From NCBI RefSeq assembly GCF_017901135.1, contig NZ_CP072801.1, forward strand, positions 620,001-684,000: 64,000 nt of DNA. Direction: 5' to 3'. Under the pieces are notes generated by a model, which was given only the letters and a program-made list of their open reading frames with translations, had not been told where the DNA came from and ran no database searches. The first letter of the stretch is position 1. Each line of letters begins with the position of its first letter. The DNA comes from Thiothrix litoralis. Its GTDB lineage: Bacteria; Pseudomonadota; Gammaproteobacteria; Thiotrichales; Thiotrichaceae. Shown piece after piece: positions 1 through 64,000 of the stretch. The translations under genes and the position numbers were made by a program.

Positions 1-20
1 TCATTTTTCTTATTGTGATC

Positions 21-26
21 TATAAT
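21..26 (+). promoter_or_regulatory. possible -10 element upstream of the first gene
   Basis: TATAAT matches the sigma-70 -10 consensus and lies 37 bases before the first start codon. The -35 region would fall at the window edge and is not convincing. Weak call. Confidence 0.3.
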
Positions 27-63
27 CAAAGGATTCGAGTATTTAGAAAAAGGTTGGAATAAC

Positions 64-552
64 ATGCAAAGACGGCTAGCTGTTAAGCCTCATATTGCCC
101 GTCATTTTGCTTTGGGGATTGCGCTGATGGGGTTGACACTAACATTTTTGGCAGCAACTTTGCTGGTGTTCCCGTACAAATTGGCCGCTAACCCAGAAGT
201 ACAGGGGGAGTTGCTTTATGATTTATTAGGGAGTCTGGAATACAGCGCTAATGGTCGTTTTGAGGTAATTGACGATCCTATTATGCGGCATAAACTAGCA
301 GGATTGTTGATGAATAACCGTCTGAATGGTCGCGAGGGTGTCGCTTATATCCTCAACCTCGGCAATGGTAAAATCGTTTGGAGCGCCGCAGCAACGTCTT
401 TGCGCGTTGATGGTCTTGGCGTGAATGATAGCTATCTTATGCAGTTTACTCATACGCCGACTCATCAATTGGCGGTGCAGAACTTTTGGCTGAAAGATGT
501 CGGTAAGGTGCGTCTGGAATTCAGGATGGTTGTGGCATTACCTATCCGCTGA
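64..552 (+). CDS. hypothetical membrane protein, orphan sensor-kinase-like input domain
   Basis: 162 residues, not recognised with certainty. One hydrophobic segment at about residues 15-38 follows a basic N-terminus, so the remainder should lie in the periplasm. The pattern after it (a helix, then SANGRFEVIDD, then GVAYILNLGNGKIVWSA) resembles the periplasmic input domain of PhoQ-type sensor histidine kinases. No second membrane segment, HAMP, HisKA or HATPase domain follows. The reading frame stops just where a second transmembrane helix would be expected, and the next gene starts 31 bases later. It may be a truncated kinase remnant or a free-standing sensor. The sensor resemblance is inference from pattern only. 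Confidence 0.55.
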   Translation: MQRRLAVKPHIARHFALGIALMGLTLTFLAATLLVFPYKLAANPEVQGELLYDLLGSLEYSANGRFEVIDDPIMRHKLAGLLMNNRLNGREGVAYILNLGNGKIVWSAAATSLRVDGLGVNDSYLMQFTHTPTHQLAVQNFWLKDVGKVRLEFRMVVALPIR

Positions 553-583
553 CTCACACCTTTGATGCTGGGAATTTGTTTGT

Positions 584-2143
584 ATGGTCGATTTTTATGA
601 TGAGCTTACCTACGAAACCAACCCGTTTCCCGAGACGCATCCCGGTAATCTGGCGGCGTTAGGGCGTTTGTTTGGTATCCAGACTACTTCCCCGCAGCAA
701 TGCCGGGTGTTGGAACTGGGTTCGGCCACTGGCGGTAATCTTATCCCGATGGCTTGGCACTTGCCGCAAAGTGAGTTTGTGGGCGTAGAGCTTTCCGCCG
801 CCCAAGTGGACATTGGTCAACGCATTGTCAGCACGCTGGAATTGCCCAATATCCGGCTGGAAGTGGGCGACATTCTCGAACTCGACGCAGCCCGAATCGG
901 GCAATTTGATTACATTATTGCGCACGGGGTGTATTCGTGGGTTCCGCCTCTCGTGCGTGAAAAAATCCTGCAACTGACGCGGGATTGCCTGACACCGCAT
1001 GGCTTGGCCTACATCAGCTACAACCTGTTACCCGGCTGGCGGATGCGCGGCAGTTTACGTGATCTGTTGCTGCACGCTACTCGCGAGGTAACAGGGGCAG
1101 CAGCTAAATACAATACCGCGATTGCCGCACTGGAACGCTTGCAGCAGGCTTTGCAAGGGGCGGCAGCCGATAGTCAGCATTACGTGCAAAAAGAAATTAC
1201 CTACCTGTTGGCTGCCCACCCCAGTTATCTGCTGCACGAGTATTTGGCGGGTGAAAACAATGCTTTCCTGTTCAGTGAATTCCTCGCGGATGCTGGGCGG
1301 CATGAGCTGCAATACGTGTGTGAAACCGACCTGCATACCCTGTTCGATACCACCCTGAGCCAGCCCGCGCAAACAGCCCTTGCCGATATTGAAGACCCCT
1401 TGCAGCATGAACAATGGATGGATTTTGTGCAAATGCGTGCCTTCCGCAAGAGTGTGTTGTGCCGGGCAGATTTGCCGCTGGAACGTGCCATTGATATTGA
1501 CGTGTTTACTGCGTATTTTTACAGCGCAAATTTGCGTCTCAAGGGCAAGGAAAACCTCAACAATACCAAGCCCGTCATTTTCCTGACGGCAGATAATAAT
1601 GAGTTGAGCGTTACACACCCCTTGAGCAAGGCGGCGTTATTGTATTTACAGGATGTGCACCCTTACACCCCGGATTTTGAGGAATTGTATGCCAAGGCTG
1701 CTACCAAGGTACGGCAAGCAGGCGGCAAGGCATTTGCCGAAGCGCGTAGCGAGTTGGTGAGTGAATTGTTTAGCCTGTACAGCTACCGGGCAGTCTATGC
1801 GCATCTGACACCCTGCTTGCACCGCCCCGAATGGCCTGAGCACCCACAAGCGACAGCGCTGGCACGTTTACAGGCCGCGCAAGGGTGGGAATGTGTGGCG
1901 AGTATTCGTCATCAGGTGATGAGTCTGGATAGCTTTTCCAGTTACTTGTTGCAAGAGTTGGATGGTAGCCGCACAGTTCCAGAACTGGTCAGTTACCTGA
2001 TTGCCGAGGTTGTCGCGGGAAACGTGCCCATTCCCGGTGGCAGGCAGGCGCAAACCAGCGGCAAGGGTCTGGAGAAGGAGATCAGCGCTAACGTCAAGCA
2101 CTTGCTGAATGTGTTTGCGCGGCATGGTCTAGTACAGCATTAA
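584..2143 (+). CDS. class I SAM-dependent methyltransferase with methyltransferase regulatory domain
   Basis: 519 residues. SAM-binding motif I is clear at residues 42-52 (VLELGSATGGN), followed by the acidic strand-2 end (GVELS) and a Rossmann-type methyltransferase domain to about residue 190. The segment around residues 205-300 (YLLHEYLAGENNAFLF) matches the methyltransferase regulatory domain family (PF10119 type). The C-terminal third, with LLQELDGSRTVPELV, resembles the tail usual in these proteins. The substrate is unknown; such proteins are predicted to modify proteins or small molecules. It follows the sensor-like fragment by 31 bases and could be co-transcribed with it. The start codon is the first ATG of the conserved domain. 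Confidence 0.85.
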   Translation: MVDFYDELTYETNPFPETHPGNLAALGRLFGIQTTSPQQCRVLELGSATGGNLIPMAWHLPQSEFVGVELSAAQVDIGQRIVSTLELPNIRLEVGDILELDAARIGQFDYIIAHGVYSWVPPLVREKILQLTRDCLTPHGLAYISYNLLPGWRMRGSLRDLLLHATREVTGAAAKYNTAIAALERLQQALQGAAADSQHYVQKEITYLLAAHPSYLLHEYLAGENNAFLFSEFLADAGRHELQYVCETDLHTLFDTTLSQPAQTALADIEDPLQHEQWMDFVQMRAFRKSVLCRADLPLERAIDIDVFTAYFYSANLRLKGKENLNNTKPVIFLTADNNELSVTHPLSKAALLYLQDVHPYTPDFEELYAKAATKVRQAGGKAFAEARSELVSELFSLYSYRAVYAHLTPCLHRPEWPEHPQATALARLQAAQGWECVASIRHQVMSLDSFSSYLLQELDGSRTVPELVSYLIAEVVAGNVPIPGGRQAQTSGKGLEKEISANVKHLLNVFARHGLVQH

Positions 2144-2157
2144 AGTAGCAAAAACCG

Positions 2158-2928
2158 TTACGGTGTGCTGTTCAACAGGTTATTCAATAACCACGGTGAC
2201 GCAGGCACTTCTTGAAGCGGCAGGAAAATTCCCTGTTTGGGGGGCGGCAGAGCCTTTAAATTCAGTGCTTTACCCCAGCTTCTTCCCCAATCACTGCTGG
2301 TATATTGATACCAGTGTTTGCTATCAGTGTTGCCTTCTACAATATTTGCGGCGGCAATCAGTGTGCCGCGCCCTTGGGTATCCATATTGAAATCGTGCAA
2401 GCCGGGATAAGTGTTACCCCAGTTCGGGCGGCTCAATTCTGCCGGGAAGGGTGCTGTCGCGCAGCCGAAGTCACGGAGCTGGTTTTTGCCGTACAGTACC
2501 AGATAGTCGTTGCCCGGCCCTTCACGTCCTCCGGTGGCAAACAGCATCAGGCGGTTGAAGGCTGGTGTGCTGTACGCTGCCAGCACCACGCTGCCATCGG
2601 CAATCGGGTAAGCCTGCCATTTTCCGTTGTACTTGGCGAACAGGATAGCGCCCGACTGCTCAGGGTTTTGTCCCAGCAAAATGGGTAGGGGAATACCGTT
2701 CAAAGCATAACCATGCAAGGCATTATTGTCGGTGAGGGAGCGCAAGAATGCGCGGTTGACGTTTGCCGTTTTTCCGCAAGCCCAGCCTGGTTGCCAAAGT
2801 GCGGCGAATGTATTGGTAGGCGTAGTGGCTGCCCGCGCGAGCGCTGCGGTATCCGCGCAGCCACTGGCAGGCAACAGGCTGGCGATAAGTAGTAGCCATG
2901 CCGGTGCGCTGTAAGTTGATAGACTCAT
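2158..2928 (-). CDS. hypothetical secreted protein, probable lipoprotein
   Basis: 256 residues with a signal peptide (residues 1-24) ending in a lipobox-like LPASGC, so the mature protein probably starts at Cys24 as a lipoprotein. The -3 position is Ala, which makes the lipobox imperfect. The body contains repeated beta-strand-like stretches (GAILFAKYNGKWQAYPIADG, SSDWGRSWG). The SxDxGxxW pattern resembles an Asp-box as seen in sialidase-like and sortilin-like beta-propellers, but only one copy is evident. No enzyme family is recognised. It is convergent with the methyltransferase gene (14-base gap) and lies downstream of the ABC ATPase on the same strand. Confidence 0.6.
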   Translation of the reverse strand: MSLSTYSAPAWLLLIASLLPASGCADTAALARAATTPTNTFAALWQPGWACGKTANVNRAFLRSLTDNNALHGYALNGIPLPILLGQNPEQSGAILFAKYNGKWQAYPIADGSVVLAAYSTPAFNRLMLFATGGREGPGNDYLVLYGKNQLRDFGCATAPFPAELSRPNWGNTYPGLHDFNMDTQGRGTLIAAANIVEGNTDSKHWYQYTSSDWGRSWGKALNLKALPPPKQGIFLPLQEVPASPWLLNNLLNSTP

Positions 2929-2996
2929 TATGTACCCCCTTTGTTGTTTCTTTTGACGATAGCTCCCAGTATCAGACTCTTATGTCTGTGAAATGT

Positions 2997-3776
2997 TCAG
3001 TGCCGTGCAGCTTGTAATAAGGTGCGGGTGTAAGGGTGCTGTGGCTGCTGGAACAGGGCGTTGACTTCGCCCGTTTCCACCACCTGTCCGTGGCGCATGA
3101 CGGCTACCCGGTCACACAACCCCCCCGCCAGTGGCAGGTTGTGGGTAATCAGCACGACAGCCATCTCGCGCTGGGCACGGATGTCACGTAGTAATGCCAT
3201 GATTTCCGATTGTACTGTCACATCCAGCGCGGTAGTCGGCTCGTCAGCAATCAGCAATTCTGGCTCACACAGCAAGGCCATTGCGATCATCACCCGCTGG
3301 CGCATTCCGCCGGAAAGTTCGTGCGGATAGCTGTGGAAACGCCGGGAAGCATCGGGAATGCGCACCTGTTCCAGCATGGTGATGGTGTGATGGCGTGCTT
3401 GCTTCGCGTTCATGCCTTGATGCACTTCCAACACTTCGGTGAGTTGCCGCCCGATGGTGAGCAGCGGGTTCAGCGCCGTCATCGGATCTTGGAAAATCAT
3501 CGCCATACGTTTGCCCCGAAACTGGTTCAGGATGCGTGGTGGCTGACCCAGCAATTCCGTTCCGGCAAAGGTTACGCGACCGCTGGTGTGGGCATTGCGT
3601 GGTAACAAGCCCATCACTGCGTGGAAGCACTGGCTTTTGCCCGCCCCGGATTCGCCTACCACTGCCAGGGTTTCGCCCGCTGCGAGTTGCAAATCTACCC
3701 CGCGCACGGCTTCGACACTACCCTCCGGGGTATTGAAGCGGATGGAGAGTGCCTCGATGAATAATAACGGTGTCAA
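2997..3776 (-). CDS. ABC transporter ATP-binding protein, peptide/nickel (DppD/OppD) type
   Basis: About 259 residues from a TTG start at 3776, chosen because a GAGG ribosome-binding site lies 11 bases upstream and the conserved domain starts at once (LLFIEALSIRF). An upstream ATG at 3872 would add 32 non-conserved residues. Walker A (GESGAGKS), signature (LSGGMRQR) and Walker B (LLIADEPTTALDVT) are all intact. The C-terminus ends at PYTRTLL and lacks the oligopeptide HPY extension of full-length DppD (about 320 residues). No permease, binding protein or partner ATPase (DppF) is adjacent, so its transporter is not identified. It is divergent from gnd. Confidence 0.85.
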   Translation of the reverse strand: MTPLLFIEALSIRFNTPEGSVEAVRGVDLQLAAGETLAVVGESGAGKSQCFHAVMGLLPRNAHTSGRVTFAGTELLGQPPRILNQFRGKRMAMIFQDPMTALNPLLTIGRQLTEVLEVHQGMNAKQARHHTITMLEQVRIPDASRRFHSYPHELSGGMRQRVMIAMALLCEPELLIADEPTTALDVTVQSEIMALLRDIRAQREMAVVLITHNLPLAGGLCDRVAVMRHGQVVETGEVNALFQQPQHPYTRTLLQAARH

Positions 3777-3897
3777 TGGATGCTTATCCTCAACTCTCAA
3801 AAATATTGTAAAATAATACCTGTTTCCAACGTTGCAGGTTCTTCTGCTATCCTTATCCCAACCAACCACCACACATTAACACTACAACGAGGTAGGC

Positions 3898-5346
3898 ATG
3901 GATACCACTACTAGCAATCTCGGCTTGATTGGCCTTGGCGTCATGGGTTCCAACCTGGCGCTGAACCTGAACGACAAAGGCTATTCCCTGAGCGTTTACA
4001 ATCGCACCTATTCCCTCACCGAACAATTCATGCAGGAACATGCGCAAGGTCGCGCCATTCGTTCCGCTGAAACGCTGTCCGAATTCGTCAACCAGCTCGA
4101 TAGCCCGCGTATTGTACTGCTGATGATTACCGCAGGCCACGGGGTGGATGCAGTGATCGAGCAACTGCTGCCGCTGCTTAACCCCAATGACATCATTATC
4201 GACGGCGGCAATTCCAACTACAAAGACACTAGCCGCCGCTGGAAAGAACTCACTGAAAAAGAAGGCATCCTTTTCGTTGGTATGGGCATTTCTGGCGGAG
4301 AAGAGGGTGCACGTCACGGCCCTTCGATGATGCCCGGCGGTGCTGTTGAGGCTTGGCCTGAGATTCGCAACATTTTCCAGAAAGCCGCCGCGCAAGTGGA
4401 TGGCGAAGCCTGCTGCCAATGGCTGGGCGAAGGCGGTTCCGGTCACTACGTCAAGATGGTGCACAACGGCATCGAATACGGCGATATGCAACTGATCGCG
4501 GAAGCCTGCCACCTGATGCAACACGCACTGGGGATGGATTTCGACGCAATGGCGGACACGTTCGCGGCATGGAACAAGGGCAAGCTCGAATCCTACCTGA
4601 TCGAAATTACCAGCGAAATTTTGCGCCACAAAGATGTTGACGGTAGTGCGTTGGTGACCAAAATCCTCGACCGCGCCGGGCAAAAAGGCACGGGGCTGTG
4701 GACGGCACAGGATGCACTGGAACACGCGGTTCCCCTTACGCTGGTGACGGAAGCTGTCCATGCGCGGATGCTCTCTGCCCGTAAGGATGAGCGCGTCGCC
4801 GCCGCCAAATTACTGGGTGGCTTAGCGGAACCTGTTTCCGCCGAGCAGCATCAGGCGTATCTGGAAGCTATCCACGACGCGCTTTACGCCGCTAAGTTGG
4901 TGTCTTATGCGCAAGGTTTCATGCTGATGCAAACTGCTGCGCAGGAATACGGCTGGAATCTGGCCTACGGTGATATTGCTTTGTTGTGGCGTGCCGGGTG
5001 CATTATCCGTAGCCGTTTCCTGGGCGACATCAAGGCCAGTTTTGCGCGTGAGCCTGTGCCGCAAAGCTTGCTGCAAGACCCGTTTTTTATCGGGGAGCTG
5101 AAACGGTCGGAAGCGGGTTGGCGTAAAACCGTGGCGCTGGCGGTGATGCAGGGTGTGCCTGCCCCAGCATTGTCTGCTGCATTATCTTTCTATGACGGTT
5201 ATCGCTGTGCGGCGGGTTCTGCCAATATTTTGCAGGCGCAACGCGATTACTTCGGGGCGCATACCTATCAGCGTACTGACCGTGACCCGGCGCTGGCTTT
5301 CCATACACATTGGAACGGCGATGGTTCCGAGGAGCAAATGGCATGA
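3898..5346 (+). CDS. gnd: 6-phosphogluconate dehydrogenase, decarboxylating
   Basis: 482 residues, normal length for the NADP-dependent family. It oxidises and decarboxylates 6-phosphogluconate to ribulose-5-phosphate with production of NADPH in the cytoplasm. The N-terminal Rossmann motif GLGVMG is at residues 12-17. The substrate-binding segments GGNSNYKDT and KMVHNGIEYGDMQ (about residue 184 onward) are complete. The start is the ATG after a GAGGT ribosome-binding site. It is the first gene of gnd-zwf-pgl, with a 4-base ATGA overlap to zwf. The operon feeds ribulose-5-phosphate to the Calvin cycle or makes NADPH. Confidence 0.97.
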   Translation: MDTTTSNLGLIGLGVMGSNLALNLNDKGYSLSVYNRTYSLTEQFMQEHAQGRAIRSAETLSEFVNQLDSPRIVLLMITAGHGVDAVIEQLLPLLNPNDIIIDGGNSNYKDTSRRWKELTEKEGILFVGMGISGGEEGARHGPSMMPGGAVEAWPEIRNIFQKAAAQVDGEACCQWLGEGGSGHYVKMVHNGIEYGDMQLIAEACHLMQHALGMDFDAMADTFAAWNKGKLESYLIEITSEILRHKDVDGSALVTKILDRAGQKGTGLWTAQDALEHAVPLTLVTEAVHARMLSARKDERVAAAKLLGGLAEPVSAEQHQAYLEAIHDALYAAKLVSYAQGFMLMQTAAQEYGWNLAYGDIALLWRAGCIIRSRFLGDIKASFAREPVPQSLLQDPFFIGELKRSEAGWRKTVALAVMQGVPAPALSAALSFYDGYRCAAGSANILQAQRDYFGAHTYQRTDRDPALAFHTHWNGDGSEEQMA

Positions 5347-6842
5347 GTTGTTGCGGTATTTCCCACGCCTACGTCATTTTCGGCGCAACCGGCAATCTGG
5401 CGGCAAACAAGCTGTTGCCAGCACTGTACCAACTGCATTGCATGGGGCACATGGCGGAGGATGTGGAAATCCTCGGCTGTGGGCGCACCCCGTTTACGCA
5501 GGAAACCTGGCAGATAGAGGTGCGCAAGCAGTTTGTTGAGAGTGGCATCGCGGAAGATGCCTCACTCGACAGCTTCATTCAGCGTCTGGATTATTTGTCG
5601 GGTAGCTTGAAAGAAGCGGCGTTCTATCAGTCGCTGGGTGACTGGATCGGCAACGATGGCGAATGTGCCAATAACGTGGTTTTCTATTTATCGGTCAGCC
5701 CGGAATTGTACGTGACGGTCACGGAAGGCTTGGCAGCAGCGCAATTGCTGGAAGAATCCCACGGCTGGCGGCGCATGGTGATCGAAAAGCCCTTCGGACA
5801 CGATCTGGAATCCGCCCGCGAATTGCAGCATAGCCTCAGTGACCAGCTCAAGGAAGAGCAGATTTACCGTATCGACCATTACGTCGGCAAAGAGGCGGTG
5901 CAAAACTTGCTGGTGCTGCGTTTCGCCAACCTGATCCTCGAACCCTTGTGGAACCGTTACCACATTGATCATATCCAGATTACCCATGCCGAAACCGTGG
6001 GGGTGGATGGGCGTGCCAGCTATTACGACAATAGCGGTGGCGCGGTACGCGACATGATCCAGAGCCATTTGCTGCAAGTCATGGCCTTGCTGGCAATGGA
6101 ACCGCCGGTGTCGATGGAGGCTGAAGCCTTGCGCAATGAAAAGGTTAAGGTGCTGCAATCCATCCGCCCGGTGAATCTGGAACAGCTTGCGACCCATGCG
6201 ATACGCGGGCAATACGCGGCAGGTGAGGTTAAAGGTGTCGCTGTTCCCGGTTATTTGCAGGAAGAGGGCGTCGCGGCGGGGAGTCATACCGAATCTTACG
6301 CGGCTATGAAGCTCTACATCGACAACTGGCGCTGGAAGGATGTGCCGTTTTACCTGCGTACCGGCAAGCGTTTGCAGGAACGCCGTTCCATGGTGGCGGT
6401 GCGTTTCAAGCAGCCGCCGATGCAACTGTTTCAGGGCAGCGGCATTTATCAGCCGCATCCCAATTGGTTGCTGATTGGTATCCAGCCGGAAGACGCGGTG
6501 CGCATGGAAATTTCCGCGAAAGTGCCGGGGCTGGAAATGCATACCCGCCAGATCGTGATGGATGCCTCGGTCAGTACGCCCGGTGAGCGCAAGGCGGAAG
6601 CCTACGAGGAATTGTTGCTGGATGTGATCAAGGGCGACCGTTCGCTATTCCTGCGCTACGATGAAGTAAAGGCAGCGTGGACGGTGGTTGACCCGGTGAT
6701 GCAACGTTGGGCGGAAGATGAGCAATTGCCGCTGCAATACCCGGCAGGTGGCTGGGGGCCCAAAGCGGCAGAAAAGATTTTTGGTGATTCGGATAGAGGA
6801 TGGCGGCATTCGCTGTCGTGCAATGGTAAAGGAAGCGAATAA
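5343..6842 (+). CDS. zwf: glucose-6-phosphate 1-dehydrogenase
   Basis: 499 residues from the ATG that overlaps the gnd stop (ATGA at 5343-5346). A longer frame starting 33 bases upstream lies inside gnd and is not supported. The enzyme oxidises glucose-6-phosphate to 6-phosphogluconolactone with reduction of NADP. The nucleotide-binding motif GATGNLA is at residues 14-20, and the active-site signature RIDHYVGKEA is at about residues 176-185, with the expected His and Lys. The order in the operon (third-step enzyme first) is unusual but the overlaps show tight translational coupling. Confidence 0.97.
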   Translation: MSCCGISHAYVIFGATGNLAANKLLPALYQLHCMGHMAEDVEILGCGRTPFTQETWQIEVRKQFVESGIAEDASLDSFIQRLDYLSGSLKEAAFYQSLGDWIGNDGECANNVVFYLSVSPELYVTVTEGLAAAQLLEESHGWRRMVIEKPFGHDLESARELQHSLSDQLKEEQIYRIDHYVGKEAVQNLLVLRFANLILEPLWNRYHIDHIQITHAETVGVDGRASYYDNSGGAVRDMIQSHLLQVMALLAMEPPVSMEAEALRNEKVKVLQSIRPVNLEQLATHAIRGQYAAGEVKGVAVPGYLQEEGVAAGSHTESYAAMKLYIDNWRWKDVPFYLRTGKRLQERRSMVAVRFKQPPMQLFQGSGIYQPHPNWLLIGIQPEDAVRMEISAKVPGLEMHTRQIVMDASVSTPGERKAEAYEELLLDVIKGDRSLFLRYDEVKAAWTVVDPVMQRWAEDEQLPLQYPAGGWGPKAAEKIFGDSDRGWRHSLSCNGKGSE

Positions 6843-7498
6843 TGTTATCGGTGGATACTCAAGTATTGGTGGATGCGGAAGCAGTGGCACAACAAGCGTG
6901 TGCTGAAATTGCAGCAGCAGCGCAGGCGGCGATTCGCGAGCGTGGTGTGTTCCGGTTGGTGATGGCGGGGGGCGGCACGCCGCAGCGGGCGTATACTTTG
7001 CTGGCGGCAACCGTGCAGGATTGGGATAAGTGGGAAATTTTCTGGGGCGATGAGCGTTGCTTGCCAGTTGATCATCTGGAACGCAATTCGCAGATGAGCT
7101 TGCCTACCCCGCACCGTTTCCCGATTCCAGCAGAATTGGGGGCGGAAGCAGCGGCGGCGGCTTATGCGCAGACCATCCACGACAAGTTGCCGTTTGATAT
7201 GGTGATGTTGGGCATGGGTGAAGACGGGCATACCGCGAGTTTGTTTCCGGGGTTCGCGGTTGCTGCTGGCTTAACGACTGCGGTACACAATGCGCCGAAG
7301 CCGCCGCCTGATCGGGTAAGCTTGACGGTGGAGGCTTTGCAACATTGTCGGCAGCAATTGGTGCTGGTAACGGGGCAGGGCAAGGCTGAGGCAATGGCGC
7401 AATGGCGTAACGGTGAGCACTTGCCGATTGCGGCGGCGGTACGTGCCGATGCTTGTGTGCTGGTGGATGCAGCGGCATACGGTGAATCGTCGGTGTGA
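6842..7498 (+). CDS. pgl: 6-phosphogluconolactonase
   Basis: 218 residues, of the DevB/Pgl family, related to glucosamine-6-phosphate isomerase. It hydrolyses 6-phosphogluconolactone. Family signatures seen: MAGGGTPQRAYTLL near the N-terminus, FWGDERCLP, and MLGMGEDGHTASLFPG with the catalytic His. The start overlaps the zwf stop by one base (TAATG), so this is the third gene of the oxidative pentose phosphate operon. No Entner-Doudoroff genes (edd, eda) are adjacent. Confidence 0.95.
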   Translation: MLSVDTQVLVDAEAVAQQACAEIAAAAQAAIRERGVFRLVMAGGGTPQRAYTLLAATVQDWDKWEIFWGDERCLPVDHLERNSQMSLPTPHRFPIPAELGAEAAAAAYAQTIHDKLPFDMVMLGMGEDGHTASLFPGFAVAAGLTTAVHNAPKPPPDRVSLTVEALQHCRQQLVLVTGQGKAEAMAQWRNGEHLPIAAAVRADACVLVDAAAYGESSV

Positions 7499-7499
7499 G

Positions 7500-9041
7500 T
7501 TAGATTTTCTCCCATTCAAACCCGACGATATTGCGGGTTTGTTTGCTGAATTCGATGCCTACCAAGTATAACTCGCGCCCGTCACGGTATTTGTCGGCGT
7601 AGTGTTTGGCTTTGATTTGTGCCATTGCACTTCCGTCACTCTGTTCGCTATTCAGCACTTTGAACTCGAAAATGAATACTTTATTCTCCACTATTACGGT
7701 TAGGTCGATGCGCCCGAAATGCGTGCTGTCTTCGGCGATGGTTTGTGCTCCGCACGCGACCATGTGACTGTAGAATACGCTGGCGTAATAGCCTTCGTAT
7801 TGGTCAAGCGCATTATTGGTATACCACTGATAAGGAATGCTGGCGAAAAAGGCGTTCAAAATGTGGTGTAAGGCTTCCAGTTCGCCATCTGCTAAGGCTT
7901 GGTAGATTTTGAAGCCTACTTGGGCGGCATGACTGGATGTAGGAGTGAGTTCGCTCAGTAAATGCGTGTTGAGGCTGAGCTTTACTTCAATGTTAGGATA
8001 GCCCAATTCAAAGCCAAGTTGGTTGCCCATCTGAAGCGTTTTGTGGATGGTTAAGTAGCCTGTTTGAAACAGCAATACCTCGGCTGTCATCTTATCCACG
8101 TCAAAACTGCCTAGTTGGGTTTCATGTACCTTGAAACGTTCCAGTTCTGGCAGGTAATAGCGTCCGCTTTTTAACAGTTTCAGCAGGAAACTGGGTGTGG
8201 CTGTTTCAAACCAATAACTGCGGAATTGCTGGCCTTTGTCAATGAATAGCAGGATGTCGAACGGGTTGTAGACCGATTCACCTAACCAGTTGTAACCGTT
8301 ATACCACTCACGTACTCGCGGCATATCTGCCCCGGCTAGGTGTTCACGGAAGTTATGTTCCAGTTCGCGTTGGGTGTAGCCGCACAGGGCGCTGTAACGG
8401 GCATCCAGCGTAATATCGTTGAGGTTGTTTAGTCCGCTGAAGAGAGAGACTTGGGAGAATTTGGACACGCCGGTGAGAAGTACGAAGTTCAGTAGCTTGT
8501 CGCGCCCTTTCAGCACCGAATAGAGGTTTTTCAAGCTATCCCGCAGTTCGGCGGCACGGGCAGGGTTATTGATTTGGTCGAGGATGGGCTTGTCGTATTC
8601 GTCGATCAGTACCACGGCGGGCTGTGAGTAGGCTTGTACACTGTCTTCAATCAACTGCACAAATTGTTGTGAAATCAGTCCTTCTTGTAGTTTGATCCCT
8701 AGCCGTTCGGCATTCTTTTTGAGTTGCCCTACTATGAATGTGTCCAGTTGCGCCCGGTCGGTATGTACGCCGTCGTTGAAGGTGATGTGGATGACGGGGT
8801 GTTTTTTCGTCCAGTCCCATAACGGGTGAATCGCTAATCCTTGAAACAGTGGTTCATTGCCCTCGAACAGTTCTTTGAGGGTGTCGACCAGCAAGGATTT
8901 ACCGAAGCGGCGCGGGCGGGAGAGAAAGTAATACGTGCCGCTGTTGACCAGTTGGTGAATCAGCGCAGTTTTGTCCACGTAGACGCAATCATCGTTGAGG
9001 ATGCTACTGAGGGTGCTGATGCCAATGGGGAGTTTTTTCAT
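7500..9041 (-). CDS. AAA-ATPase-like protein with C-terminal PD-(D/E)XK nuclease domain
   Basis: 513 residues from ATG at 9041, where the conserved N-terminus (KKLPIGISTLSSI) begins. An in-frame ATG at 9128 adds 29 unlikely residues. Domains: AAA-ATPase-like (PF09820 type) with Walker A RPRRFGKS at 42-49, Walker B VVLIDEYD at 143-150 and a sensor LLTGVSKF. A C-terminal PD-(D/E)XK domain (PF08011 type) has Asp446, Glu459 and Lys461 in the order GRID...FEFK. The family is common and often multicopy in Bacteroidetes and sulfur bacteria. Its function is unknown; DNA or RNA cleavage is inferred from the fold. It is convergent with pgl with a 1-base gap. Confidence 0.85.
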   Translation of the reverse strand: MKKLPIGISTLSSILNDDCVYVDKTALIHQLVNSGTYYFLSRPRRFGKSLLVDTLKELFEGNEPLFQGLAIHPLWDWTKKHPVIHITFNDGVHTDRAQLDTFIVGQLKKNAERLGIKLQEGLISQQFVQLIEDSVQAYSQPAVVLIDEYDKPILDQINNPARAAELRDSLKNLYSVLKGRDKLLNFVLLTGVSKFSQVSLFSGLNNLNDITLDARYSALCGYTQRELEHNFREHLAGADMPRVREWYNGYNWLGESVYNPFDILLFIDKGQQFRSYWFETATPSFLLKLLKSGRYYLPELERFKVHETQLGSFDVDKMTAEVLLFQTGYLTIHKTLQMGNQLGFELGYPNIEVKLSLNTHLLSELTPTSSHAAQVGFKIYQALADGELEALHHILNAFFASIPYQWYTNNALDQYEGYYASVFYSHMVACGAQTIAEDSTHFGRIDLTVIVENKVFIFEFKVLNSEQSDGSAMAQIKAKHYADKYRDGRELYLVGIEFSKQTRNIVGFEWEKI

Positions 9042-9141
9042 TTTTGCCGTACCTTTCGGGAATACAGGCCAAGTATAGCGGAAGCACCCAGTGGTGATCA
9101 TGCCGAATAGTTGGCATTCCCCCGACAAACGGGCAAAATAA

Positions 9142-10990
<1,849 letters not shown>

Positions 10991-11005
<15 letters not shown>

Positions 11006-11083
11006 CCTCCCCTTATCAGGGGAGGAACAAGATCGTATTCTTACTCCCTTCCCTGATAAGGGGAGGGCTGGGGAGGGGTTTCT
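10991..11083. repeat. large imperfect inverted repeat spanning the ends of aroE and maf
   Basis: Left arm 10991-11025 and right arm 11046-11083 are near-identical in reverse complement (AGAAACCCCTCC followed by CCTCCCCTTATCAGGG). The left arm also holds its own 8-bp stem (11006-11013 with 11018-11025). The arms supply the last codons of both aroE and the convergent Maf gene, so the element lies inside coding sequence on both sides. It could act as a bidirectional terminator, but there is no strong T-run. It resembles GC-rich REP or MITE-like elements scattered in sulfur bacteria; copy number cannot be judged from one window. Confidence 0.8.
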
Positions 11084-11670
11084 TCAAGTAAGTTGATACC
11101 TGCCTGTTTGAGCATTTCGCTCAGACGAATCAGCGGCAGCCCCATCAATGCGCTGGGGTCGTCGCCGTGCATCCGCTTGAATAAGGTAATCCCCAAGCTT
11201 TCCGAGCGGAAACTGCCTGCACAGTTATACGGCTGATCTTTTCGTAAGTAAGCGTCAATTTCAGCACCCGTCAATTCGCGAAAATCCACTGAAAACGGCA
11301 CGACATCCAGTTGGTAACTGCCATCACGGCTGTCATACAGGCACAAGCCGGTGAGGAATGCGACCGTTTCCCCCGAAGAATTCTGTAATTGTTTGACGGC
11401 ATTTTCATGGCTGCCGGGCTTGCCGATGATTTGCTCGTGCAAGACCGCGCATTGGTCAGAGCCAATGATCAGGGCATCAGGGTGTTGCGCGGCTACCGCT
11501 TGGGCTTTTTGCAAGGAAAGGCGCAATACCATGTCGCGGGCGCTTTCGCCTGGCAGCCGGGTTTCATCAATATCCGGGGCGGCAGTCTCGAAGGGGGTAT
11601 GCAGGCGCTGCATTAATTCGCGCCGGTAAGGGGAAGTGGAGCCAAGGACTAATGTTCGCGTTATCGTCAT
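11041..11670 (-). CDS. Maf-family nucleoside triphosphate pyrophosphatase (YceF type)
   Basis: 209 residues from ATG at 11670. An upstream ATG at 11718 adds 16 non-conserved residues. Maf proteins hydrolyse non-canonical or modified NTPs; the YceF subgroup prefers 7-methyl-GTP. STSPYRR at 11-17, PDIDETR at 32-38 and GSDQ near 70 are the family signatures; the STSP[WY]RR form favours YceF over YhdE. The final residues (TPPQPSPYQGRE) are encoded by the palindromic repeat and are not part of the family fold. In E. coli, yceF also sits next to yceD-rpmF-plsX, as here, but here it is divergent from them. Confidence 0.93.
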   Translation of the reverse strand: MTITRTLVLGSTSPYRRELMQRLHTPFETAAPDIDETRLPGESARDMVLRLSLQKAQAVAAQHPDALIIGSDQCAVLHEQIIGKPGSHENAVKQLQNSSGETVAFLTGLCLYDSRDGSYQLDVVPFSVDFRELTGAEIDAYLRKDQPYNCAGSFRSESLGITLFKRMHGDDPSALMGLPLIRLSEMLKQAGINLLEETPPQPSPYQGRE

Positions 11671-11706
11671 CGTTGAAGAGTATCCCAATAAAAAAACAGA
11701 AATTTC

Positions 11707-11736
11707 TTTACACATCATAGGCTGGATTCATATAAT
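11707..11736 (+). promoter_or_regulatory. promoter for yceD-rpmF
   Basis: TTTACA (11707-11712) and a perfect TATAAT (11731-11736) are separated by 18 bases. The -10 box ends only 9 bases before the yceD ATG at 11746. Transcription would therefore begin at or within a few bases of the start codon, giving a leaderless or nearly leaderless mRNA. Confidence 0.6.
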
Positions 11737-11745
11737 CCCGCGCTT

Positions 11746-12294
11746 ATGTTGAATAGACTACCCGTAGACGTTAATCCTTTTAAACTGGTTGAGCAAGAAA
11801 GATGCTTAGCCGGTGTTATGCCGTTGCAAAAATTGCCGCGTTTGGCAGAGATTGCCTTGGCTGGCACAGAAGATGTCGAGGTGACATTGGACTTTACCCG
11901 CAGTGTTGGGAAACGTCCCATGATCAAGGGTCATATCCGTGGTAATATCGTGTTGGAATGCCAACGCTGTATGCAGCCGGTAACCATTGCCCTTGATGCA
12001 CCCCTACAAGTAGCACTGACAACGTTTGAGTCGGATGAACGTCCCGAACAGGAAGGCTTAGAAGCTTGGCTGATCGAGGATGAACGGCTGTTTATACAGG
12101 ATTTCGTTGAAGATGAAATTCTTCTGGCCTTGCCCTTAGTGGCAAAGCACGAGCAGTGTGAACCGTTACGCAAGCTGATTGAAGCTTTGCCGTCGGATGA
12201 GCCTGTCACAGAAAGTGAGCAAGTGGATGATGTTGCGGCAAGTGCCAAAAAAAATCCCTTTGCAGTTTTAAAAGATTGGAAAAAAACGGAGTAA
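11746..12294 (+). CDS. yceD: YceD/DUF177 family protein, 23S rRNA accumulation protein
   Basis: 182 residues. DUF177 proteins are needed for normal 23S rRNA accumulation and are almost always encoded just upstream of rpmF. The paired cysteines in ECQRC (about residues 75-79) are the family hallmark. The N-terminus (LPVDVNPFKLVEQ) aligns with E. coli YceD from its first residues, which supports the ATG at 11746 although no ribosome-binding site precedes it. It is separated from rpmF by 6 bases. Confidence 0.93.
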   Translation: MLNRLPVDVNPFKLVEQERCLAGVMPLQKLPRLAEIALAGTEDVEVTLDFTRSVGKRPMIKGHIRGNIVLECQRCMQPVTIALDAPLQVALTTFESDERPEQEGLEAWLIEDERLFIQDFVEDEILLALPLVAKHEQCEPLRKLIEALPSDEPVTESEQVDDVAASAKKNPFAVLKDWKKTE

Positions 12295-12300
12295 CAGACG

Positions 12301-12495
12301 ATGGCAGTCGGTCAAGCTCGAATGACTCGTTCAAAACGCGGTATGCGTCGCTCACACGATGCGCTGAAGAACCCTACCTTGTCAGTTGATGCAACGTCTG
12401 GTGAAACTCACCTGCGTCACCACATGACTAAAGACGGTTTCTACCGTGGTCGTCAGATCATCAAAGCAGCGGTTGAAGTGGACGACGAAGCCTAA
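12301..12495 (+). CDS. rpmF: 50S ribosomal protein L32
   Basis: 64 residues, slightly longer than the E. coli protein. The diagnostic core [14 protein letters not shown] is present. It has no zinc-binding cysteine pairs, so it is the C- (zinc-independent) form. A GGAGT ribosome-binding site overlaps the end of yceD. A strong terminator follows. Confidence 0.98.
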
Positions 12496-12520
12496 GTGGT
12501 CAGTTGTAGAAATCGTACAA

Positions 12521-12549
12521 AATCGCGGGCTTGACCCGCGATTTTTTTT
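12521..12549 (+). terminator. Rho-independent terminator between rpmF and plsX
   Basis: Perfect 9-bp stem (AATCGCGGG with CCCGCGATT), a 5-base loop and a run of eight T counting the stem end. The plsX ribosome-binding site starts immediately after it, so plsX and fabH must rely on read-through or on a promoter within rpmF. Confidence 0.9.
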
Positions 12550-12565
12550 CAGGAGAGGGGATAGC

Positions 12566-13594
12566 ATGGCTGAACGGTATCGCATCGCGCTGGATGCGAT
12601 GGGCGGAGATCATGGGTTATCGGTGGTGGTTCCTGCCGCATTGGAAGCCTTGAAACAATACAATGACATTGCGCTGATCCTGGTGGGTGATGAAACCCAG
12701 GTCAAGGCAGCCCTGAGTCAGCATAACGTAACGCCTACGGATCATTTAACCATCCACCACGCTTCCCAAGTGGTGCTGATGGATGAAGCACCCGCCATTG
12801 CCCTGAAAAATAAAAAAGATTCCTCGATGCGCGTTGCCATTAATTTGGTAAAAACCGGTGAAGCGGGTGCTGCGGTCAGTGCAGGCAATACCGGTGCACT
12901 CATGGCAACCGGCCGTTTTGTCTTGAAAACCTTGCCCGGTATTGATCGCCCGGCGATTTGCAGCATCCTGCCGTCGATGAAAGGCCACACCCACATGTTG
13001 GATTTAGGGGCGAATGTCGACTCGGAAGCAGAGCACCTCTACCAATTTGCCTTGATGGGTTCAGAACTGACCAAAGCCATCGACAACAACCCTAACCCCC
13101 GAGTTGGCTTGCTTAATATCGGGCAAGAAGCCATCAAAGGTAACGAGCAAGTCAAAGCCGCTAATGCCTTGTTGCAAGGTAGCCCGTTGAATTACATCGG
13201 CTATGTGGAAGGGGATGACATCTACCACGGTAATGTCGATGTGGTGGTGTGTGATGGTTTTGTCGGTAATGTTGCCCTCAAAACCAGCGAAGGTTTGGCA
13301 AAAATGATTTCTGCTCATCTTAAGCAAGGCTTTAAAGCCAACCTGTTCACCAAATTGGCGGGGCTCATTTCGATGCCCGTGCTCAAATCATTTCGCAGCA
13401 AATTTGATCCCAGAGGTTATAATGGGGCAAGCTTGTTGGGATTGCAGGGTATCGTGGTCAAAAGTCATGGCGGTGCTGATAGTGTGGCCTTTGCCAACGC
13501 CATTGGCATTGCCCGCACCGAAATTATCGAAAAAGTCCCGCAGCGTATTCACAAGCAGTTAGAACAGTTGCTCGCACAGAGGCAGAAAGCATGA
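12566..13594 (+). CDS. plsX: phosphate acyltransferase PlsX
   Basis: 342 residues from the ATG at 12566, preceded by AGGAGAGGGG. It makes acyl-phosphate from acyl-ACP for phospholipid synthesis at the membrane. The N-terminal signature [11 protein letters not shown] is present, with the middle [14 protein letters not shown] and the C-terminal [13 protein letters not shown]. An in-frame ATG at 12446 would read back through the terminator and rpmF and is rejected. It overlaps fabH by 4 bases. Confidence 0.96.
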
Positions 13595-14559
13595 TGTATT
13601 CGCGTATTACGGGTACTGGCAGTTACTTGCCGGAAAAAATCCTGACCAATAAAGACCTCGAAAAAATGGTCGACACCACGGATGAGTGGATTTTTGAACG
13701 TACTGGTATCCGTGAACGTCACGTTGTCGAGATGGAAAGCGCCTCCGATATGGCAGAACATGCTGCCCGTCGTGCCTTGGAAATGGCGGGTAAAAATCCT
13801 GAAGATGTTGACCTGATTATTGTCGGCACATCCACCCCCGACTTAGTGTTTCCGAGTACCGCTTGTTTGCTGCAACGCAAGCTCGGCATTCGCAACGGGG
13901 CGGCGGCGTTTGATGTCAATGCAGCCTGTGCTGGCTTTGTCTTTGCCTTGAGTATTGCTGACAAGTTTGTGCGCACTGGCACGAGCAAATGCGCTCTGGT
14001 AGTGGGTGCAGAAGCCATGTCGAAGATCATGAACTGGGAAGATCGCGGGACGTGCATTTTGTTTGGCGATGGCGCAGGTGCTATCGTTATCGAGGCGAGT
14101 GAGGAACCGGGCATTCTGTCCACGCACGTTCACGCCGATGGCGCTTACGACCAATTATTGAATGTGAATGGTGGCATTTCGCGGGATTTAGACGTACTGC
14201 AACGCGATGGCCCGCAATTGCAAATGCGCGGCAACGAAGTATTTAAAGTAGCCGTCAATACCTTAGGGCGCATTGTGGATGAAACCCTTGAAGCTAACGG
14301 CATGACCAAAGCCGATGTGGACTGGTTAGTACCACATCAAGCCAATATCCGCATTATTCAAGCCACCGCCAAAAAACTGGATATGCCGATGGATCACGTG
14401 GTAGTGACGGTCGAGTCACACGGCAATACTTCATCTGCTTCCGTGCCACTGGCTTTGGACACTGCCGTGCGTGACGGACGCATTAAACGCGGTGAAATCG
14501 TCTTGCTGGAAGCTTTCGGCGGCGGCTTTACCTGGGGTTCTGCCTTAGTGAAGTTCTAA
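13591..14559 (+). CDS. fabH: 3-oxoacyl-ACP synthase III
   Basis: 322 residues. Starts fatty acid synthesis by condensing acetyl-CoA with malonyl-ACP. The catalytic triad is complete: Cys113 in [11 protein letters not shown], His in VPHQANIRI and Asn in [11 protein letters not shown]. Two consecutive ATG codons are possible starts (13591 and 13594); the first overlaps the plsX stop. The stop overlaps the start of the next gene by one base (TAATG). Confidence 0.96.
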
Positions 14560-15044
14560 TGGCAACTGAAATCGAACGTAAATTTTTATTGGTGTCGGAT
14601 GCATGGCGGGCTTTGATCAGCCGTTCAGAAACTTTCCGGCAAGGCTATTTGAGCAGTAGCAAACACGCTTCAGTACGGGTACGCATTGCCGATGACACCG
14701 CAACGCTCAATATCAAGGGCATGACGCTTGGCGTACAGCGCCCTGAATACGAATACGCGATTCCGTTGGCTGATGCGACGGAATTACTGGATCAGCTATG
14801 CACCCGCCCGCTGATTGAAAAGACCCGCCATTTCGTCGAGTTTGGCGGCAAACTGTGGGAAATCGATGAATTCCACGGTGACAACGCAGGCTTAATTGTC
14901 GCGGAAGTCGAACTCGATGCGCCGGACGACGTAATTCCCATGCCCACTTGGGCAGGTAGGGAAGTTTCACATCTGGAACGCTATTACAACGTCCGTCTTA
15001 CCCAATATCCCTACAGCCAATGGTTGGCTGAGGAACGAGGTTAA
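14559..15044 (+). CDS. CYTH domain protein (triphosphate tunnel metalloenzyme)
   Basis: 161 residues. The N-terminal EIERKFL motif (residues 4-10; the ExExK signature) defines the CYTH fold, an eight-stranded tunnel that binds triphosphates and metal. Alternating basic and acidic strands (VRVRIADDTATLNIKG, YEYAIPL, EIDEFHG, AEVELD) fit short bacterial tripolyphosphatase-type members rather than class IV adenylate cyclases. The substrate cannot be decided from the sequence. It is translationally coupled to fabH. Confidence 0.88.
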   Translation: MATEIERKFLLVSDAWRALISRSETFRQGYLSSSKHASVRVRIADDTATLNIKGMTLGVQRPEYEYAIPLADATELLDQLCTRPLIEKTRHFVEFGGKLWEIDEFHGDNAGLIVAEVELDAPDDVIPMPTWAGREVSHLERYYNVRLTQYPYSQWLAEERG

Positions 15045-15051
15045 TTAAACA

Positions 15052-16398
15052 ATGCTATTTTCTGAACTCGGCTTGTCCGAGCCGCTGTTGCGTGCCATCA
15101 GCGAACAGGGTTATGACACCCCAACTCCCATTCAAGCACAAGGTATCCCTGCCGTCCTTTCTGGTCGTGACATCATGGCTGCTGCGCAAACGGGCACAGG
15201 CAAAACTGCTGGTTTCACCTTACCGATGCTGCACTTGCTTTCGGCTAACGGCAACCAGCCTAAATCCAATCATATTCGCGCCCTCGTGCTTACCCCAACC
15301 CGCGAACTCGCGGCACAGGTTGGCGAAAGCGTGCGTGACTACGGCAAGCATCTGCCGATCAGCTCTACCGTGGTGTTTGGTGGCGTGAGTGCCAACCCGC
15401 AAATGATGGCCTTGCGCCGTGGGTTGGATGTACTGGTGGCAACACCGGGGCGTTTGCTGGACTTGTACGACCAGAATGCCGTGAGGTTTTCCCAAGTGGA
15501 AATGCTGGTGCTGGACGAAGCTGACCGCATGTTGGACATGGGCTTCATCCGCGACATCCGCAAGATTCTGGCGTTGCTGCCGAAGCGTCGTCAAACCCTG
15601 ATGTTCTCTGCCACGTTTTCCGATGACATCGTTGCACTGACCAAGGGCTTGTTGAATAACCCGGTACAAATCTCGGTTAGCCCGCGCAATGCAGCAGCCA
15701 AGACGGTTACACAGTCGGTTTACCTGATTGATAAAGCCCGTAAAACGTCCTTATTGAGTCATTTGATTCGTGAGAATCAGTGGGAACAAGTGCTGGTCTT
15801 CTCGCGTACCAAGCACGGCGCGAACCGTTTGGCTGAAAAGCTTGAGCGTGATGGTGTTACCGCCGCCGCTATCCACGGCAACAAAAGCCAAGGGGCGCGA
15901 ACCAAAGCACTGGCCGATTTCAAGCAAGGCAATATCCGTGTATTGGTGGCAACCGACATCGCTGCACGTGGTCTGGACATTGAACAGTTGCCGCACGTTA
16001 TCAATTTCGAGCTGCCGAATGTCTCGGAAGATTACGTACACCGCATCGGGCGTACCGGGCGTGCAGGCGCAACGGGTGAAGCGATTTCACTGGTGGAGCC
16101 GGAAGAATACGGTTTCCTGAAAGGCATCGAAAAACTCATCAAGCAGCAATTGCCGCGTGAAACATTGCCAACCATCAGTGTTGCACCGACCCGTCAATTG
16201 ACCGCCGCCGAGATTGCCAAGGATGCGGAAGCTGATCGCCCGCGCCCTGCCCAGCATCGTCCTGCGAATCGCCGTAGCAGCTCGCAGAAGAGTGATGTCC
16301 GCAAAGCGGCTGGTTTACCGCCGGTGAAAAAAGCCGAAGGTGCTGCCAGCAAGCCGCGTCGCCGTCGCCCTAATAAGCCGAAAGCAGGCGTCGCGTAA
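15052..16398 (+). CDS. rhlE: DEAD-box ATP-dependent RNA helicase, RhlE type
   Basis: 448 residues. Walker A AQTGTGKT at 45-52, PTRELAAQV, the DEAD box near 153-157, SAT near 185, and HRIGRTGR near 330-337 are all intact. The Q motif (GYDTPTPIQ) sits at 20-28. The C-terminal 70 residues are basic and of low complexity ([22 protein letters not shown]), as in RhlE and not in DbpA or SrmB. Likely roles are ribosome assembly or mRNA decay. It is 7 bases downstream of the CYTH gene. Confidence 0.92.
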
Positions 16399-16419
16399 GC
16401 TGGTTCCAGCCAGATGTAG

Positions 16420-16446
16420 AGGGCAACCTTAGCGTTGCCCTTGTTG
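16420..16446 (+). terminator. probable terminator of the helicase gene
   Basis: Perfect 8-bp stem (AGGGCAAC at 16420-16427 with GTTGCCCT at 16434-16441), a 6-base loop, then TGTTGT. The T-run is interrupted. The hairpin overlaps the last codons of the convergent VWA gene. Confidence 0.55.
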
Positions 16447-17595
16447 TGTCACAATCCCTTCCTTCGCTGCCCATACCCCTAAATCCTGCTTGCCCAGCGC
16501 ATTGGCCATCAGTGCCGGGAACTGGTCAGGCGTGCAGGCAAAGGTCGGAATCCCCAACGCCGCAAATTTCGCCGCCATATCATGATCGTAGAACGGTGCA
16601 CCTTCGTCACTCAATGCCAGCAGGGAAATCACCTGTACGCCAGACGCCACCAGTGTTGCCACCCGTTTGAGCATTTCCTTGGCATTCCCGCCTTCGTACA
16701 AGTCGCTGATCAGGATGAATACGGTATCGTCCGGGCGTGAAATCAAGCTCTGACAGTAACCCACCGCACGGTTGATGTCGGTGCCGCCGCCGAGTTGCAA
16801 GCCGAACAGCAAATCCACCGGATCATCATGCAATTCATCGGTCAAATCGACGATAGCCGTATCGAATACCACCATTTTGGTACTCAGGGCGGGCATGGAT
16901 GCCATTACCGCTGCGAAAATACTCGAATACACCACCGACGGAGCCATCGAACCGCTTTGGTCGATACACAACACCACTTCCTTGAGGGCTGAACGCTTGC
17001 GCCCGTAGCCGATCAGCTTGTCCGGTACGATGGTGTTGTATTCCGGCAGGTAGTTTTTGATATTGGCGCGGATGGTGCGGTTCCAGTCGATTTCCTGCAA
17101 ACGTGGGCGGCGGTTACGCACGGCACGGTTGAGTGCGCCCTTGACGGCTTGCTGCATCGGCTGTTGCAGACGGCTTAACAATTCCTCTACCACTTTGGCG
17201 ACGACTTGGCGGGCGGTGTCCTTGGTTTTGCCGGGGATCACGTTTTTGAGTGAAATCAGGGTGGCGACCAGATGGATGTCGGCTTCAACTGCCTGCAAGA
17301 CTTCCGGCTCCAGCAGTAATTGGCGCAAGCCAAGGCGTTCGATGGCATCCTGCTGGATGACGCGCACCACGGTAGCGGGGAAATACTGGCGGATGTCGCC
17401 CAGCCAGCGGGTGACGTTGGGGGCGGAAGCACCCAAACTGCCACGGCGTCCGCCCGTGTTTGCACCATCACCGTAGACGGCGGCGAGGCACTGATCCATG
17501 CCTTGCTCCATACTGCTGAGGGTGCAGCCGATGCCGTCGGCTTCGCCACCACCGAGAATCAAGCGCCAGCGTTTTTGGCGGGTTTCAGCTTGCAT
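16429..17595 (-). CDS. VWA domain protein of the SWIM/MoxR/DUF5682 operon
   Basis: 388 residues. The C-terminal von Willebrand A domain carries the MIDAS motif D-x-S-G-S at residues 212-216 (CIDQSGSM), a conserved Thr in GGGTDINRA, and an Asp in LISDLYEGG, so metal-dependent ligand binding should be intact. The N-terminal half is helical with a basic stretch (NRRPRLQEIDWNRTIR), similar to CoxE-type VWA proteins. It is the last gene of a five-gene leftward operon and overlaps the DUF5682 gene by 11 bases. VWA proteins next to MoxR ATPases generally act as substrate adaptors; the substrate here is unknown. Confidence 0.9.
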   Translation of the reverse strand: MQAETRQKRWRLILGGGEADGIGCTLSSMEQGMDQCLAAVYGDGANTGGRRGSLGASAPNVTRWLGDIRQYFPATVVRVIQQDAIERLGLRQLLLEPEVLQAVEADIHLVATLISLKNVIPGKTKDTARQVVAKVVEELLSRLQQPMQQAVKGALNRAVRNRRPRLQEIDWNRTIRANIKNYLPEYNTIVPDKLIGYGRKRSALKEVVLCIDQSGSMAPSVVYSSIFAAVMASMPALSTKMVVFDTAIVDLTDELHDDPVDLLFGLQLGGGTDINRAVGYCQSLISRPDDTVFILISDLYEGGNAKEMLKRVATLVASGVQVISLLALSDEGAPFYDHDMAAKFAALGIPTFACTPDQFPALMANALGKQDLGVWAAKEGIVTQQGQR

Positions 17596-19846
17596 GTACT
17601 ACCTCCAGTCCCAGAATCATCGCGACCAATGGCAAGGCTGCCTCGGCGCGGCTTGCATCCATGTCATTGGTTGCGCTTGTGACAGGCAAGGCCGCTTGCC
17701 CTTGTTTGACCCGTTCGCCCATTTGCCGACGTTCCGGTGCGGTAAAGGTGGCAAAGGTACGGCGTAATACCGGCAGCAATTGCTGGAAAGTCTCATCGCC
17801 CAACGTGCTGATCCAGTGGTCAATCAGGTTCCACAAGGTTTCGTCGTAGATGAGCAATTGCCCACTGTCACGCAGGAAGCCGTCGATCCAAGCGGCGGCT
17901 TGCGCGGGGTCATTGGCGGTCGACAGTGCCAACCCGAAACGGCGTGCGCTTTCATCTTCCGCCACCGCACCGGATTGCAGCAGCAGACGGCAACAACGCC
18001 CAGCCAGCAAGGTGTGCAAGCCGTGTTGGTCGAGCAGGGCTTGCAAGGTTTGTGTCCATTGCTGGCTGAAGCTGTCGTCATCCAGCAAGTTGACCGCTTC
18101 CTGCACCGATTGGATGTGTTTGAACATGGCTTCGGCAGCTTCTTCATTGAGCGCACTGCACGCATTGGGCAGGCCAATGCAGATGCGCGTCACCATGCCA
18201 GTGACAACGTGGCTGACCTGTTCGACCGAGGTTTTGCGTACATCGCCGTAACGTAACAGGCGAGCCAGCTCTGGCAAGGCTTGCATCAGGTGTACGATGT
18301 CGCTGCTGATTGCGGCTTCGGCTTGCAGGCGTTGCATCAGGACATCCACCGCGTTGGGCAGGTTGGCGTAGAGGGATTCATGCGCCATGCTGGCGAGCTG
18401 TTCCAGCGAATGCGTGTCTTGTGCCTGTTTGACCAGCTTGTGGGTGGCCGCTTCCGCAAGGGTATTGCCCCAGAACCCGGCTTCGATCAGGCGGATGGCG
18501 AATTCGGGTTGCCACAAGGTGCGCCAGCTTTCCTTGAAGGTACCTTTGCCGTTGGCACGTTTGCCACCTTTACCCCAGTCGATGCCGAGAAGCTGGAGGC
18601 GACGTAGCAAGTAACTGCGTTCGAGATCGGTGGATTTACGCAGGTCGAGTAGCAAGTCGGCGTCACTGGCGGAAGGTTTGAGGCGCAGGCGTTTTTGTTC
18701 CTGTGTCAAATCCTGTTGCAGCGGGGTTTGCGGGGTTTCATCGGGTACGCTACCCAAGGCTTCGCCGACCAGTAACTTGCGGTGCAGCAGTTGCATGGGG
18801 GTAGCATCGCCGAAGAGCATGACGCTTTGCACCGCTTCGTTCAGTTCTGCCAGACCGGGGCGCGGGCGGTTGCGCATCGCGGCGAGGGTTTCCGCCAAAC
18901 GCACGGTTTCAATAATGTGGGCGGAAGAAATGTCGAGTCCTTGAGCGCGGAAAGTGTGCGCTACCCGCGTCAGCCAGCGGGTTTGTAGGGGCGAATGGCA
19001 TACGCCCGCTTCACTGCATTTCCAGAGATGCGCATACCAACCGGGGGCATCCACGCCCGCACCGTAGCCGCTGGCGGAACTGAGGCGTTCGTGCGTCCAC
19101 GGAACCCAAGTCGCCGTTGTTTTGAGTTTGGGTAAGCCTTTGAGCAAGGTGTCATCGGCTTTGGCAGCGGGTAAGGTTTGCAGTACGGGGGCGTGCCATG
19201 CGCCACACACCACGGCAATGGTCTGGAATCCGTCTTTGTTGGCCTGACGAATGGTTTTTCGCATGTGGGCTTCGCGCAGTTGTTCGCGCTCGTATTCGGC
19301 AGTGTCACGCGGGCAATCGGTATCGACTTCATTGCGCAGGGCAGTCATTGCTTCAAGAATGGCTTGGAACAGTTGGCTGGAATCCTGGCGTTCCTCGACC
19401 ATGTGTTCCCACCAACGCTCGCTGTCGGCGTAACCTGCCGCCTCTGCCAGCAAGGCCAGCGGGTCACGACGAATAACGGCGGAAGCGTTTGGCTCATCGG
19501 CGGATTCAACAGACTCGGCGGCTTTGTCGCGGGCGAAGCTGTTCCCCACGGGCAAATCCATAAAGCGCACGGGAATCTGCTGTGCCAATGCGTAGCGGAT
19601 TGCCTGCCATTCCGGGGAATAGTCGGCGAAAGGGTAGTACACGGCGCGTTGCGGCTCATCCGGTGCGTACAGCAGCAGGGCAACCGGCGGCTGCATTTGC
19701 TCATGCGCCGCCAGCGGCAGAATGCTGTCGGCTTCGGGCGGGCCTTCGATCAGAATGCAGTCCGGCTGCAAGGCGCTTAATGCCTGCACAAGGCTGCGAG
19801 CGGAGCCGGGGCCGTGGTGGCGGATGCCGAAAACGTGATGTGGCAT
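17585..19846 (-). CDS. DUF5682 family protein
   Basis: 753 residues. The N-terminal 230 residues show a pattern like the TraB/ChaN/erythromycin-esterase superfamily: GIRHHGPGS at 7-15, ILIEGPPEAD at 31-40 with Glu34 and Glu38, MDLPVG at 96-101, and VVCGAWHAPVL with His218. These suggest a metal- or His/Glu-based hydrolase site; this is inference from motif spacing. The remaining 500 residues are rich in helices and leucine with no recognised catalytic motif. The start follows a GAGGT ribosome-binding site, 10 bases after the MoxR gene. It is the fourth gene of the operon. Family assignment is confident; the reaction is unknown. Confidence 0.85.
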   Translation of the reverse strand: MPHHVFGIRHHGPGSARSLVQALSALQPDCILIEGPPEADSILPLAAHEQMQPPVALLLYAPDEPQRAVYYPFADYSPEWQAIRYALAQQIPVRFMDLPVGNSFARDKAAESVESADEPNASAVIRRDPLALLAEAAGYADSERWWEHMVEERQDSSQLFQAILEAMTALRNEVDTDCPRDTAEYEREQLREAHMRKTIRQANKDGFQTIAVVCGAWHAPVLQTLPAAKADDTLLKGLPKLKTTATWVPWTHERLSSASGYGAGVDAPGWYAHLWKCSEAGVCHSPLQTRWLTRVAHTFRAQGLDISSAHIIETVRLAETLAAMRNRPRPGLAELNEAVQSVMLFGDATPMQLLHRKLLVGEALGSVPDETPQTPLQQDLTQEQKRLRLKPSASDADLLLDLRKSTDLERSYLLRRLQLLGIDWGKGGKRANGKGTFKESWRTLWQPEFAIRLIEAGFWGNTLAEAATHKLVKQAQDTHSLEQLASMAHESLYANLPNAVDVLMQRLQAEAAISSDIVHLMQALPELARLLRYGDVRKTSVEQVSHVVTGMVTRICIGLPNACSALNEEAAEAMFKHIQSVQEAVNLLDDDSFSQQWTQTLQALLDQHGLHTLLAGRCCRLLLQSGAVAEDESARRFGLALSTANDPAQAAAWIDGFLRDSGQLLIYDETLWNLIDHWISTLGDETFQQLLPVLRRTFATFTAPERRQMGERVKQGQAALPVTSATNDMDASRAEAALPLVAMILGLEVVHAS

Positions 19847-19856
19847 GGGTTTTACC

Positions 19857-20951
19857 TCACAATGCTTCGCGGCAAGCCCGGTACAAATCTTTCCAATCCG
19901 AACGCTCTTTCACCACTGTTTCGAGGTATTCCTTCCACACCACGCTGTCTTGCACCGGGTCTTTGATGACCGCGCCGATGATGCCGGAAGCTATATCCCG
20001 CGCGGTCAGGCTGCCGTCACCAAAGTGGGCAGCTAGCGCCATGCCGCTGCCAACGACAGAAATCGCTTCGGCGGTACTCAGTGTGCCGGTGGGTATTTTG
20101 AGTTTGGTTTTACCATCAGCGGTTACGCCACTGCGCAATTCGCGGAAGATCGTGACAATGCGGCGAATTTCAGCCAGTGCGGGTTTTTCCGCAGGCAATT
20201 CCAGCGCTCGCCCGAGGCTGGCAACGCGGCGGTCGACGATGGCGGCTTCCTCATCCAGCGTGTCGGGGATCGGTAAAATCACGGTATTGAAACGGCGTTT
20301 CAGCGCACTCGATAGCTCGTTCACGCCCTTGTCGCGGTTGTTGGCGGTGGCAATCAGGTTGAAGCCTTTTTGCGCTTGGCATTCGGTATTGAGTTCGGGG
20401 ATCGGCAGCATTTTTTCCGAGAGGATGGTGATCAACGTATCCTGCACATCCGCCGGAATACGGGTCAGTTCTTCCACCCGAGCAATCAGGCCGTGCTGCA
20501 TCGCGTGCATGATGGGGCTGGCAATCAGCGCGTCATGCGAGGGGCCTTTGGCGATCAGTTGTGCGTAGTTCCAGTTGTAACGCATGGTTTCTTCGCCCGT
20601 ACCTGCCGTGCCTTGCACGATCAGGGTGGAACGCCCGGAAATGGCAGCGGCGAGGTGTTCCGATACCCACGATTTGGCGGTTCCCGGCAGGCCGTATAGC
20701 AGCAGCGCCCGGTCAGTCGCCAACGTGGAAATCGCAATTTCCATCAGGCGGGCATTGCCGATGTATTTGGGGCTGATCTCAATGCCGCCATCGAGTTTGC
20801 CGCCAAGCAAATAAGTACGCACCGCCCACGGTGACAACACCCAATTGGGTGGGCGGGCATGGGTATCGGCTTCGCGCAGGGCGGCGAGTTCATGGGCAAA
20901 TTCGTTTTCAGCATGTTGGCGCAGAACGGCTTTGAGGGTGTTGTCGCTCAT
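19857..20951 (-). CDS. MoxR-type AAA+ ATPase
   Basis: 364 residues from ATG at 20951, preceded by AAGGA at 7 bases; an ATG at 20975 inside the upstream gene is less likely. Walker A GLPGTAKS is at 87-94. The Walker B position reads LIARVEELTR, with Glu160-Glu161 where most MoxR proteins have Asp-Glu. Sensor 1 is ATANNRD at 201-207, and the Arg-rich ALKRRFNTV follows. MoxR proteins are hexameric ATPases that remodel partner complexes together with VWA proteins. It is the third gene of the operon, between the DUF5691 and DUF5682 genes. Confidence 0.92.
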   Translation of the reverse strand: MSDNTLKAVLRQHAENEFAHELAALREADTHARPPNWVLSPWAVRTYLLGGKLDGGIEISPKYIGNARLMEIAISTLATDRALLLYGLPGTAKSWVSEHLAAAISGRSTLIVQGTAGTGEETMRYNWNYAQLIAKGPSHDALIASPIMHAMQHGLIARVEELTRIPADVQDTLITILSEKMLPIPELNTECQAQKGFNLIATANNRDKGVNELSSALKRRFNTVILPIPDTLDEEAAIVDRRVASLGRALELPAEKPALAEIRRIVTIFRELRSGVTADGKTKLKIPTGTLSTAEAISVVGSGMALAAHFGDGSLTARDIASGIIGAVIKDPVQDSVVWKEYLETVVKERSDWKDLYRACREAL

Positions 20952-20967
20952 GTTTTTATCCTTGGTG

Positions 20968-22512
20968 TTAAGCATTTTCCAGCGCGGTGAGCATGTCGGC
21001 TCGAAAGCGCAGGGTGAACAGGGTTTCGGTCAGCAGGCGTTTTATGCCATTGGATTGGTCTGCCTGCAAAGGTTCATGGAGAAGAGTGGCAAATTCTTCC
21101 GCACACACTGGGGCAGCATGGATAGCAAAATGACGTACTACTGTGTGCGTGGCGTAACTGAGGAGTGTGGTTTGCACTTGTTTTGCTACAGCAGGCAGGA
21201 CTTGCCTAGAAAAAGTTGTTGACCACGGATGCTGCAAAGATGGAAGGAGATTCAGTAACTGTGGGCTATCATCCCTGCTCAGCAGAGCACTAGCCGTTTG
21301 CTCTGCCAAAGGAGGTGAAAGTTGTTGCCACAATACATTGTCACCAGGATTTATATGAGTGAACCACGCTGTACTCCAATCAGTATTCGGGTAACGGTGC
21401 AATGCTTGCTCCCAGCCAGCTCTAAAAGTTGTGCTCCAATCACTGCGGCAGCTTAACAATAATAAAGTATCGGGGGTGGCCTGCCAGCGCTGTGCCAACC
21501 GGACAGGCGGAACGAAGGAGAGCGCCTGTTCCAGCCACCATGCCTTCGCACCTTTGCCTTGCGGTGGTTTTTCTTCAATGCCGTCGCGTAACCAGCTTTT
21601 GTCCCATGTTTCCGGCAGATTGACCTGCAAGGTTTTTTTGCCCCCCAGTTTATTGAGCAAGCCGGTTTTGGTTTGTATTGCCAGCCAATGGACGAGCCGG
21701 GTTTGCATTCGCTGGCTGAAGGCGGAATCCGGTAATGCGCCCAGCAGTTCGGCGGCTAATTGGCGCACGCCTTTGCTGCGGTCATCGAGACAGGTTTCTA
21801 GCCATGCTTCATCTGCCATGCCGAGATTGGTTTGCAGTGCTTGTAGCAATTCTTGCCGTACTGGCGCAGCTTCCTGTTTCCACACCGCTTGCAATAGCTC
21901 ACGGGCTTCCGCTGGCTGGTGGGGGCGCAATTGGCGTAGGTATTCGGCACGTTGTGCGGGGTTACCTTCTTCCCAAATACTGACGTCGTGGTCGGCAGTT
22001 TCCAGCGTCAGTGTCAGCAGGCGTTGCCAGTCGGGATGCTGGTTGCAAAGCCAGTGCCCACGTTGCCCGATCACCGCACTGATAGCCGGGCGAATGGCGC
22101 GGCTTTGTTGGGCTTGCTCCATCAGGGCAGGAATGAAGGTTGTTGGTACGCGCAAACTTTTGGCTGCGACACGTTCCAGCCAGCCATGCAGCAGGGGGTG
22201 CAAATGACTGTCTGCCAGCATTCGCCGCAGGTGCATTTCAGCGGCAGGTGGGATCAAGGGAAAATCCGGTTTAACGTCCGGGCTTGCTAATGTGCCAGTG
22301 AACACGGCTGGCAAGTTACCCGCCGCACGGTATTGCAGCGCTAAGGCTGCCGCACCGAGGAAAGCGCTTTCGCGGCTGCTGTCCGTCGGCACTTGCCCTT
22401 GCGGGTAAAGTTGCGCCAGATAGGGTTGCAGGGCGGTGTTGCCTAGTGGAACTTGGGTTTGGCGTTCTGTGCCCAACAGGGCGATTTTGAGCAGGGTTTG
22501 TTGCAGTGGCAT
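20968..22512 (-). CDS. DUF5691 family protein
   Basis: 514 residues from ATG at 22512, two bases after the stop of the SWIM gene; a longer frame to 22572 lies within that gene. The protein is helical throughout and rich in Leu, Gln and Trp. Stretches such as SKGVRQLAAELLGALPDSAFSQ recall HEAT-type helical repeats. No catalytic motif is seen. DUF5691 genes occur beside SWIM-finger and MoxR genes in several bacterial phyla, so it is probably a scaffold or substrate-binding subunit; that role is inference. Confidence 0.82.
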   Translation of the reverse strand: MPLQQTLLKIALLGTERQTQVPLGNTALQPYLAQLYPQGQVPTDSSRESAFLGAAALALQYRAAGNLPAVFTGTLASPDVKPDFPLIPPAAEMHLRRMLADSHLHPLLHGWLERVAAKSLRVPTTFIPALMEQAQQSRAIRPAISAVIGQRGHWLCNQHPDWQRLLTLTLETADHDVSIWEEGNPAQRAEYLRQLRPHQPAEARELLQAVWKQEAAPVRQELLQALQTNLGMADEAWLETCLDDRSKGVRQLAAELLGALPDSAFSQRMQTRLVHWLAIQTKTGLLNKLGGKKTLQVNLPETWDKSWLRDGIEEKPPQGKGAKAWWLEQALSFVPPVRLAQRWQATPDTLLLLSCRSDWSTTFRAGWEQALHRYPNTDWSTAWFTHINPGDNVLWQQLSPPLAEQTASALLSRDDSPQLLNLLPSLQHPWSTTFSRQVLPAVAKQVQTTLLSYATHTVVRHFAIHAAPVCAEEFATLLHEPLQADQSNGIKRLLTETLFTLRFRADMLTALENA

Positions 22513-22514
22513 GG

Positions 22515-23843
22515 TTACGCAGCCTCGTTGGTTTGGAAGGTGCCGCAAACTTGCAGGGTGTTGCCGTCCCACTCCCCAAACACATGCAGCGGATGCCCGC
22601 CGCTTTCCGCCAGCAGTATCCAGCCCTGTTCATCGCTGATGCGCAAGGGAACCGCGTGTTGTTCAGCATCAACCAACAGCCATTGCTGATCATGGCGGGC
22701 GGGGATGGCGTTGGCAATGGCAAACGGGAAATACCCCAACCAGGGGCATTTGCCCAGTGCCGTACCATAGGCTGCGAAGTTGGCAGCTAGCGGTATAAAG
22801 GCGGCTGCTTTGCTCCCTTCACCCCTTGTGGGGGAATCGCTGGGGATGGGGGGTAATGCCCGCAAGGGTATGGCAGCGGGGTAATAAATGGCTTTGCCTT
22901 CCAGATTGCCACCAAGGCCGGGGTACAAAGCCATTGGCTGGTTCTGCACTGCAAAATCCAGTAACAACGCGTATCGCTGCGATTCCACCCCGTATAACCA
23001 AGTGCGTTGCGTGCGCATTTGTCCGTCGTCTTCTTGGCGTTGCCCGACTACTTGCCAGTGATCCGTGATGCCATCGAGTGCCAGCACGTCGTCCTTGCTC
23101 AGGTTGAAACCGATATGTGCCAGCACGTCAGCCTGTACGTCGGCGGGCAGCTTGTCGCGACGTTGCCAAGCTTCCAGCAGCAGGTGGAGACGCGCCAGTT
23201 CTGCCAGTAATTTTTCCTGCCATGCGCCGCCTTGGTAACGGAGGCTGGCGGCATTTTGCAGGCTACGGGCAAGGCCGGGGGCTTGCGCATCCACCATCCG
23301 CGCTGCCATGCGTTGCCATTGGTTATCGTCACTGTTGGCTAAGCCTTGGCGGATCAGGTCGGACAGCCAGCGTTGCAACTCGGTAATGCCTGCGTTTACC
23401 TTGTCTTCGCGGGCGGCGTTGCGTTTTTGCTGGGCAGCCGCCCGTTTTTGCAAGGTGGCTTCGTCAACCGGCTCGTCTTTGGCGGCAGCTTTGTCGGCTT
23501 GTTTCTGGGCGCGTTGCCCGCGTTTTTCCAGCCATTCCTGTAGCCAGACGGGTGGTTCGTTGCCGGTGAGTTTGTCAGGGTGGGCGGCGAATACCAGTGC
23601 GAGGCCAAGGCCGTGTTTGCAGGGAAATTTGCGGCTAGGGCAGGAGCATTTGAACGCAGGTTCTGCAAGGGCAATGGCGGTCTGGTAAGGATTTTTGCCG
23701 CTGCCTTTGATTTCACCCCACAATACGCCGTCGGCTTGCCCCAAGGTTTGCCATTGGTGCGGCTGGCTGAGTTTTTCGCCTGCCTTGAGTGAGGCGGCAT
23801 CGGGGGAAAGTGCTGCAACTTGCGCCGTTGTCCATGTCGTCAT
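22515..23843 (-). CDS. SWIM zinc-finger protein
   Basis: 442 residues. The SWIM motif C-x-C-x6-C-x-H is complete at Cys66, Cys68, Cys75 and His77 (CSCPSRKFPCKH), preceded by a beta-rich segment as usual. A Lys/Ala/Gln-rich probable coiled coil follows at about 110-155. SWIM fingers bind DNA or proteins. A short low-complexity peptide in the C-terminal half (IPSDSPTRGEGSK) looks like a translated GC-rich repeat insertion. It is the first gene of the leftward five-gene operon and is divergent from hisC, so the operon promoter should lie in 23844-24014. Confidence 0.88.
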   Translation of the reverse strand: MTTWTTAQVAALSPDAASLKAGEKLSQPHQWQTLGQADGVLWGEIKGSGKNPYQTAIALAEPAFKCSCPSRKFPCKHGLGLALVFAAHPDKLTGNEPPVWLQEWLEKRGQRAQKQADKAAAKDEPVDEATLQKRAAAQQKRNAAREDKVNAGITELQRWLSDLIRQGLANSDDNQWQRMAARMVDAQAPGLARSLQNAASLRYQGGAWQEKLLAELARLHLLLEAWQRRDKLPADVQADVLAHIGFNLSKDDVLALDGITDHWQVVGQRQEDDGQMRTQRTWLYGVESQRYALLLDFAVQNQPMALYPGLGGNLEGKAIYYPAAIPLRALPPIPSDSPTRGEGSKAAAFIPLAANFAAYGTALGKCPWLGYFPFAIANAIPARHDQQWLLVDAEQHAVPLRISDEQGWILLAESGGHPLHVFGEWDGNTLQVCGTFQTNEAA

Positions 23844-23886
23844 AGGTCGTTTGTTATTATTGGTGAATAATGCAGCCTAGTGTAAG

Positions 23887-23962
23887 AACAGCTTGTGGCC
23901 TTTGCAAGGCTGGCTGACAAGCTGTTTATTTACCAGCAGTTTCGTTAACGTCTTGGCAAGAC
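23887..23962. promoter_or_regulatory. nested and tandem hairpins in the SWIM-hisC divergent spacer
   Basis: A perfect 10-bp inverted repeat (23887-23896 with 23917-23926, AACAGCTTGT) encloses a small hairpin GCCTT-TGC-AAGGC (23898-23910). A second small hairpin, GTCTT-GGC-AAGAC, lies at 23950-23962. Each small hairpin is followed by GGCTGGCTG. Neither flanking gene ends here, so these are not terminators; they could be operators or a hisC leader structure. The function is not known. Confidence 0.45.
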
Positions 23963-24014
23963 CGGCTGGCTGTGATTGAATGCCTGACTGATTTTTTGCT
24001 TATGCAGGCTCATC

Positions 24015-25145
24015 ATGCAATCAACCGTTGATTTCAAAAAACTTGCCGTGACCGGGGTACAAGCCTTGCACCCTTACCAGCCGGGCAAGCCTATCGAAGA
24101 GCTGGAGCGCGAACTGGGGATTAGCAATATCCTCAAACTGGCCTCCAACGAAAACCCGCTGGGTGCTAGCCCCAATGCACAGGCGGCGATTGCTGCCGCG
24201 TTGAAAACGTTGGAACTCTACCCCGATGGCAGTGGCTACCAATTGAAAGCTGCGATTGCCGATAAGTTTGGCCTGCAAAGCGCACAGATTACCTTAGGTA
24301 ACGGCTCCAACGATGTGCTGGAATTGATTGCCCGTGCGTTTCTGGATAATAGCCGTGCAGCGGTGTTTTCAGAATACGCCTTTGCCGTTTACCCCATTGT
24401 TATTCAGGCGGTTGGGGCGGAATTGCGCGTTGCCAAGGCGAATTCTCCCGAACATGACACCATGCCTTACGGGCATAATCTGGCGAATATTGCCGCGAAA
24501 ATCACGGATAATACCCGCGTGGTGTTCATCGCCAACCCGAATAACCCGACGGGGACGTGGCTGAGCAAGGCAGATTTGCACGCTTTCCTGCAACGTGTGC
24601 CCAGTGATGTGATCGTGGTGATCGACGAAGCCTACACCGAATACGTGAATGACCCGACCTTCCCGAATGCGTTGGCATGGCTGGCGGAATTCCCGAATCT
24701 GATTGTTACCCGGACGTTTTCCAAGATTTACGGGCTGGCAGGTTTGCGGGTGGGGTATGCGGCTTCCGGCGCAGATATTGCCGATATGCTCAACCGGGTA
24801 CGTCAGCCTTTTAATGTGAATTCACTGGCCTTGGCGGCGGCGCAAGCGGCTTTGGGCGATGAGGCTTTCCTCCAGCAAAGTGTTGCCACCAACGCGGCGG
24901 GTTTGCAGCAATGGTTTGCGGCGTGCGCTGAGAATGGCTGGGAATACATCCCGACCGTGGGTAATTTCATTACGGTGAACATGAAGCGACCCGCTGCGCC
25001 TTTATACGATGCTTTGCTGCGCGAAGGGGTGATTGTGCGTCCCATTGGTGGCTACGGTTTGCCGCAACACTTGCGTATCACGATTGGTACACAAGCGCAG
25101 AATGACCGTTGTATCAAGGCATTACAGAAGGTTCTTAGCGCGTGA
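24015..25145 (+). CDS. hisC: histidinol-phosphate aminotransferase
   Basis: 376 residues. PLP-dependent fold type I aminotransferase. Signatures: SNENPLG at 44-50, NPNNPTG at 174-180, DEAY at 204-207, and the PLP Lys237 in TFSKIYGLAGLR. In this position, beside tyrA and aroA, the enzyme may also serve phenylalanine and tyrosine synthesis as an aromatic aminotransferase. It overlaps tyrA by 4 bases (GTGA). The upstream spacer contains hairpins and a 12-base motif also found before aroA. Confidence 0.94.
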   Translation: MQSTVDFKKLAVTGVQALHPYQPGKPIEELERELGISNILKLASNENPLGASPNAQAAIAAALKTLELYPDGSGYQLKAAIADKFGLQSAQITLGNGSNDVLELIARAFLDNSRAAVFSEYAFAVYPIVIQAVGAELRVAKANSPEHDTMPYGHNLANIAAKITDNTRVVFIANPNNPTGTWLSKADLHAFLQRVPSDVIVVIDEAYTEYVNDPTFPNALAWLAEFPNLIVTRTFSKIYGLAGLRVGYAASGADIADMLNRVRQPFNVNSLALAAAQAALGDEAFLQQSVATNAAGLQQWFAACAENGWEYIPTVGNFITVNMKRPAAPLYDALLREGVIVRPIGGYGLPQHLRITIGTQAQNDRCIKALQKVLSA

Positions 25146-26017
25146 TCAATAAACTTGTCATCTTTGGGGTCGGCTTGATCGGCGGTTCGCTGGCGCTGGC
25201 CTTGCGTGAGGCGCATTTCTGCAAAACCGTCGTGGGTTGTAGCCGTAACGCGGTGCATCTGCAAAAAGCGGTTGATCTTGGAGTGATCGACAGCTTCACC
25301 CTTGACCCGGCGGAAGCGGTGCGTGATGCCGATATGGTGTTACTCGCAGTGCCGATGGGGGCGATGGGGCATTTGCTGCAACAGATCAAGCCGGTATTGC
25401 CTGCTGATGCGATCCTTACCGATGCGGGCAGTACCAAAGGCAGTGTGGTGGCGGAAGTCGAGCAGGTATTTGGTGCTGATTTCAGCCGTTTCGTGCCCGG
25501 ACACCCGATTGCTGGGCGCGAAAAGAGCGGGGTGGAAGCGGCAATTCCTGACCTTTATATCGACCGTCGGGTGATCCTGACGCCGTTGCCGCATACTGAC
25601 CCGCAAGCGACCGCCAAAGTGGAAGCCATGTGGAAAGCGACAGGCGCATTGCTGGAAAGGATGCCGGTAGCCTTGCATGATCAGGTGTTGGCGGCGACCA
25701 GCCATTTGCCGCATGTGCTGGCATTTGCGCTGGTGGATACCTTGTTGAACATGCCGCAGCGTGAAGATATTTTGCGCTATGCAGCGGGTGGATTCCGCGA
25801 TTTTACCCGGATTGCGTCGAGTGATCCGGTGATGTGGCGGGATATTTGCCTGACCAACAAACCGGCGATCTTGGATGTAATTGCCGCTTTCCAGCACAAT
25901 CTGGGCGAATTTGCCGCCATGATCGACGCGCAGGACGGTGAAGCCCTGCACAATCGCATGGCAAAAGCCAAGCAAGCCCGCGACAATTACGTTATTGCTG
26001 TTGGATCCACTGGGTAA
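25142..26017 (+). CDS. tyrA: prephenate/arogenate dehydrogenase
   Basis: 291 residues with a GTG start overlapping the hisC stop. Oxidative decarboxylation of prephenate or arogenate in tyrosine synthesis. The NAD(P) loop GVGLIGGS is at 9-16. GHPIAGREKSGVEAA, with the conserved His and Ser/Gly, is the catalytic segment of the monofunctional enzyme. There is no chorismate mutase domain. Its 3' end overlaps the opposed lipase gene by 26 bases. Confidence 0.93.
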   Translation: MINKLVIFGVGLIGGSLALALREAHFCKTVVGCSRNAVHLQKAVDLGVIDSFTLDPAEAVRDADMVLLAVPMGAMGHLLQQIKPVLPADAILTDAGSTKGSVVAEVEQVFGADFSRFVPGHPIAGREKSGVEAAIPDLYIDRRVILTPLPHTDPQATAKVEAMWKATGALLERMPVALHDQVLAATSHLPHVLAFALVDTLLNMPQREDILRYAAGGFRDFTRIASSDPVMWRDICLTNKPAILDVIAAFQHNLGEFAAMIDAQDGEALHNRMAKAKQARDNYVIAVGSTG

Positions 26018-26942
26018 TATCGCTAATCACCTTGGCGCTTTGTAAGTCGCGGGTGAGCATGTGCCAGCCATTGGGGTAGCGGATGAAGCGGGTTTTGCCG
26101 TTTTTGGGCAAGCGTTGCCACAAGCGTTCAATGGGTTTGGCGGGAATCAGTTCATCCTTGCCGCCGTACAGGAGCAGGGTGGGAACGCGGATATGCTCTG
26201 CGGCGGCATAGCCTTTATCCATGAGATCGACCAGTCCGGCGACCGTTTCGATGCGTGCGCCTTTGATCATCCACGGGCTTTTCCATATTTCCCGTAACAA
26301 GGCGCGGTTGTCGGTGGCGCGGATGCCGAGGCTTTCGCCGGTCGGTTTCCAACCGGGGACGAGCTTCACGGCAATGTCTTGCGCGACCCGTTGGTAAAGC
26401 GGTTGGGTATCGCGTGTCCAGACAGCGGGGGCTTCGAGAATAATGCCATCCACGTCGAGTTTGCCCTCTTCAGCCGCGACCAGCGTGACCGCTCCGCCCA
26501 TCGACATGCCCCAAAGGTACAGCGGTTGTTGCGGATCTTGTTGACGTAACAAGGCGGCGAGTTCCCGCGCATCGGCGGCCATGCGTTGTGCGCCTGCCCA
26601 TTGTCCGCGATAGGCTGAGCGCCCGAAACCGCGTTGGTCAATGCCCCAGACGTCGATGCCGCGTTGGGCGAATTGCTTGCCTACGCTGTCGAACGCACCT
26701 GCGTATTCGTTGAAACCGTGCAACAGGATCAGGGTGGCGCGGGATTTCCCCTTGGGTTGCCAATGCGTCATGACTAAATCAGTGCCATCACTGGCGCGAA
26801 ACAGGGGTTGTTGCAGGAGTTGTGGCTGAACGTGATGCATACCCAATGGCATGGGGGCGGTGCTACAGCCGGACAGTGTGATGAGCAGCATCAAAACGGT
26901 TTGAACAGTGTACCTGTGCCGCCATGTTTGCTGGAGTGGCAT
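25992..26942 (-). CDS. alpha/beta hydrolase, monoacylglycerol lipase/lysophospholipase type, lipoprotein
   Basis: 316 residues from ATG at 26942 with AGGA 7 bases upstream. The N-terminus is a lipoprotein signal peptide (hydrophobic VLMLLITL, lipobox LSGC), so the enzyme is probably membrane-anchored. The hydrolase domain has ILLHGFNEYAG (oxyanion region), the nucleophile elbow GMSMGG near residue 145, Asp in YGGKDELIP and His in GWHMLTRD. The closest pattern is the serine aminopeptidase S33/monoglyceride lipase family. It lies against the direction of a cluster where tyrA and aroA are normally adjacent. Confidence 0.9.
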   Translation of the reverse strand: MPLQQTWRHRYTVQTVLMLLITLSGCSTAPMPLGMHHVQPQLLQQPLFRASDGTDLVMTHWQPKGKSRATLILLHGFNEYAGAFDSVGKQFAQRGIDVWGIDQRGFGRSAYRGQWAGAQRMAADARELAALLRQQDPQQPLYLWGMSMGGAVTLVAAEEGKLDVDGIILEAPAVWTRDTQPLYQRVAQDIAVKLVPGWKPTGESLGIRATDNRALLREIWKSPWMIKGARIETVAGLVDLMDKGYAAAEHIRVPTLLLYGGKDELIPAKPIERLWQRLPKNGKTRFIRYPNGWHMLTRDLQSAKVISDITQWIQQQ

Positions 26943-27026
26943 GTTGGGTTCCTTCAGTTGGGTTGTCATGTTTGAATGTGCGGTATTATGCCGCATTGCG
27001 TGGGTGTTGCACCCTGTTGGTGGGTA

Positions 27027-27038
27027 TGATTGAATGCC
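27027..27038 (+). promoter_or_regulatory. 12-base motif shared with the hisC upstream region
   Basis: TGATTGAATGCC occurs here, 32 bases before aroA, and also at 23973-23984, 30 bases before hisC. Similarity extends a few bases downstream (CCyGmmyGA). Both copies are at the same distance from the start of an aromatic pathway gene, so a shared regulatory role is possible. Chance cannot be excluded. Confidence 0.35.
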
Positions 27039-27070
27039 CGCACGACTACACACGATACAGGAAAACCCGC

Positions 27071-28393
27071 GTGAGCCATTCCAGCACCAATCTACAATTT
27101 AACGTCCAGCCCGGTGGCAGTTTGCACGGCACTGTGCGCGTTCCCGGCGATAAATCCATTTCGCACCGTTCCATCATGTTAGGTTCGTTGGCGGAAGGCA
27201 CGACCCACGTCAGCGGTTTCCTGCAAGGCGAAGATTGCTTATGCACCTTGAATGCGTTTCGCAGCATGGGCGTGGCGATTGATGGGCCTACGGATGACGG
27301 TAAAGTTACCATCCACGGCGTAGGGCTGCACGGCCTGCAAGCACCTGCGGGCGATCTGGAGATGGGTAATTCCGGCACATCCATGCGCTTGATGTCGGGC
27401 TTGATGAGTGGGCAAGCCTTTGATGTGCGCATGACGGGCGATGCTTCCTTGTCCAAGCGTCCAATGAAGCGCGTGACTGTGCCGCTGGCGAGCATGGGCG
27501 CTGTCATTGATGCAACTGAAATAGGCACGCCACCGCTGTTGGTGCATGGCGGAAGCAAGCTGCAAGGCATCCATTACGACATGCCGGTTGCCAGCGCACA
27601 GGTGAAATCCTCGTTGTTGCTGGCGGGTTTGTATGCGCAAGGCGAAACCTCGGTGATAGAGCCTGCGCCGACCCGTGACCATACCGAGCGTATGTTACGC
27701 GGCTTCGGCTATGCGGTGAAAACCGACGGCAACCATATTAGCCTGCAAGGTGGTGGCAAGCTCACCGCGACGGATATTGATGTGCCATCCGATATTTCTT
27801 CAGCAGCCTTTTTCATGGTCGGCGCCAGCATTGCGGCAGGTTCCGACCTGACGATTGAACACGTCGGCATGAACCCGACCCGCACCGGCGTGATCGACAT
27901 TTTGCGGCTGATGGGCGCAAACCTTGAAATCCTCAACGAGCGCGAAGTCGGCGGCGAACCCGTTGCTGACGTGCGTGTGCGTGCTGCGCCTTTGAAAGGT
28001 ATCCAGATTCCTGAAGCGCTGGTTCCGCTGGCGATTGATGAATTCCCGGCCTTGTTTATCGCTGCTGCCTTTGCCGAAGGCCAAACGGTGCTAACAGGTG
28101 CGGAAGAATTGCGCGTGAAAGAAAGCGACCGCATTCAAGTCATGGCCGATGGCCTGATTGCCTGTGGTGTGGATGCGCAACCGACCCCGGACGGCATTAT
28201 CATCAAACCCGGCAACTTCACTGGCGGGACGATTGATAGCCACGGCGATCACCGCATTGCGATGTCGTTTGCGATGGCAGCATTGCGGGCAACCCAGCCG
28301 ATTACGATTAACGATTGCGCCAACGTCAATACCTCGTTCCCCGGCTTTGTGGGTTTGGCGGCAGGCGCAGGCGTGAGGATCAGTGCAGCATGA
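27071..28393 (+). CDS. aroA: 3-phosphoshikimate 1-carboxyvinyltransferase (EPSP synthase)
   Basis: 440 residues from a GTG start at 27071 with AGGA 9 bases upstream. The frame is open to 26924, but the extension is unrelated and covers the lipase start. Transfers enolpyruvate from PEP to shikimate-3-phosphate. Signatures: GDKSISHRS, LEMGNSGTSMRL, TRDHTERML and KESDRI. The Gly in the GNSGTSMR segment matches the canonical pattern. The stop overlaps the cmk start (ATGA). Confidence 0.95.
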   Translation: MSHSSTNLQFNVQPGGSLHGTVRVPGDKSISHRSIMLGSLAEGTTHVSGFLQGEDCLCTLNAFRSMGVAIDGPTDDGKVTIHGVGLHGLQAPAGDLEMGNSGTSMRLMSGLMSGQAFDVRMTGDASLSKRPMKRVTVPLASMGAVIDATEIGTPPLLVHGGSKLQGIHYDMPVASAQVKSSLLLAGLYAQGETSVIEPAPTRDHTERMLRGFGYAVKTDGNHISLQGGGKLTATDIDVPSDISSAAFFMVGASIAAGSDLTIEHVGMNPTRTGVIDILRLMGANLEILNEREVGGEPVADVRVRAAPLKGIQIPEALVPLAIDEFPALFIAAAFAEGQTVLTGAEELRVKESDRIQVMADGLIACGVDAQPTPDGIIIKPGNFTGGTIDSHGDHRIAMSFAMAALRATQPITINDCANVNTSFPGFVGLAAGAGVRISAA

Positions 28394-29043
28394 ATACCCC
28401 ATCCCCCGTGATTACCCTTGATGGCCCGGCGGGTGCAGGCAAAGGCACGATTGCTTGTATGCTGGCGGATAAACTCGGTTGGCACATGCTCGACAGCGGT
28501 GCCATTTACCGCGTGGCAGCCTTGGCGGCGCTGCGCAGTGGCGTGGGTTTAGGCGACGAAAAGGCGCTGGCTGCGCTGCTTCCCACCTTGAATATCGAAT
28601 TCAACAATGGCGAAGCTTGGCTGAATGGCGAAATGGTCACCGGCGAAATCCGCAATGAAACCTGCGCCAGCGCCACCTCACAAATCGCGGCGTTGCCTGC
28701 GGTACGTGCCGCATTACTGGTGCTGCAACGCAATTTCCGCCAGTTGCCGGGCTTGGTTGCCGATGGGCGCGACATGGGAACGGTGGTGTTCCCGGAGGCG
28801 ACCCACAAGTTCTACTTGACCGCCAGTGCTGAAATACGTGCAGAACGCCGTCTAAAACAGTTGAGCCAACAAGGACTTAGTGCTAAACTTTGCGACCTGA
28901 TTCAAGACATCAACGCTCGCGACGAACGCGATACCAACCGCCCGGTAGCTCCCTTAAAACCTGCCGCTGATGCGTTGGTTATCGACACCGGTTCGTTGGA
29001 TCAAACCGAGGTTTTTGCCACAGTGTTGCACTACATTACTTAA
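28390..29043 (+). CDS. cmk: cytidylate kinase
   Basis: 217 residues from the ATG at 28390 overlapping the aroA stop. Phosphorylates CMP and dCMP with ATP. The P-loop GPAGAGKGT is at 12-20. LDSGAIYR and DGRDMGTVVFP are the substrate-binding signatures, and RRLKQL with the family lid region follow. Conserved order aroA-cmk-rpsA-ihfB as in other gammaproteobacteria. Confidence 0.96.
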   Translation: MNTPSPVITLDGPAGAGKGTIACMLADKLGWHMLDSGAIYRVAALAALRSGVGLGDEKALAALLPTLNIEFNNGEAWLNGEMVTGEIRNETCASATSQIAALPAVRAALLVLQRNFRQLPGLVADGRDMGTVVFPEATHKFYLTASAEIRAERRLKQLSQQGLSAKLCDLIQDINARDERDTNRPVAPLKPAADALVIDTGSLDQTEVFATVLHYIT

Positions 29044-29072
29044 ACACTTGATAGATCAGATCATTTTTAGGG

Positions 29073-29099
29073 AGCCCTGACAGGAAGTCTGGGCTTTTT
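29073..29099 (+). terminator. Rho-independent terminator after cmk
   Basis: Stem AGCCCTGAC (29073-29081) with GTCTGGGCT (29087-29095) has one mismatch, a 5-base loop and a T-run of four to five. It separates cmk from rpsA, which then needs its own promoter in 29100-29165. Confidence 0.75.
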
Positions 29100-29165
29100 G
29101 CGTTTTAACCCGTCAATGCAGGATGCTGTGACGATAAACCATTTTGTTAACAGGTATTTTTATTC

Positions 29166-30833
<1,668 letters not shown>

Positions 30834-30884
30834 TTTTCACCCACCAGGACGGTAAGCAGGTCAAGGATGACCTATAGTTCAGGC

Positions 30885-30910
30885 GGTGCAGATGTCTTCT
30901 GCACCGTTTT
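30885..30910 (+). terminator. terminator after rpsA
   Basis: Perfect 8-bp stem GGTGCAGA (30885-30892) with TCTGCACC (30898-30905), a 5-base loop, then GTTTT. A second perfect stem (GTTTTCCA with TGGAAAAC) follows at about 30906-30925 and shares the T-run, so two mutually exclusive or stacked hairpins lie between rpsA and ihfB. Confidence 0.65.
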
Positions 30911-30973
30911 CCAAGACTGGAAAACTGTAACAACGAGTATGACAACCCCGTCGCTTGTTCAGGAGTGGAATGG

Positions 30974-31279
30974 ATGACCAAATCTGAAATCATTGATATT
31001 CTGTCACGCAAACAAAGCCATTTAAGCAGCCGGGATGTAGAACTTTCCGTAAAGCTATTGCTCGACAAAATGAGTGAGTCTTTGTCCAATGGCGGACGTA
31101 TTGAAGTCCGTGGATTCGGAAGCTTTTCCCTGCATCATCGTGCAGCGCGTAAAGGCCGTAATCCCAAAACGGGCGATCAGGTGGCACTGCCGCCGAAACA
31201 TGTGCCTCACTTCAAACCCGGTAAGGAATTGCGGGAGCGCGTGAATGAATCACGGGTCGGTTTTCCGATTCAGGATTAA
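30974..31279 (+). CDS. ihfB: integration host factor subunit beta
   Basis: 101 residues from ATG at 30974 with AGGAG 8 bases upstream; an in-frame GTG three codons earlier overlaps that site. Forms the DNA-bending IHF heterodimer with IhfA. The HU/IHF signature [27 protein letters not shown] is present in full (about residues 45-71), and the Pro of the DNA-intercalating arm is retained. Downstream of rpsA as in other gammaproteobacteria. Confidence 0.97.
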
Positions 31280-31305
31280 CACGCCTGTTGGCGCACGCTA
31301 ATCAT

Positions 31306-31333
31306 AAAAGGGGGGCACTAAGCCTCCTTTTTT
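31306..31333 (+). terminator. Rho-independent terminator after ihfB
   Basis: AAAAGGGGG pairs with CCTCCTTTT in the 3' arm (one G-T pair), the loop is about 8 bases, and the T-run has six T. It lies 15 bases before the lapB start, so lapB is probably expressed by read-through or from a start overlapping the hairpin. Confidence 0.75.
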
Positions 31334-31347
31334 ACGTCTAAGGTTCT

Positions 31348-32496
31348 ATGCAAGAAATCCTATTTTTACTATTGCCCATCGCTTTTTATTCCGGTTGGCA
31401 AGCAGCGCGTAAGCGCTATAAAGAACGTCAGGAACAGCGCAAAGAAATCTCTGTGCGGTTTGTGCAAGGCATCAACTACTTATTGAGCGAAGAACCTGAC
31501 AAGGCGCTGGATGTCTTCCTCAATTACCCGGATATTGATGAATACACCGCCAATACCTTCCTGTTACTCGGTAATTTGTTCCGCAACCGGGGCGAAATCA
31601 ACCGTGCATTGCGGATACACCAGAATCTGGTGGCACGTTCCGACCTGAGCAAAGCGCAACGCACGGCGGCGATGCTGGCGCTGGGCGAAGACTTTTTTGC
31701 TGCGGGGTTGCTGGATCGAGCCGAAAGCGTTTTCACCGAATTGCTTAAAGATGACCCGAAACACGCGGATGCGTGCGAACCCTTGCGCAATATTTACGAG
31801 CAATTGCACGAATGGGACAAAGCGATTGACATCACCCAGTACGCCCAACAACGCAACAAGGTTGACCGTAGCCGTTTGATTGCGCATTACTATTGCGAAC
31901 TGGCGATTCAGGAATTGCAAAAGCAAAACCTGTTCCGTGCGGAAGAAACCATTAAAAAGGCTGCGAAAGCCTATCCTGCCTCGGCGCGGGTGCTGGTATT
32001 AAAAGGCGATTTGGCCTATGCGCGTGGTCAACGTGAGGAAGCACAAGAACTTTATCGGCAGGCTATTGAAAAAGACACCCGCTTGATTGGCATGTTATTC
32101 AATCAGTTACTCAATAATTTTAATCAGAAAGAGGAACTGGAACGCCTCTATGGGTTTATCCAGCAGGCTTTCGCCAAAACGCAGGATGCCAAATTGTTCG
32201 GCTATTTGCTGCAATTGGCGCGTAAGTTGGGCAAGCTCCAAGATATGCAGACGCAGGTGGAAGAGCATCTTACCAAGGGCAAGCCGACCCTGAATACCTT
32301 GGTGCATTCGACCGACGTGCTGTCATACCTGTGGCAAGAAAACAAGGTGTGCGACATTGCCCAGCTACAAACGGCTTTGCAACGCCTGTCTGCCAGCCAA
32401 CCCGATTTCCAGTGCGCCCATTGTGGGTATAAAATGCATGGCTATTTATGGCGTTGCCCCGCGTGCCATCAGTGGGATACCGTCAGTAACGTTTAA
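31348..32496 (+). CDS. lapB: lipopolysaccharide assembly protein LapB
   Basis: 382 residues. N-terminal membrane anchor (residues 3-17, [15 protein letters not shown]), then TPR repeats over most of the length, and a C-terminal rubredoxin-like metal site C-x2-C (CAHC) and C-x2-C (CPAC). Regulates LpxC degradation by FtsH and so lipopolysaccharide synthesis at the inner membrane. The small partner gene lapA, usually just upstream, is absent here; ihfB takes its place. pyrF follows 17 bases later, as in E. coli. Confidence 0.95.
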
Positions 32497-32513
32497 CTTT
32501 TCAGGAATATTGC

Positions 32514-33200
32514 ATGTCTAGCCGTTTGATTATTGCCCTTGATTTCCCCACTGCCGCACAGGCATTGGCGTTTGTGGAACCCCTTTCCCCAGCCGAGTGT
32601 AAGCTCAAAGTTGGTTTTGAGTTGTTTGTGGCGGCTGGGCCTGACTTTGTGCGGCAATTGACCGGGCGTGGTTTCGAGGTGTTTCTGGATCTGAAATTCC
32701 ACGACATTCCCAATACGGTCGCATCCGCGTGCAAAGCGGCGGCAGGGTTGGGGGTCTGGATGATTAACGTCCATGCAGCGGGTGGGGTAAAAATGATGCA
32801 GGCCGCGCGTGAGGCTTTGCAAGGTTTTGATAAACCGCCGAAATTGATTGCCGTGACCGTATTGACCTCAATGGACAAAGTACAACTGGCAGGTACGGGT
32901 GTAACGTCAGAACCGGCACAACAAGTGCAACATCTGGCGCAATTAGCAGCCAACAGCGGGCTGGATGGGGTGGTGTGTTCGGCACAGGAAGCGGTCATGT
33001 TGCGCCAGCTCTTGGGCGATGACTTCTTGTTGGTCACACCCGGTATCCGCCCGGCAGGCAGTGATCAAGGCGACCAGTCGCGGGTGATGACACCGGCTCA
33101 GGCGCGGGAAGCGGGCGTTAGCTATGTTGTCGTGGGTAGGCCGATTACGCAAGCGGCCGATCCGCAGGCGGTGATTACGCAGATTAACGCGGATTTGTAG
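32514..33200 (+). CDS. pyrF: orotidine 5'-phosphate decarboxylase
   Basis: 228 residues. Last step of UMP synthesis. The catalytic signature [13 protein letters not shown] has the Asp-x-Lys-x2-Asp arrangement. LDFP near the N-terminus and VVGRPITQA near the C-terminus are the phosphate-binding motifs. The end of the gene forms one arm of a hairpin. Confidence 0.97.
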
Positions 33201-33216
33201 AAGAAAATCCGCGTTT
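33186..33216 (+). terminator. hairpin at the end of pyrF, probable terminator
   Basis: Perfect 11-bp stem AACGCGGATTT (33186-33196) with AAATCCGCGTT (33205-33215), an 8-base loop containing the pyrF stop, and only a short T-run. It lies between convergent pyrF and hflD and may serve both. Confidence 0.55.
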
Positions 33217-33218
33217 CC

Positions 33219-33854
33219 TCAGGCATTTAGCAGGTGTTGTGCTTCTTTTTGCATAGCACCGCGCGCGAAAATCAGTTTCCAGCGGCTGCCACCTGCCTGT
33301 CGCCACAATAGCGCGGCACGTACCCCGGCTAGCAACAAAGCGCGGATTTTTGCCGCGTTTTCCGGGTTGGCAAGGTGGCTCTGATCACCTTTGATCATGA
33401 TCCGTGGCCCCAGTTTGCTGATGGTGGTGGTGTAGATTTCTGCCAGACGTGCCACCATATTCGGGTGTGTCATCGCGAAAAAGTCCAGTTGCTGCTGGGC
33501 ATTTTCGATATTTTTCAGCAATGCCTTGAACATATCCGGGTCATTAGCGAGCTTCTTTTCCAGATACAGCAAATTGACCGCGTAACGGGTGGCTTCAATG
33601 TCTTTGGGCTTGCCATCCGGGGTCAGGTTGCCTGCACCAAGCTGGTACATCAGCACCTTCAAGCCCGTTTTTAGATTTGCAACGCCGCCGTATAAGGCTT
33701 CGGGGGAATGGTCATCCTCCGTCAGCACGCTGTTCATGCAGGCGTTAAACAATTCACTGTCTACCCTGCCACGGGCGGCGATTTGGGTAACACCTTCGAC
33801 ACACTGAAACAGGGCGGCGAGGGCGATGGTTCGGTTACGGTTATTGGCTTCCAC
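33219..33854 (-). CDS. hflD: high frequency lysogenization protein HflD homologue
   Basis: 211 residues, usual length. The family pattern is clear: ALAALFQCVEGV near the N-terminus, and the C-terminal AAKIRALLLAGVRAALLWRQAGGSRWKL. In E. coli it is membrane-associated and sequesters phage lambda CII; its housekeeping role is unclear. It lies downstream of mnmA, as in other gammaproteobacteria; purB, which often follows, is replaced by pyrF. Confidence 0.93.
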   Translation of the reverse strand: MEANNRNRTIALAALFQCVEGVTQIAARGRVDSELFNACMNSVLTEDDHSPEALYGGVANLKTGLKVLMYQLGAGNLTPDGKPKDIEATRYAVNLLYLEKKLANDPDMFKALLKNIENAQQQLDFFAMTHPNMVARLAEIYTTTISKLGPRIMIKGDQSHLANPENAAKIRALLLAGVRAALLWRQAGGSRWKLIFARGAMQKEAQHLLNA

Positions 33855-33931
33855 GGGTTTTTATCGAGTCCGGTTCTGGTGTGTGTGTAAAGAGCATAAG
33901 GCTTTGGGGAAATAATTCAAGTTAGCCCTAC

Positions 33932-35513
<1,582 letters not shown>

Positions 35514-35563
35514 CCTGTGAGGCGAAAGAAGCGTATTCTACACACAATGTTACTGCATTCGTC

Positions 35564-35569
35564 TATAAT
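35564..35569 (+). promoter_or_regulatory. possible -10 element for sucA
   Basis: Perfect TATAAT, 37 bases before the sucA ATG, in the nudJ-sucA divergent spacer. No good -35 lies at 16-18 bases, so an activator may be needed or the match may be chance. Confidence 0.35.
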
Positions 35570-35606
35570 CCCCCGATCAAAATAAGTCGACAATTAGGGT
35601 ACGGGT

Positions 35607-38354
35607 ATGACGGACGAATCTTTCCTCGATGGCGAACACGCCGCTTTTCTTGAGCAGCTTTACGGACAATACCAACAAGATCCGCACAGTATTGACCCGC
35701 AATGGCAGGCATATTTCCAGCGGCTGGATGCAGCAGAACCTACGATGGCAGCGGCTCCACTGAATGGTCAGGTATTGGCACAACGCAGCGAGCAATTGCA
35801 CGTCTCCCGTCTGATTAATGCTTATCGCTATTTGGGGCATCTGGAAGCGAATACCAACCCGTTGGGTGATTACGCTTATAAAGTCAGTGTGCCGCAATTG
35901 ATGCTGGAACACCACGGGCTGGAAAATATCAGCCTCGACACGGTATTTGACCCCGGTTCCTTTAATCTTACCGCCAAACCGACGCTGGGTAATATTATCA
36001 ATGCCTTGCGCGAAACCTATGTGGGCAACATCGGTTTTGAGTATATGCATATTCTGGATATACAGGAAAAGCGTTGGCTTCAAAAACGTATCGAGTTGGA
36101 TAAGGGTCGGGCGAAACTCAGCCACCCCGAACGCCGCAAGATTCTGGAACAACTCACGGCCGCCGAAGGTTTCGAGCAATACCTGCACCGCCGTTACGTC
36201 GGGCAAAAACGCTTTGGTTTGGAAGGTGGTGAAAGCCTTATCCCTATGTTGCAAACCTTGATCCACGAAGGCGGCAAACAAGGCTTGCAGGAAATCGTCA
36301 TTGGCATGGCGCACCGTGGCCGTCTCAACGTATTGACCAATGTACTGTGCAAGCCTGCGGGCGAATTGTTCGAGGAATTTGAAGGCAAAATCGACGAAAC
36401 CTACACGGGCGACGTGAAATACCACAAAGGTTTTTCCTGCGATGTGGGTACTGAAGGTGGCCCAATGCACTTGGTGCTGGCGTTCAACCCGTCGCATCTG
36501 GAGATTGTCAGCCCAGTGATGGAAGGCTCGGTACGCGCCCGTCAGGATCGCCGTCAAGACAAGGATGGCGATCAGGTATTGGGGATTTCCATTCACGGTG
36601 ATGCTGCGTTTGCGGGGCAGGGCGTGGTAATGGAAACCTTCAATATGGCGCAAACCCGTGGCTATCGCACCCGTGGCACTATTCACATTGTCATCAATAA
36701 TCAGGTAGGTTTTACCACGAGTACCGTGTCAGATAGTCGCTCGACTTACTACCCGACCGACGTGGCAAAAATGATCAATGCACCGATCTTCCACGTGAAC
36801 GGCGATGACCCGGAAGCCGTGGTCTATGTCACGCAGGTGGCGTTGGCATACCGTCAGATGTTCCAGAAAGACGTGGTGATCGACTTGGTGTGTTATCGCC
36901 GTCTGGGACATAACGAAGCTGACGAACCGAATATGACCCAGCCGGTCATGTACGGCATTATCCGTAGTTTGCCAACCACGCGAGCCAAATACGCGTTGCG
37001 TCTGGCAGAAGCAGGCGTGGTCAGTGAAGGCGGTGGGAAAGGCTTGATCGACGCTTACCGCACCAAGCTGTCGAATGGCGGGATTACCTGCTGCAACAGC
37101 CAGACCCGTTCTGGCCTGCCTGCCGAATTGCAGACCCATTGGAAAGCCTTTGTGGGGCAGCCGTGGCGTCAGGCGATTGACACAACCTGTACCGCAGAAC
37201 GTATCCAAAGCATCAGTGAACGCTGGGTCAGCAATATCCCCAAAGATTTCATGGTGCACCCACGTGTTCTCAAAGTGCTGGAGGCGCGGGTTGCGATGGG
37301 GCGTGGTGAGCAAGCGGCGGACTGGGGTTTTGGTGAAACACTGGCCTATGCCACGCTGGTCGAGGAAGGTTTCGAGGTGCGTTTGTCGGGGCAGGACTGC
37401 GGGCGCGGCACTTTTTCGCATCGCCATTCTGTGCTGCACCACCAGCAGCGCCGTGAGCAGTGGGTTCCGCTGCAACATACGGCCGATTTTCAAGCTAAAT
37501 TTACTGTGATTGACTCGGTGCTGTCGGAAGAGGCGGTGCTGGCGTTTGAATACGGTTACGCCAGTGCTGAGCCGAATACGTTGGTAATCTGGGAGGCGCA
37601 ATTCGGCGACTTTGTGAACGGGGCGCAGGTGGTGATCGACCAGTTCATCAGTTCCGGCGAACAGAAATGGCAGCGTTTGTGCGGGTTGGTCATGTTTCTG
37701 CCGCATGGGATGGAGGGTCAGGGACCGGAGCACTCCTCTGCACGGCTGGAGCGTTTCGTGCAACTGGCGGCACAGGAAAACATGCACATCTGCATTCCAT
37801 CCAACCCCGCGCAGGTTTTCCACATGTTACGGCGGCAAATGATGCGCAAATACCGCAAGCCACTGATTGTGTTTACCCCGAAAAGCTTGTTGCGGCATCC
37901 GCTGGCGGTCAGCATTCTGGAAGATTTCACCTCGGGCAAGTTTGAGGTGGTGCTGGATGATGTGGATATTACTGACATCGCCGCGAAGGAAAAGGTTAAA
38001 CGCGTGATTATGTGCAGCGGCAAGGTTTACTACGATTTGCTGGAAGAACGCCGCAAGCATGAATTGACCGATGTGGCGATTATTCGCCTTGAACAGCTTT
38101 ACCCGTTCCCGGCACAGGAACTGGTGGACGTGATGGAGTATTACCCGAATATCGAAAAAGCTATCTGGTGTCAGGAAGAGCCTGTCAATCAGGGTGCGTG
38201 GAATGGCATCAAGCATCGCTTTGAAGCCTATGACTATGCCAATGTGGCGTGTGTGAGTCGCCCAGCGATGGCGGCTCCGGCGGTAGGTTCGCTGTATATG
38301 CATCAGCGGATGCAGCAGGCGTTGGTGCGTGAGGCGTTGGGGTTGGAGGGGTAA
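35607..38354 (+). CDS. sucA: 2-oxoglutarate dehydrogenase E1 component
   Basis: 915 residues, normal length. Thiamine diphosphate-dependent decarboxylase of the 2-oxoglutarate dehydrogenase complex. N-terminal FLEQLYGQYQQDP (the segment that binds E2) is present, then IGMAHRGRLNVL, the ThDP motif GDAAFAGQGVV...NNQVGFTT, and the C-terminal transketolase-like pyrimidine domain with EFQFGDF-type sequence (WEAQFGDFVNGAQ). sucB (E2) and lpd do not follow; a toxin-antitoxin pair on the opposite strand begins 2 bases after the stop. Confidence 0.96.
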   Translation: MTDESFLDGEHAAFLEQLYGQYQQDPHSIDPQWQAYFQRLDAAEPTMAAAPLNGQVLAQRSEQLHVSRLINAYRYLGHLEANTNPLGDYAYKVSVPQLMLEHHGLENISLDTVFDPGSFNLTAKPTLGNIINALRETYVGNIGFEYMHILDIQEKRWLQKRIELDKGRAKLSHPERRKILEQLTAAEGFEQYLHRRYVGQKRFGLEGGESLIPMLQTLIHEGGKQGLQEIVIGMAHRGRLNVLTNVLCKPAGELFEEFEGKIDETYTGDVKYHKGFSCDVGTEGGPMHLVLAFNPSHLEIVSPVMEGSVRARQDRRQDKDGDQVLGISIHGDAAFAGQGVVMETFNMAQTRGYRTRGTIHIVINNQVGFTTSTVSDSRSTYYPTDVAKMINAPIFHVNGDDPEAVVYVTQVALAYRQMFQKDVVIDLVCYRRLGHNEADEPNMTQPVMYGIIRSLPTTRAKYALRLAEAGVVSEGGGKGLIDAYRTKLSNGGITCCNSQTRSGLPAELQTHWKAFVGQPWRQAIDTTCTAERIQSISERWVSNIPKDFMVHPRVLKVLEARVAMGRGEQAADWGFGETLAYATLVEEGFEVRLSGQDCGRGTFSHRHSVLHHQQRREQWVPLQHTADFQAKFTVIDSVLSEEAVLAFEYGYASAEPNTLVIWEAQFGDFVNGAQVVIDQFISSGEQKWQRLCGLVMFLPHGMEGQGPEHSSARLERFVQLAAQENMHICIPSNPAQVFHMLRRQMMRKYRKPLIVFTPKSLLRHPLAVSILEDFTSGKFEVVLDDVDITDIAAKEKVKRVIMCSGKVYYDLLEERRKHELTDVAIIRLEQLYPFPAQELVDVMEYYPNIEKAIWCQEEPVNQGAWNGIKHRFEAYDYANVACVSRPAMAAPAVGSLYMHQRMQQALVREALGLEG

Positions 38355-38356
38355 TT

Positions 38357-38836
38357 CTAGAGACGGGAGAGGAAGTCTGTTTCCAGCTTTGCAGACAAAC
38401 GGAAGTCCATTGCCTTGACTTGTTCAAGTAAGGCGATGGCTTCCTCTTTCGTGAGGTATCCGTGATTTCGATTCAGTATCAAAACGCCCAGTAAGCCAAT
38501 GATTTTCAAATGCATATTTTTGGCTATCTTGCGGGCTTTTTTCTCATCGACCAGCAAAATCATCTGGCGCTCTTTGGCGAGAGCGATAGCTTCCGCCTCG
38601 CCGTAATCCAGTGTGCCGTCAAGCAAGGCTAATAACGCATGGTTAGTAGTAGCTGATATGACAAAAAGAGGATGAGTTAGCACATGCTTGGCTACACCAT
38701 CTTCTTTGGCGGTGATTTCTTCGGCAACTCGTTGGGGGATAATGATTTGCTGGAACAGGTTAGTCAGCAAGTCCAACCGTTCCAGTTTACCAACCATGAT
38801 CAGGCTGCTGCTATCGCTGATAATGGCTGCACTCAC
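38357..38836 (-). CDS. DUF3368 PIN-like toxin
   Basis: 159 residues. DUF3368 proteins are PIN-fold nucleases, usually the toxin partner of UPF0175 antitoxins. The first acidic residue is Asp8 (IISDSSSLI). GEAEAIALAKE carries the conserved Glu pair and LLVDEKKARKIA carries the third acidic position. The end KEEAIALLEQVKA is also typical. It overlaps the antitoxin gene by 4 bases. Activity is inferred from family. Confidence 0.88.
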   Translation of the reverse strand: MSAAIISDSSSLIMVGKLERLDLLTNLFQQIIIPQRVAEEITAKEDGVAKHVLTHPLFVISATTNHALLALLDGTLDYGEAEAIALAKERQMILLVDEKKARKIAKNMHLKIIGLLGVLILNRNHGYLTKEEAIALLEQVKAMDFRLSAKLETDFLSRL

Positions 38837-39156
38837 GACAGGCTTTCCAGTGTGTCCAGTTCATCTGCGAGATCGTAATCTAGGACGGGAATGCCTAAGA
38901 CAGCAAGCAGTTTGCTTATATCGGATATGGATTTGTCCAAGGATCGAGCCAACTGACCTAACGATATGCCGCCATCAGCAAAAGCACGGGTCAGCAACCA
39001 TGTTTTCATGCCGAGGTCAAACATGGGGTTTTCCAGTGAGGTAGCTAACGCAAAGGGTTTGCCTCGTTTTGAAATCAACAGGTAATCGCCTGCTTCGACC
39101 GCTTTCATCAAGACGGCAGGGTTGGTTTTGAGTTCTTTGATACCGACTGTTTGCAT
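38833..39156 (-). CDS. UPF0175 antitoxin with Phd-like N-terminus
   Basis: 107 residues from ATG at 39156, chosen because GGAG lies 6 bases upstream; the ATG at 39168 overlaps that site. The N-terminus (VGIKELKTNPAVLMKAVEAGDYLLISKRGKPFA) has the Phd/YefM antitoxin pattern. The C-terminus (ISLGQLARSLDKSISDISKLLAVLGIPV) is the UPF0175 helix-turn-helix segment. It should neutralise the DUF3368 toxin and repress the operon. Confidence 0.85.
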   Translation of the reverse strand: MQTVGIKELKTNPAVLMKAVEAGDYLLISKRGKPFALATSLENPMFDLGMKTWLLTRAFADGGISLGQLARSLDKSISDISKLLAVLGIPVLDYDLADELDTLESLS

Positions 39157-39198
39157 GGTGATCTCCAAGTGCTCCCTGAAGTGGGAACTATGGTTATC

Positions 39199-40206
39199 TT
39201 AGCATAGATTTTCTTCCATATAACTCAACCGTTCATCCCGCTCCAGCAGCACCTTGAAATAAGCATCCACAACCCGCGCCTGACCCGCCGTTGAGTCTTG
39301 CGCATACATCGCCTGCCGGAACGCATTGCTGTCATGCAGCCCGTTGGTATACCAAGCAATGTGCTTGCGGGCGATGCGGCAACCGGAATATTCCCCGTAA
39401 AACTGGTACAAATCATCCAGATGCCCCAGTAATACCTCGCGGACTTCGGCAACCTCCGGCGGCGGCAACAATTCCCCGGTTTGCAGGTAATGGCTCATTT
39501 CGCGGAAAATCCACGGTCGCCCCTGTGCTGCCCGCCCGATCATGACGGCATCCGCACCTGTTGCATCCAGCACGAGTTTGGCTTTCTGCGGGCTGTCGAT
39601 GTCGCCATTGGCAATGATGGGGATGTTGGCGTTGCGTTTAACCTCGCGGATCAACTCATAACGCGCTTGCCCGGTATACATCTGTTCGCGGGTACGCCCA
39701 TGAATCGCCAGTGCCGCAATGCCTGCCTGCTCCGCTCTTGCCGCGACTCGCAGGATATTTTCCTCGCCATCGGCATAGCCCAGCCGGGTTTTCAGCGTCA
39801 CGGGCACATCGACGGCGGAAACCACTGCATCCAGAATTCGCGCCACCAAATCTTCATCCTTCAACAGGGCAGAACCTGCCAATTTGCGGCAAACCTTGCG
39901 TACCGGGCAGCCCATGTTGATGTCTACGATCTGCGCTCCGTTGGCGACCTGATAACGCGCAGCTTCGGCCATGGTTTCCGGTTCAGAACCGGCAATCTGG
40001 GCGGATATGGGCGCAAGTTCCCCGTCAAAATTGGCGCGGTAAAGGGATTTTTTGTTGGCATACAGGGTGGCATCCACCGTCATCATTTCGCTGACGGCAT
40101 GGCCTGCGCCAAAGTGTTTGCAGAGCGTGCGGAAAGGGCGATCCGTTACCCCTGCCATAGGGGCAACAATCAGGGAATTGTCGAGGGAGTAAGAGCCAAT
40201 TTTCAT
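39199..40206 (-). CDS. dusB: tRNA-dihydrouridine synthase B
   Basis: 335 residues. FMN enzyme that reduces uridine in the tRNA D-loop. LIVAPMAGVTDRPFR at the N-terminus, the catalytic Cys in NMGCPVRKV, and FMN-binding IPIIANGDI and IGRAAQGRPW follow the DusB pattern. fis, its usual partner downstream in gammaproteobacteria, is not present; the toxin-antitoxin pair lies there instead. Confidence 0.95.
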   Translation of the reverse strand: MKIGSYSLDNSLIVAPMAGVTDRPFRTLCKHFGAGHAVSEMMTVDATLYANKKSLYRANFDGELAPISAQIAGSEPETMAEAARYQVANGAQIVDINMGCPVRKVCRKLAGSALLKDEDLVARILDAVVSAVDVPVTLKTRLGYADGEENILRVAARAEQAGIAALAIHGRTREQMYTGQARYELIREVKRNANIPIIANGDIDSPQKAKLVLDATGADAVMIGRAAQGRPWIFREMSHYLQTGELLPPPEVAEVREVLLGHLDDLYQFYGEYSGCRIARKHIAWYTNGLHDSNAFRQAMYAQDSTAGQARVVDAYFKVLLERDERLSYMEENLC

Positions 40207-40220
40207 AGTGTGTGGGAGAG

Positions 40221-40253
40221 TTTACCACAGCAAAATCGTAAGGTTGTGGTAAA
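40221..40253. promoter_or_regulatory. inverted repeat in the dusB-ATPase divergent spacer
   Basis: TTTACCACA (40221-40229) and TGTGGTAAA (40245-40253) form a perfect 9-bp inverted repeat with a 15-base centre between two divergent starts. This fits a dimeric repressor site or a hairpin in the ATPase leader. No regulator is recognised nearby. Confidence 0.4.
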
Positions 40254-40293
40254 GTATCCCGCCATTAAGCAACCACCTGCACGGAGAACCATT

Positions 40294-41142
40294 GTGCGTC
40301 TGAACGTAGAACAATACCGTCACTGGGAACACAAAAAAGTGACTTTGCTGGGCATGTCCGGCGTCGGGAAAACCCATATTTCCAGCCTGTTGCGCGACCA
40401 TGACTGGTTCCATTATTCCGGCGATTACCGCATCGGCACGCGCTATCTGGATGAGGACATTATGGATCTCATCAAGGAACAGGCGATGAAAGTGCCGTTT
40501 TTGCGCGAACTGTTGCGTAATGACTGGATTTACATCCGCAACAATATCCGCGTGGATGATTTGGGGCCAGTGCTCTCCTTCGTCGGCAAGCTGGGCAACC
40601 CGGAGTTGGGCGGCGTCCCACTGGATGATTTTATCCAGCGTCAGGCGCAATACCGCGAAGCTGAAATTGCCGCCATGCGCGACGTGCCAGAATTCATCCG
40701 CAAAGCACAAACCATTTACGGCTATTCGCACTTCGTCAACGACGCAGGCGGCAGTTTGTGCGAATTGGAAGAGCCTTCCGTATTTGAAGTATTGGCGGAA
40801 CAAACCCTGATTCTGTACATCAAGGTGACTACCAAGGATGAGGAGCAGAAACTCATCGACCGCGCCCGCAGCGACCCGAAACCCTTGTATTACCGCCCCA
40901 ATTTCCTGCGCGAACATCTGGCGGTTTACTTGCAGGAAACGGGTTTGCAATACGCCGCTGAAATGGTGCCAGACGACTTTACCCGCTGGGTATTTCCGCG
41001 CCTGTTCCATTCCCGTTTGCCGCGTTACGAAGCCATTGCCCGCGACTACGGCTACACCGTCACGTCAGAGGAAGCCGCGCAAGTCCGCAGCGAAGATGAT
41101 TTCAATGCATTGATCGAAATGGCGATTGCACGCCATACGTAA
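40294..41142 (+). CDS. P-loop ATPase of unknown function
   Basis: 282 residues from a GTG start with GGAG 7 bases upstream. The frame is open far upstream, but that part is antisense to dusB. Walker A GMSGVGKT is at 20-27. The protein has conserved-looking blocks (FHYSGDYRIGTRYLDE, YGYSHFVNDAGGSLCELE, YYRPNFLREHL) that suggest a specific nucleotide-dependent enzyme. Homologues are widespread in proteobacteria as plain ATPases; I do not recognise a named function. It precedes metA by 21 bases and may be co-transcribed with it. Confidence 0.85.
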   Translation: MRLNVEQYRHWEHKKVTLLGMSGVGKTHISSLLRDHDWFHYSGDYRIGTRYLDEDIMDLIKEQAMKVPFLRELLRNDWIYIRNNIRVDDLGPVLSFVGKLGNPELGGVPLDDFIQRQAQYREAEIAAMRDVPEFIRKAQTIYGYSHFVNDAGGSLCELEEPSVFEVLAEQTLILYIKVTTKDEEQKLIDRARSDPKPLYYRPNFLREHLAVYLQETGLQYAAEMVPDDFTRWVFPRLFHSRLPRYEAIARDYGYTVTSEEAAQVRSEDDFNALIEMAIARHT

Positions 41143-41163
41143 GCTGGGAGGTGAAGGGAATCC

Positions 41164-42249
41164 ATGCCATTAGTCGCACATACCGCGCTGCCAACGTTTG
41201 AACGCTTGCGCCAGGAAGGCCAGACTGTTCTGAGTGAAGATTACGCTTTCAATCAGGACATCCGCGAACTGCATATCGGTTTTTTGAACATGATGCCGGA
41301 TGCAGCGTTGGCAGCCACAGAACGCCAGTTTTTCCGGCTGGTGGGCGAATCTAACCTGATTGCGCAATTCCACATCCACCCGTTTACGCTGGATAGCTTG
41401 CCGCGCAGTGACAAGGCGCAAGCCTACATTGACCAGCACTACGAAAAATTTGAAGATTTGCGGAAACAAGGGCTGGATGCGTTGATTATTACCGGCGCAA
41501 ACCCGTCAGCGGCGCATCTGGAGGACGAGCCGTTCTGGGAAGGGCTGTGCGAAGTGGCGGCATGGGCGATGGAAAATGTCACGTCCACGCTGTGTTCCTG
41601 CCTCGCCAGCCATGCACTGGTGCAGCATTTGTGGGGAATTCGGCGTCGCTCCTTGGGTTTCAAACGCTGGGGCGTTTACAGCCATGCGGTAACGATGCCA
41701 GAACATCCGCTGGTTAACGACCTCAATACCCGTTTCGATGTGCCGCATTCACGTTTCAACCAAATCGACCGGGCGCAACTGGAAGCCGTCGGGGTGCAAG
41801 TGCTGGTGGAAAGCGATGAAGCAGGCGTACACATGGCCGTCAGCCCCGATTTGTTCCGCATGATTTTCCTGCAAGGCCACCCGGAATACGATCAGGTCAG
41901 CTTGTTGAAGGAATACCGCCGTGAAACCATGCGTTGGTTTGAGGGGGCGCGAGACGATTACCCGCCGTTCCCGGAAAACTACTTGCGCCCCAAGGCCAAG
42001 GCTATCCTCAACGAATACCGGCTGACACAGCGTCTTGCTAAACGTCAGGGCAAGCCTTTACCGGATTTCCCGGAAGCCTTGTTGTTACCGATGTTGCACA
42101 ATACTTGGCGTGACACCGCCAAAGTGTTTTACAGCAACTGGATCGGTAAGGTTTACCAGATCACTAATAACGACCGTAGCAAACCCTTCATGGAAGGGGT
42201 TGACCTCAACGACCCGCTGGGGCTGCGTAAACAACTGGAGATGGGCTAG
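41164..42249 (+). CDS. metA: homoserine O-acyltransferase, MetA family
   Basis: 361 residues, longer than E. coli MetA (309) with extensions at both ends. Acylates homoserine at the start of methionine synthesis. The catalytic Cys146 (STLCSC) and the pair His239/Glu241 (GHPEYD) match the MetA glutamine-amidotransferase-like fold. The acyl-CoA selectivity position, Gly for succinyl and Glu for acetyl in characterised enzymes, aligns with Ser115 (ITGANPSAA). Succinyl use is therefore likely but not certain. Confidence 0.9.
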   Translation: MPLVAHTALPTFERLRQEGQTVLSEDYAFNQDIRELHIGFLNMMPDAALAATERQFFRLVGESNLIAQFHIHPFTLDSLPRSDKAQAYIDQHYEKFEDLRKQGLDALIITGANPSAAHLEDEPFWEGLCEVAAWAMENVTSTLCSCLASHALVQHLWGIRRRSLGFKRWGVYSHAVTMPEHPLVNDLNTRFDVPHSRFNQIDRAQLEAVGVQVLVESDEAGVHMAVSPDLFRMIFLQGHPEYDQVSLLKEYRRETMRWFEGARDDYPPFPENYLRPKAKAILNEYRLTQRLAKRQGKPLPDFPEALLLPMLHNTWRDTAKVFYSNWIGKVYQITNNDRSKPFMEGVDLNDPLGLRKQLEMG

Positions 42250-42258
42250 ACTTAAGGT

Positions 42259-43278
42259 ATGAAAACGTGGAATTTTACCGTGTTCTTGGTTTCGGTTGTG
42301 CTGCTGGTCGGTAGCCTCAAAGCGTTGCTGGATTACTGGCAATACGATGAAATAGCAGCAGATGTAGCACAAATGCTGTTGCATCAAGTCAGTGACGTCG
42401 AGGTACGCCAGCAAGTTCAGGAAGCCATTGCCAACAATAATCCCGCTGATGCTCGCATGTACCTGAGCCTTGCCAGTACGTTTGGCTATGCTGTACCAGC
42501 GGCTGAATTCGAGGCTGAACTGCAACGGCTGGAGTCCCCCCTGAATACCGCCCGTCGTACCGTGGATGATTTTACTGCCGGTTTTTTGAATGGCAATGCG
42601 AGCAGCGGTGCAGGTGTAGCAGGGGCGTTGACCTCGGATTTCACTGTGGTTGGTGATGCGCGGGACTTGTGGGAACAGTACCAACTGTATGCCAAAGACG
42701 AACCCGTCAATGAGCTGATTGTAACGCTGGCGGGGGTTGGCGTGGGTTTGACGGCGGCTACGGTGGTGAGTGCGGGCACGGTAACACCCGTGAAAGGTGG
42801 CGTTTCTACCACCAAGCTGGCGGCAAAAGGCGGGCGATTGACCGCGCGCTTCCAGAAACTTTTGCTCAGGCAGGGTTCAGAGGTTTTCAATTATAAAGGA
42901 TTTTTATCGGCGGCGCGTGCCGAGAAAAGTCTGGATGGTATCAGTAAGGCAGCCATTAAGGCTTACAACCCGCAGGCGACTCAAGCCATCCAGCAAACCG
43001 CAGAGCAGGTGAACAATATTCGTAAAGCAAGCTCCACCGTTGATGTAGTACACTTGTTGCAGTATGTTGAAAATGGTGATGATTTATTGCGGCTGGAAAA
43101 ACTCAGCCTTAAATATGGCACACAAACCAAAGGCATTATGAAGTTGCTGGGGAAGGGAGCCATTGGCACTGTACGGACATTGCGCAAGTCGGTAGGATTA
43201 CTGATCAGTGCATTAGCCTCGCTAGTGTCGTTCATCGCTTTTATCGTTTCGTTTGGCAGTATAAGATTGAAAAATTGA
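42259..43278 (+). CDS. hypothetical membrane protein
   Basis: 339 residues, not recognised. A membrane helix at about residues 7-24, a glycine- and threonine-rich hydrophobic segment at about 155-175 (LIVTLAGVGVGLTAATVVSAG), and a C-terminal helix at about 313-332 (GLLISALASLVSFIAFIVSF) are visible. The central part is helical with Glu/Gln-rich stretches. The glycine-rich middle resembles those of phage or toxin-like membrane proteins, but there is no firm match. It starts 9 bases after metA on the same strand and lies before the DUF1800 gene. Confidence 0.6.
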   Translation: MKTWNFTVFLVSVVLLVGSLKALLDYWQYDEIAADVAQMLLHQVSDVEVRQQVQEAIANNNPADARMYLSLASTFGYAVPAAEFEAELQRLESPLNTARRTVDDFTAGFLNGNASSGAGVAGALTSDFTVVGDARDLWEQYQLYAKDEPVNELIVTLAGVGVGLTAATVVSAGTVTPVKGGVSTTKLAAKGGRLTARFQKLLLRQGSEVFNYKGFLSAARAEKSLDGISKAAIKAYNPQATQAIQQTAEQVNNIRKASSTVDVVHLLQYVENGDDLLRLEKLSLKYGTQTKGIMKLLGKGAIGTVRTLRKSVGLLISALASLVSFIAFIVSFGSIRLKN

Positions 43279-43368
43279 TCTTTTAAACCTGCCGTTTAGT
43301 TTAAACTTTAAGCTAAACTTACTGTTTGGTTACGTTATTATTAATATTATTTTTAACGCAGTAAGGTT

Positions 43369-44658
43369 ATGGGATTACTTGTTTTTAAGGATGCAGTACA
43401 CCTCGTATCACGTACCGGTTTAGGTGCGGAATGGGATGCGATCAAACAACTGGAAGGCCGTAGCCGAGAGGATGCGATCAACTTGGTGCTGCATTCTGCT
43501 GCGTCCGGTTTGCAGCCTGCGCCACGCATGACGCCGTGGTTAAAGCTGGAACCGATGCGTTTGAATGACATGAAAACCCGCAACTCGGCCTGGTCAATTT
43601 CACAACGTGAGGGCAAGCTTCTGCAAGCGTGGTGGGTTAAACAAATGCTTGCCACCCGCACGCCGTTCATTGAACGTATGACTTTGTTTTGGCACAACCA
43701 TTTTACTTCCTCCATCCAGAAAACCCTGCAACCCAGTTTGCTTTACCAACAAAATCTGCTGTTGCGCCGCCATGCGGGGGGGAATTTTGCTGAATTGCTG
43801 CGGGCAATGGCGCGTGACCCGGCCATGTTAGTGTATCTGGATGGCTATCAGAATACCAAAGACCAACCCAATGAAAATTTCGCCCGTGAGTTGCTGGAGC
43901 TGTTTACCATCGGGCGCGGGCAGTATCGCGAATCTGATGTAAAAGCCGCTGCCAAAGCCTTTACGGGGTGGGGCGTGGATAACAATACTGGCAAGTTCAT
44001 TATCCGCCCAGAGGAACACGCGTCCGGTCAGGTCACCTTTCTGGGGAAAACGGGCAGTTTTACGGGTGATGACATCATCAAAATCTTGCTGGCACATCCG
44101 CGCACTGCCGAACGTCTTACCGAAAAGTTTTGGCTGGAATTCGTCAGCAATCGCCCTGATCCGGCTTTGGTTAGTGTTTGGGCGCAGCAACTGCGGAAAT
44201 CCAATTATGACATCCAGAGTCTCATGCATACGCTACTCGCCAGCGAGCCTTTCTGGGCGGTACAAAATCGTGGGACGCTGGTGAAATCGCCCGTGGAGCT
44301 GGTGATCGGTACGCTACGGACGTTGCCATACCCGCGTGAATCCACTGAGGATTTGCTGAACTTGTGCCGCCTGTTGGGGCAGGAGTTATTTGACCCACCT
44401 AACGTCAAAGGCTGGGTCGGTGGTGAACACTGGATCAATACCCAAACCTTACTGGTACGTAATGCCTACCTTTCCAAATTGTCACGCGGCGATTTGAATG
44501 ATAAAAGTGCAGCAGGCGTGAAATTACCCAATGCTTCCGAGGAGCAATTGGTGGAATGGTTACTGCCTGTCAAACCCTTGCAGCCCTTGCCCACCACGCC
44601 CGGTGCGCGGCGCTTAGTGCGCTCCTTGCTGCTTGACCCTGCCTTTCAGGTATCCTAA
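43369..44658 (+). CDS. DUF1800 domain protein
   Basis: 429 residues. The DUF1800 pattern is clear: WWVKQMLATRTPFIERMTLFWHNHF, then NPNENFARELLELFTIG-type sequence (QPNENFARELLELFTIGRG), and KSPVELVIGTLRT. These proteins are encoded with DUF1501 proteins, as here, and are of unknown function, sometimes linked to secretion or extracellular matrix. No signal peptide is evident at the chosen ATG. It precedes the DUF1501 gene by 24 bases. Confidence 0.88.
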   Translation: MGLLVFKDAVHLVSRTGLGAEWDAIKQLEGRSREDAINLVLHSAASGLQPAPRMTPWLKLEPMRLNDMKTRNSAWSISQREGKLLQAWWVKQMLATRTPFIERMTLFWHNHFTSSIQKTLQPSLLYQQNLLLRRHAGGNFAELLRAMARDPAMLVYLDGYQNTKDQPNENFARELLELFTIGRGQYRESDVKAAAKAFTGWGVDNNTGKFIIRPEEHASGQVTFLGKTGSFTGDDIIKILLAHPRTAERLTEKFWLEFVSNRPDPALVSVWAQQLRKSNYDIQSLMHTLLASEPFWAVQNRGTLVKSPVELVIGTLRTLPYPRESTEDLLNLCRLLGQELFDPPNVKGWVGGEHWINTQTLLVRNAYLSKLSRGDLNDKSAAGVKLPNASEEQLVEWLLPVKPLQPLPTTPGARRLVRSLLLDPAFQVS

Positions 44659-44682
44659 CCCCATGATGTGGATGCAGCTCAT

Positions 44683-45825
44683 ATGAACCGTCGAGAATTT
44701 CTAGGAATGGCAGCATTGCTGCCGTGGCTGAGTGCGTTGCCTGCTGAAGTGCTGGCGGCTACTCCCCGCCCACAGCAGCGCATTTTAGTGTTGGTGAAAC
44801 TAGCGGGTGGTAATGATGGCTTGAATACGCTAGTTCCTTACACTGACCCCTTGTATTACCAAGCCCGTCCTACACTAGGCATCCCTAAACATCAGGTGCT
44901 GGATATTGGCGAGAGCTATGGCTTGAACCCTTACCTTAAGGCGCTCAAACCGTGGTGGGATAAAGGCAATATGGCTTGGGTGCAAGGTGTGGGTTATCCG
45001 CAGGGAAGTCTGTCGCATTTCCGTTCGCTTGATATTTGGGAAACCGCTGTTGATGCCAGCAACTATTCGGATACTGGTTGGTTAGGGTCATTGCTACCGG
45101 GGTGCAAGCCGGGTTTACATGGCATTGCTATCGGTGATAGTGCTGTGCCGATAACGGGGAAAAATTGCAATACTATTGCGATGCAAAGCCCGCAGAGTTT
45201 TCTTAGCCAGATCAGTCTTTTGGAAGACATTCAGCCCGTCACGACGAATCCCGTGTTGGCACATTTGACCAATGTACACCACCAGTTGTATGCCGCCGGG
45301 GAGCAGTTGAGTAAAAAACTACAGCATCCCGCAGCATTAGGGGTTAATTTTTCCAGCAGTGGTTTTGGACGTGAGTTGGAATCAGTGGCAAAAATGATTC
45401 TCACGGGGGTGGATGCCACCGTGTACATGGTCACATTGGATGGTTTTGATACCCACAGCAATCAGGCGGGCGTGCAAAGTAATTTGTTATACCAACTGGC
45501 AGGCGGGCTGGATTCCTTTGCGCAAGCGATGCAACGCGGTGGACGCTGGAATGATGTCATGCTGATGACGTATTCGGAATTCGGGCGACGGGTACAGGAA
45601 AACAATGCTAAAGGCACTGACCACGGCACGGCTTCCGTACAACTGGTGATGGGCGGCAAGGTACGTGGCGGCATTTACGGCGATAAACCTGATCTGAGTC
45701 ATCTGGATGGGGAGGGTAATTTGTCGCACAGTGTCGACTTCCGTAAGGTTTATGGCACGGTTGCCCAGCAGTGGCTGAAGCAGGCCAGCCCGTGGAAGCC
45801 ATTTGGTACACTGCCGTTTGTTTAA
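44683..45825 (+). CDS. DUF1501 domain protein with Tat signal
   Basis: 380 residues from ATG at 44683; a GTG at 44668 is less likely. The N-terminus MNRREFLGMAALLPWLSA is a twin-arginine signal (RREFL), so the protein is exported folded. The body has the sulfatase-like DUF1501 pattern: ILVLVKLAGGNDGLNTLVPY, MTYSEFGRRVQEN, and GTDHGTASVQLVMG with the metal-like His. It pairs with DUF1800; the function is unknown. Confidence 0.88.
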   Translation: MNRREFLGMAALLPWLSALPAEVLAATPRPQQRILVLVKLAGGNDGLNTLVPYTDPLYYQARPTLGIPKHQVLDIGESYGLNPYLKALKPWWDKGNMAWVQGVGYPQGSLSHFRSLDIWETAVDASNYSDTGWLGSLLPGCKPGLHGIAIGDSAVPITGKNCNTIAMQSPQSFLSQISLLEDIQPVTTNPVLAHLTNVHHQLYAAGEQLSKKLQHPAALGVNFSSSGFGRELESVAKMILTGVDATVYMVTLDGFDTHSNQAGVQSNLLYQLAGGLDSFAQAMQRGGRWNDVMLMTYSEFGRRVQENNAKGTDHGTASVQLVMGGKVRGGIYGDKPDLSHLDGEGNLSHSVDFRKVYGTVAQQWLKQASPWKPFGTLPFV

Positions 45826-45882
45826 GTCTGGCAGGGTTTCCGGCATAATCCGCCTTCCTATCCATCATAGAAAGGCTTTCCC

Positions 45883-46803
45883 ATGTGGTTCAAGAATCTC
45901 TACCTGCTGCGTTTGAGCAGTGATTTCACCCTTACCCCTGAAGAACTGCACGAAGCCCTTGAAAGCAAACCCTTTCTGGGCTGCGGCAATGAGCTGCGCG
46001 AAGCCAGCGGCTGGGTTTCCCCGTTTGGACGCAACAGCGAACAACTGGTTCACGCTGCCAATGGCTGCTTATTATTGACCTTGGCGCATCAGGAAAAGCT
46101 GTTGCCTGCCTCGGTTATCCGCGAAGAGCTGGATGCGCTGGTGGCTGAAATCGAAGAAAAAGACGCCCGTAAGGTGGGTAAGCGCGAAAAGCAGGATTTG
46201 CGTGACGAGATCGAATTTGAGTTGTTACCCAAAGCCTTCACCCGCACCAAAAAAATGGATGCTTGGATCGACGTGCCCAACGGTTGGATGATCATCAATA
46301 GCTCCTCCAACACTCAAGGCGAACGCCTGACGCATTTATTGCGCAGCACCATCGGTAGTTTGCCAGTGACACCGCCTAAAACGGATATGTCCCCGGCCGT
46401 GATGATGACACAATGGTTGGCGGATGATCATACCTTGCCTGCGCCGTTTGCTTTGGGTGAAGAGTGCGAGCTGAAAGGCCAAGGCGAAGAAAACAGTGTT
46501 GCGGTATTCAAGCGCCATGAGCTGAATGCCGAGGTGGTGCAAGCCAACCTTGCAGCGGGCAAGACAGTCTCCAAGCTAGCATTGGTGTGGGATAACAAAA
46601 TCAGCTTCATGCTGACCGACGAGTTGGGCATCCGCCGGGTGCGTTTCCTCGATGTGCTGGAAGAAAACCTCAAGGATGCTGATCCGCAATCACACGCGGA
46701 AAAGCTCGACATCGAATTCACCCTGATGACAGGGGAGGTCAACAAACTGTTGACCGACCTGCTGCGCTGCTTTATTGCTGAGCCTGAGGAAGCGCTTCCT
46801 TAA
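45883..46803 (+). CDS. rdgC: recombination-associated protein RdgC
   Basis: 306 residues, usual length. RdgC forms a ring dimer on DNA and limits RecA. The N-terminus MWFKNLYLLRL, the block SGWVSPFG, and the C-terminal TLMTGEVNKLLTDL match the family. The last 32 bases overlap the convergent DUF349 gene. Confidence 0.96.
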   Translation: MWFKNLYLLRLSSDFTLTPEELHEALESKPFLGCGNELREASGWVSPFGRNSEQLVHAANGCLLLTLAHQEKLLPASVIREELDALVAEIEEKDARKVGKREKQDLRDEIEFELLPKAFTRTKKMDAWIDVPNGWMIINSSSNTQGERLTHLLRSTIGSLPVTPPKTDMSPAVMMTQWLADDHTLPAPFALGEECELKGQGEENSVAVFKRHELNAEVVQANLAAGKTVSKLALVWDNKISFMLTDELGIRRVRFLDVLEENLKDADPQSHAEKLDIEFTLMTGEVNKLLTDLLRCFIAEPEEALP

Positions 46804-49033
46804 CCTTTTCGATCCGTGCCGTCTGGCTTGCCAGTGCGGCAGCGGGCATTCCACCCAGTGCATACCATTGTTTCAATAACGGCAGCGCGTGTGAACTTGG
46901 TTCATAGGCGTCTTTACGGCTGCGCATGGTTTCCGAGAGTTGTGCGACTTGATATTTGAGGCGAGCTTGTTGGAAGTCCGGGGGCGTTTCCAGACCCAGC
47001 AGGATTTCCAGTTGCAGGCACAGTAATTCGCCCGCCGTGCGGTTGGCAATTTGTGCATCAGCACTGGTTTCCGCCTGCTTGTGTTCGAGAGATTGTGCGG
47101 CGAGCGCTTCAAGTTCCACTACTTTCTGTTGCTGGCGTTCCAGTTCACGTTGGTGTTGCTCGGCTGCCTGGCGGGCTTCTTCGGCAAGCTGGGCGTTGCG
47201 TTCCTGCTGTTGTTGCTGGCGCTCGTCACGGGCGCGGGCAAACAGGGTATCCATCGGTTCGCGGAATTGCTTCCACAGGCGCTGCTCGTCTGAGGGGCGC
47301 GATGTCAGGGTAATGAGCCACTGAGTTTGCAGTGCCTTGGCTTGCTCGACTGCTTGCGCGGTATTGGGGTGCTCCAGCAAGGCTTGAGCTTGTTCGACGA
47401 GTTGGGTGCGTTCCTGCCAGTTGCGGCTACGTTCAGCCTTGAAGTGGGCTTCCAGTGAATCCATCGCGGCGTTGAAGCGTTCGTTGATGTTTTTCCAGTC
47501 TTTGTGGCTGACGGTTCCGGCATCTTTCCACTGCTTGCGAAGCTGGTTGACGTCTGCTTGCAGGCTGCGCCAGTCGACATTTCCCCAATCGGTCGCGCTA
47601 TGGAGTGCTTCGAGCTTGTCACAAATGTCGTGGCGTTGTTGCAGGTGAGTTTCACGCTGCTGGGCTTGCTCGACGAAGTATTGTTTGCTGGGTTCGTAAG
47701 CAGCGGTGGCGTTGGCATCGAAGGCTTGCCACAAGGCGCGTTGTTGCCCCGGTTCCATCTGTGACAATTTGCGCCATTCTTCACGCAGGGAGTGGATTTT
47801 TTTGGCGCGTTCCTGTGGGGCGATTTCATCGTCGGTGCGTAAGTGTTCTGCTGTTTCGATCAGTTGTTTACGTACCTGATCGGTTCCCCAGCGCCGCCAG
47901 TCTTGCAGTTCGCGCAACATGGGAGCGAAAGCGTGCAGCCGCCGTTGGAAAAAAGCGAGGTCTTTGCCCGGTAATTCCGGGGCATCCTTGAGGTCTGCGG
48001 TGAGGGCTTTGTGTGCGTCGATGGCTTCGCTGTATTGCTCGGCATCGAGGTGCGCTTCCAGTGTTTTCAGGGTGTCATGCAACTTTTGGAGCTTTTCTTC
48101 CTGTTGGACTTTTTGTTGCTGCTGGCGTTGACGTGCTTCAGCTTGCGCTTGTTGTTCATGTTCCAGCCGTTCGCGGGCAGCTTGGGCGGCTTGTTCTGCT
48201 TGTTGGGTGGCTTCGGATTGTAAGCGGGCTTGTGCTTCAGCTTGGGCAGCAAGTTGCTGGGTGCGTTGTGCCTGTTCGGTTTCCCAGCCACTCAATTGTT
48301 GCCGGAAGTGTTCCAGTGCTTGCTGGAAACGTGCCTGCTGCTCGGGGGATGGCTGGGTAGCCAGTTTTTGCCAGCGTTGTTCCAGTACTTTGGCACGGGT
48401 CTTGTCTTGTTCCCATGCACCTGTATTGGCGAGGTTTTCGGTTTCGGCACAGAGGTCGTTGATGGCGGCTTGCTGCTGTTGAATACGCTGTTCGGTTTCG
48501 AGACGTTCCTTCAGTAGCTGACGCAGGCGTTTGTTGCTCTTGCCGTGGGCTTTCTCAAGGGTTTTGAGTTTTTCCAGATCGGTGATTTGTTTAGCGGCGA
48601 CGTACTGGATTTCTTTGAAGGTGTCATTGCTGGCAATACTAAACAGTAACTCCTGATCATCCAGTTTGGCGATGGCCTGATGGCGTAGCTTAATGCCACG
48701 CAGGGAGTCGCGGGCAATGCTACGTAGCAGCGCCGGATTTTGCAGCCAATGAAACACATCCGTCAACAAGTGGTCATGGTGATGGTCGCTTGCTGCCAAA
48801 CCAATCACGCGCTGCCGGGAACGTTCGCCGATGGAACCGGAGGTATGCCCTAGTTGCACCAGCGTGGGCAGGTGCGATAGGCGGGTAATCGCTTCCATGC
48901 GCACATTGCTGTCAGGATCGCTTTGGGCAATCCTAATCAGTTCTACACTATCACTCGCCAGACTGGATAGTGACTTCAGGCGGACGTTGGCATCATTATG
49001 TTGCCATTTTGGTTTGAAAAACTTCCCTAACAT
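46772..49033 (-). CDS. DUF349 domain protein, coiled coil
   Basis: 753 residues. Several DUF349 repeats (for example WQKLATQP, EEWRKLSQMEPGQQRALWQAF, QWKDAGTVSHKDWKNINERF) are embedded in long Gln/Ala/Glu-rich coiled coils between about residues 190 and 690. The N-terminal 120 residues have HEAT-like features (LTRLSHLPTLVQLGHTSG). DUF349 proteins of this kind are common in gammaproteobacteria and of unknown function. It is convergent with rdgC and downstream of metG on the same strand. Confidence 0.85.
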   Translation of the reverse strand: MLGKFFKPKWQHNDANVRLKSLSSLASDSVELIRIAQSDPDSNVRMEAITRLSHLPTLVQLGHTSGSIGERSRQRVIGLAASDHHHDHLLTDVFHWLQNPALLRSIARDSLRGIKLRHQAIAKLDDQELLFSIASNDTFKEIQYVAAKQITDLEKLKTLEKAHGKSNKRLRQLLKERLETEQRIQQQQAAINDLCAETENLANTGAWEQDKTRAKVLEQRWQKLATQPSPEQQARFQQALEHFRQQLSGWETEQAQRTQQLAAQAEAQARLQSEATQQAEQAAQAARERLEHEQQAQAEARQRQQQQKVQQEEKLQKLHDTLKTLEAHLDAEQYSEAIDAHKALTADLKDAPELPGKDLAFFQRRLHAFAPMLRELQDWRRWGTDQVRKQLIETAEHLRTDDEIAPQERAKKIHSLREEWRKLSQMEPGQQRALWQAFDANATAAYEPSKQYFVEQAQQRETHLQQRHDICDKLEALHSATDWGNVDWRSLQADVNQLRKQWKDAGTVSHKDWKNINERFNAAMDSLEAHFKAERSRNWQERTQLVEQAQALLEHPNTAQAVEQAKALQTQWLITLTSRPSDEQRLWKQFREPMDTLFARARDERQQQQQERNAQLAEEARQAAEQHQRELERQQQKVVELEALAAQSLEHKQAETSADAQIANRTAGELLCLQLEILLGLETPPDFQQARLKYQVAQLSETMRSRKDAYEPSSHALPLLKQWYALGGMPAAALASQTARIEKVKEALPQAQQ

Positions 49034-49061
49034 CGTCTTTATTATCGTCTTGTTGAGTGTT

Positions 49062-51095
49062 TTATTTTACGCGCATTCCCGGCTCAGCACCGTTATCTGG
49101 CGTCAGGATGAACAGATCGCTACCGCCGGGGCCTGCTGCCAATACCATGCCTTCCGACATCCCAAAACGCATTTTGCGTGGTGCAAGATTGGCAACCATG
49201 ACAGTCAAGCGCCCTTCCAGATCAGTGGGATCGTAGGCTGATTTTATTCCGGCAAAGACATTGCGGGTTTCTCCGCCCAGATCAAGGGTCAATTGTACCA
49301 GTTTGTCTGCACCGTTGACGTGCTCTGCTTTCACAATTTTAGCAATTCGTAGGTCAATTTTGGCGAAATCATCGTATTCAATCATTGGGCTGATGGGGGC
49401 GTCGGCCAATGCACCCGTGATGGTTGGTGCTGCGGCAGGTGCTGGCATAGCTTGACGATTATCTTCAAGCATGGCTTCTACCATGATGCTTTCAACACGA
49501 GTCATCAAGGCTTTGAAGGTGCCAATTTCGTGGTTTAACAGTGGTTTCTTGGCACTGTTCCAGTTTAATTCTCCGGCATTCAGGAAACTTTCGGTGTCTG
49601 CTGCCAGTTGTGGCAATACCGGTTTTAGGTAGGTGACAATGGCACGGAACATGTTGATGCCTTGGGTGCAAACGGTTTGCACGTCTGCTAGGCGTTCCGG
49701 GTCTTTGGCTAATACCCACGGCTTTTGTTCGTCAACGTATTGGTTGGCTTTGTCTGCTAACGCCATGATTTCACGCATTGCTTGATTGTAGCGGCGATTT
49801 TCGTAGAGTTCGGCAATGTGTTCGGATGCATCGCTAAATGCTTGATACAAAGCGGGGTCTGGCAAGGTGGCTGACAGCGTATTGGCAAAACGCTTATTGA
49901 TGAAACCTGCACACCGCGAGGCAATATTGACAACTTTACCCACCAAGTCGCTGTTGACCCGTGCAATGAAATCTTCCAGATTCAGGTCGATGTCATCCAC
50001 GCCGCTGCTGAGTTTGCTGGCGAAGTAATAACGTAACCATTCCGGGTTGAGGTGTTTGAGGTAGCTTTCAGCCTGAATGAACGTGCCGCGTGACTTGGAC
50101 ATTTTTGCGCCATTGACGGTCAGGAAGCCGTGGCAATGTACCGCCGTCGGTGTGCGGAAATCCGCGCCATGCAATAAGGCAGGCCAGAATAGGGTATGGA
50201 AGTAGGCGATGTCCTTGCCGATAAAGTGGTGAACTTCAGCCGTGGAATCGGGCTTCCAGTAGGCATCAAAATCCAGCCCAGTGCGCTCACACAGGTTTTT
50301 GAAACTCGCCAGATAACCGATGGGTGCATCCAACCACACGTAGAAATATTTGTCGTCAGTATCGGGGATTTTGAACCCCCAGTAAGGTGCATCACGGGAC
50401 ACATCCCAGTCGCTCAAACCTTGATCAGACTCGAACCATTCCATTTGCTTGTTGGCAATTTCCTTTTGCACCGCACCGCTGGCGAGAAACTCGCGCAGAA
50501 AGGCTTCAAAATGCCCGAGCTTGAAGAAATAGTGTTCGGTTTCTTTCTCGATGGGCTTGGTGCCGGAAATGGCGGAAACCGCGTTTTTCAAATCTGTGGG
50601 GGAATAGGTTGCCCCACAGGCTTCGCAATTGTCACCGTATTGGTCAGCCGCGCCACAGCGAGGGCATTCACCTTTGATAAAACGGTCGGGCAGGAACATT
50701 TGTGCCTGCGCATCGTAAGCCTGACGGATCGTGCGCTTTTCGATATGCCCTTTTTCACGTGCCGCTTTATAGATGAATTCCGCAAAGTGACGGTTTTCAT
50801 CAGAGTGCGTGGTGTAGTAGTTATCGAAGGCGACATTGAAACCCGCAAAGTCACGTTGGTGTTCTTCGCTGCTACGGGCAATCAGTTGTTCGGGGGTGAT
50901 GCCTTCTTGCTGGGCACGCAACATGATGGGGGTGCCGTGGGTATCATCAGCGCACACATAATGGCATTCGTTGCCGCGTAAGCGTTGAAAACGTGCCCAA
51001 ATATCAGTCTGGATGTATTCGACCATGTGGCCAATGTGGATCGGGCCATTGGCATAGGGGAGGGCGCTGGTAATGAGGATTTTTCTTGGCTGCAT
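49062..51095 (-). CDS. metG: methionyl-tRNA synthetase
   Basis: 677 residues from ATG at 51095; earlier in-frame ATGs add non-conserved sequence. Class I synthetase with HIGH at 20-23, the KMSKS loop ([10 protein letters not shown]) near residue 330, and a zinc knuckle CPRC...CEAC near 147-162. The C-terminal 100 residues form the EMAP/Trbp111-type tRNA-binding domain ([20 protein letters not shown]), so this is the dimeric long form as in E. coli. Confidence 0.97.
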
Positions 51096-51262
51096 GGCTG
51101 TGTCTGGGTAGTCCTGATTTTGACGTTGTAAAGTATCAGGTTGTGGGGGTTTGTGCCACTGCCGGAAGCCAGAATGGTGCAGCGACTGCTGATTTGCCAT
51201 GCAACTTAACGTCATAAAACTACCATTAGTAAATTTGATGAACTTTTTCAGCATTAGCAACA

Positions 51263-51268
51263 TATAAT
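51263..51268 (+). promoter_or_regulatory. possible -10 element before the alanine-repeat lipoprotein
   Basis: TATAAT 50 bases before the start codon in an AT-rich spacer (51096-51318) between divergent genes. The spacer also carries the near-repeat ACTAATT twice (about 51270 and 51300). No good -35 is present. Weak call; nothing else is seen in this spacer. Confidence 0.3.
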
Positions 51269-51318
51269 TACTAATTGTTGTCATAAACCCCATTTAACTA
51301 CTAATTAGGTAATAAGTC

Positions 51319-52650
51319 ATGAATATGAACAGTGTCAGCGTTCATACCTCCAATAAAACCTTGATTGCAAAACAAGGCCACCTGTTGTTGGCAGGCATCG
51401 TTATGTCCTCACTCCTGAGCGCTTGTGGCGGCAGCAGTGGCCCATCAGCAGAAGAGCTGGCTGTCCAATCTGCCGCTGCGGCTCAAATCATCGCAGATAA
51501 AGCGGCAGCCCAAGCGGCGGCAGATAAAGCGGCTGCTCAAGCGGCGGCAGATAAAGCGGCAGCCCAGGCGGCGGCAGACAAAGCGGCAGCCCAAGCGGTG
51601 GCTGATCGTCAAGCAGCTCTTGTAGCTGCTCGCCAACAGATTAGCGTTGCAGTTAGCGATGTTGATACAGAAGCAAAAGCTGCACAAAGTGCCAGCAGTG
51701 CAGCGAGCGTTCTAGCGGTACAGGCTGGGCAACAAGCGTCCGGGTATGATGAAGTGGCGGCATCACTGGCAAGCACTAACGCCTCTGCGGCACAAGCGAA
51801 AACGGAAGCAGAACGCGCTGTAGCCCAAAAAGAAATCGTCGCCAAGGCAAAAGCAGATGCTGAGAGTGCACAGGATCTTGAAGCAATGGCTGATTCTGAG
51901 AAACAGGCGCAAGACGCCGTAGCGACTGCGAAGAAAGCACGGTTAGCGGCTGAAGAGGCGTTAGCCTCTACCCGCACGGCGGCTCAGAAAGTTGCTGATG
52001 AAGTGGTGGTTGCCCAAGCATCTAGACGTTACACCAAGCTGGACGCGGGTGGAAATGCGCTGCCATCCTCGGCGACCTCTTGGTCATGCGTACAAGATAA
52101 AACAACGGGTTATGTCTGGGAAGAAAAAACCAATGATAGCGGTTTACGTGATAAAGACTGGCGTTACCGCCACATGCATAACTACGGTGGTTATGGTGGC
52201 ATTAAAGATACCAATGGTCAGACCTTGTGTCAGGGATTAGGGGCATGTGATGCTTATTCTTATATGTATGCGGTTAACGGCACGGGTCTGTGTGGCCGGA
52301 ATACTTGGCGAATTCCCCTTCCGAAAGAGTTAGGAACCATTGCCCAGATTAATTCAGGTTCAACGCCACCCCATATTGACACAAATTTCTTCCCGGAAAC
52401 TGCCAATATTCCTACCAAAGGGGCGTATTGCACTGAGAACGTCGATGGTGCTGAACATAATTATCAGGGCGTTGATTTTGGGTTGCCGATTCTCTATAGC
52501 TCATTCCCGAATGAATCGCCTGCTAACGTTCTCGGGGTGAGTATCCTTGTGCCTTTACGGTTCTACGGCGAAATTCAAGATGGCTTGCTTGATAACCCAG
52601 GCAATGCCTCCAACTGGATTTGCTATACCCGTTTGATGAGCAGCAATTAA
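51319..52650 (+). CDS. lipoprotein with Ala-rich repeats and C-terminal Lcl/DUF1566 domain
   Basis: 443 residues. Signal peptide with lipobox LLSAC (Cys36), so it is anchored in a membrane. Residues 59-94 are four copies of the 9-residue unit ADKAAAQAA, followed by an Ala/Lys/Glu-rich helix to about 230, giving a long coiled-coil or Lpp-like stalk. The C-terminal 200 residues (KTTGYVWEEKTNDSGLRDK, CGRNTWRIPLPKEL) form a DUF1566/Lcl-type domain related to the Legionella collagen-like adhesin. Likely a surface stalk with a globular tip. Nothing is known of its ligand. Confidence 0.82.
   Translation: MNMNSVSVHTSNKTLIAKQGHLLLAGIVMSSLLSACGGSSGPSAEELAVQSAAAAQIIADKAAAQAAADKAAAQAAADKAAAQAAADKAAAQAVADRQAALVAARQQISVAVSDVDTEAKAAQSASSAASVLAVQAGQQASGYDEVAASLASTNASAAQAKTEAERAVAQKEIVAKAKADAESAQDLEAMADSEKQAQDAVATAKKARLAAEEALASTRTAAQKVADEVVVAQASRRYTKLDAGGNALPSSATSWSCVQDKTTGYVWEEKTNDSGLRDKDWRYRHMHNYGGYGGIKDTNGQTLCQGLGACDAYSYMYAVNGTGLCGRNTWRIPLPKELGTIAQINSGSTPPHIDTNFFPETANIPTKGAYCTENVDGAEHNYQGVDFGLPILYSSFPNESPANVLGVSILVPLRFYGEIQDGLLDNPGNASNWICYTRLMSSN
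51493..51600 (+). repeat. four tandem 27-bp repeats in the lipoprotein stalk
   Basis: Four in-frame 27-bp units (each GCAGATAAAGCGGC-like) encode ADKAAAQAA. They differ by a few silent changes, so the array is moderately diverged. Copy number may vary between strains. Confidence 0.85.
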
Positions 52651-52674
52651 GATAATGGCTTGAGGTAATAAAGA

Positions 52675-52709
52675 AAAGGGCGGTTCGTGGTTAACGGATC
52701 GCCTTTTTT
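52675..52709. terminator. bidirectional terminator between the lipoprotein gene and cbbO2
   Basis: AAAGG(G)CGGTTCG pairs with CGGATCGCCTTT (one bulge, two wobble pairs), with T-runs on both strands (TTTTTT to the right, TTTTCTTTATT to the left). It lies between convergent genes. Confidence 0.7.
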
Positions 52710-52760
52710 GGCTTGCTGGCAACCATACATCAACCATCCCTATTTGTGATAGAAAAAATA

Positions 52761-55016
52761 CTACCCCGTCAACGTCACAAACACCTGCGTCATCCGCTCT
52801 GGCAACCGCTGCACATTATCCACCACGGTCACGCGCTTGCCGAAAATATCCCGCACATATTCATCCGCTCGCGGATCAAGGCTAATGCAATAGCTGTAAA
52901 TGCCTTTCTGATCCAGCTCTTTCACCGCTTGGCGCGTATCTTGCGTCAATAATTGCGGGTCATCCACGTCAATATCCGACGGTTCGCCATCGGTTAAAAT
53001 CAGCAGCAGCTTTTTATCCGCCTGTTGATGCTCCAGATAATGCGCCGCATGACGCACCGCCGCGCCCATCCGCGTCGAATACCCCGCCTGCATCGCCGCC
53101 AGTCGCCCCTTCACCTCATCGTTCCAATGTTCCTTGAAACCCTTGATGTGCTGGTAGCGCACCTCGTGCCGCGTATTGGACGCAAACCCCGCAATCGCAA
53201 ACGGGTCGCCCAACGCCTCAATCGCATACGCCAGCAACGACACCGCTTCCTGACTCAGCTCCAGAATGCTTTGCGTCGCGCCTTCCGGCACTTCGCTGAT
53301 CGAGGCTGACAAGTCCAGCAACAGCATCACCGCAATATTGCGCCCGTCATGTTTGTGGCTCATGTTGATGCGCGGATCAGGATTCGCCCCACCCTTGAAA
53401 TCAATCAGGGAACGGATCGCCACATCCAAATCCAGCTCGCTGCCTTCTTCCTGATAGCGTACCCGCGTGTAATTTTGCGGCTTCAACAAATCCACAATCT
53501 GTTTCAAACGCTTCGCCAGCGCCGCGTGTTTCTGCAACAGCGCATCAATCACCGCCGGATTACCAGACGGATGCAGGCTTTCATACACGCTTGTCCAATC
53601 CGGGCGGTAGGTTTGGGTGCTATAATCCCACTCCGGGTAATGGCGGGGTGGCAAGCCCTGAATTTCCTGATTTTGCTCAGATTGCTTGCGTTCCTCGAAG
53701 GCTTCTTCCTCGTCGCCTTCCTCGATGAATTGCCACAAATGGCGGTTGTCATCGCGGTAGCCAATCGCGGTATTGTTAAAATACACGTTCGGCAACTGGT
53801 CAGATTGCAAGCGCGTGCGTGCTACAAACGAAATCGCCAGTTGCACCATATCGGCAGTGGTGGCATTACCTTCCAACATCTTTGCGCGGAATTTGCCCGC
53901 AAACTCATTGATCTGCACGTTCTGGTAGCCATGTGCGGGGTTTAACAGCGCCCACGAAAACATGGCCAACCGATGCCGGAAGCACGATTCCGTTTGCGTG
54001 TTGCATTCATCTTCCTGTGGAATCGGGTGCAAGGCCATGAATAGCCGCCGTAAACCGGGGTATTCCTGCATCGCCAAGTATTCCACCCGGCTATCTTCCA
54101 GCCGCTCAATTGCCATGCGCTGTTGCGGGCTGAAATTGTCCGCCACCACTTTTTTCGTCCAGCGTTGATGTGCTGCCATGTGTGCCAACACCGCGCGGTA
54201 ACGGTCAATACCGCTTACGCCCTGCGCGTCGTCGAATACGTCAGGAATACGTATCCCGAAGTCGTCAAAATACGGTTGTTGCTGGCGCATATCGCGGAAA
54301 TCGACCGAATAAGGCACTAAGTATTCAGTATTTTCCCAGCAGGCTTTCAAATACAGGTTCAGCTTGCGCTCGTGGTGGGTAAACAGTGTGCCGTGGCGTT
54401 CGTGCTGCAACATCGCCTTGCTGTCGGCGGATTCCAGCGCGAAATATTCTTCCTGCCGTTGCGGGTGGCTGCCGTAGTTGCGGATGCCGTATTCGATCCA
54501 GTTTTTCAAGCCGCCCAGAGCCAACTGGCTCATCAAATAGGGCATTTGCCCCAGCAGTTTGGGCAAGCCGGGGCTGGGAATGGTGGTGTGGAAACCGTGG
54601 ATCGAGCCGGTGGTACGTTCCATCATGTCGAACACGATGGCGATGTAATTTTCCACCAATTCGGCGCTGCTCATACGGCGGCAGGCTTCCGGCAAGGCTT
54701 GTAGGAAGGCGGGAATGGAACGCCCGTTCGGGGTGCGCGACATTTTCCACACCGCTTGGCTGACTTTGCCCAGCAAGCCTTCATCGCCGAGCCGGTGCAC
54801 CAACATCGGCATTTCTTCCAGATAAGTCAGCACGGGGTCGAAACCGCGCCCGATTTTGCACACCAACGACGCACCGTCGAGGTAGTCGTTGATGCCTTCC
54901 TCACTCAACAGGGCAATGGCATCCTGCATACAAGCGGCAAAGGCTTCATCTAACTGCTTGAAGTTGCAGCTTAGTTGGGTGCGATAACGGGCGATGGTGT
55001 CGTCAGTGGTGTGCAT
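52761..55016 (-). CDS. cbbO2: RuBisCO activase adaptor CbbO of the form II cluster
   Basis: 751 residues. CbbO/NorD family: N-terminal helical part, then a C-terminal VWA domain with MIDAS D-x-S-x-S (DLSAS) and TDGEPSD. In characterised chemoautotrophs CbbO docks the CbbQ hexamer on RuBisCO and helps remove tight inhibitors. It is the third gene of cbbM-cbbQ2-cbbO2. The gap to cbbQ2 holds a perfect inverted repeat. Pairing with form II is by position; which RuBisCO it serves is inferred. Confidence 0.92.
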   Translation of the reverse strand: MHTTDDTIARYRTQLSCNFKQLDEAFAACMQDAIALLSEEGINDYLDGASLVCKIGRGFDPVLTYLEEMPMLVHRLGDEGLLGKVSQAVWKMSRTPNGRSIPAFLQALPEACRRMSSAELVENYIAIVFDMMERTTGSIHGFHTTIPSPGLPKLLGQMPYLMSQLALGGLKNWIEYGIRNYGSHPQRQEEYFALESADSKAMLQHERHGTLFTHHERKLNLYLKACWENTEYLVPYSVDFRDMRQQQPYFDDFGIRIPDVFDDAQGVSGIDRYRAVLAHMAAHQRWTKKVVADNFSPQQRMAIERLEDSRVEYLAMQEYPGLRRLFMALHPIPQEDECNTQTESCFRHRLAMFSWALLNPAHGYQNVQINEFAGKFRAKMLEGNATTADMVQLAISFVARTRLQSDQLPNVYFNNTAIGYRDDNRHLWQFIEEGDEEEAFEERKQSEQNQEIQGLPPRHYPEWDYSTQTYRPDWTSVYESLHPSGNPAVIDALLQKHAALAKRLKQIVDLLKPQNYTRVRYQEEGSELDLDVAIRSLIDFKGGANPDPRINMSHKHDGRNIAVMLLLDLSASISEVPEGATQSILELSQEAVSLLAYAIEALGDPFAIAGFASNTRHEVRYQHIKGFKEHWNDEVKGRLAAMQAGYSTRMGAAVRHAAHYLEHQQADKKLLLILTDGEPSDIDVDDPQLLTQDTRQAVKELDQKGIYSYCISLDPRADEYVRDIFGKRVTVVDNVQRLPERMTQVFVTLTG

Positions 55017-55032
55017 AAAATGACTCCCGAAC

Positions 55033-55094
55033 AGGGCGTATGCAATACGCCCCTACAGATGGCGATTCCCGTAGGGGCGTATTGCATACGCCCT
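55033..55094. repeat. perfect 24-bp inverted repeat between cbbQ2 and cbbO2
   Basis: Arms 55033-55056 and 55071-55094 are exact reverse complements (24 bases each) with a 14-base spacer. Each arm is itself nearly palindromic (GGGCGTAT, TGC, ATACGCCC in the right arm). It has the form of a REP/BIME-type or MITE-like element. It lies in the operon and would form a very stable mRNA hairpin that could lower cbbO2 relative to cbbQ2. Confidence 0.9.
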
Positions 55095-55109
55095 CTTGGG
55101 TTATTTTAA

Positions 55110-55913
55110 TCACCCAAAAATCGCGTCAATCGCGTGGTTTAAGGTGCTGCGAATGTCCGCGTCATCGGTAATCGGGCTGACCAGTGCCATGCGGCAAGCA
55201 TCGCCTGCGTCAATTCCATCACGCATCAAATTCGCGGCGTACACCAGCAAACGGGTGGAAATGCCTTCATCCAGCCCGTGGCCTTTCAGGTTACGCGCGG
55301 TGTGGGCAATTTTCACCAGCTTATCAGCCATTGCAGCATCCACACTGGCCTCTTGCTGCAAAATGCTGGATTCCAGCTCGGCTGACGGGTAGTCAAAATC
55401 AAAGGCTACAAAACGTTGTTTAGTAGACTGTTTTAAATCTTTCATCAGGCTTTGATAGCCCGGATTGTAGGAAATTACCAACTGAAAATCAGGGTGCGCA
55501 TTCACCAGTTCGCCTTTTTTATCCAGCGGCAAGGTGCGGCGGTGATCGGTCAGGGGGTGAATGACGACGGTCGTATCTTGGCGTGCCTCAACGATTTCAT
55601 CGAGGTAGCAAATCGCGCCAATGCGGGCGGCGGTGGTCAAGGGGCCATCCAACCAGCGTGTGCCATTGGCTTCGAGTAAATAGCGTCCGACCAGATCGGA
55701 GGCGGTCATGTCTTCGTTACAGGCCACGGTGATCAGTGGCTTGCCGAGTTTCCACGCCATGTGTTCGATGAAGCGCGACTTACCACAACCCGTCGGGCCT
55801 TTCACCATCACGGGTAGGCGGGAACGGTACGCGGCTTGGTACAGTTCGACTTCGCGTCCGGTGGCTTGATAAAAAGGCTCTTGCTGGATGGTGTATTGGG
55901 TAGCGTCGGTCAT
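55110..55913 (-). CDS. cbbQ2: RuBisCO activase ATPase CbbQ of the form II cluster
   Basis: 267 residues from ATG at 55913 with AGGA 9 bases upstream; an in-frame ATG at 55979 adds 22 unlike residues. CbbQ/NirQ/NorQ MoxR-class AAA+ ATPase: Walker A GPTGCGKS, Walker B ICYLDEIVEARQD, sensor 1 ISYNPGYQS. Forms hexamers with CbbO that reactivate RuBisCO. It follows cbbM after an 87-base spacer with a GC-rich hairpin. Confidence 0.94.
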   Translation of the reverse strand: MTDATQYTIQQEPFYQATGREVELYQAAYRSRLPVMVKGPTGCGKSRFIEHMAWKLGKPLITVACNEDMTASDLVGRYLLEANGTRWLDGPLTTAARIGAICYLDEIVEARQDTTVVIHPLTDHRRTLPLDKKGELVNAHPDFQLVISYNPGYQSLMKDLKQSTKQRFVAFDFDYPSAELESSILQQEASVDAAMADKLVKIAHTARNLKGHGLDEGISTRLLVYAANLMRDGIDAGDACRMALVSPITDDADIRSTLNHAIDAIFG

Positions 55914-55958
55914 GGGTGGGATTCCTGACAGCATGTTGGGAAGAGTGGAAAGGGCGAA

Positions 55959-55974
55959 GGGTGCGTTTGCACCC
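55959..55974 (-). promoter_or_regulatory. intercistronic hairpin after cbbM
   Basis: GGGTGC and GCACCC enclose a 4-base loop just downstream of the cbbM stop. There is no T-run on the minus strand, so it is more likely an mRNA-stabilising or attenuating hairpin than a full terminator. Confidence 0.45.
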
Positions 55975-56000
55975 CCCACCTTACTGTGGTTGCTTGCGAC

Positions 56001-57380
56001 TTATTTATGTACGCCCAGCTTTTCGCGCCAGCCTGGGTAGATCTTGTCTGCATCGCCAGGGAATGACTCGAATGCGCGAGCAAATTCTTTGTGCTCTTTC
56101 GCGAATTCGATTGGGTCAGCACCGGCTTTCCAGCACTCATACGATTGACGCAAGGAAATTGCACCAGCCGCTGGGCTGTCAATGTGACCGTAAGAGCCAC
56201 CACCGGAAGTGTTGATAACGTTACCGTGACCGAGGTTCTCGAAGAAGCCTGGCAGACGTAGCGCGTTCATACCGCCCGAGATGATGGGCGTGGTTGGCTT
56301 CATGCCATACCATTTTTGGAAGTAGACTGGCCCTTGGCACTCGTCACGTTCGATCATGTACGCGATGTTTTTATCGCTGTTTTCGCCTTCCATTTTACCG
56401 TAGCCCATAGTGCCTACGTGGATACCGGAAGCACCTTGCAGACGTGACAGTTTCGCCAGTACAAACGCAGTGTAACCACGCAGTGCAGAGGGGGAAGTGA
56501 TCATGCCGTGACCCGCGCGGTGATAGTGCAGGTATTGGTTAGGGTACTGGCGACGTGCTGTCGTGATCATGCCAGGGCCGCCAACGAAGCCGTCAACCAG
56601 GAAAGCAACTTTGTCCGCATCCGGGCCAAACGCTTCGAGGATGAAGTCAGCACGGGCGCACATTTCATAATGATCGTCAGCGGTGATATTGGCAGAGAAC
56701 AGTTTCGCTTGACCAGTTTCGTCTTGTGCACGTTTCATTGCATCATAAACGAGTGGGTAAACTTTCTTGGCAGGGCAGAAAACTTGGTTGCCTTGTGGTT
56801 CATCGTTCTTGATGAAGTCGCCACCCAGCCAGAACTGGTAAGCAGCCGCTGCAAACGGTTCAGGGCGCAGACCCAGTTTAGGCTTAATGATTGTACCCGC
56901 GATGTAACCACCGTTAACCACTGGACGACCCAGAATACGCCACATGTCCGAGATGTCTTTGGATGGGCCATCGAACAACTGGATAGCACGCTCAGGCACA
57001 TAGAAGTCATGGATTTTGGCGTGCTTGATGTCGCCCATGCCTTGGTTGTTGCCGATAATCAGCGTCAACAGTGATACGACCATCATGCGACCGTCGGTGA
57101 TGTTACGGTCGAACAAGTCCAGTGGGTACGCGATACGCATATCTTCAGTGGCTTCGTCGATGTAGTACACCAGTGCGTCAACGCCTTTGGTGAAGTCATC
57201 CGTGGTGGAAACTTCAACGTTAGTGCCGGTAGAAGATTCAGCCGCGAAATGCGCAGCCGCTTCCAAATAGCCATAACCCGGCTGTGGCATCATTTTGTAA
57301 GCAACCAGAATGTGCTTACCACCCGCGATCAGATCTTCTTCTTTCAGGCTAAGATCTGCGTAACGTCCAGATTGGTCCAT
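56001..57380 (-). CDS. cbbM: ribulose-1,5-bisphosphate carboxylase/oxygenase, form II
   Basis: 459 residues from ATG at 57380 with AGGAGAG upstream; an in-frame ATG at 57434 is not conserved. Fixes CO2 onto ribulose-1,5-bisphosphate. Numbering matches the Rhodospirillum rubrum enzyme: Lys166 (KPKLG), carbamylated Lys191 with Asp193 and Glu194 (KNDEP), and loop 6 Lys329 (GYGKMEG). Form II enzymes have low CO2/O2 specificity and suit high-CO2, low-oxygen conditions. Divergent from cbbR. Confidence 0.98.
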
Positions 57381-57433
57381 GACTCTCTCCTCAATGTGAG
57401 TAAAAAATGCTGCAATAACTTTCGATGTCCACA

Positions 57434-57462
57434 ACTATAAGTGATACTTAAGATAAGTGAAA
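57434..57462 (-). promoter_or_regulatory. cbbM promoter with probable CbbR site
   Basis: On the minus strand TTTCAC (57457-57462) and TATAGT (57434-57439) are 17 bases apart, upstream of cbbM. The same segment on the plus strand carries the direct repeat ATAAGTGA (starting near 57438 and 57453) and the inverted repeat ACTTA-AGA-TAAGT. This is consistent with a LysR-type operator overlapping the -35 region and placed between cbbM and cbbR. Confidence 0.5.
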
Positions 57463-57546
57463 CTCATTTATTCTTACTTAAACATCAGTCTTTGTTATGT
57501 TATGCTGATGGCAAGAAACCCTGAATTTCCGAGTAAATGAGTCAAG

Positions 57547-58470
57547 ATGCACATCTCCTTCCGCCAGATCCAGATCTTCCAGACCGTTGCCCAGACGGAG
57601 AATTTCACCCGGGCAGCAGAATTGTTACACATGACCCAGCCCGCCATATCGATGCAGGTCAAACAATTAGAAGAAAACGTGGGTTTGTCGTTATTTGAGC
57701 GCCAAGGCAAACGCATTGTGATGACGGCAGCAGGGCGGGCGATGCACACTTACGCTTGCGAAATTTCCGCCAAGTATCAGGGCATGGTGGAAACGCTGGA
57801 AGAGTTGAAGAATGTGCATCAGGGGTATATTAAGGTATCGGCGGCGAACACCTCGATTTACTTCATTACTCGAATGCTGGCGGGCTTTTCCGAGCAAAAT
57901 GAAGGTATTACCGTTTCCCTGAATATCACCAACCGCAAAACGCTGGTGGAACAGTTGCAGAATTATGACGCGGATTTGGTGGTCATGGGCGAACCACCCG
58001 CCAACCTTGACCTGCATTCGCAGCGGCTGATGTGTAACCCGCTGGTATTGATTGCACCGGCGAATCATCCGCTGGCGGGGCAGAAAGATATTCCGGTATC
58101 TGCCATTATCGGCGAAAAGTTTGTGGTGCGTGAGCCGGGGTCGGGAACGCGGGCAGCGATTGAACGTTTCTTTGCCGAACACGGGCATACGTTTTCGAGT
58201 ACGCTGGAAATGGGCAGCAATGAGTCGATCAAATATTCGGTGATTGCTGGGTTGGGGTTGGGGATTGTGTCATTACACAGCATCCGGCTGGAACTGGAAA
58301 CCCATTCGCTGAGCATACTGGATGTGGAAAATTTCCCGATCCAGCGTTATTGGCATATTGTGACGCGGGAGGGGAAGTGGCTTTCCCCAGCGGCGCAGGC
58401 GTTTAAGGAGTATGTGATTGCGGAAGCGGCGAATTATTCGCAGGATTACCAGCGGCTTTTGTTGGTTTAA
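57547..58470 (+). CDS. cbbR: LysR-type RuBisCO operon regulator
   Basis: 307 residues. N-terminal winged helix with FTRAAELLHMTQPAISMQVKQLEE, then the LysR substrate domain. CbbR proteins sense metabolites such as RuBP or phosphoenolpyruvate and activate cbb operons. Divergence from cbbM with a repeat-rich spacer is the standard CbbR arrangement. Only one such regulator is seen for both RuBisCO clusters, though another may lie outside the window to the right. Confidence 0.94.
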   Translation: MHISFRQIQIFQTVAQTENFTRAAELLHMTQPAISMQVKQLEENVGLSLFERQGKRIVMTAAGRAMHTYACEISAKYQGMVETLEELKNVHQGYIKVSAANTSIYFITRMLAGFSEQNEGITVSLNITNRKTLVEQLQNYDADLVVMGEPPANLDLHSQRLMCNPLVLIAPANHPLAGQKDIPVSAIIGEKFVVREPGSGTRAAIERFFAEHGHTFSSTLEMGSNESIKYSVIAGLGLGIVSLHSIRLELETHSLSILDVENFPIQRYWHIVTREGKWLSPAAQAFKEYVIAEAANYSQDYQRLLLV

Positions 58471-58560
58471 TGATCCATCTTGAGCGACATATCGCTTGCG
58501 CTCCACCCAGCCTATACTTACACTGGCGTTATTACATTCGTACTAACGGACAACTACATC

Positions 58561-58785
58561 ATGCTCCAAGTCAAACTCACCGCTATCGGCAACTCTGTTG
58601 GCATTGTCCTTCCCAAGGAAGCACTGGCAAAACTGAAAGTGGGCAAAGGCGATAACCTGTATCTGGTGGAAAGCCCGGAAGGTTTCACCCTGACCCCCTA
58701 TCAGCAGGATTTCGATGAGCAAATGCAGATCGCCGAAAAAGTGCTGAAGAAATACCGCAATGCTTTCCATGAGTTGGCAAAATGA
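58561..58785 (+). CDS. AbrB/MazE-type antitoxin
   Basis: 74 residues from ATG at 58561; a longer frame to 58480 has no support. The N-terminus VKLTAIGNSVGIVLPKEALAKLKV is the SpoVT/AbrB swapped-hairpin DNA-binding pattern. The C-terminal helix (EQMQIAEKVLKKYRNAFHELA) should bind the toxin. The stop overlaps the Doc gene start by 4 bases, typical of toxin-antitoxin modules. Confidence 0.9.
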   Translation: MLQVKLTAIGNSVGIVLPKEALAKLKVGKGDNLYLVESPEGFTLTPYQQDFDEQMQIAEKVLKKYRNAFHELAK

Positions 58786-59171
58786 CTGAACCGAGATGGG
58801 TGTTGGCGGAGGTTACGCTGGCAGTGCATCAACTGTTGCTAGCAGAACACGGCGGTAGTCCGGGTATTCGTGACAAGTCGCTGCTGGATTCTGCGCTCGC
58901 CCGCCCCCAGCAACGGTTAGCTTACGAACCGGATTCAACATTGTTTGAACTTGCCGCTGCCTACAGCTTCGGCATTGCTAAAAATCACCCGTTCATTGAT
59001 GGCAACAAGCGGGTAGCCTTGGCAGTGGGGGCGGTTTTTCTGGAACTCAACGGTGTTGAGCTGGATGCTCCCGAACCCGAAGCAGTCATCATGTTTGAGC
59101 AATTAGCAGCGGGAAATATTGCAGAGGCAGCGCTTGCTGAGTGGTTTGAGCGATCATGTGTAATTGAGTAG
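58782..59171 (+). CDS. doc: death-on-curing (Doc) family toxin
   Basis: 129 residues. The Fic/Doc motif HPFIDGNKR is at residues 69-77, with the Lys variant seen in Doc kinases that phosphorylate EF-Tu. GIRDKSLLDSALARPQ is the usual N-terminal block. Pairing with an AbrB-type rather than a Phd antitoxin is known. It lies between cbbR and the form I activase genes. Confidence 0.92.
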   Translation: MTEPRWVLAEVTLAVHQLLLAEHGGSPGIRDKSLLDSALARPQQRLAYEPDSTLFELAAAYSFGIAKNHPFIDGNKRVALAVGAVFLELNGVELDAPEPEAVIMFEQLAAGNIAEAALAEWFERSCVIE

Positions 59172-59173
59172 CT

Positions 59174-59441
59174 TTAGGCAGTAGCTTGCAGCATAAAATC
59201 AGCGTGGATGCTGCTATAGGGGAATAGCACGCCATCGTCTGATTTTTTCAACAAGCCAGCATTGAGCAAGGTGTGAATGTCGCCGTGTACGGCTTTCACA
59301 TCACGGTTCACTCGCCGCGCCACTTCACGGATAGATAGAACGCCGCATCCGGTCATAGCTTTGAGGATTTCCCAACGTTTGATTGTTAGGGTCTGCCAGT
59401 GAGTCTTTCAACGTGCGGACATCAAGTATGACTGTGTTCAT
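59174..59441 (-). pseudogene. frameshifted, internally deleted HVO_A0114-like antitoxin
   Basis: An intact 60-residue frame (59174-59356) reads the C-terminal half of a winged-helix antitoxin (SIREVARRVNRDVKAVHGDIH, FPYSSIHADFML). Reading upstream in the same frame gives HWQTLTIKRWEILKA, which continues the family but meets a stop. The start of the protein (MNTVILDVRTLKDSLAD, from the ATG at 59441) lies in another frame. About 30 middle residues of the normal 120 are missing. The gene is broken by deletion and frameshift. No partner toxin of its own remains nearby. Confidence 0.7.
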
Positions 59442-59453
59442 CGCGCCACCTCA

Positions 59454-61796
59454 TTACTTCGTCAAACTCGCAAACAACAACGGCAACTGTTCCGGCAAAC
59501 GATCCACATGGTCAATAACCGTGTAGTTGTTCTGCCCGAAAATCCTTTTCACATAATCATCCGCATGTGGGTCTAACGTCAGGCAGTAGGTCAACACACC
59601 TTGCGTATACAACTCTTCCACCGCCTTCTTGGTGTCAAGGCGCAGATGTTGCGGGTCGCGCTCGTCAATATCCGCCGGTTCGCCATCCGTGACCAGCAGG
59701 ATCAGCTTACGGCGTTCCGGTTGCTTGAACAAATGGTGTGCGGCATGGCGCAAAGCCGCACCCATACGGGTCGACAATCCACCTTTCATGCCTGCCAGTC
59801 GTGATCTGGCTTCATCATCAAAATGCTGGTTGAAATCTTTCAAGCGGTAATACTGCACATCATGCCGCCCATCAGAGGCAAAGCCATGAATCGCATACGG
59901 GTCGCCGATTCCCTCCATCGCCGTCGCCACCAGCGTCGAGGCTTCGCGGGTCAGTTGCAGCACGCTTTTGTCAGAACCCTGCATCGGTTCATTGGTCGAT
60001 TCAGACAAATCCAGCAAGACCACCACGGCCAAATCACGGCTTTTCAGCACATTACGCATGGTGATACGCGGGTTAGGCTGCTCGCCCATGCGGATGGAAA
60101 TCATCGCATCGACTGCCGCATTGATGTCCACTTCGTCGCCGTCTTCCAGACCACGTTGACGTTGCACACCTGCCGGAGTCAGCAAGTCGATAATCTGCTT
60201 GATGCGGTGCGCGACGGGGCGGTAAGCATCCACAATATCGCGAATATCGTCCGGGTCGCCGCGTTTCTGGCGACGTTCGTACAGCGTCACCCAGTCCGGG
60301 CGGTGCAATTGGATGTGGTAATCCCACTCATGGTAGTGGAATGGGTCAGAAATCGGCTCTCTCCCCCACATCTGATTGAATGTTTTGGTGTTATCGGTCA
60401 AATCATCTTCATACGGGCGCATTTCGGTGGCACACGTCCAGATTTCCTGCGCGTCATCCCCCGCGAGTTCGCAATCGACTTCATTGGCCATTTCGATCAC
60501 GCTGACCTGACGGCGTACTTGCTGTTGGCTGGCAGGCACGTATTCAAAGCCTGTTTCCCACGCAAATTCCTCATAGACCCACACGAAGCGGTTATCGTCG
60601 CGGAACGGGATGCGAATCCGCTCCAAAATCCGCAAACTCGGCACTTCGCGGCGGCTGGTGAACAGGTTAAACAGCTCAACCCCCATGCGCCATGCAAAAT
60701 TCGGGTCATCCTGTTTTTCAGCAATGTTAGCGTGGAAGTTCTCCGCAAATTGCTGCAATTCAGGGTCATCACCGCGCACGTTAGCATCCAACAGCATCAG
60801 CGCCAGATGTTCCAGCAACAGCATGGTGGGGTGTTCTACCTTGCCGTCGTATTCTGCGGTCAGCAAGCGGCTCCACAAGGTTTTCAGACCGGGGAAGGCT
60901 TGCGCTGCCTTGTATTCGACCCGCGCATCCTCCACAAAGCCGATGAAAAACATCTGTGCCGGGCTTAACTGTTCTGCCGACAATGCTTTGTTGGTGTACA
61001 TCAAATGCGCAGCCATGTGCGCGGCGGTGGCGCGGTACAATTCCAACCCCGGAATATCGCCGATGTCATCCACCGCATCCGGCATGTGGAAAATCCGGTG
61101 CTCAATGTATGGGCGGAAGTCGGTGTAATCAGCACCCGTCGGGCGTAAAAAGAAATCCCGCGCCCACAATGCTCGCAGGTAAAAATTCAGTTTGCGCTGG
61201 GTTTTGACGAACAGCACCCCGCGCCGTTCTTTCTGCAAAGTGGCGCGACTATCCGCCGATTCCAGATTAAAATACTTCGTTAGGTTATTGAAATCACGGC
61301 GATAAGCTTGCGCCCCGAAATTCGCCCAGCGGCGCAGGCCGCTCAAGGTCAACTTGGAAAGCAATTCATCCAGATGCCCAAACATCGGGCGTAACCCGCG
61401 TGCGGCAGTAGAGGAAAGTTGGTGGATCAGGGTTAAATAACCACGCACCAGTTCCGCATCACCCAAATGACGCGAAGCCGTTGGCAAGCTCGACAGCAGC
61501 AGGGCAATGACCTCGCCCGAGGCCATCGACGACAGTTTCAGTGCGGCGGTGACGCAATCGGGGATAATGTCTTCGCCGCATTCTTTGGCAACTTGAGGGA
61601 TTTCCTGCAAATAGGTCAACACCACATCGTTGCCGCGACCCAATTGGCACAGGGCTTTCGCACCATCCAGATAGTCTTTCACGCCAGCGGGCGACATCAT
61701 GCGAGAGGCTTCCTGATAGGAGGCATCCAGCACCACACGCACTTCCGGCGTTATTTTTTCCAGAAATTCCTGATACTCTTCAAGATGAATCGCCAT
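59454..61796 (-). CDS. cbbO1: RuBisCO activase adaptor CbbO of the form I cluster
   Basis: 780 residues. NorD/CbbO family with a C-terminal VWA domain: MIDAS DLSES, TDGEPADID, and the distal SYCLTLDPHADDY-like segment (TYCLTLDPHADDYV). The N-terminal half is helical (VLTYLQEIPQVAKECGEDI). It follows cbbQ1 by 21 bases. Overall it parallels cbbO2 but is clearly divergent, so the two pairs are old paralogues. Confidence 0.93.
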   Translation of the reverse strand: MAIHLEEYQEFLEKITPEVRVVLDASYQEASRMMSPAGVKDYLDGAKALCQLGRGNDVVLTYLQEIPQVAKECGEDIIPDCVTAALKLSSMASGEVIALLLSSLPTASRHLGDAELVRGYLTLIHQLSSTAARGLRPMFGHLDELLSKLTLSGLRRWANFGAQAYRRDFNNLTKYFNLESADSRATLQKERRGVLFVKTQRKLNFYLRALWARDFFLRPTGADYTDFRPYIEHRIFHMPDAVDDIGDIPGLELYRATAAHMAAHLMYTNKALSAEQLSPAQMFFIGFVEDARVEYKAAQAFPGLKTLWSRLLTAEYDGKVEHPTMLLLEHLALMLLDANVRGDDPELQQFAENFHANIAEKQDDPNFAWRMGVELFNLFTSRREVPSLRILERIRIPFRDDNRFVWVYEEFAWETGFEYVPASQQQVRRQVSVIEMANEVDCELAGDDAQEIWTCATEMRPYEDDLTDNTKTFNQMWGREPISDPFHYHEWDYHIQLHRPDWVTLYERRQKRGDPDDIRDIVDAYRPVAHRIKQIIDLLTPAGVQRQRGLEDGDEVDINAAVDAMISIRMGEQPNPRITMRNVLKSRDLAVVVLLDLSESTNEPMQGSDKSVLQLTREASTLVATAMEGIGDPYAIHGFASDGRHDVQYYRLKDFNQHFDDEARSRLAGMKGGLSTRMGAALRHAAHHLFKQPERRKLILLVTDGEPADIDERDPQHLRLDTKKAVEELYTQGVLTYCLTLDPHADDYVKRIFGQNNYTVIDHVDRLPEQLPLLFASLTK

Positions 61797-61817
61797 AACC
61801 TGCCACCATTTTACTGT

Positions 61818-62630
61818 TTACCCAAAGAACGTTTGTACTGCTGCATTCAGCGTATCGCGCATGTCTGGGTCGTCAGTCAGCGGTGTTACCATGGTCATGG
61901 TACAAGCGGCTTGCGGTGCAACGCCTTTGCCGATTAATTGTCCTGCGTAAACCAGCAAACGGGTGGAAATGCCTTCGTCCAGACCGTGACCTTTGAGGTT
62001 ACGCGCACGGTGGGCAATTTGTACCAGCTTCGCGGCTGTCTTTTCGTCAACGCCGGATTCTTTGGAAACGATAGCCACTTCAATCGCTTCGCGCGGGTAG
62101 TCAAAGTCGAGTGCACCGAAACGCTGCTTGGTGGATTGTTTCAAATCCTTCATCAGGCTTTGATAGCCGGGGTTGTAGGAAATGACCAACTGGAAATCGG
62201 GGTGCGCTTCGATCAGCTCGCCTTTTTTATCCAGCGGCAGGGTGCGGCGGTGGTCAGTCAGTGGGTGGATAACAACGGTGGTATCCTGACGGGCTTCCAC
62301 GACTTCATCCAGATAGCAGATTGCGCCCATGCGAGCCGCCGTTGCCAGCGGGCCGTCTTGCCATTTGGTGCCATCTTTATCCAGCAGGAAACGCCCCACC
62401 AGATCGGATGCCGTCATGTCTTCATTACACGCCACGGTGATCAGTGGGCGCTTTAAGCGCCATGCCATGTGTTCGACGAAACGTGATTTGCCGCAACCGG
62501 TTGGGCCTTTCAACATCATCGGCATACGTGCGCTGTAAGCGGCTTCGTACAGGGTAATTTCATCCCCGACCGATTCGTAGTAAGGCTCGTTTTTTACGAC
62601 GTACTGGTTTGGATCAACAGATGCAGACAT
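61818..62630 (-). CDS. cbbQ1: RuBisCO activase ATPase CbbQ of the form I cluster
   Basis: 270 residues. Walker A GPTGCGKS, Walker [15 protein letters not shown], sensor 1 ISYNPGYQS and the C-terminal arginine-finger region are intact. It is very similar to cbbQ2 across the AAA core; differences cluster at both ends. It lies 31 bases downstream of the small conserved gene, in the order cbbL-cbbS-(small)-cbbQ1-cbbO1 expected for form IAq clusters. Confidence 0.95.
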
Positions 62631-62661
62631 GGGAAGTCCTCTTGGAAATTATGCTGGGAAT

Positions 62662-62973
62662 TTATTTATCGTCTTCGAGTTCGTGTTCGCCACACCAGCC
62701 AAGTTCGCGGGCCTTTTCGATCGCAGCCCCGTGAATGCGTTGGTGACGTTCGGCAAGTTCGGGCGGTAAGCGGCTGACCAGGCAGCCATATTTGTCCCAC
62801 TCGGCATTGACTTTTTGCAGTACAGAGTCAATCCCGGCTAGGTTCCAGCCTTCACAGGTTTGCGTTTCGGGTAAAACACCAAATACCCAGGCGTCACGGA
62901 TAATTTTACCGATAGTGGTCATACCACCCTGGATATCCTTGTCAAGGCCTACGTATATACTGGGTTTGTTCAT
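62662..62973 (-). CDS. small conserved RuBisCO-cluster protein of unknown function
   Basis: 103 residues from ATG at 62973 with AGGAG upstream; an in-frame ATG at 63021 sits in the hairpin before it and is rejected. It has no signal peptide or membrane segment. Visible blocks are YVGLDKDIQGGMTTIGKIIR, FGVLPETQTCEGW and RLPPELAERHQRIHGAAIEKA, with three Cys. I do not recognise the family. The position between cbbS and cbbQ1 suggests a role in RuBisCO assembly or activation; this is inference from context. Confidence 0.8.
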   Translation of the reverse strand: MNKPSIYVGLDKDIQGGMTTIGKIIRDAWVFGVLPETQTCEGWNLAGIDSVLQKVNAEWDKYGCLVSRLPPELAERHQRIHGAAIEKARELGWCGEHELEDDK

Positions 62974-62996
62974 GATGCGCTCCTGATAGGGATGGA

Positions 62997-63028
62997 GAAC
63001 ACAGTGCCAGAAAACCAGCACCGTGTTC
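62997..63028 (-). promoter_or_regulatory. strong intercistronic hairpin after cbbS
   Basis: A 14-bp stem (62997-63010 with 63015-63028, three G-T pairs on the minus strand) closes on a 4-base loop. There is no T-run after it. Such hairpins after cbbLS often protect the abundant upstream mRNA from 3' decay and reduce downstream gene expression. Confidence 0.6.
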
Positions 63029-63051
63029 CAATATAAAACTAAGGCTTTATA

Positions 63052-63408
63052 CTATACGGTCTTGCCACGGTAAATAACCATGGAGGCACCTGCACATTGT
63101 GCATAGTTGTCCAGACCCAGCAGACGAACGTGGTTGTTCGGGTGTGCGGCGTGGCAGTTGTTGAGCTCTGCCAGGATGGCGTCAACGTTGGTTTCACCGA
63201 ACATGGGCAGTTTCCACATGTACCAGTAGTTGCCGAACGCATTAGCTGGTTCAGTGTGCTCGATCGAAGGGTTCCAGCCCTTGTTCACGATGTACTGAAT
63301 CTGCTTGCGGGTTTGATCCGCATCCAACGATGGCAGGTAAGAGAAAGTTTCAAACTTGCGGCTGTCGGCATTGCTCAAGCTTGATTTGTAGTCTTGTACA
63401 TCACTCAT
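63052..63408 (-). CDS. cbbS: ribulose-1,5-bisphosphate carboxylase small subunit, form I
   Basis: 118 residues. The N-terminus ([22 protein letters not shown]) and the central [14 protein letters not shown] match proteobacterial form IA small subunits. It forms L8S8 holoenzyme with CbbL. It lies 34 bases after cbbL. Confidence 0.97.
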
Positions 63409-63442
63409 GTGAGTTACTCCAAAATAGGTTTCAGATAATCAA

Positions 63443-64000
63443 TTACTTGTGTGATACGTCAAGTTTGTCAACGGTATCGAACTCGAACTTGATTTCTTTC
63501 CAGGTTTCCATGGCGATTTTCAGTTCAGGGCTGGACTTCGCTGCGTTAGTGAGGATGTCCTTGCCTTCTTTTTCCAGTTCACGACCAGAGTTACGCGCTT
63601 CGACGCAAGCCTCAACCGCGACACGGTTGGCTGCTGCACCGGCTGCGTTACCCCAAGGGTGACCCAGAGTACCACCACCGAATTGCAGTACGGAGTCATC
63701 ACCAAAGATGTTAACCAGCGCAGGCATGTGCCAGACGTGGATACCACCGGAGGCAACCGGGATGACGCCCGGCATGGAGCCCCAATCTTGGTCGAAGAAG
63801 ATACCACGTGAACGGTCTTCCTTGATGAAAGAGTCGCGCATGATGTCGATCCAGCCCAGAGTGGCTTCACGGTCGCCTTCCAACTTACCCACAACGGTAC
63901 CGGAGTGCAGGTGGTCGCCGCCTGACAGACGCAAAATCTTGGTCAGCACGCGGAAGTGGATGCCGTGGTGCGGGTTGCGGTCAAGAACCGCGTGCATCGC
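63443..64000 (-). CDS. cbbL: ribulose-1,5-bisphosphate carboxylase large subunit, form I (partial)
   Basis: The C-terminal 185 residues are in the window; the 5' end lies beyond its right edge. Active-site parts seen: [12 protein letters not shown] (the catalytic His), [17 protein letters not shown] (His and loop 6 Lys), and [17 protein letters not shown] (phosphate site). The tail [12 protein letters not shown]-like sequence and the cbbQO partners fit form IAq. No carboxysome genes are adjacent on this side. Confidence 0.97.

Follow-up and report, generated by a model that had tools for sequence, protein, structure and literature searches.

A five-gene MoxR–VWA cassette of the YehL kind in Thiothrix litoralis, with a predicted TIKI/TraB-like hydrolase and a possible role in defence

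The DNA analysed here (hereafter the window) is a 64,000-nucleotide stretch of the Thiothrix litoralis genome. Between 16429 and 23843 it carries, just as the first-pass annotation had described, five leftward genes, all five ORFs being found there on the minus strand (Table 1). As listed, the ORFs overlap by 58 (SWIM–DUF5691), 8 and 11 bases and leave one gap of 10 bases (MoxR–DUF5682). An ATG at 22512, immediately beyond the SWIM stop, gives the DUF5691 protein a homologue-like N-terminus; with this start the 58-base overlap becomes a gap of 2 bases, which is probably the true arrangement. The functional motifs are intact: the MIDAS and Walker A, the CxC..CxH of the SWIM finger, and those further AAA+ motif residues that were examined.

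Table 1. Features of the cassette and of its insertion site (positions in the window)
Feature	Position	Strand	Basis
SWIM zinc-finger protein, 442 aa	22515..23843	-	Pfam SWIM
DUF5691 protein	20968..22512 (listed ORF to GTG at 22572)	-	Pfam 1.6e-125; start read from sequence
MoxR AAA+ ATPase, YehL subfamily (by likeness), 372 aa	19857..20975	-	AAA_5 2.4e-35; identity to YehL
DUF5682 protein, 753 aa	17585..19846	-	Pfam 4.5e-282
VWA (CoxE-like) protein, 388 aa	16429..17595	-	VWA_CoxE 4.1e-51; complete MIDAS
Variable stretch, 7552 bases	16399..23950	.	rhlE to hisC upstream region; comparison with congeners
rhlE-type DEAD-box RNA helicase, left border of insertion site, outside system	15052..16398	+	
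hisC-type aminotransferase, right border of insertion site, outside system	24015..25145	+	

The MoxR protein is identical to E. coli YehL at 139 of 348 aligned positions (40%), over nearly its whole length, and its residues G95, G98, K101, E168-E169, N212 and R227-R228 are conserved in 80/80 relatives (the best 80 of 581 confirmed loci, i.e. the window's nearest kin). YehL is a named MoxR subfamily (PMC3893208; the name is likewise used in PMC11834572 and PMC11432383), to which, according to PMC3893208, one of the two E. coli K-12 MoxR proteins belongs. With MoxR-type motifs and a likeness to YehL itself, the window protein would belong to this subfamily, the second trait of which, linkage to DUF5682 and CoxE-like VWA genes, is also present. 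In a quick tree that gave long-branch warnings, the MoxR of the window's kind of cassette (type I) formed its own clade (99% SH-aLRT), separate from the yeh type. The protein is presumably a hexameric motor, and the VWA protein, which is 34% identical to E. coli YehP, would be the adaptor linking this motor to a client or effector. The MIDAS of the latter, earlier noted as intact, is indeed complete and is kept in relatives (D212, S214, S216 and D298 in 63/63, T272 in 62/63, among the best 80 of 581 loci); a sequence search of solved structures gave no match for it at E≤1.

The two upstream proteins may form a recognition module. The SWIM protein (Pfam SWIM 4.1e-4, 20.3 bits against a cut-off of 19.6) consists of an N-terminal SWIM finger (C66xC68...C75xH77), a long helical middle and a beta-rich C-terminal region, and its C/C/C/H zinc ligands are conserved in 67/69 relatives, with gaps in two (among the best 80 of 581 loci). 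Its structure model (pLDDT 93.2) returned nothing from Foldseek at E≤0.001. Weak matches include eIF5A/EF-P, ZSWIM8 (E 0.032), LEF-3 and HIN, on which the C-terminal region is possibly OB-fold-like. A profile built from 60 DUF5691 sequences aligns over ~75 positions with artificial HEAT-type (alphaRep) repeats (E 0.001-0.003), consistent with a HEAT-like alpha-solenoid serving as a scaffold.

In the DUF5682 protein, an N-terminal alpha/beta domain (~1-270) is followed by a helical C-terminal part. Its conserved residues (H10, E34, D97, R191-E192 and G215xxH218) are retained in 71/72 type I proteins, with one gap, and in 12/12 proteins of a second type (type II, see below), and in the model (pLDDT 89.9) H10, E34, D97 and H218 directly follow strands 3-8, 30-33, 93-95 and 210-215. 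There are thus two His and one Glu at core-strand ends (H10, E34 and H218), spaced GxxH...E...GxxH, and GxxH is the form of the TIKI/TraB motif. TIKI is described as having a parallel sheet and a 2His/2Glu site (PMC6254334), of which a single Glu, E34, could be placed in DUF5682. When the N-terminal part was aligned by hhalign with 11 TraB proteins (those of 14 fetched loci in which both motifs were present), query and TraB both being trimmed to start shortly before the first motif, P was 8.8e-5 at a probability of 60%, against P 0.088-0.7 for seven decoys and 0.029 for ChaN in the same setup; untrimmed, the alignment shifted to the other half (P 0.0027, probability 11%). Foldseek with the whole model gave nothing at E≤0.001 and no protein titled as TIKI-fold among the 50 listed, and the search of solved structures at E≤1 gave nothing useful for DUF5682 or SWIM. 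The pattern GxxH...E...R..M...GxxH and the strand positions are those of the TIKI/TraB superfamily, from which DUF5682 differs in the fusion to a long helical part, in the profile probability of 60% and in the replacement of the first G of the motif by P in 8/12 type II proteins. This lends moderate support to a new assignment of the domain as TIKI/TraB-like and makes DUF5682 a predicted hydrolase. The earlier picture of a MoxR and VWA engine combined with a finger protein, a scaffold and a hydrolase is supported, the scaffold being probably helical and the hydrolase probable.

How tightly the five genes belong together can be judged from their relatives. After 29 of the best 80 of 581 loci had been dropped for short flanks, 45 of the remaining 51, found through MoxR alone, hold all five families, and the recurrence of cassette order and content over at least 12 phylum-level groups means that the gene set is not due to chance. 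A survey of 398 genomes placed DUF5691 (over cut-off) and window-type DUF5682 in one and the same set of 7, which includes the window's own genome (Fisher p 3.4e-15); window-type here means above a 650-bit line drawn after the scores had been seen (≥658 or ≤371). When type I loci were collected through DUF5682 and searched over their full extent, the five families were present in 9/9 (a tenth, G012, split by a contig break, was excluded); in a set of 21 loci, MoxR and DUF5682 occur in 21 and VWA in 20, the missing VWA falling at a contig end. Two fusions occur in relatives: SWIM (2-464) with DUF5691 (495-1005) as a single ORF in a plasmid-borne relative, and DUF5682 with VWA within a single annotated CDS, in a plasmid cassette that is type II-like. 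Both are plasmid-borne, and none was seen among the best 80 of 581 loci. Judging from sequence, the five genes form one unit joined by linkage, and the fusions suggest which parts touch (SWIM with DUF5691, DUF5682 with VWA). The proposal that these genes belong together is therefore borne out by the 45/51 loci (best 80 of 581), the same 7/398 genomes and the two fusions, and homologues were not regularly found apart among the close kin examined. No sixth obligatory gene emerged, DUF4132 being within ~10 kb of MoxR in 5/80 type I loci (best 80 of 581).

A homologous operon, yehL-yehM-yehP-yehQ, exists in E. coli K-12, with yehF (WGR) and yehI (DUF4132) upstream. It resembles the window cassette in sequence (MoxR 40%, DUF5682 27% and VWA 34% identical), in the order MoxR-DUF5682-VWA and in having a SWIM gene. 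However, its SWIM protein is longer, comes last and gives no BLASTP alignment with that of the window (hhalign P 0.0014, probability 18%, the aligned part lying outside the finger), DUF4132 stands upstream in place of DUF5691, and, unlike the window cassette, the operon is near-universal in its species, a yehM match being present in 5284/5426 E. coli genomes and at least 80% covered in 5166. Such loci appear to represent a new, second (type II) cassette in which DUF4132 mostly replaces DUF5691, the DUF4132 and long-SWIM profiles having been built partly from loci later scored, with DUF4132 first found in those loci by single-sequence searches (L186 excepted). DUF4132 was not found in the window genome. 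The constancy of the five families thus holds for close kin and breaks down in the yeh type, which has no DUF5691. Likewise, the first-pass label of an operon of unknown function stands in that no function for a YehL-type operon was found in the literature searched, but the cassette is no orphan since yehLMPQ is homologous and the YehL subfamily has a name, two points that the first-pass annotation had overlooked.

In the window, the cassette forms a 7.55-kb insert, not previously described, with rhlE on one side and hisC on the other. At the same site, five congeners lack the cassette and have 22 other bases instead of 7552, therefore housekeeping neighbours do not make a housekeeping operon. 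The 7552-base stretch has a GC content of 57.7% (53.8% for the window), DUF5682 is found in 3/16 genomes of the genus, and related cassettes are carried on plasmids. The idea that the locus is a stable one with housekeeping genes around it is not supported, the site being empty in five congeners and relatives being on plasmids; the cassette is accessory, mobile and patchily spread between distant bacteria. In a sixth congener (G001), the rhlE-hisC site is filled by matches to the three parts of PADLOC PDC-M55 (A, B and C), which shares this site with the window cassette but consists of unrelated genes (AAA_15, GmrSD_N). PDC-M55 is itself a candidate defence system only. Phage carriage was considered and rejected: the best 80 of 204 relatives in viral_contigs are remote AAA+ proteins, and because all are 24-31% identical there is no close YehL-type MoxR among them. 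A phage-collection record with MoxR-DUF5682-VWA, an UNVERIFIED 14-kb faecal scaffold, was set aside.

The surroundings of some copies bear on the question of defence. The copy of another congener (G014) has non-conserved surroundings, which include type I RM genes, PDC-S11 and, 43 bases past VWA, an SNF2 helicase; the helicase part of this protein gives matches to ZorD and DpdE, the SNF2 matches being generic. On an Iodobacter plasmid, type I RM genes come after a type II cassette. Copies beside defence genes, or sharing sites with them, suggest protection against foreign DNA. None of the five window proteins matches any model of PADLOC-DB 2.0.0 at E≤0.001, and no clear general defence-island bias was seen at the best 80 of 581 relatives. 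The neighbour scan of these 80 loci, which took one uncut gene of 120-600 residues per side (130 genes), revealed mixed neighbours: 144 Pfam families were represented, each in at most 4 of the 130 genes, as were 43 PADLOC models (E≤1e-10), each in at most 2 genes, both as counts without a control set; the neighbour-family output covers the 25 commonest families. Most defence genes are not near-universal in a species, and the near-universal yehM in E. coli counts against defence.

We tentatively favour the explanation that the cassette encodes a YehL-type system, NTP-driven, self-contained and patchily distributed, in which a recogniser, a motor and a hydrolase would form one complex, its most likely role being to defend against invading DNA. 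Of the two halves of this explanation, the architecture has the better support; the defence role is a lead. The SWIM protein, with its zinc finger and possible OB-like domain, would recognise a target, perhaps nucleic acid, on the HEAT-like DUF5691 scaffold; the MoxR ring would spend ATP on remodelling the complex, with the MIDAS of the VWA protein as its adaptor, in the manner of the VWA partners of RavA or CbbQ; and VWA-bound DUF5682, once released or loaded by the motor, would hydrolyse a protein or small-molecule substrate at its TIKI/TraB-like site (H10, E34, H218). That the cassette would amount to an anti-invader system of new design (SWIM/HEAT recogniser, MoxR-VWA motor, TIKI-type protease or hydrolase effector), found in at least 12 phylum-level groups and resident as yehLMPQ in nearly every E. 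coli, we consider unlikely.

A DNA-damage or general stress response, in which the complex would sense broken or single-stranded DNA and remodel or cleave a chromosomal protein, appears similarly doubtful. The DUF4132 and WGR of type II partners would fit it, as would a BRCT match just below cut-off in a gene near one related cassette and the near-universal yehM in E. coli, which agrees with a resident function. However, the window genome has no DUF4132, which lies near MoxR in 5/80 type I loci as stated above, and patchy presence together with a site common with a candidate defence system fits resident repair poorly. On the side of this reading, one gene each of the DUF4132 and WGR families is reported to be strongly upregulated in D. 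radiodurans on DdrO depletion, though not in irradiated irrE-deletion cells (PMC8533742). Enzyme maturation, in which MoxR and VWA would activate one metabolic enzyme as in CbbQ-CbbO or NorQ-NorD, helped by client-specific partners, is quite unlikely. One relative (L014, in G026) has its cassette downstream of what we take, from the look of the sequence, to be a pqq-like gene run and a peptidase-like gene, but pqq-like genes occur in 1/86 loci searched, and no enzyme gene recurs at a constant position beside the cassettes: the largest cluster of neighbours (10 loci, either side) has a sensor kinase as its representative. The client would have to be universal or within the cassette, where DUF5682 could play this part. 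Such a maturation role has been proposed for characterised MoxR proteins (PMC3893208). Very unlikely, finally, is that DUF5682 is the client, a hydrolase into which the motor would insert metal or which it would otherwise activate for a metabolic or signalling product, since this leaves the SWIM finger and the shared insertion site unexplained, although it agrees with the DUF5682-VWA fusion and with the retained His/Glu site (type I 71/72, one gap; type II 12/12).

The predicted TIKI-type site, the two fusions and a definable insertion site make the role of this operon testable. Known MoxR-VWA pairs (CbbQ-CbbO, NorQ-NorD and RavA-ViaA) share with the window cassette a MoxR AAA+ protein and its VWA partner, NorQ being a weak sequence match (E 7.8e-5), but the window cassette has five genes, including a predicted hydrolase. 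Another comparison is offered by the MoxR-VWA-effector ternary conflict systems (PMC7159879; see also PMC10910872). The window cassette differs from these in its bpMoxR match, which at 20.4 bits is under the cut-off of 27; no beta-propeller (bpX) or VMAP domain was found in its five proteins (Pfam, E≤0.001), and the terms SWIM, DUF5682 and DUF5691 are absent from the main text of PMC7159879. Ternary systems and window cassette alike combine MoxR and VWA with added domains, in a patchy distribution and a conflict-like setting.

The five genes that the first-pass annotation had read as one operon do belong together: the cassette is real, conserved, patchily spread and uncharacterised, and represents, in a form with DUF5691, a MoxR subfamily that has been named but not explained. 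All five ORFs are present where that annotation had placed them (see table), DUF5691 probably starting, judging from the sequence, at the ATG two bases past the SWIM stop. When the MoxR alignment alone was used to scan a collection of species genomes, the best 80 of 581 loci had the exact order SWIM-DUF5691-MoxR-DUF5682-VWA, with gaps of <300 bases, in 42 cases and the first two genes turned in four more; 12 phylum-level groups are represented among the 79 of these loci that are labelled. Fifty-one of the 80 extend at least 6 kb before and at least 7 kb after MoxR, and all five families co-occur in 45 of them, one to four being missing in the other six.

Positions of the features discussed
Feature	Location	Strand	Pfam family
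rhlE	window 15052-16398		
VWA	window 16429-17595	minus	VWA_CoxE
DUF5682	window 17585-19846	minus	DUF5682
MoxR	window 19857-20975	minus	AAA_5
DUF5691	window ~20968-22512	minus	DUF5691
SWIM	window 22515-23843	minus	SWIM
hisC	window 24015-25145		
Second AAA+ gene and neighbour (Thiofilum)	L013:531-4451		
Upstream proteins, third layout	L016:13465-14939		
Upstream proteins, third layout	L017:6983-8411		
Three genes in rhlE-hisC gap (G001)	L183:2125-5977		AAA_15, unknown, GmrSD_N
VWA in short ORFs (Methylosinus plasmid)	L244:10217-11385		

All five families were also found in each of nine type I loci (window-like cassettes with DUF5691) ascertained via DUF5682 and searched whole, a set from which G012, a genome of the genus whose cassette is cut by a contig break, was left out. 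Of 398 sampled genomes of the phylum, 14 have DUF5682 and seven have DUF5691 over the cut-off (two more DUF5691 matches fall below it); these seven, the window's own included, are exactly the ones whose DUF5682 is window-like, scoring at least 658 bits against 371 for the next, and there the two families lie side by side (Fisher p 3.4e-15). Exceptions include Eremiobacterota loci (L068 and L069), in which SWIM-DUF5691-MoxR is followed by two other genes instead of DUF5682-VWA, and Saprospiraceae, in which MoxR stands alone or nearly alone. In L068 the two genes after MoxR code for a GFA-ankyrin protein and for a protein of 615 residues that weakly matches DUF6930/DUF7309. Close YehL-type MoxR proteins were seen with no partners found in the fetched flanks of L093 (Aureispira), where MoxR adjoins a 2864-residue ORF, and L076 (Saprospiraceae), and with a distant VWA as sole partner in those of L077 (Saprospiraceae). 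Just beyond the Thiofilum cassette, a second AAA+ gene (AAA_5 match) is followed by one for an FGE-sulfatase-domain protein, perhaps another MoxR-type system.

The motif residues of MoxR, VWA and SWIM are intact and conserved. MoxR G95, G98, K101, E168-E169, N212 and R227-R228 are kept in all 80 relatives from the best 80 of 581 loci. A Walker B motif usually reads D-E; residues 168-169, its presumed position, are E-E in 80/80 of these relatives. The MIDAS of VWA is intact, as first read, with D, S, S and D in 63/63 relatives and T in 62, and the SWIM zinc ligands are kept in 67/69, the other two being gaps. SWIM (2-464) and DUF5691 (495-1005) are joined in one 1009-residue ORF of Hymenobacter sp. 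HDW8, and a type II-like cassette of Streptomyces sp. NBC_00984 has DUF5682 and VWA in one annotated 1257-residue protein. Together with the place of MoxR between the two pairs in the type I order, these fusions suggest two halves, a recogniser and an effector, either side of a motor. In CbbQ-CbbO, the VWA partner binds and stimulates the MoxR ATPase. Such binding and stimulation are described for RavA-ViaA (PMC3893208, in excerpt). Overall, we are fairly sure of the cassette architecture.

DUF5682 is likely a TIKI-like hydrolase, a prediction drawn from alignments and a structural model. H10, E34, D97, R191, E192, G215 and H218 are kept in 71/72 type I proteins (one gap) and 12/12 type II. 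The N-terminal part of the model (mean pLDDT 89.9) is alpha/beta, with H10, E34, D97 and H218 each after a strand, a layout resembling the TIKI/TraB superfamily. The motif of that superfamily has the form GxxH. Its members have a 2His/2Glu site and a parallel sheet (PMC6254334, in excerpt). With both sides trimmed to shortly before the first motif, hhalign of 71 DUF5682 N-terminal sequences against 11 TraB proteins gave P 8.8e-5 (probability 60%), pairing FGIRHH with the TraB GxxH and IEGP with the TraB Glu; P was 0.088-0.7 for seven decoy profiles and 0.029 for ChaN. Untrimmed, type I alone aligned with TraB over the second half, R..M...GxxH (P 0.0027, probability 11%). Among the Foldseek matches listed for the complete model, helical repeats predominate and none reaches E<=0.001, so the fold remains a prediction.

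DUF5682 occurs in 3/16 genomes of the genus. In five congeners (G004, G006, G008, G010 and G013) rhlE and hisC are <100 bases apart, homology to the window running up to 16398 and resuming at 23951 with 22 bases between. In G001 three genes fill this gap, and between them they match each of the three parts of the PADLOC candidate defence system PDC-M55 (E 2.5e-34, 4.4e-7 and 1.3e-61). G012 has the window's cassette beside rhlE and hisC too, although there it is divided between the ends of two contigs: MoxR, DUF5682 and VWA next to rhlE are 100%, 99% and 99% identical to the window's, the SWIM end is next to hisC and DUF5691 spans the break. The two border genes are not neighbours in the other eight genomes, G014 among them. 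Insertion of the window's cassette, rather than loss from the congeners, would be the simpler reading, although not a proved one.

Defence is the leading guess for the cassette's role, one that we place below an even chance. In G014 the cassette occupies another site, where homology to six other genus genomes (the window's included) ends just past a response-regulator gene, within the 17-18 kb fetched on that side; the non-conserved side carries genes for type I restriction (in two ORFs), modification and specificity, along with an IS66 transposase, a PIN pair and PDC-S11 (3.2e-144). There, too, an SNF2 helicase that matches ZorD and DpdE in its helicase part follows VWA by 43 bases on the same strand. 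DUF5682 is found in 36 of 72,556 plasmid records, some of these 36 being, by length, chromosomes filed as plasmids. Six plasmid stretches were opened: in three, every one of the five type I families is there as an intact ORF (the fused one counted), one has VWA in pieces and two are type II-like. Type I restriction genes follow one of the latter, which lies among transposases. In the Methylosinus plasmid, VWA is spread over several short ORFs, and this copy may be decayed. However, no PADLOC defence model matches the five cassette proteins at E<=0.001, and among the 130 nearest neighbours in the best 80 of 581 loci, in raw counts with no control set, none of 144 Pfam families occurs in >4 genes and none of the 43 PADLOC models matching at E<=1e-10 in >2. 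Also against defence, 5284 of 5426 genomes of E. coli have a match to yehM, 5166 of them with 80% or more of it covered. The entire yeh region is missing from a genome-reduced E. coli strain (PMC10652928, in excerpt), and is thus dispensable in culture. The type II partners hint instead at a link to DNA damage: in D. radiodurans, depletion of DdrO raises a DUF4132 gene and a WGR gene (PMC8533742, in excerpt).

A known relative is the yeh operon of E. coli K-12, where yehL, yehM, yehP and yehQ are homologues of MoxR, DUF5682, VWA and SWIM in one run. The first three are 40%, 27% and 34% identical to the window's proteins, and yehQ could not be aligned with the window SWIM protein by BLASTP. Among 12 type II loci (11 found via DUF5682 plus E. 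coli; L190 cut by a contig end), DUF4132 is present in nine and a long SWIM in eight. DUF4132 lies upstream of MoxR in 8/9, which is DUF5691's place in type I, with yehK in between in E. coli; L192 has it between DUF5682 and VWA. DUF4132 and DUF5691 each give weak HEAT-like signals. A third layout, in L016 and L017 of the same 12 loci, has proteins of 104-112 and 378-383 residues, both unknown, upstream of MoxR-DUF5682-VWA, with no match to SWIM, DUF5691 or DUF4132; nearby is a gene of 344-350 residues, one copy of which has a BRCT match just below cut-off. A quick tree with long-branch warnings sets type I apart from the yeh type and L016/L017 beside type I. YehL itself is a named MoxR subfamily and one of the two MoxR proteins of K-12 (PMC3893208, in excerpt).
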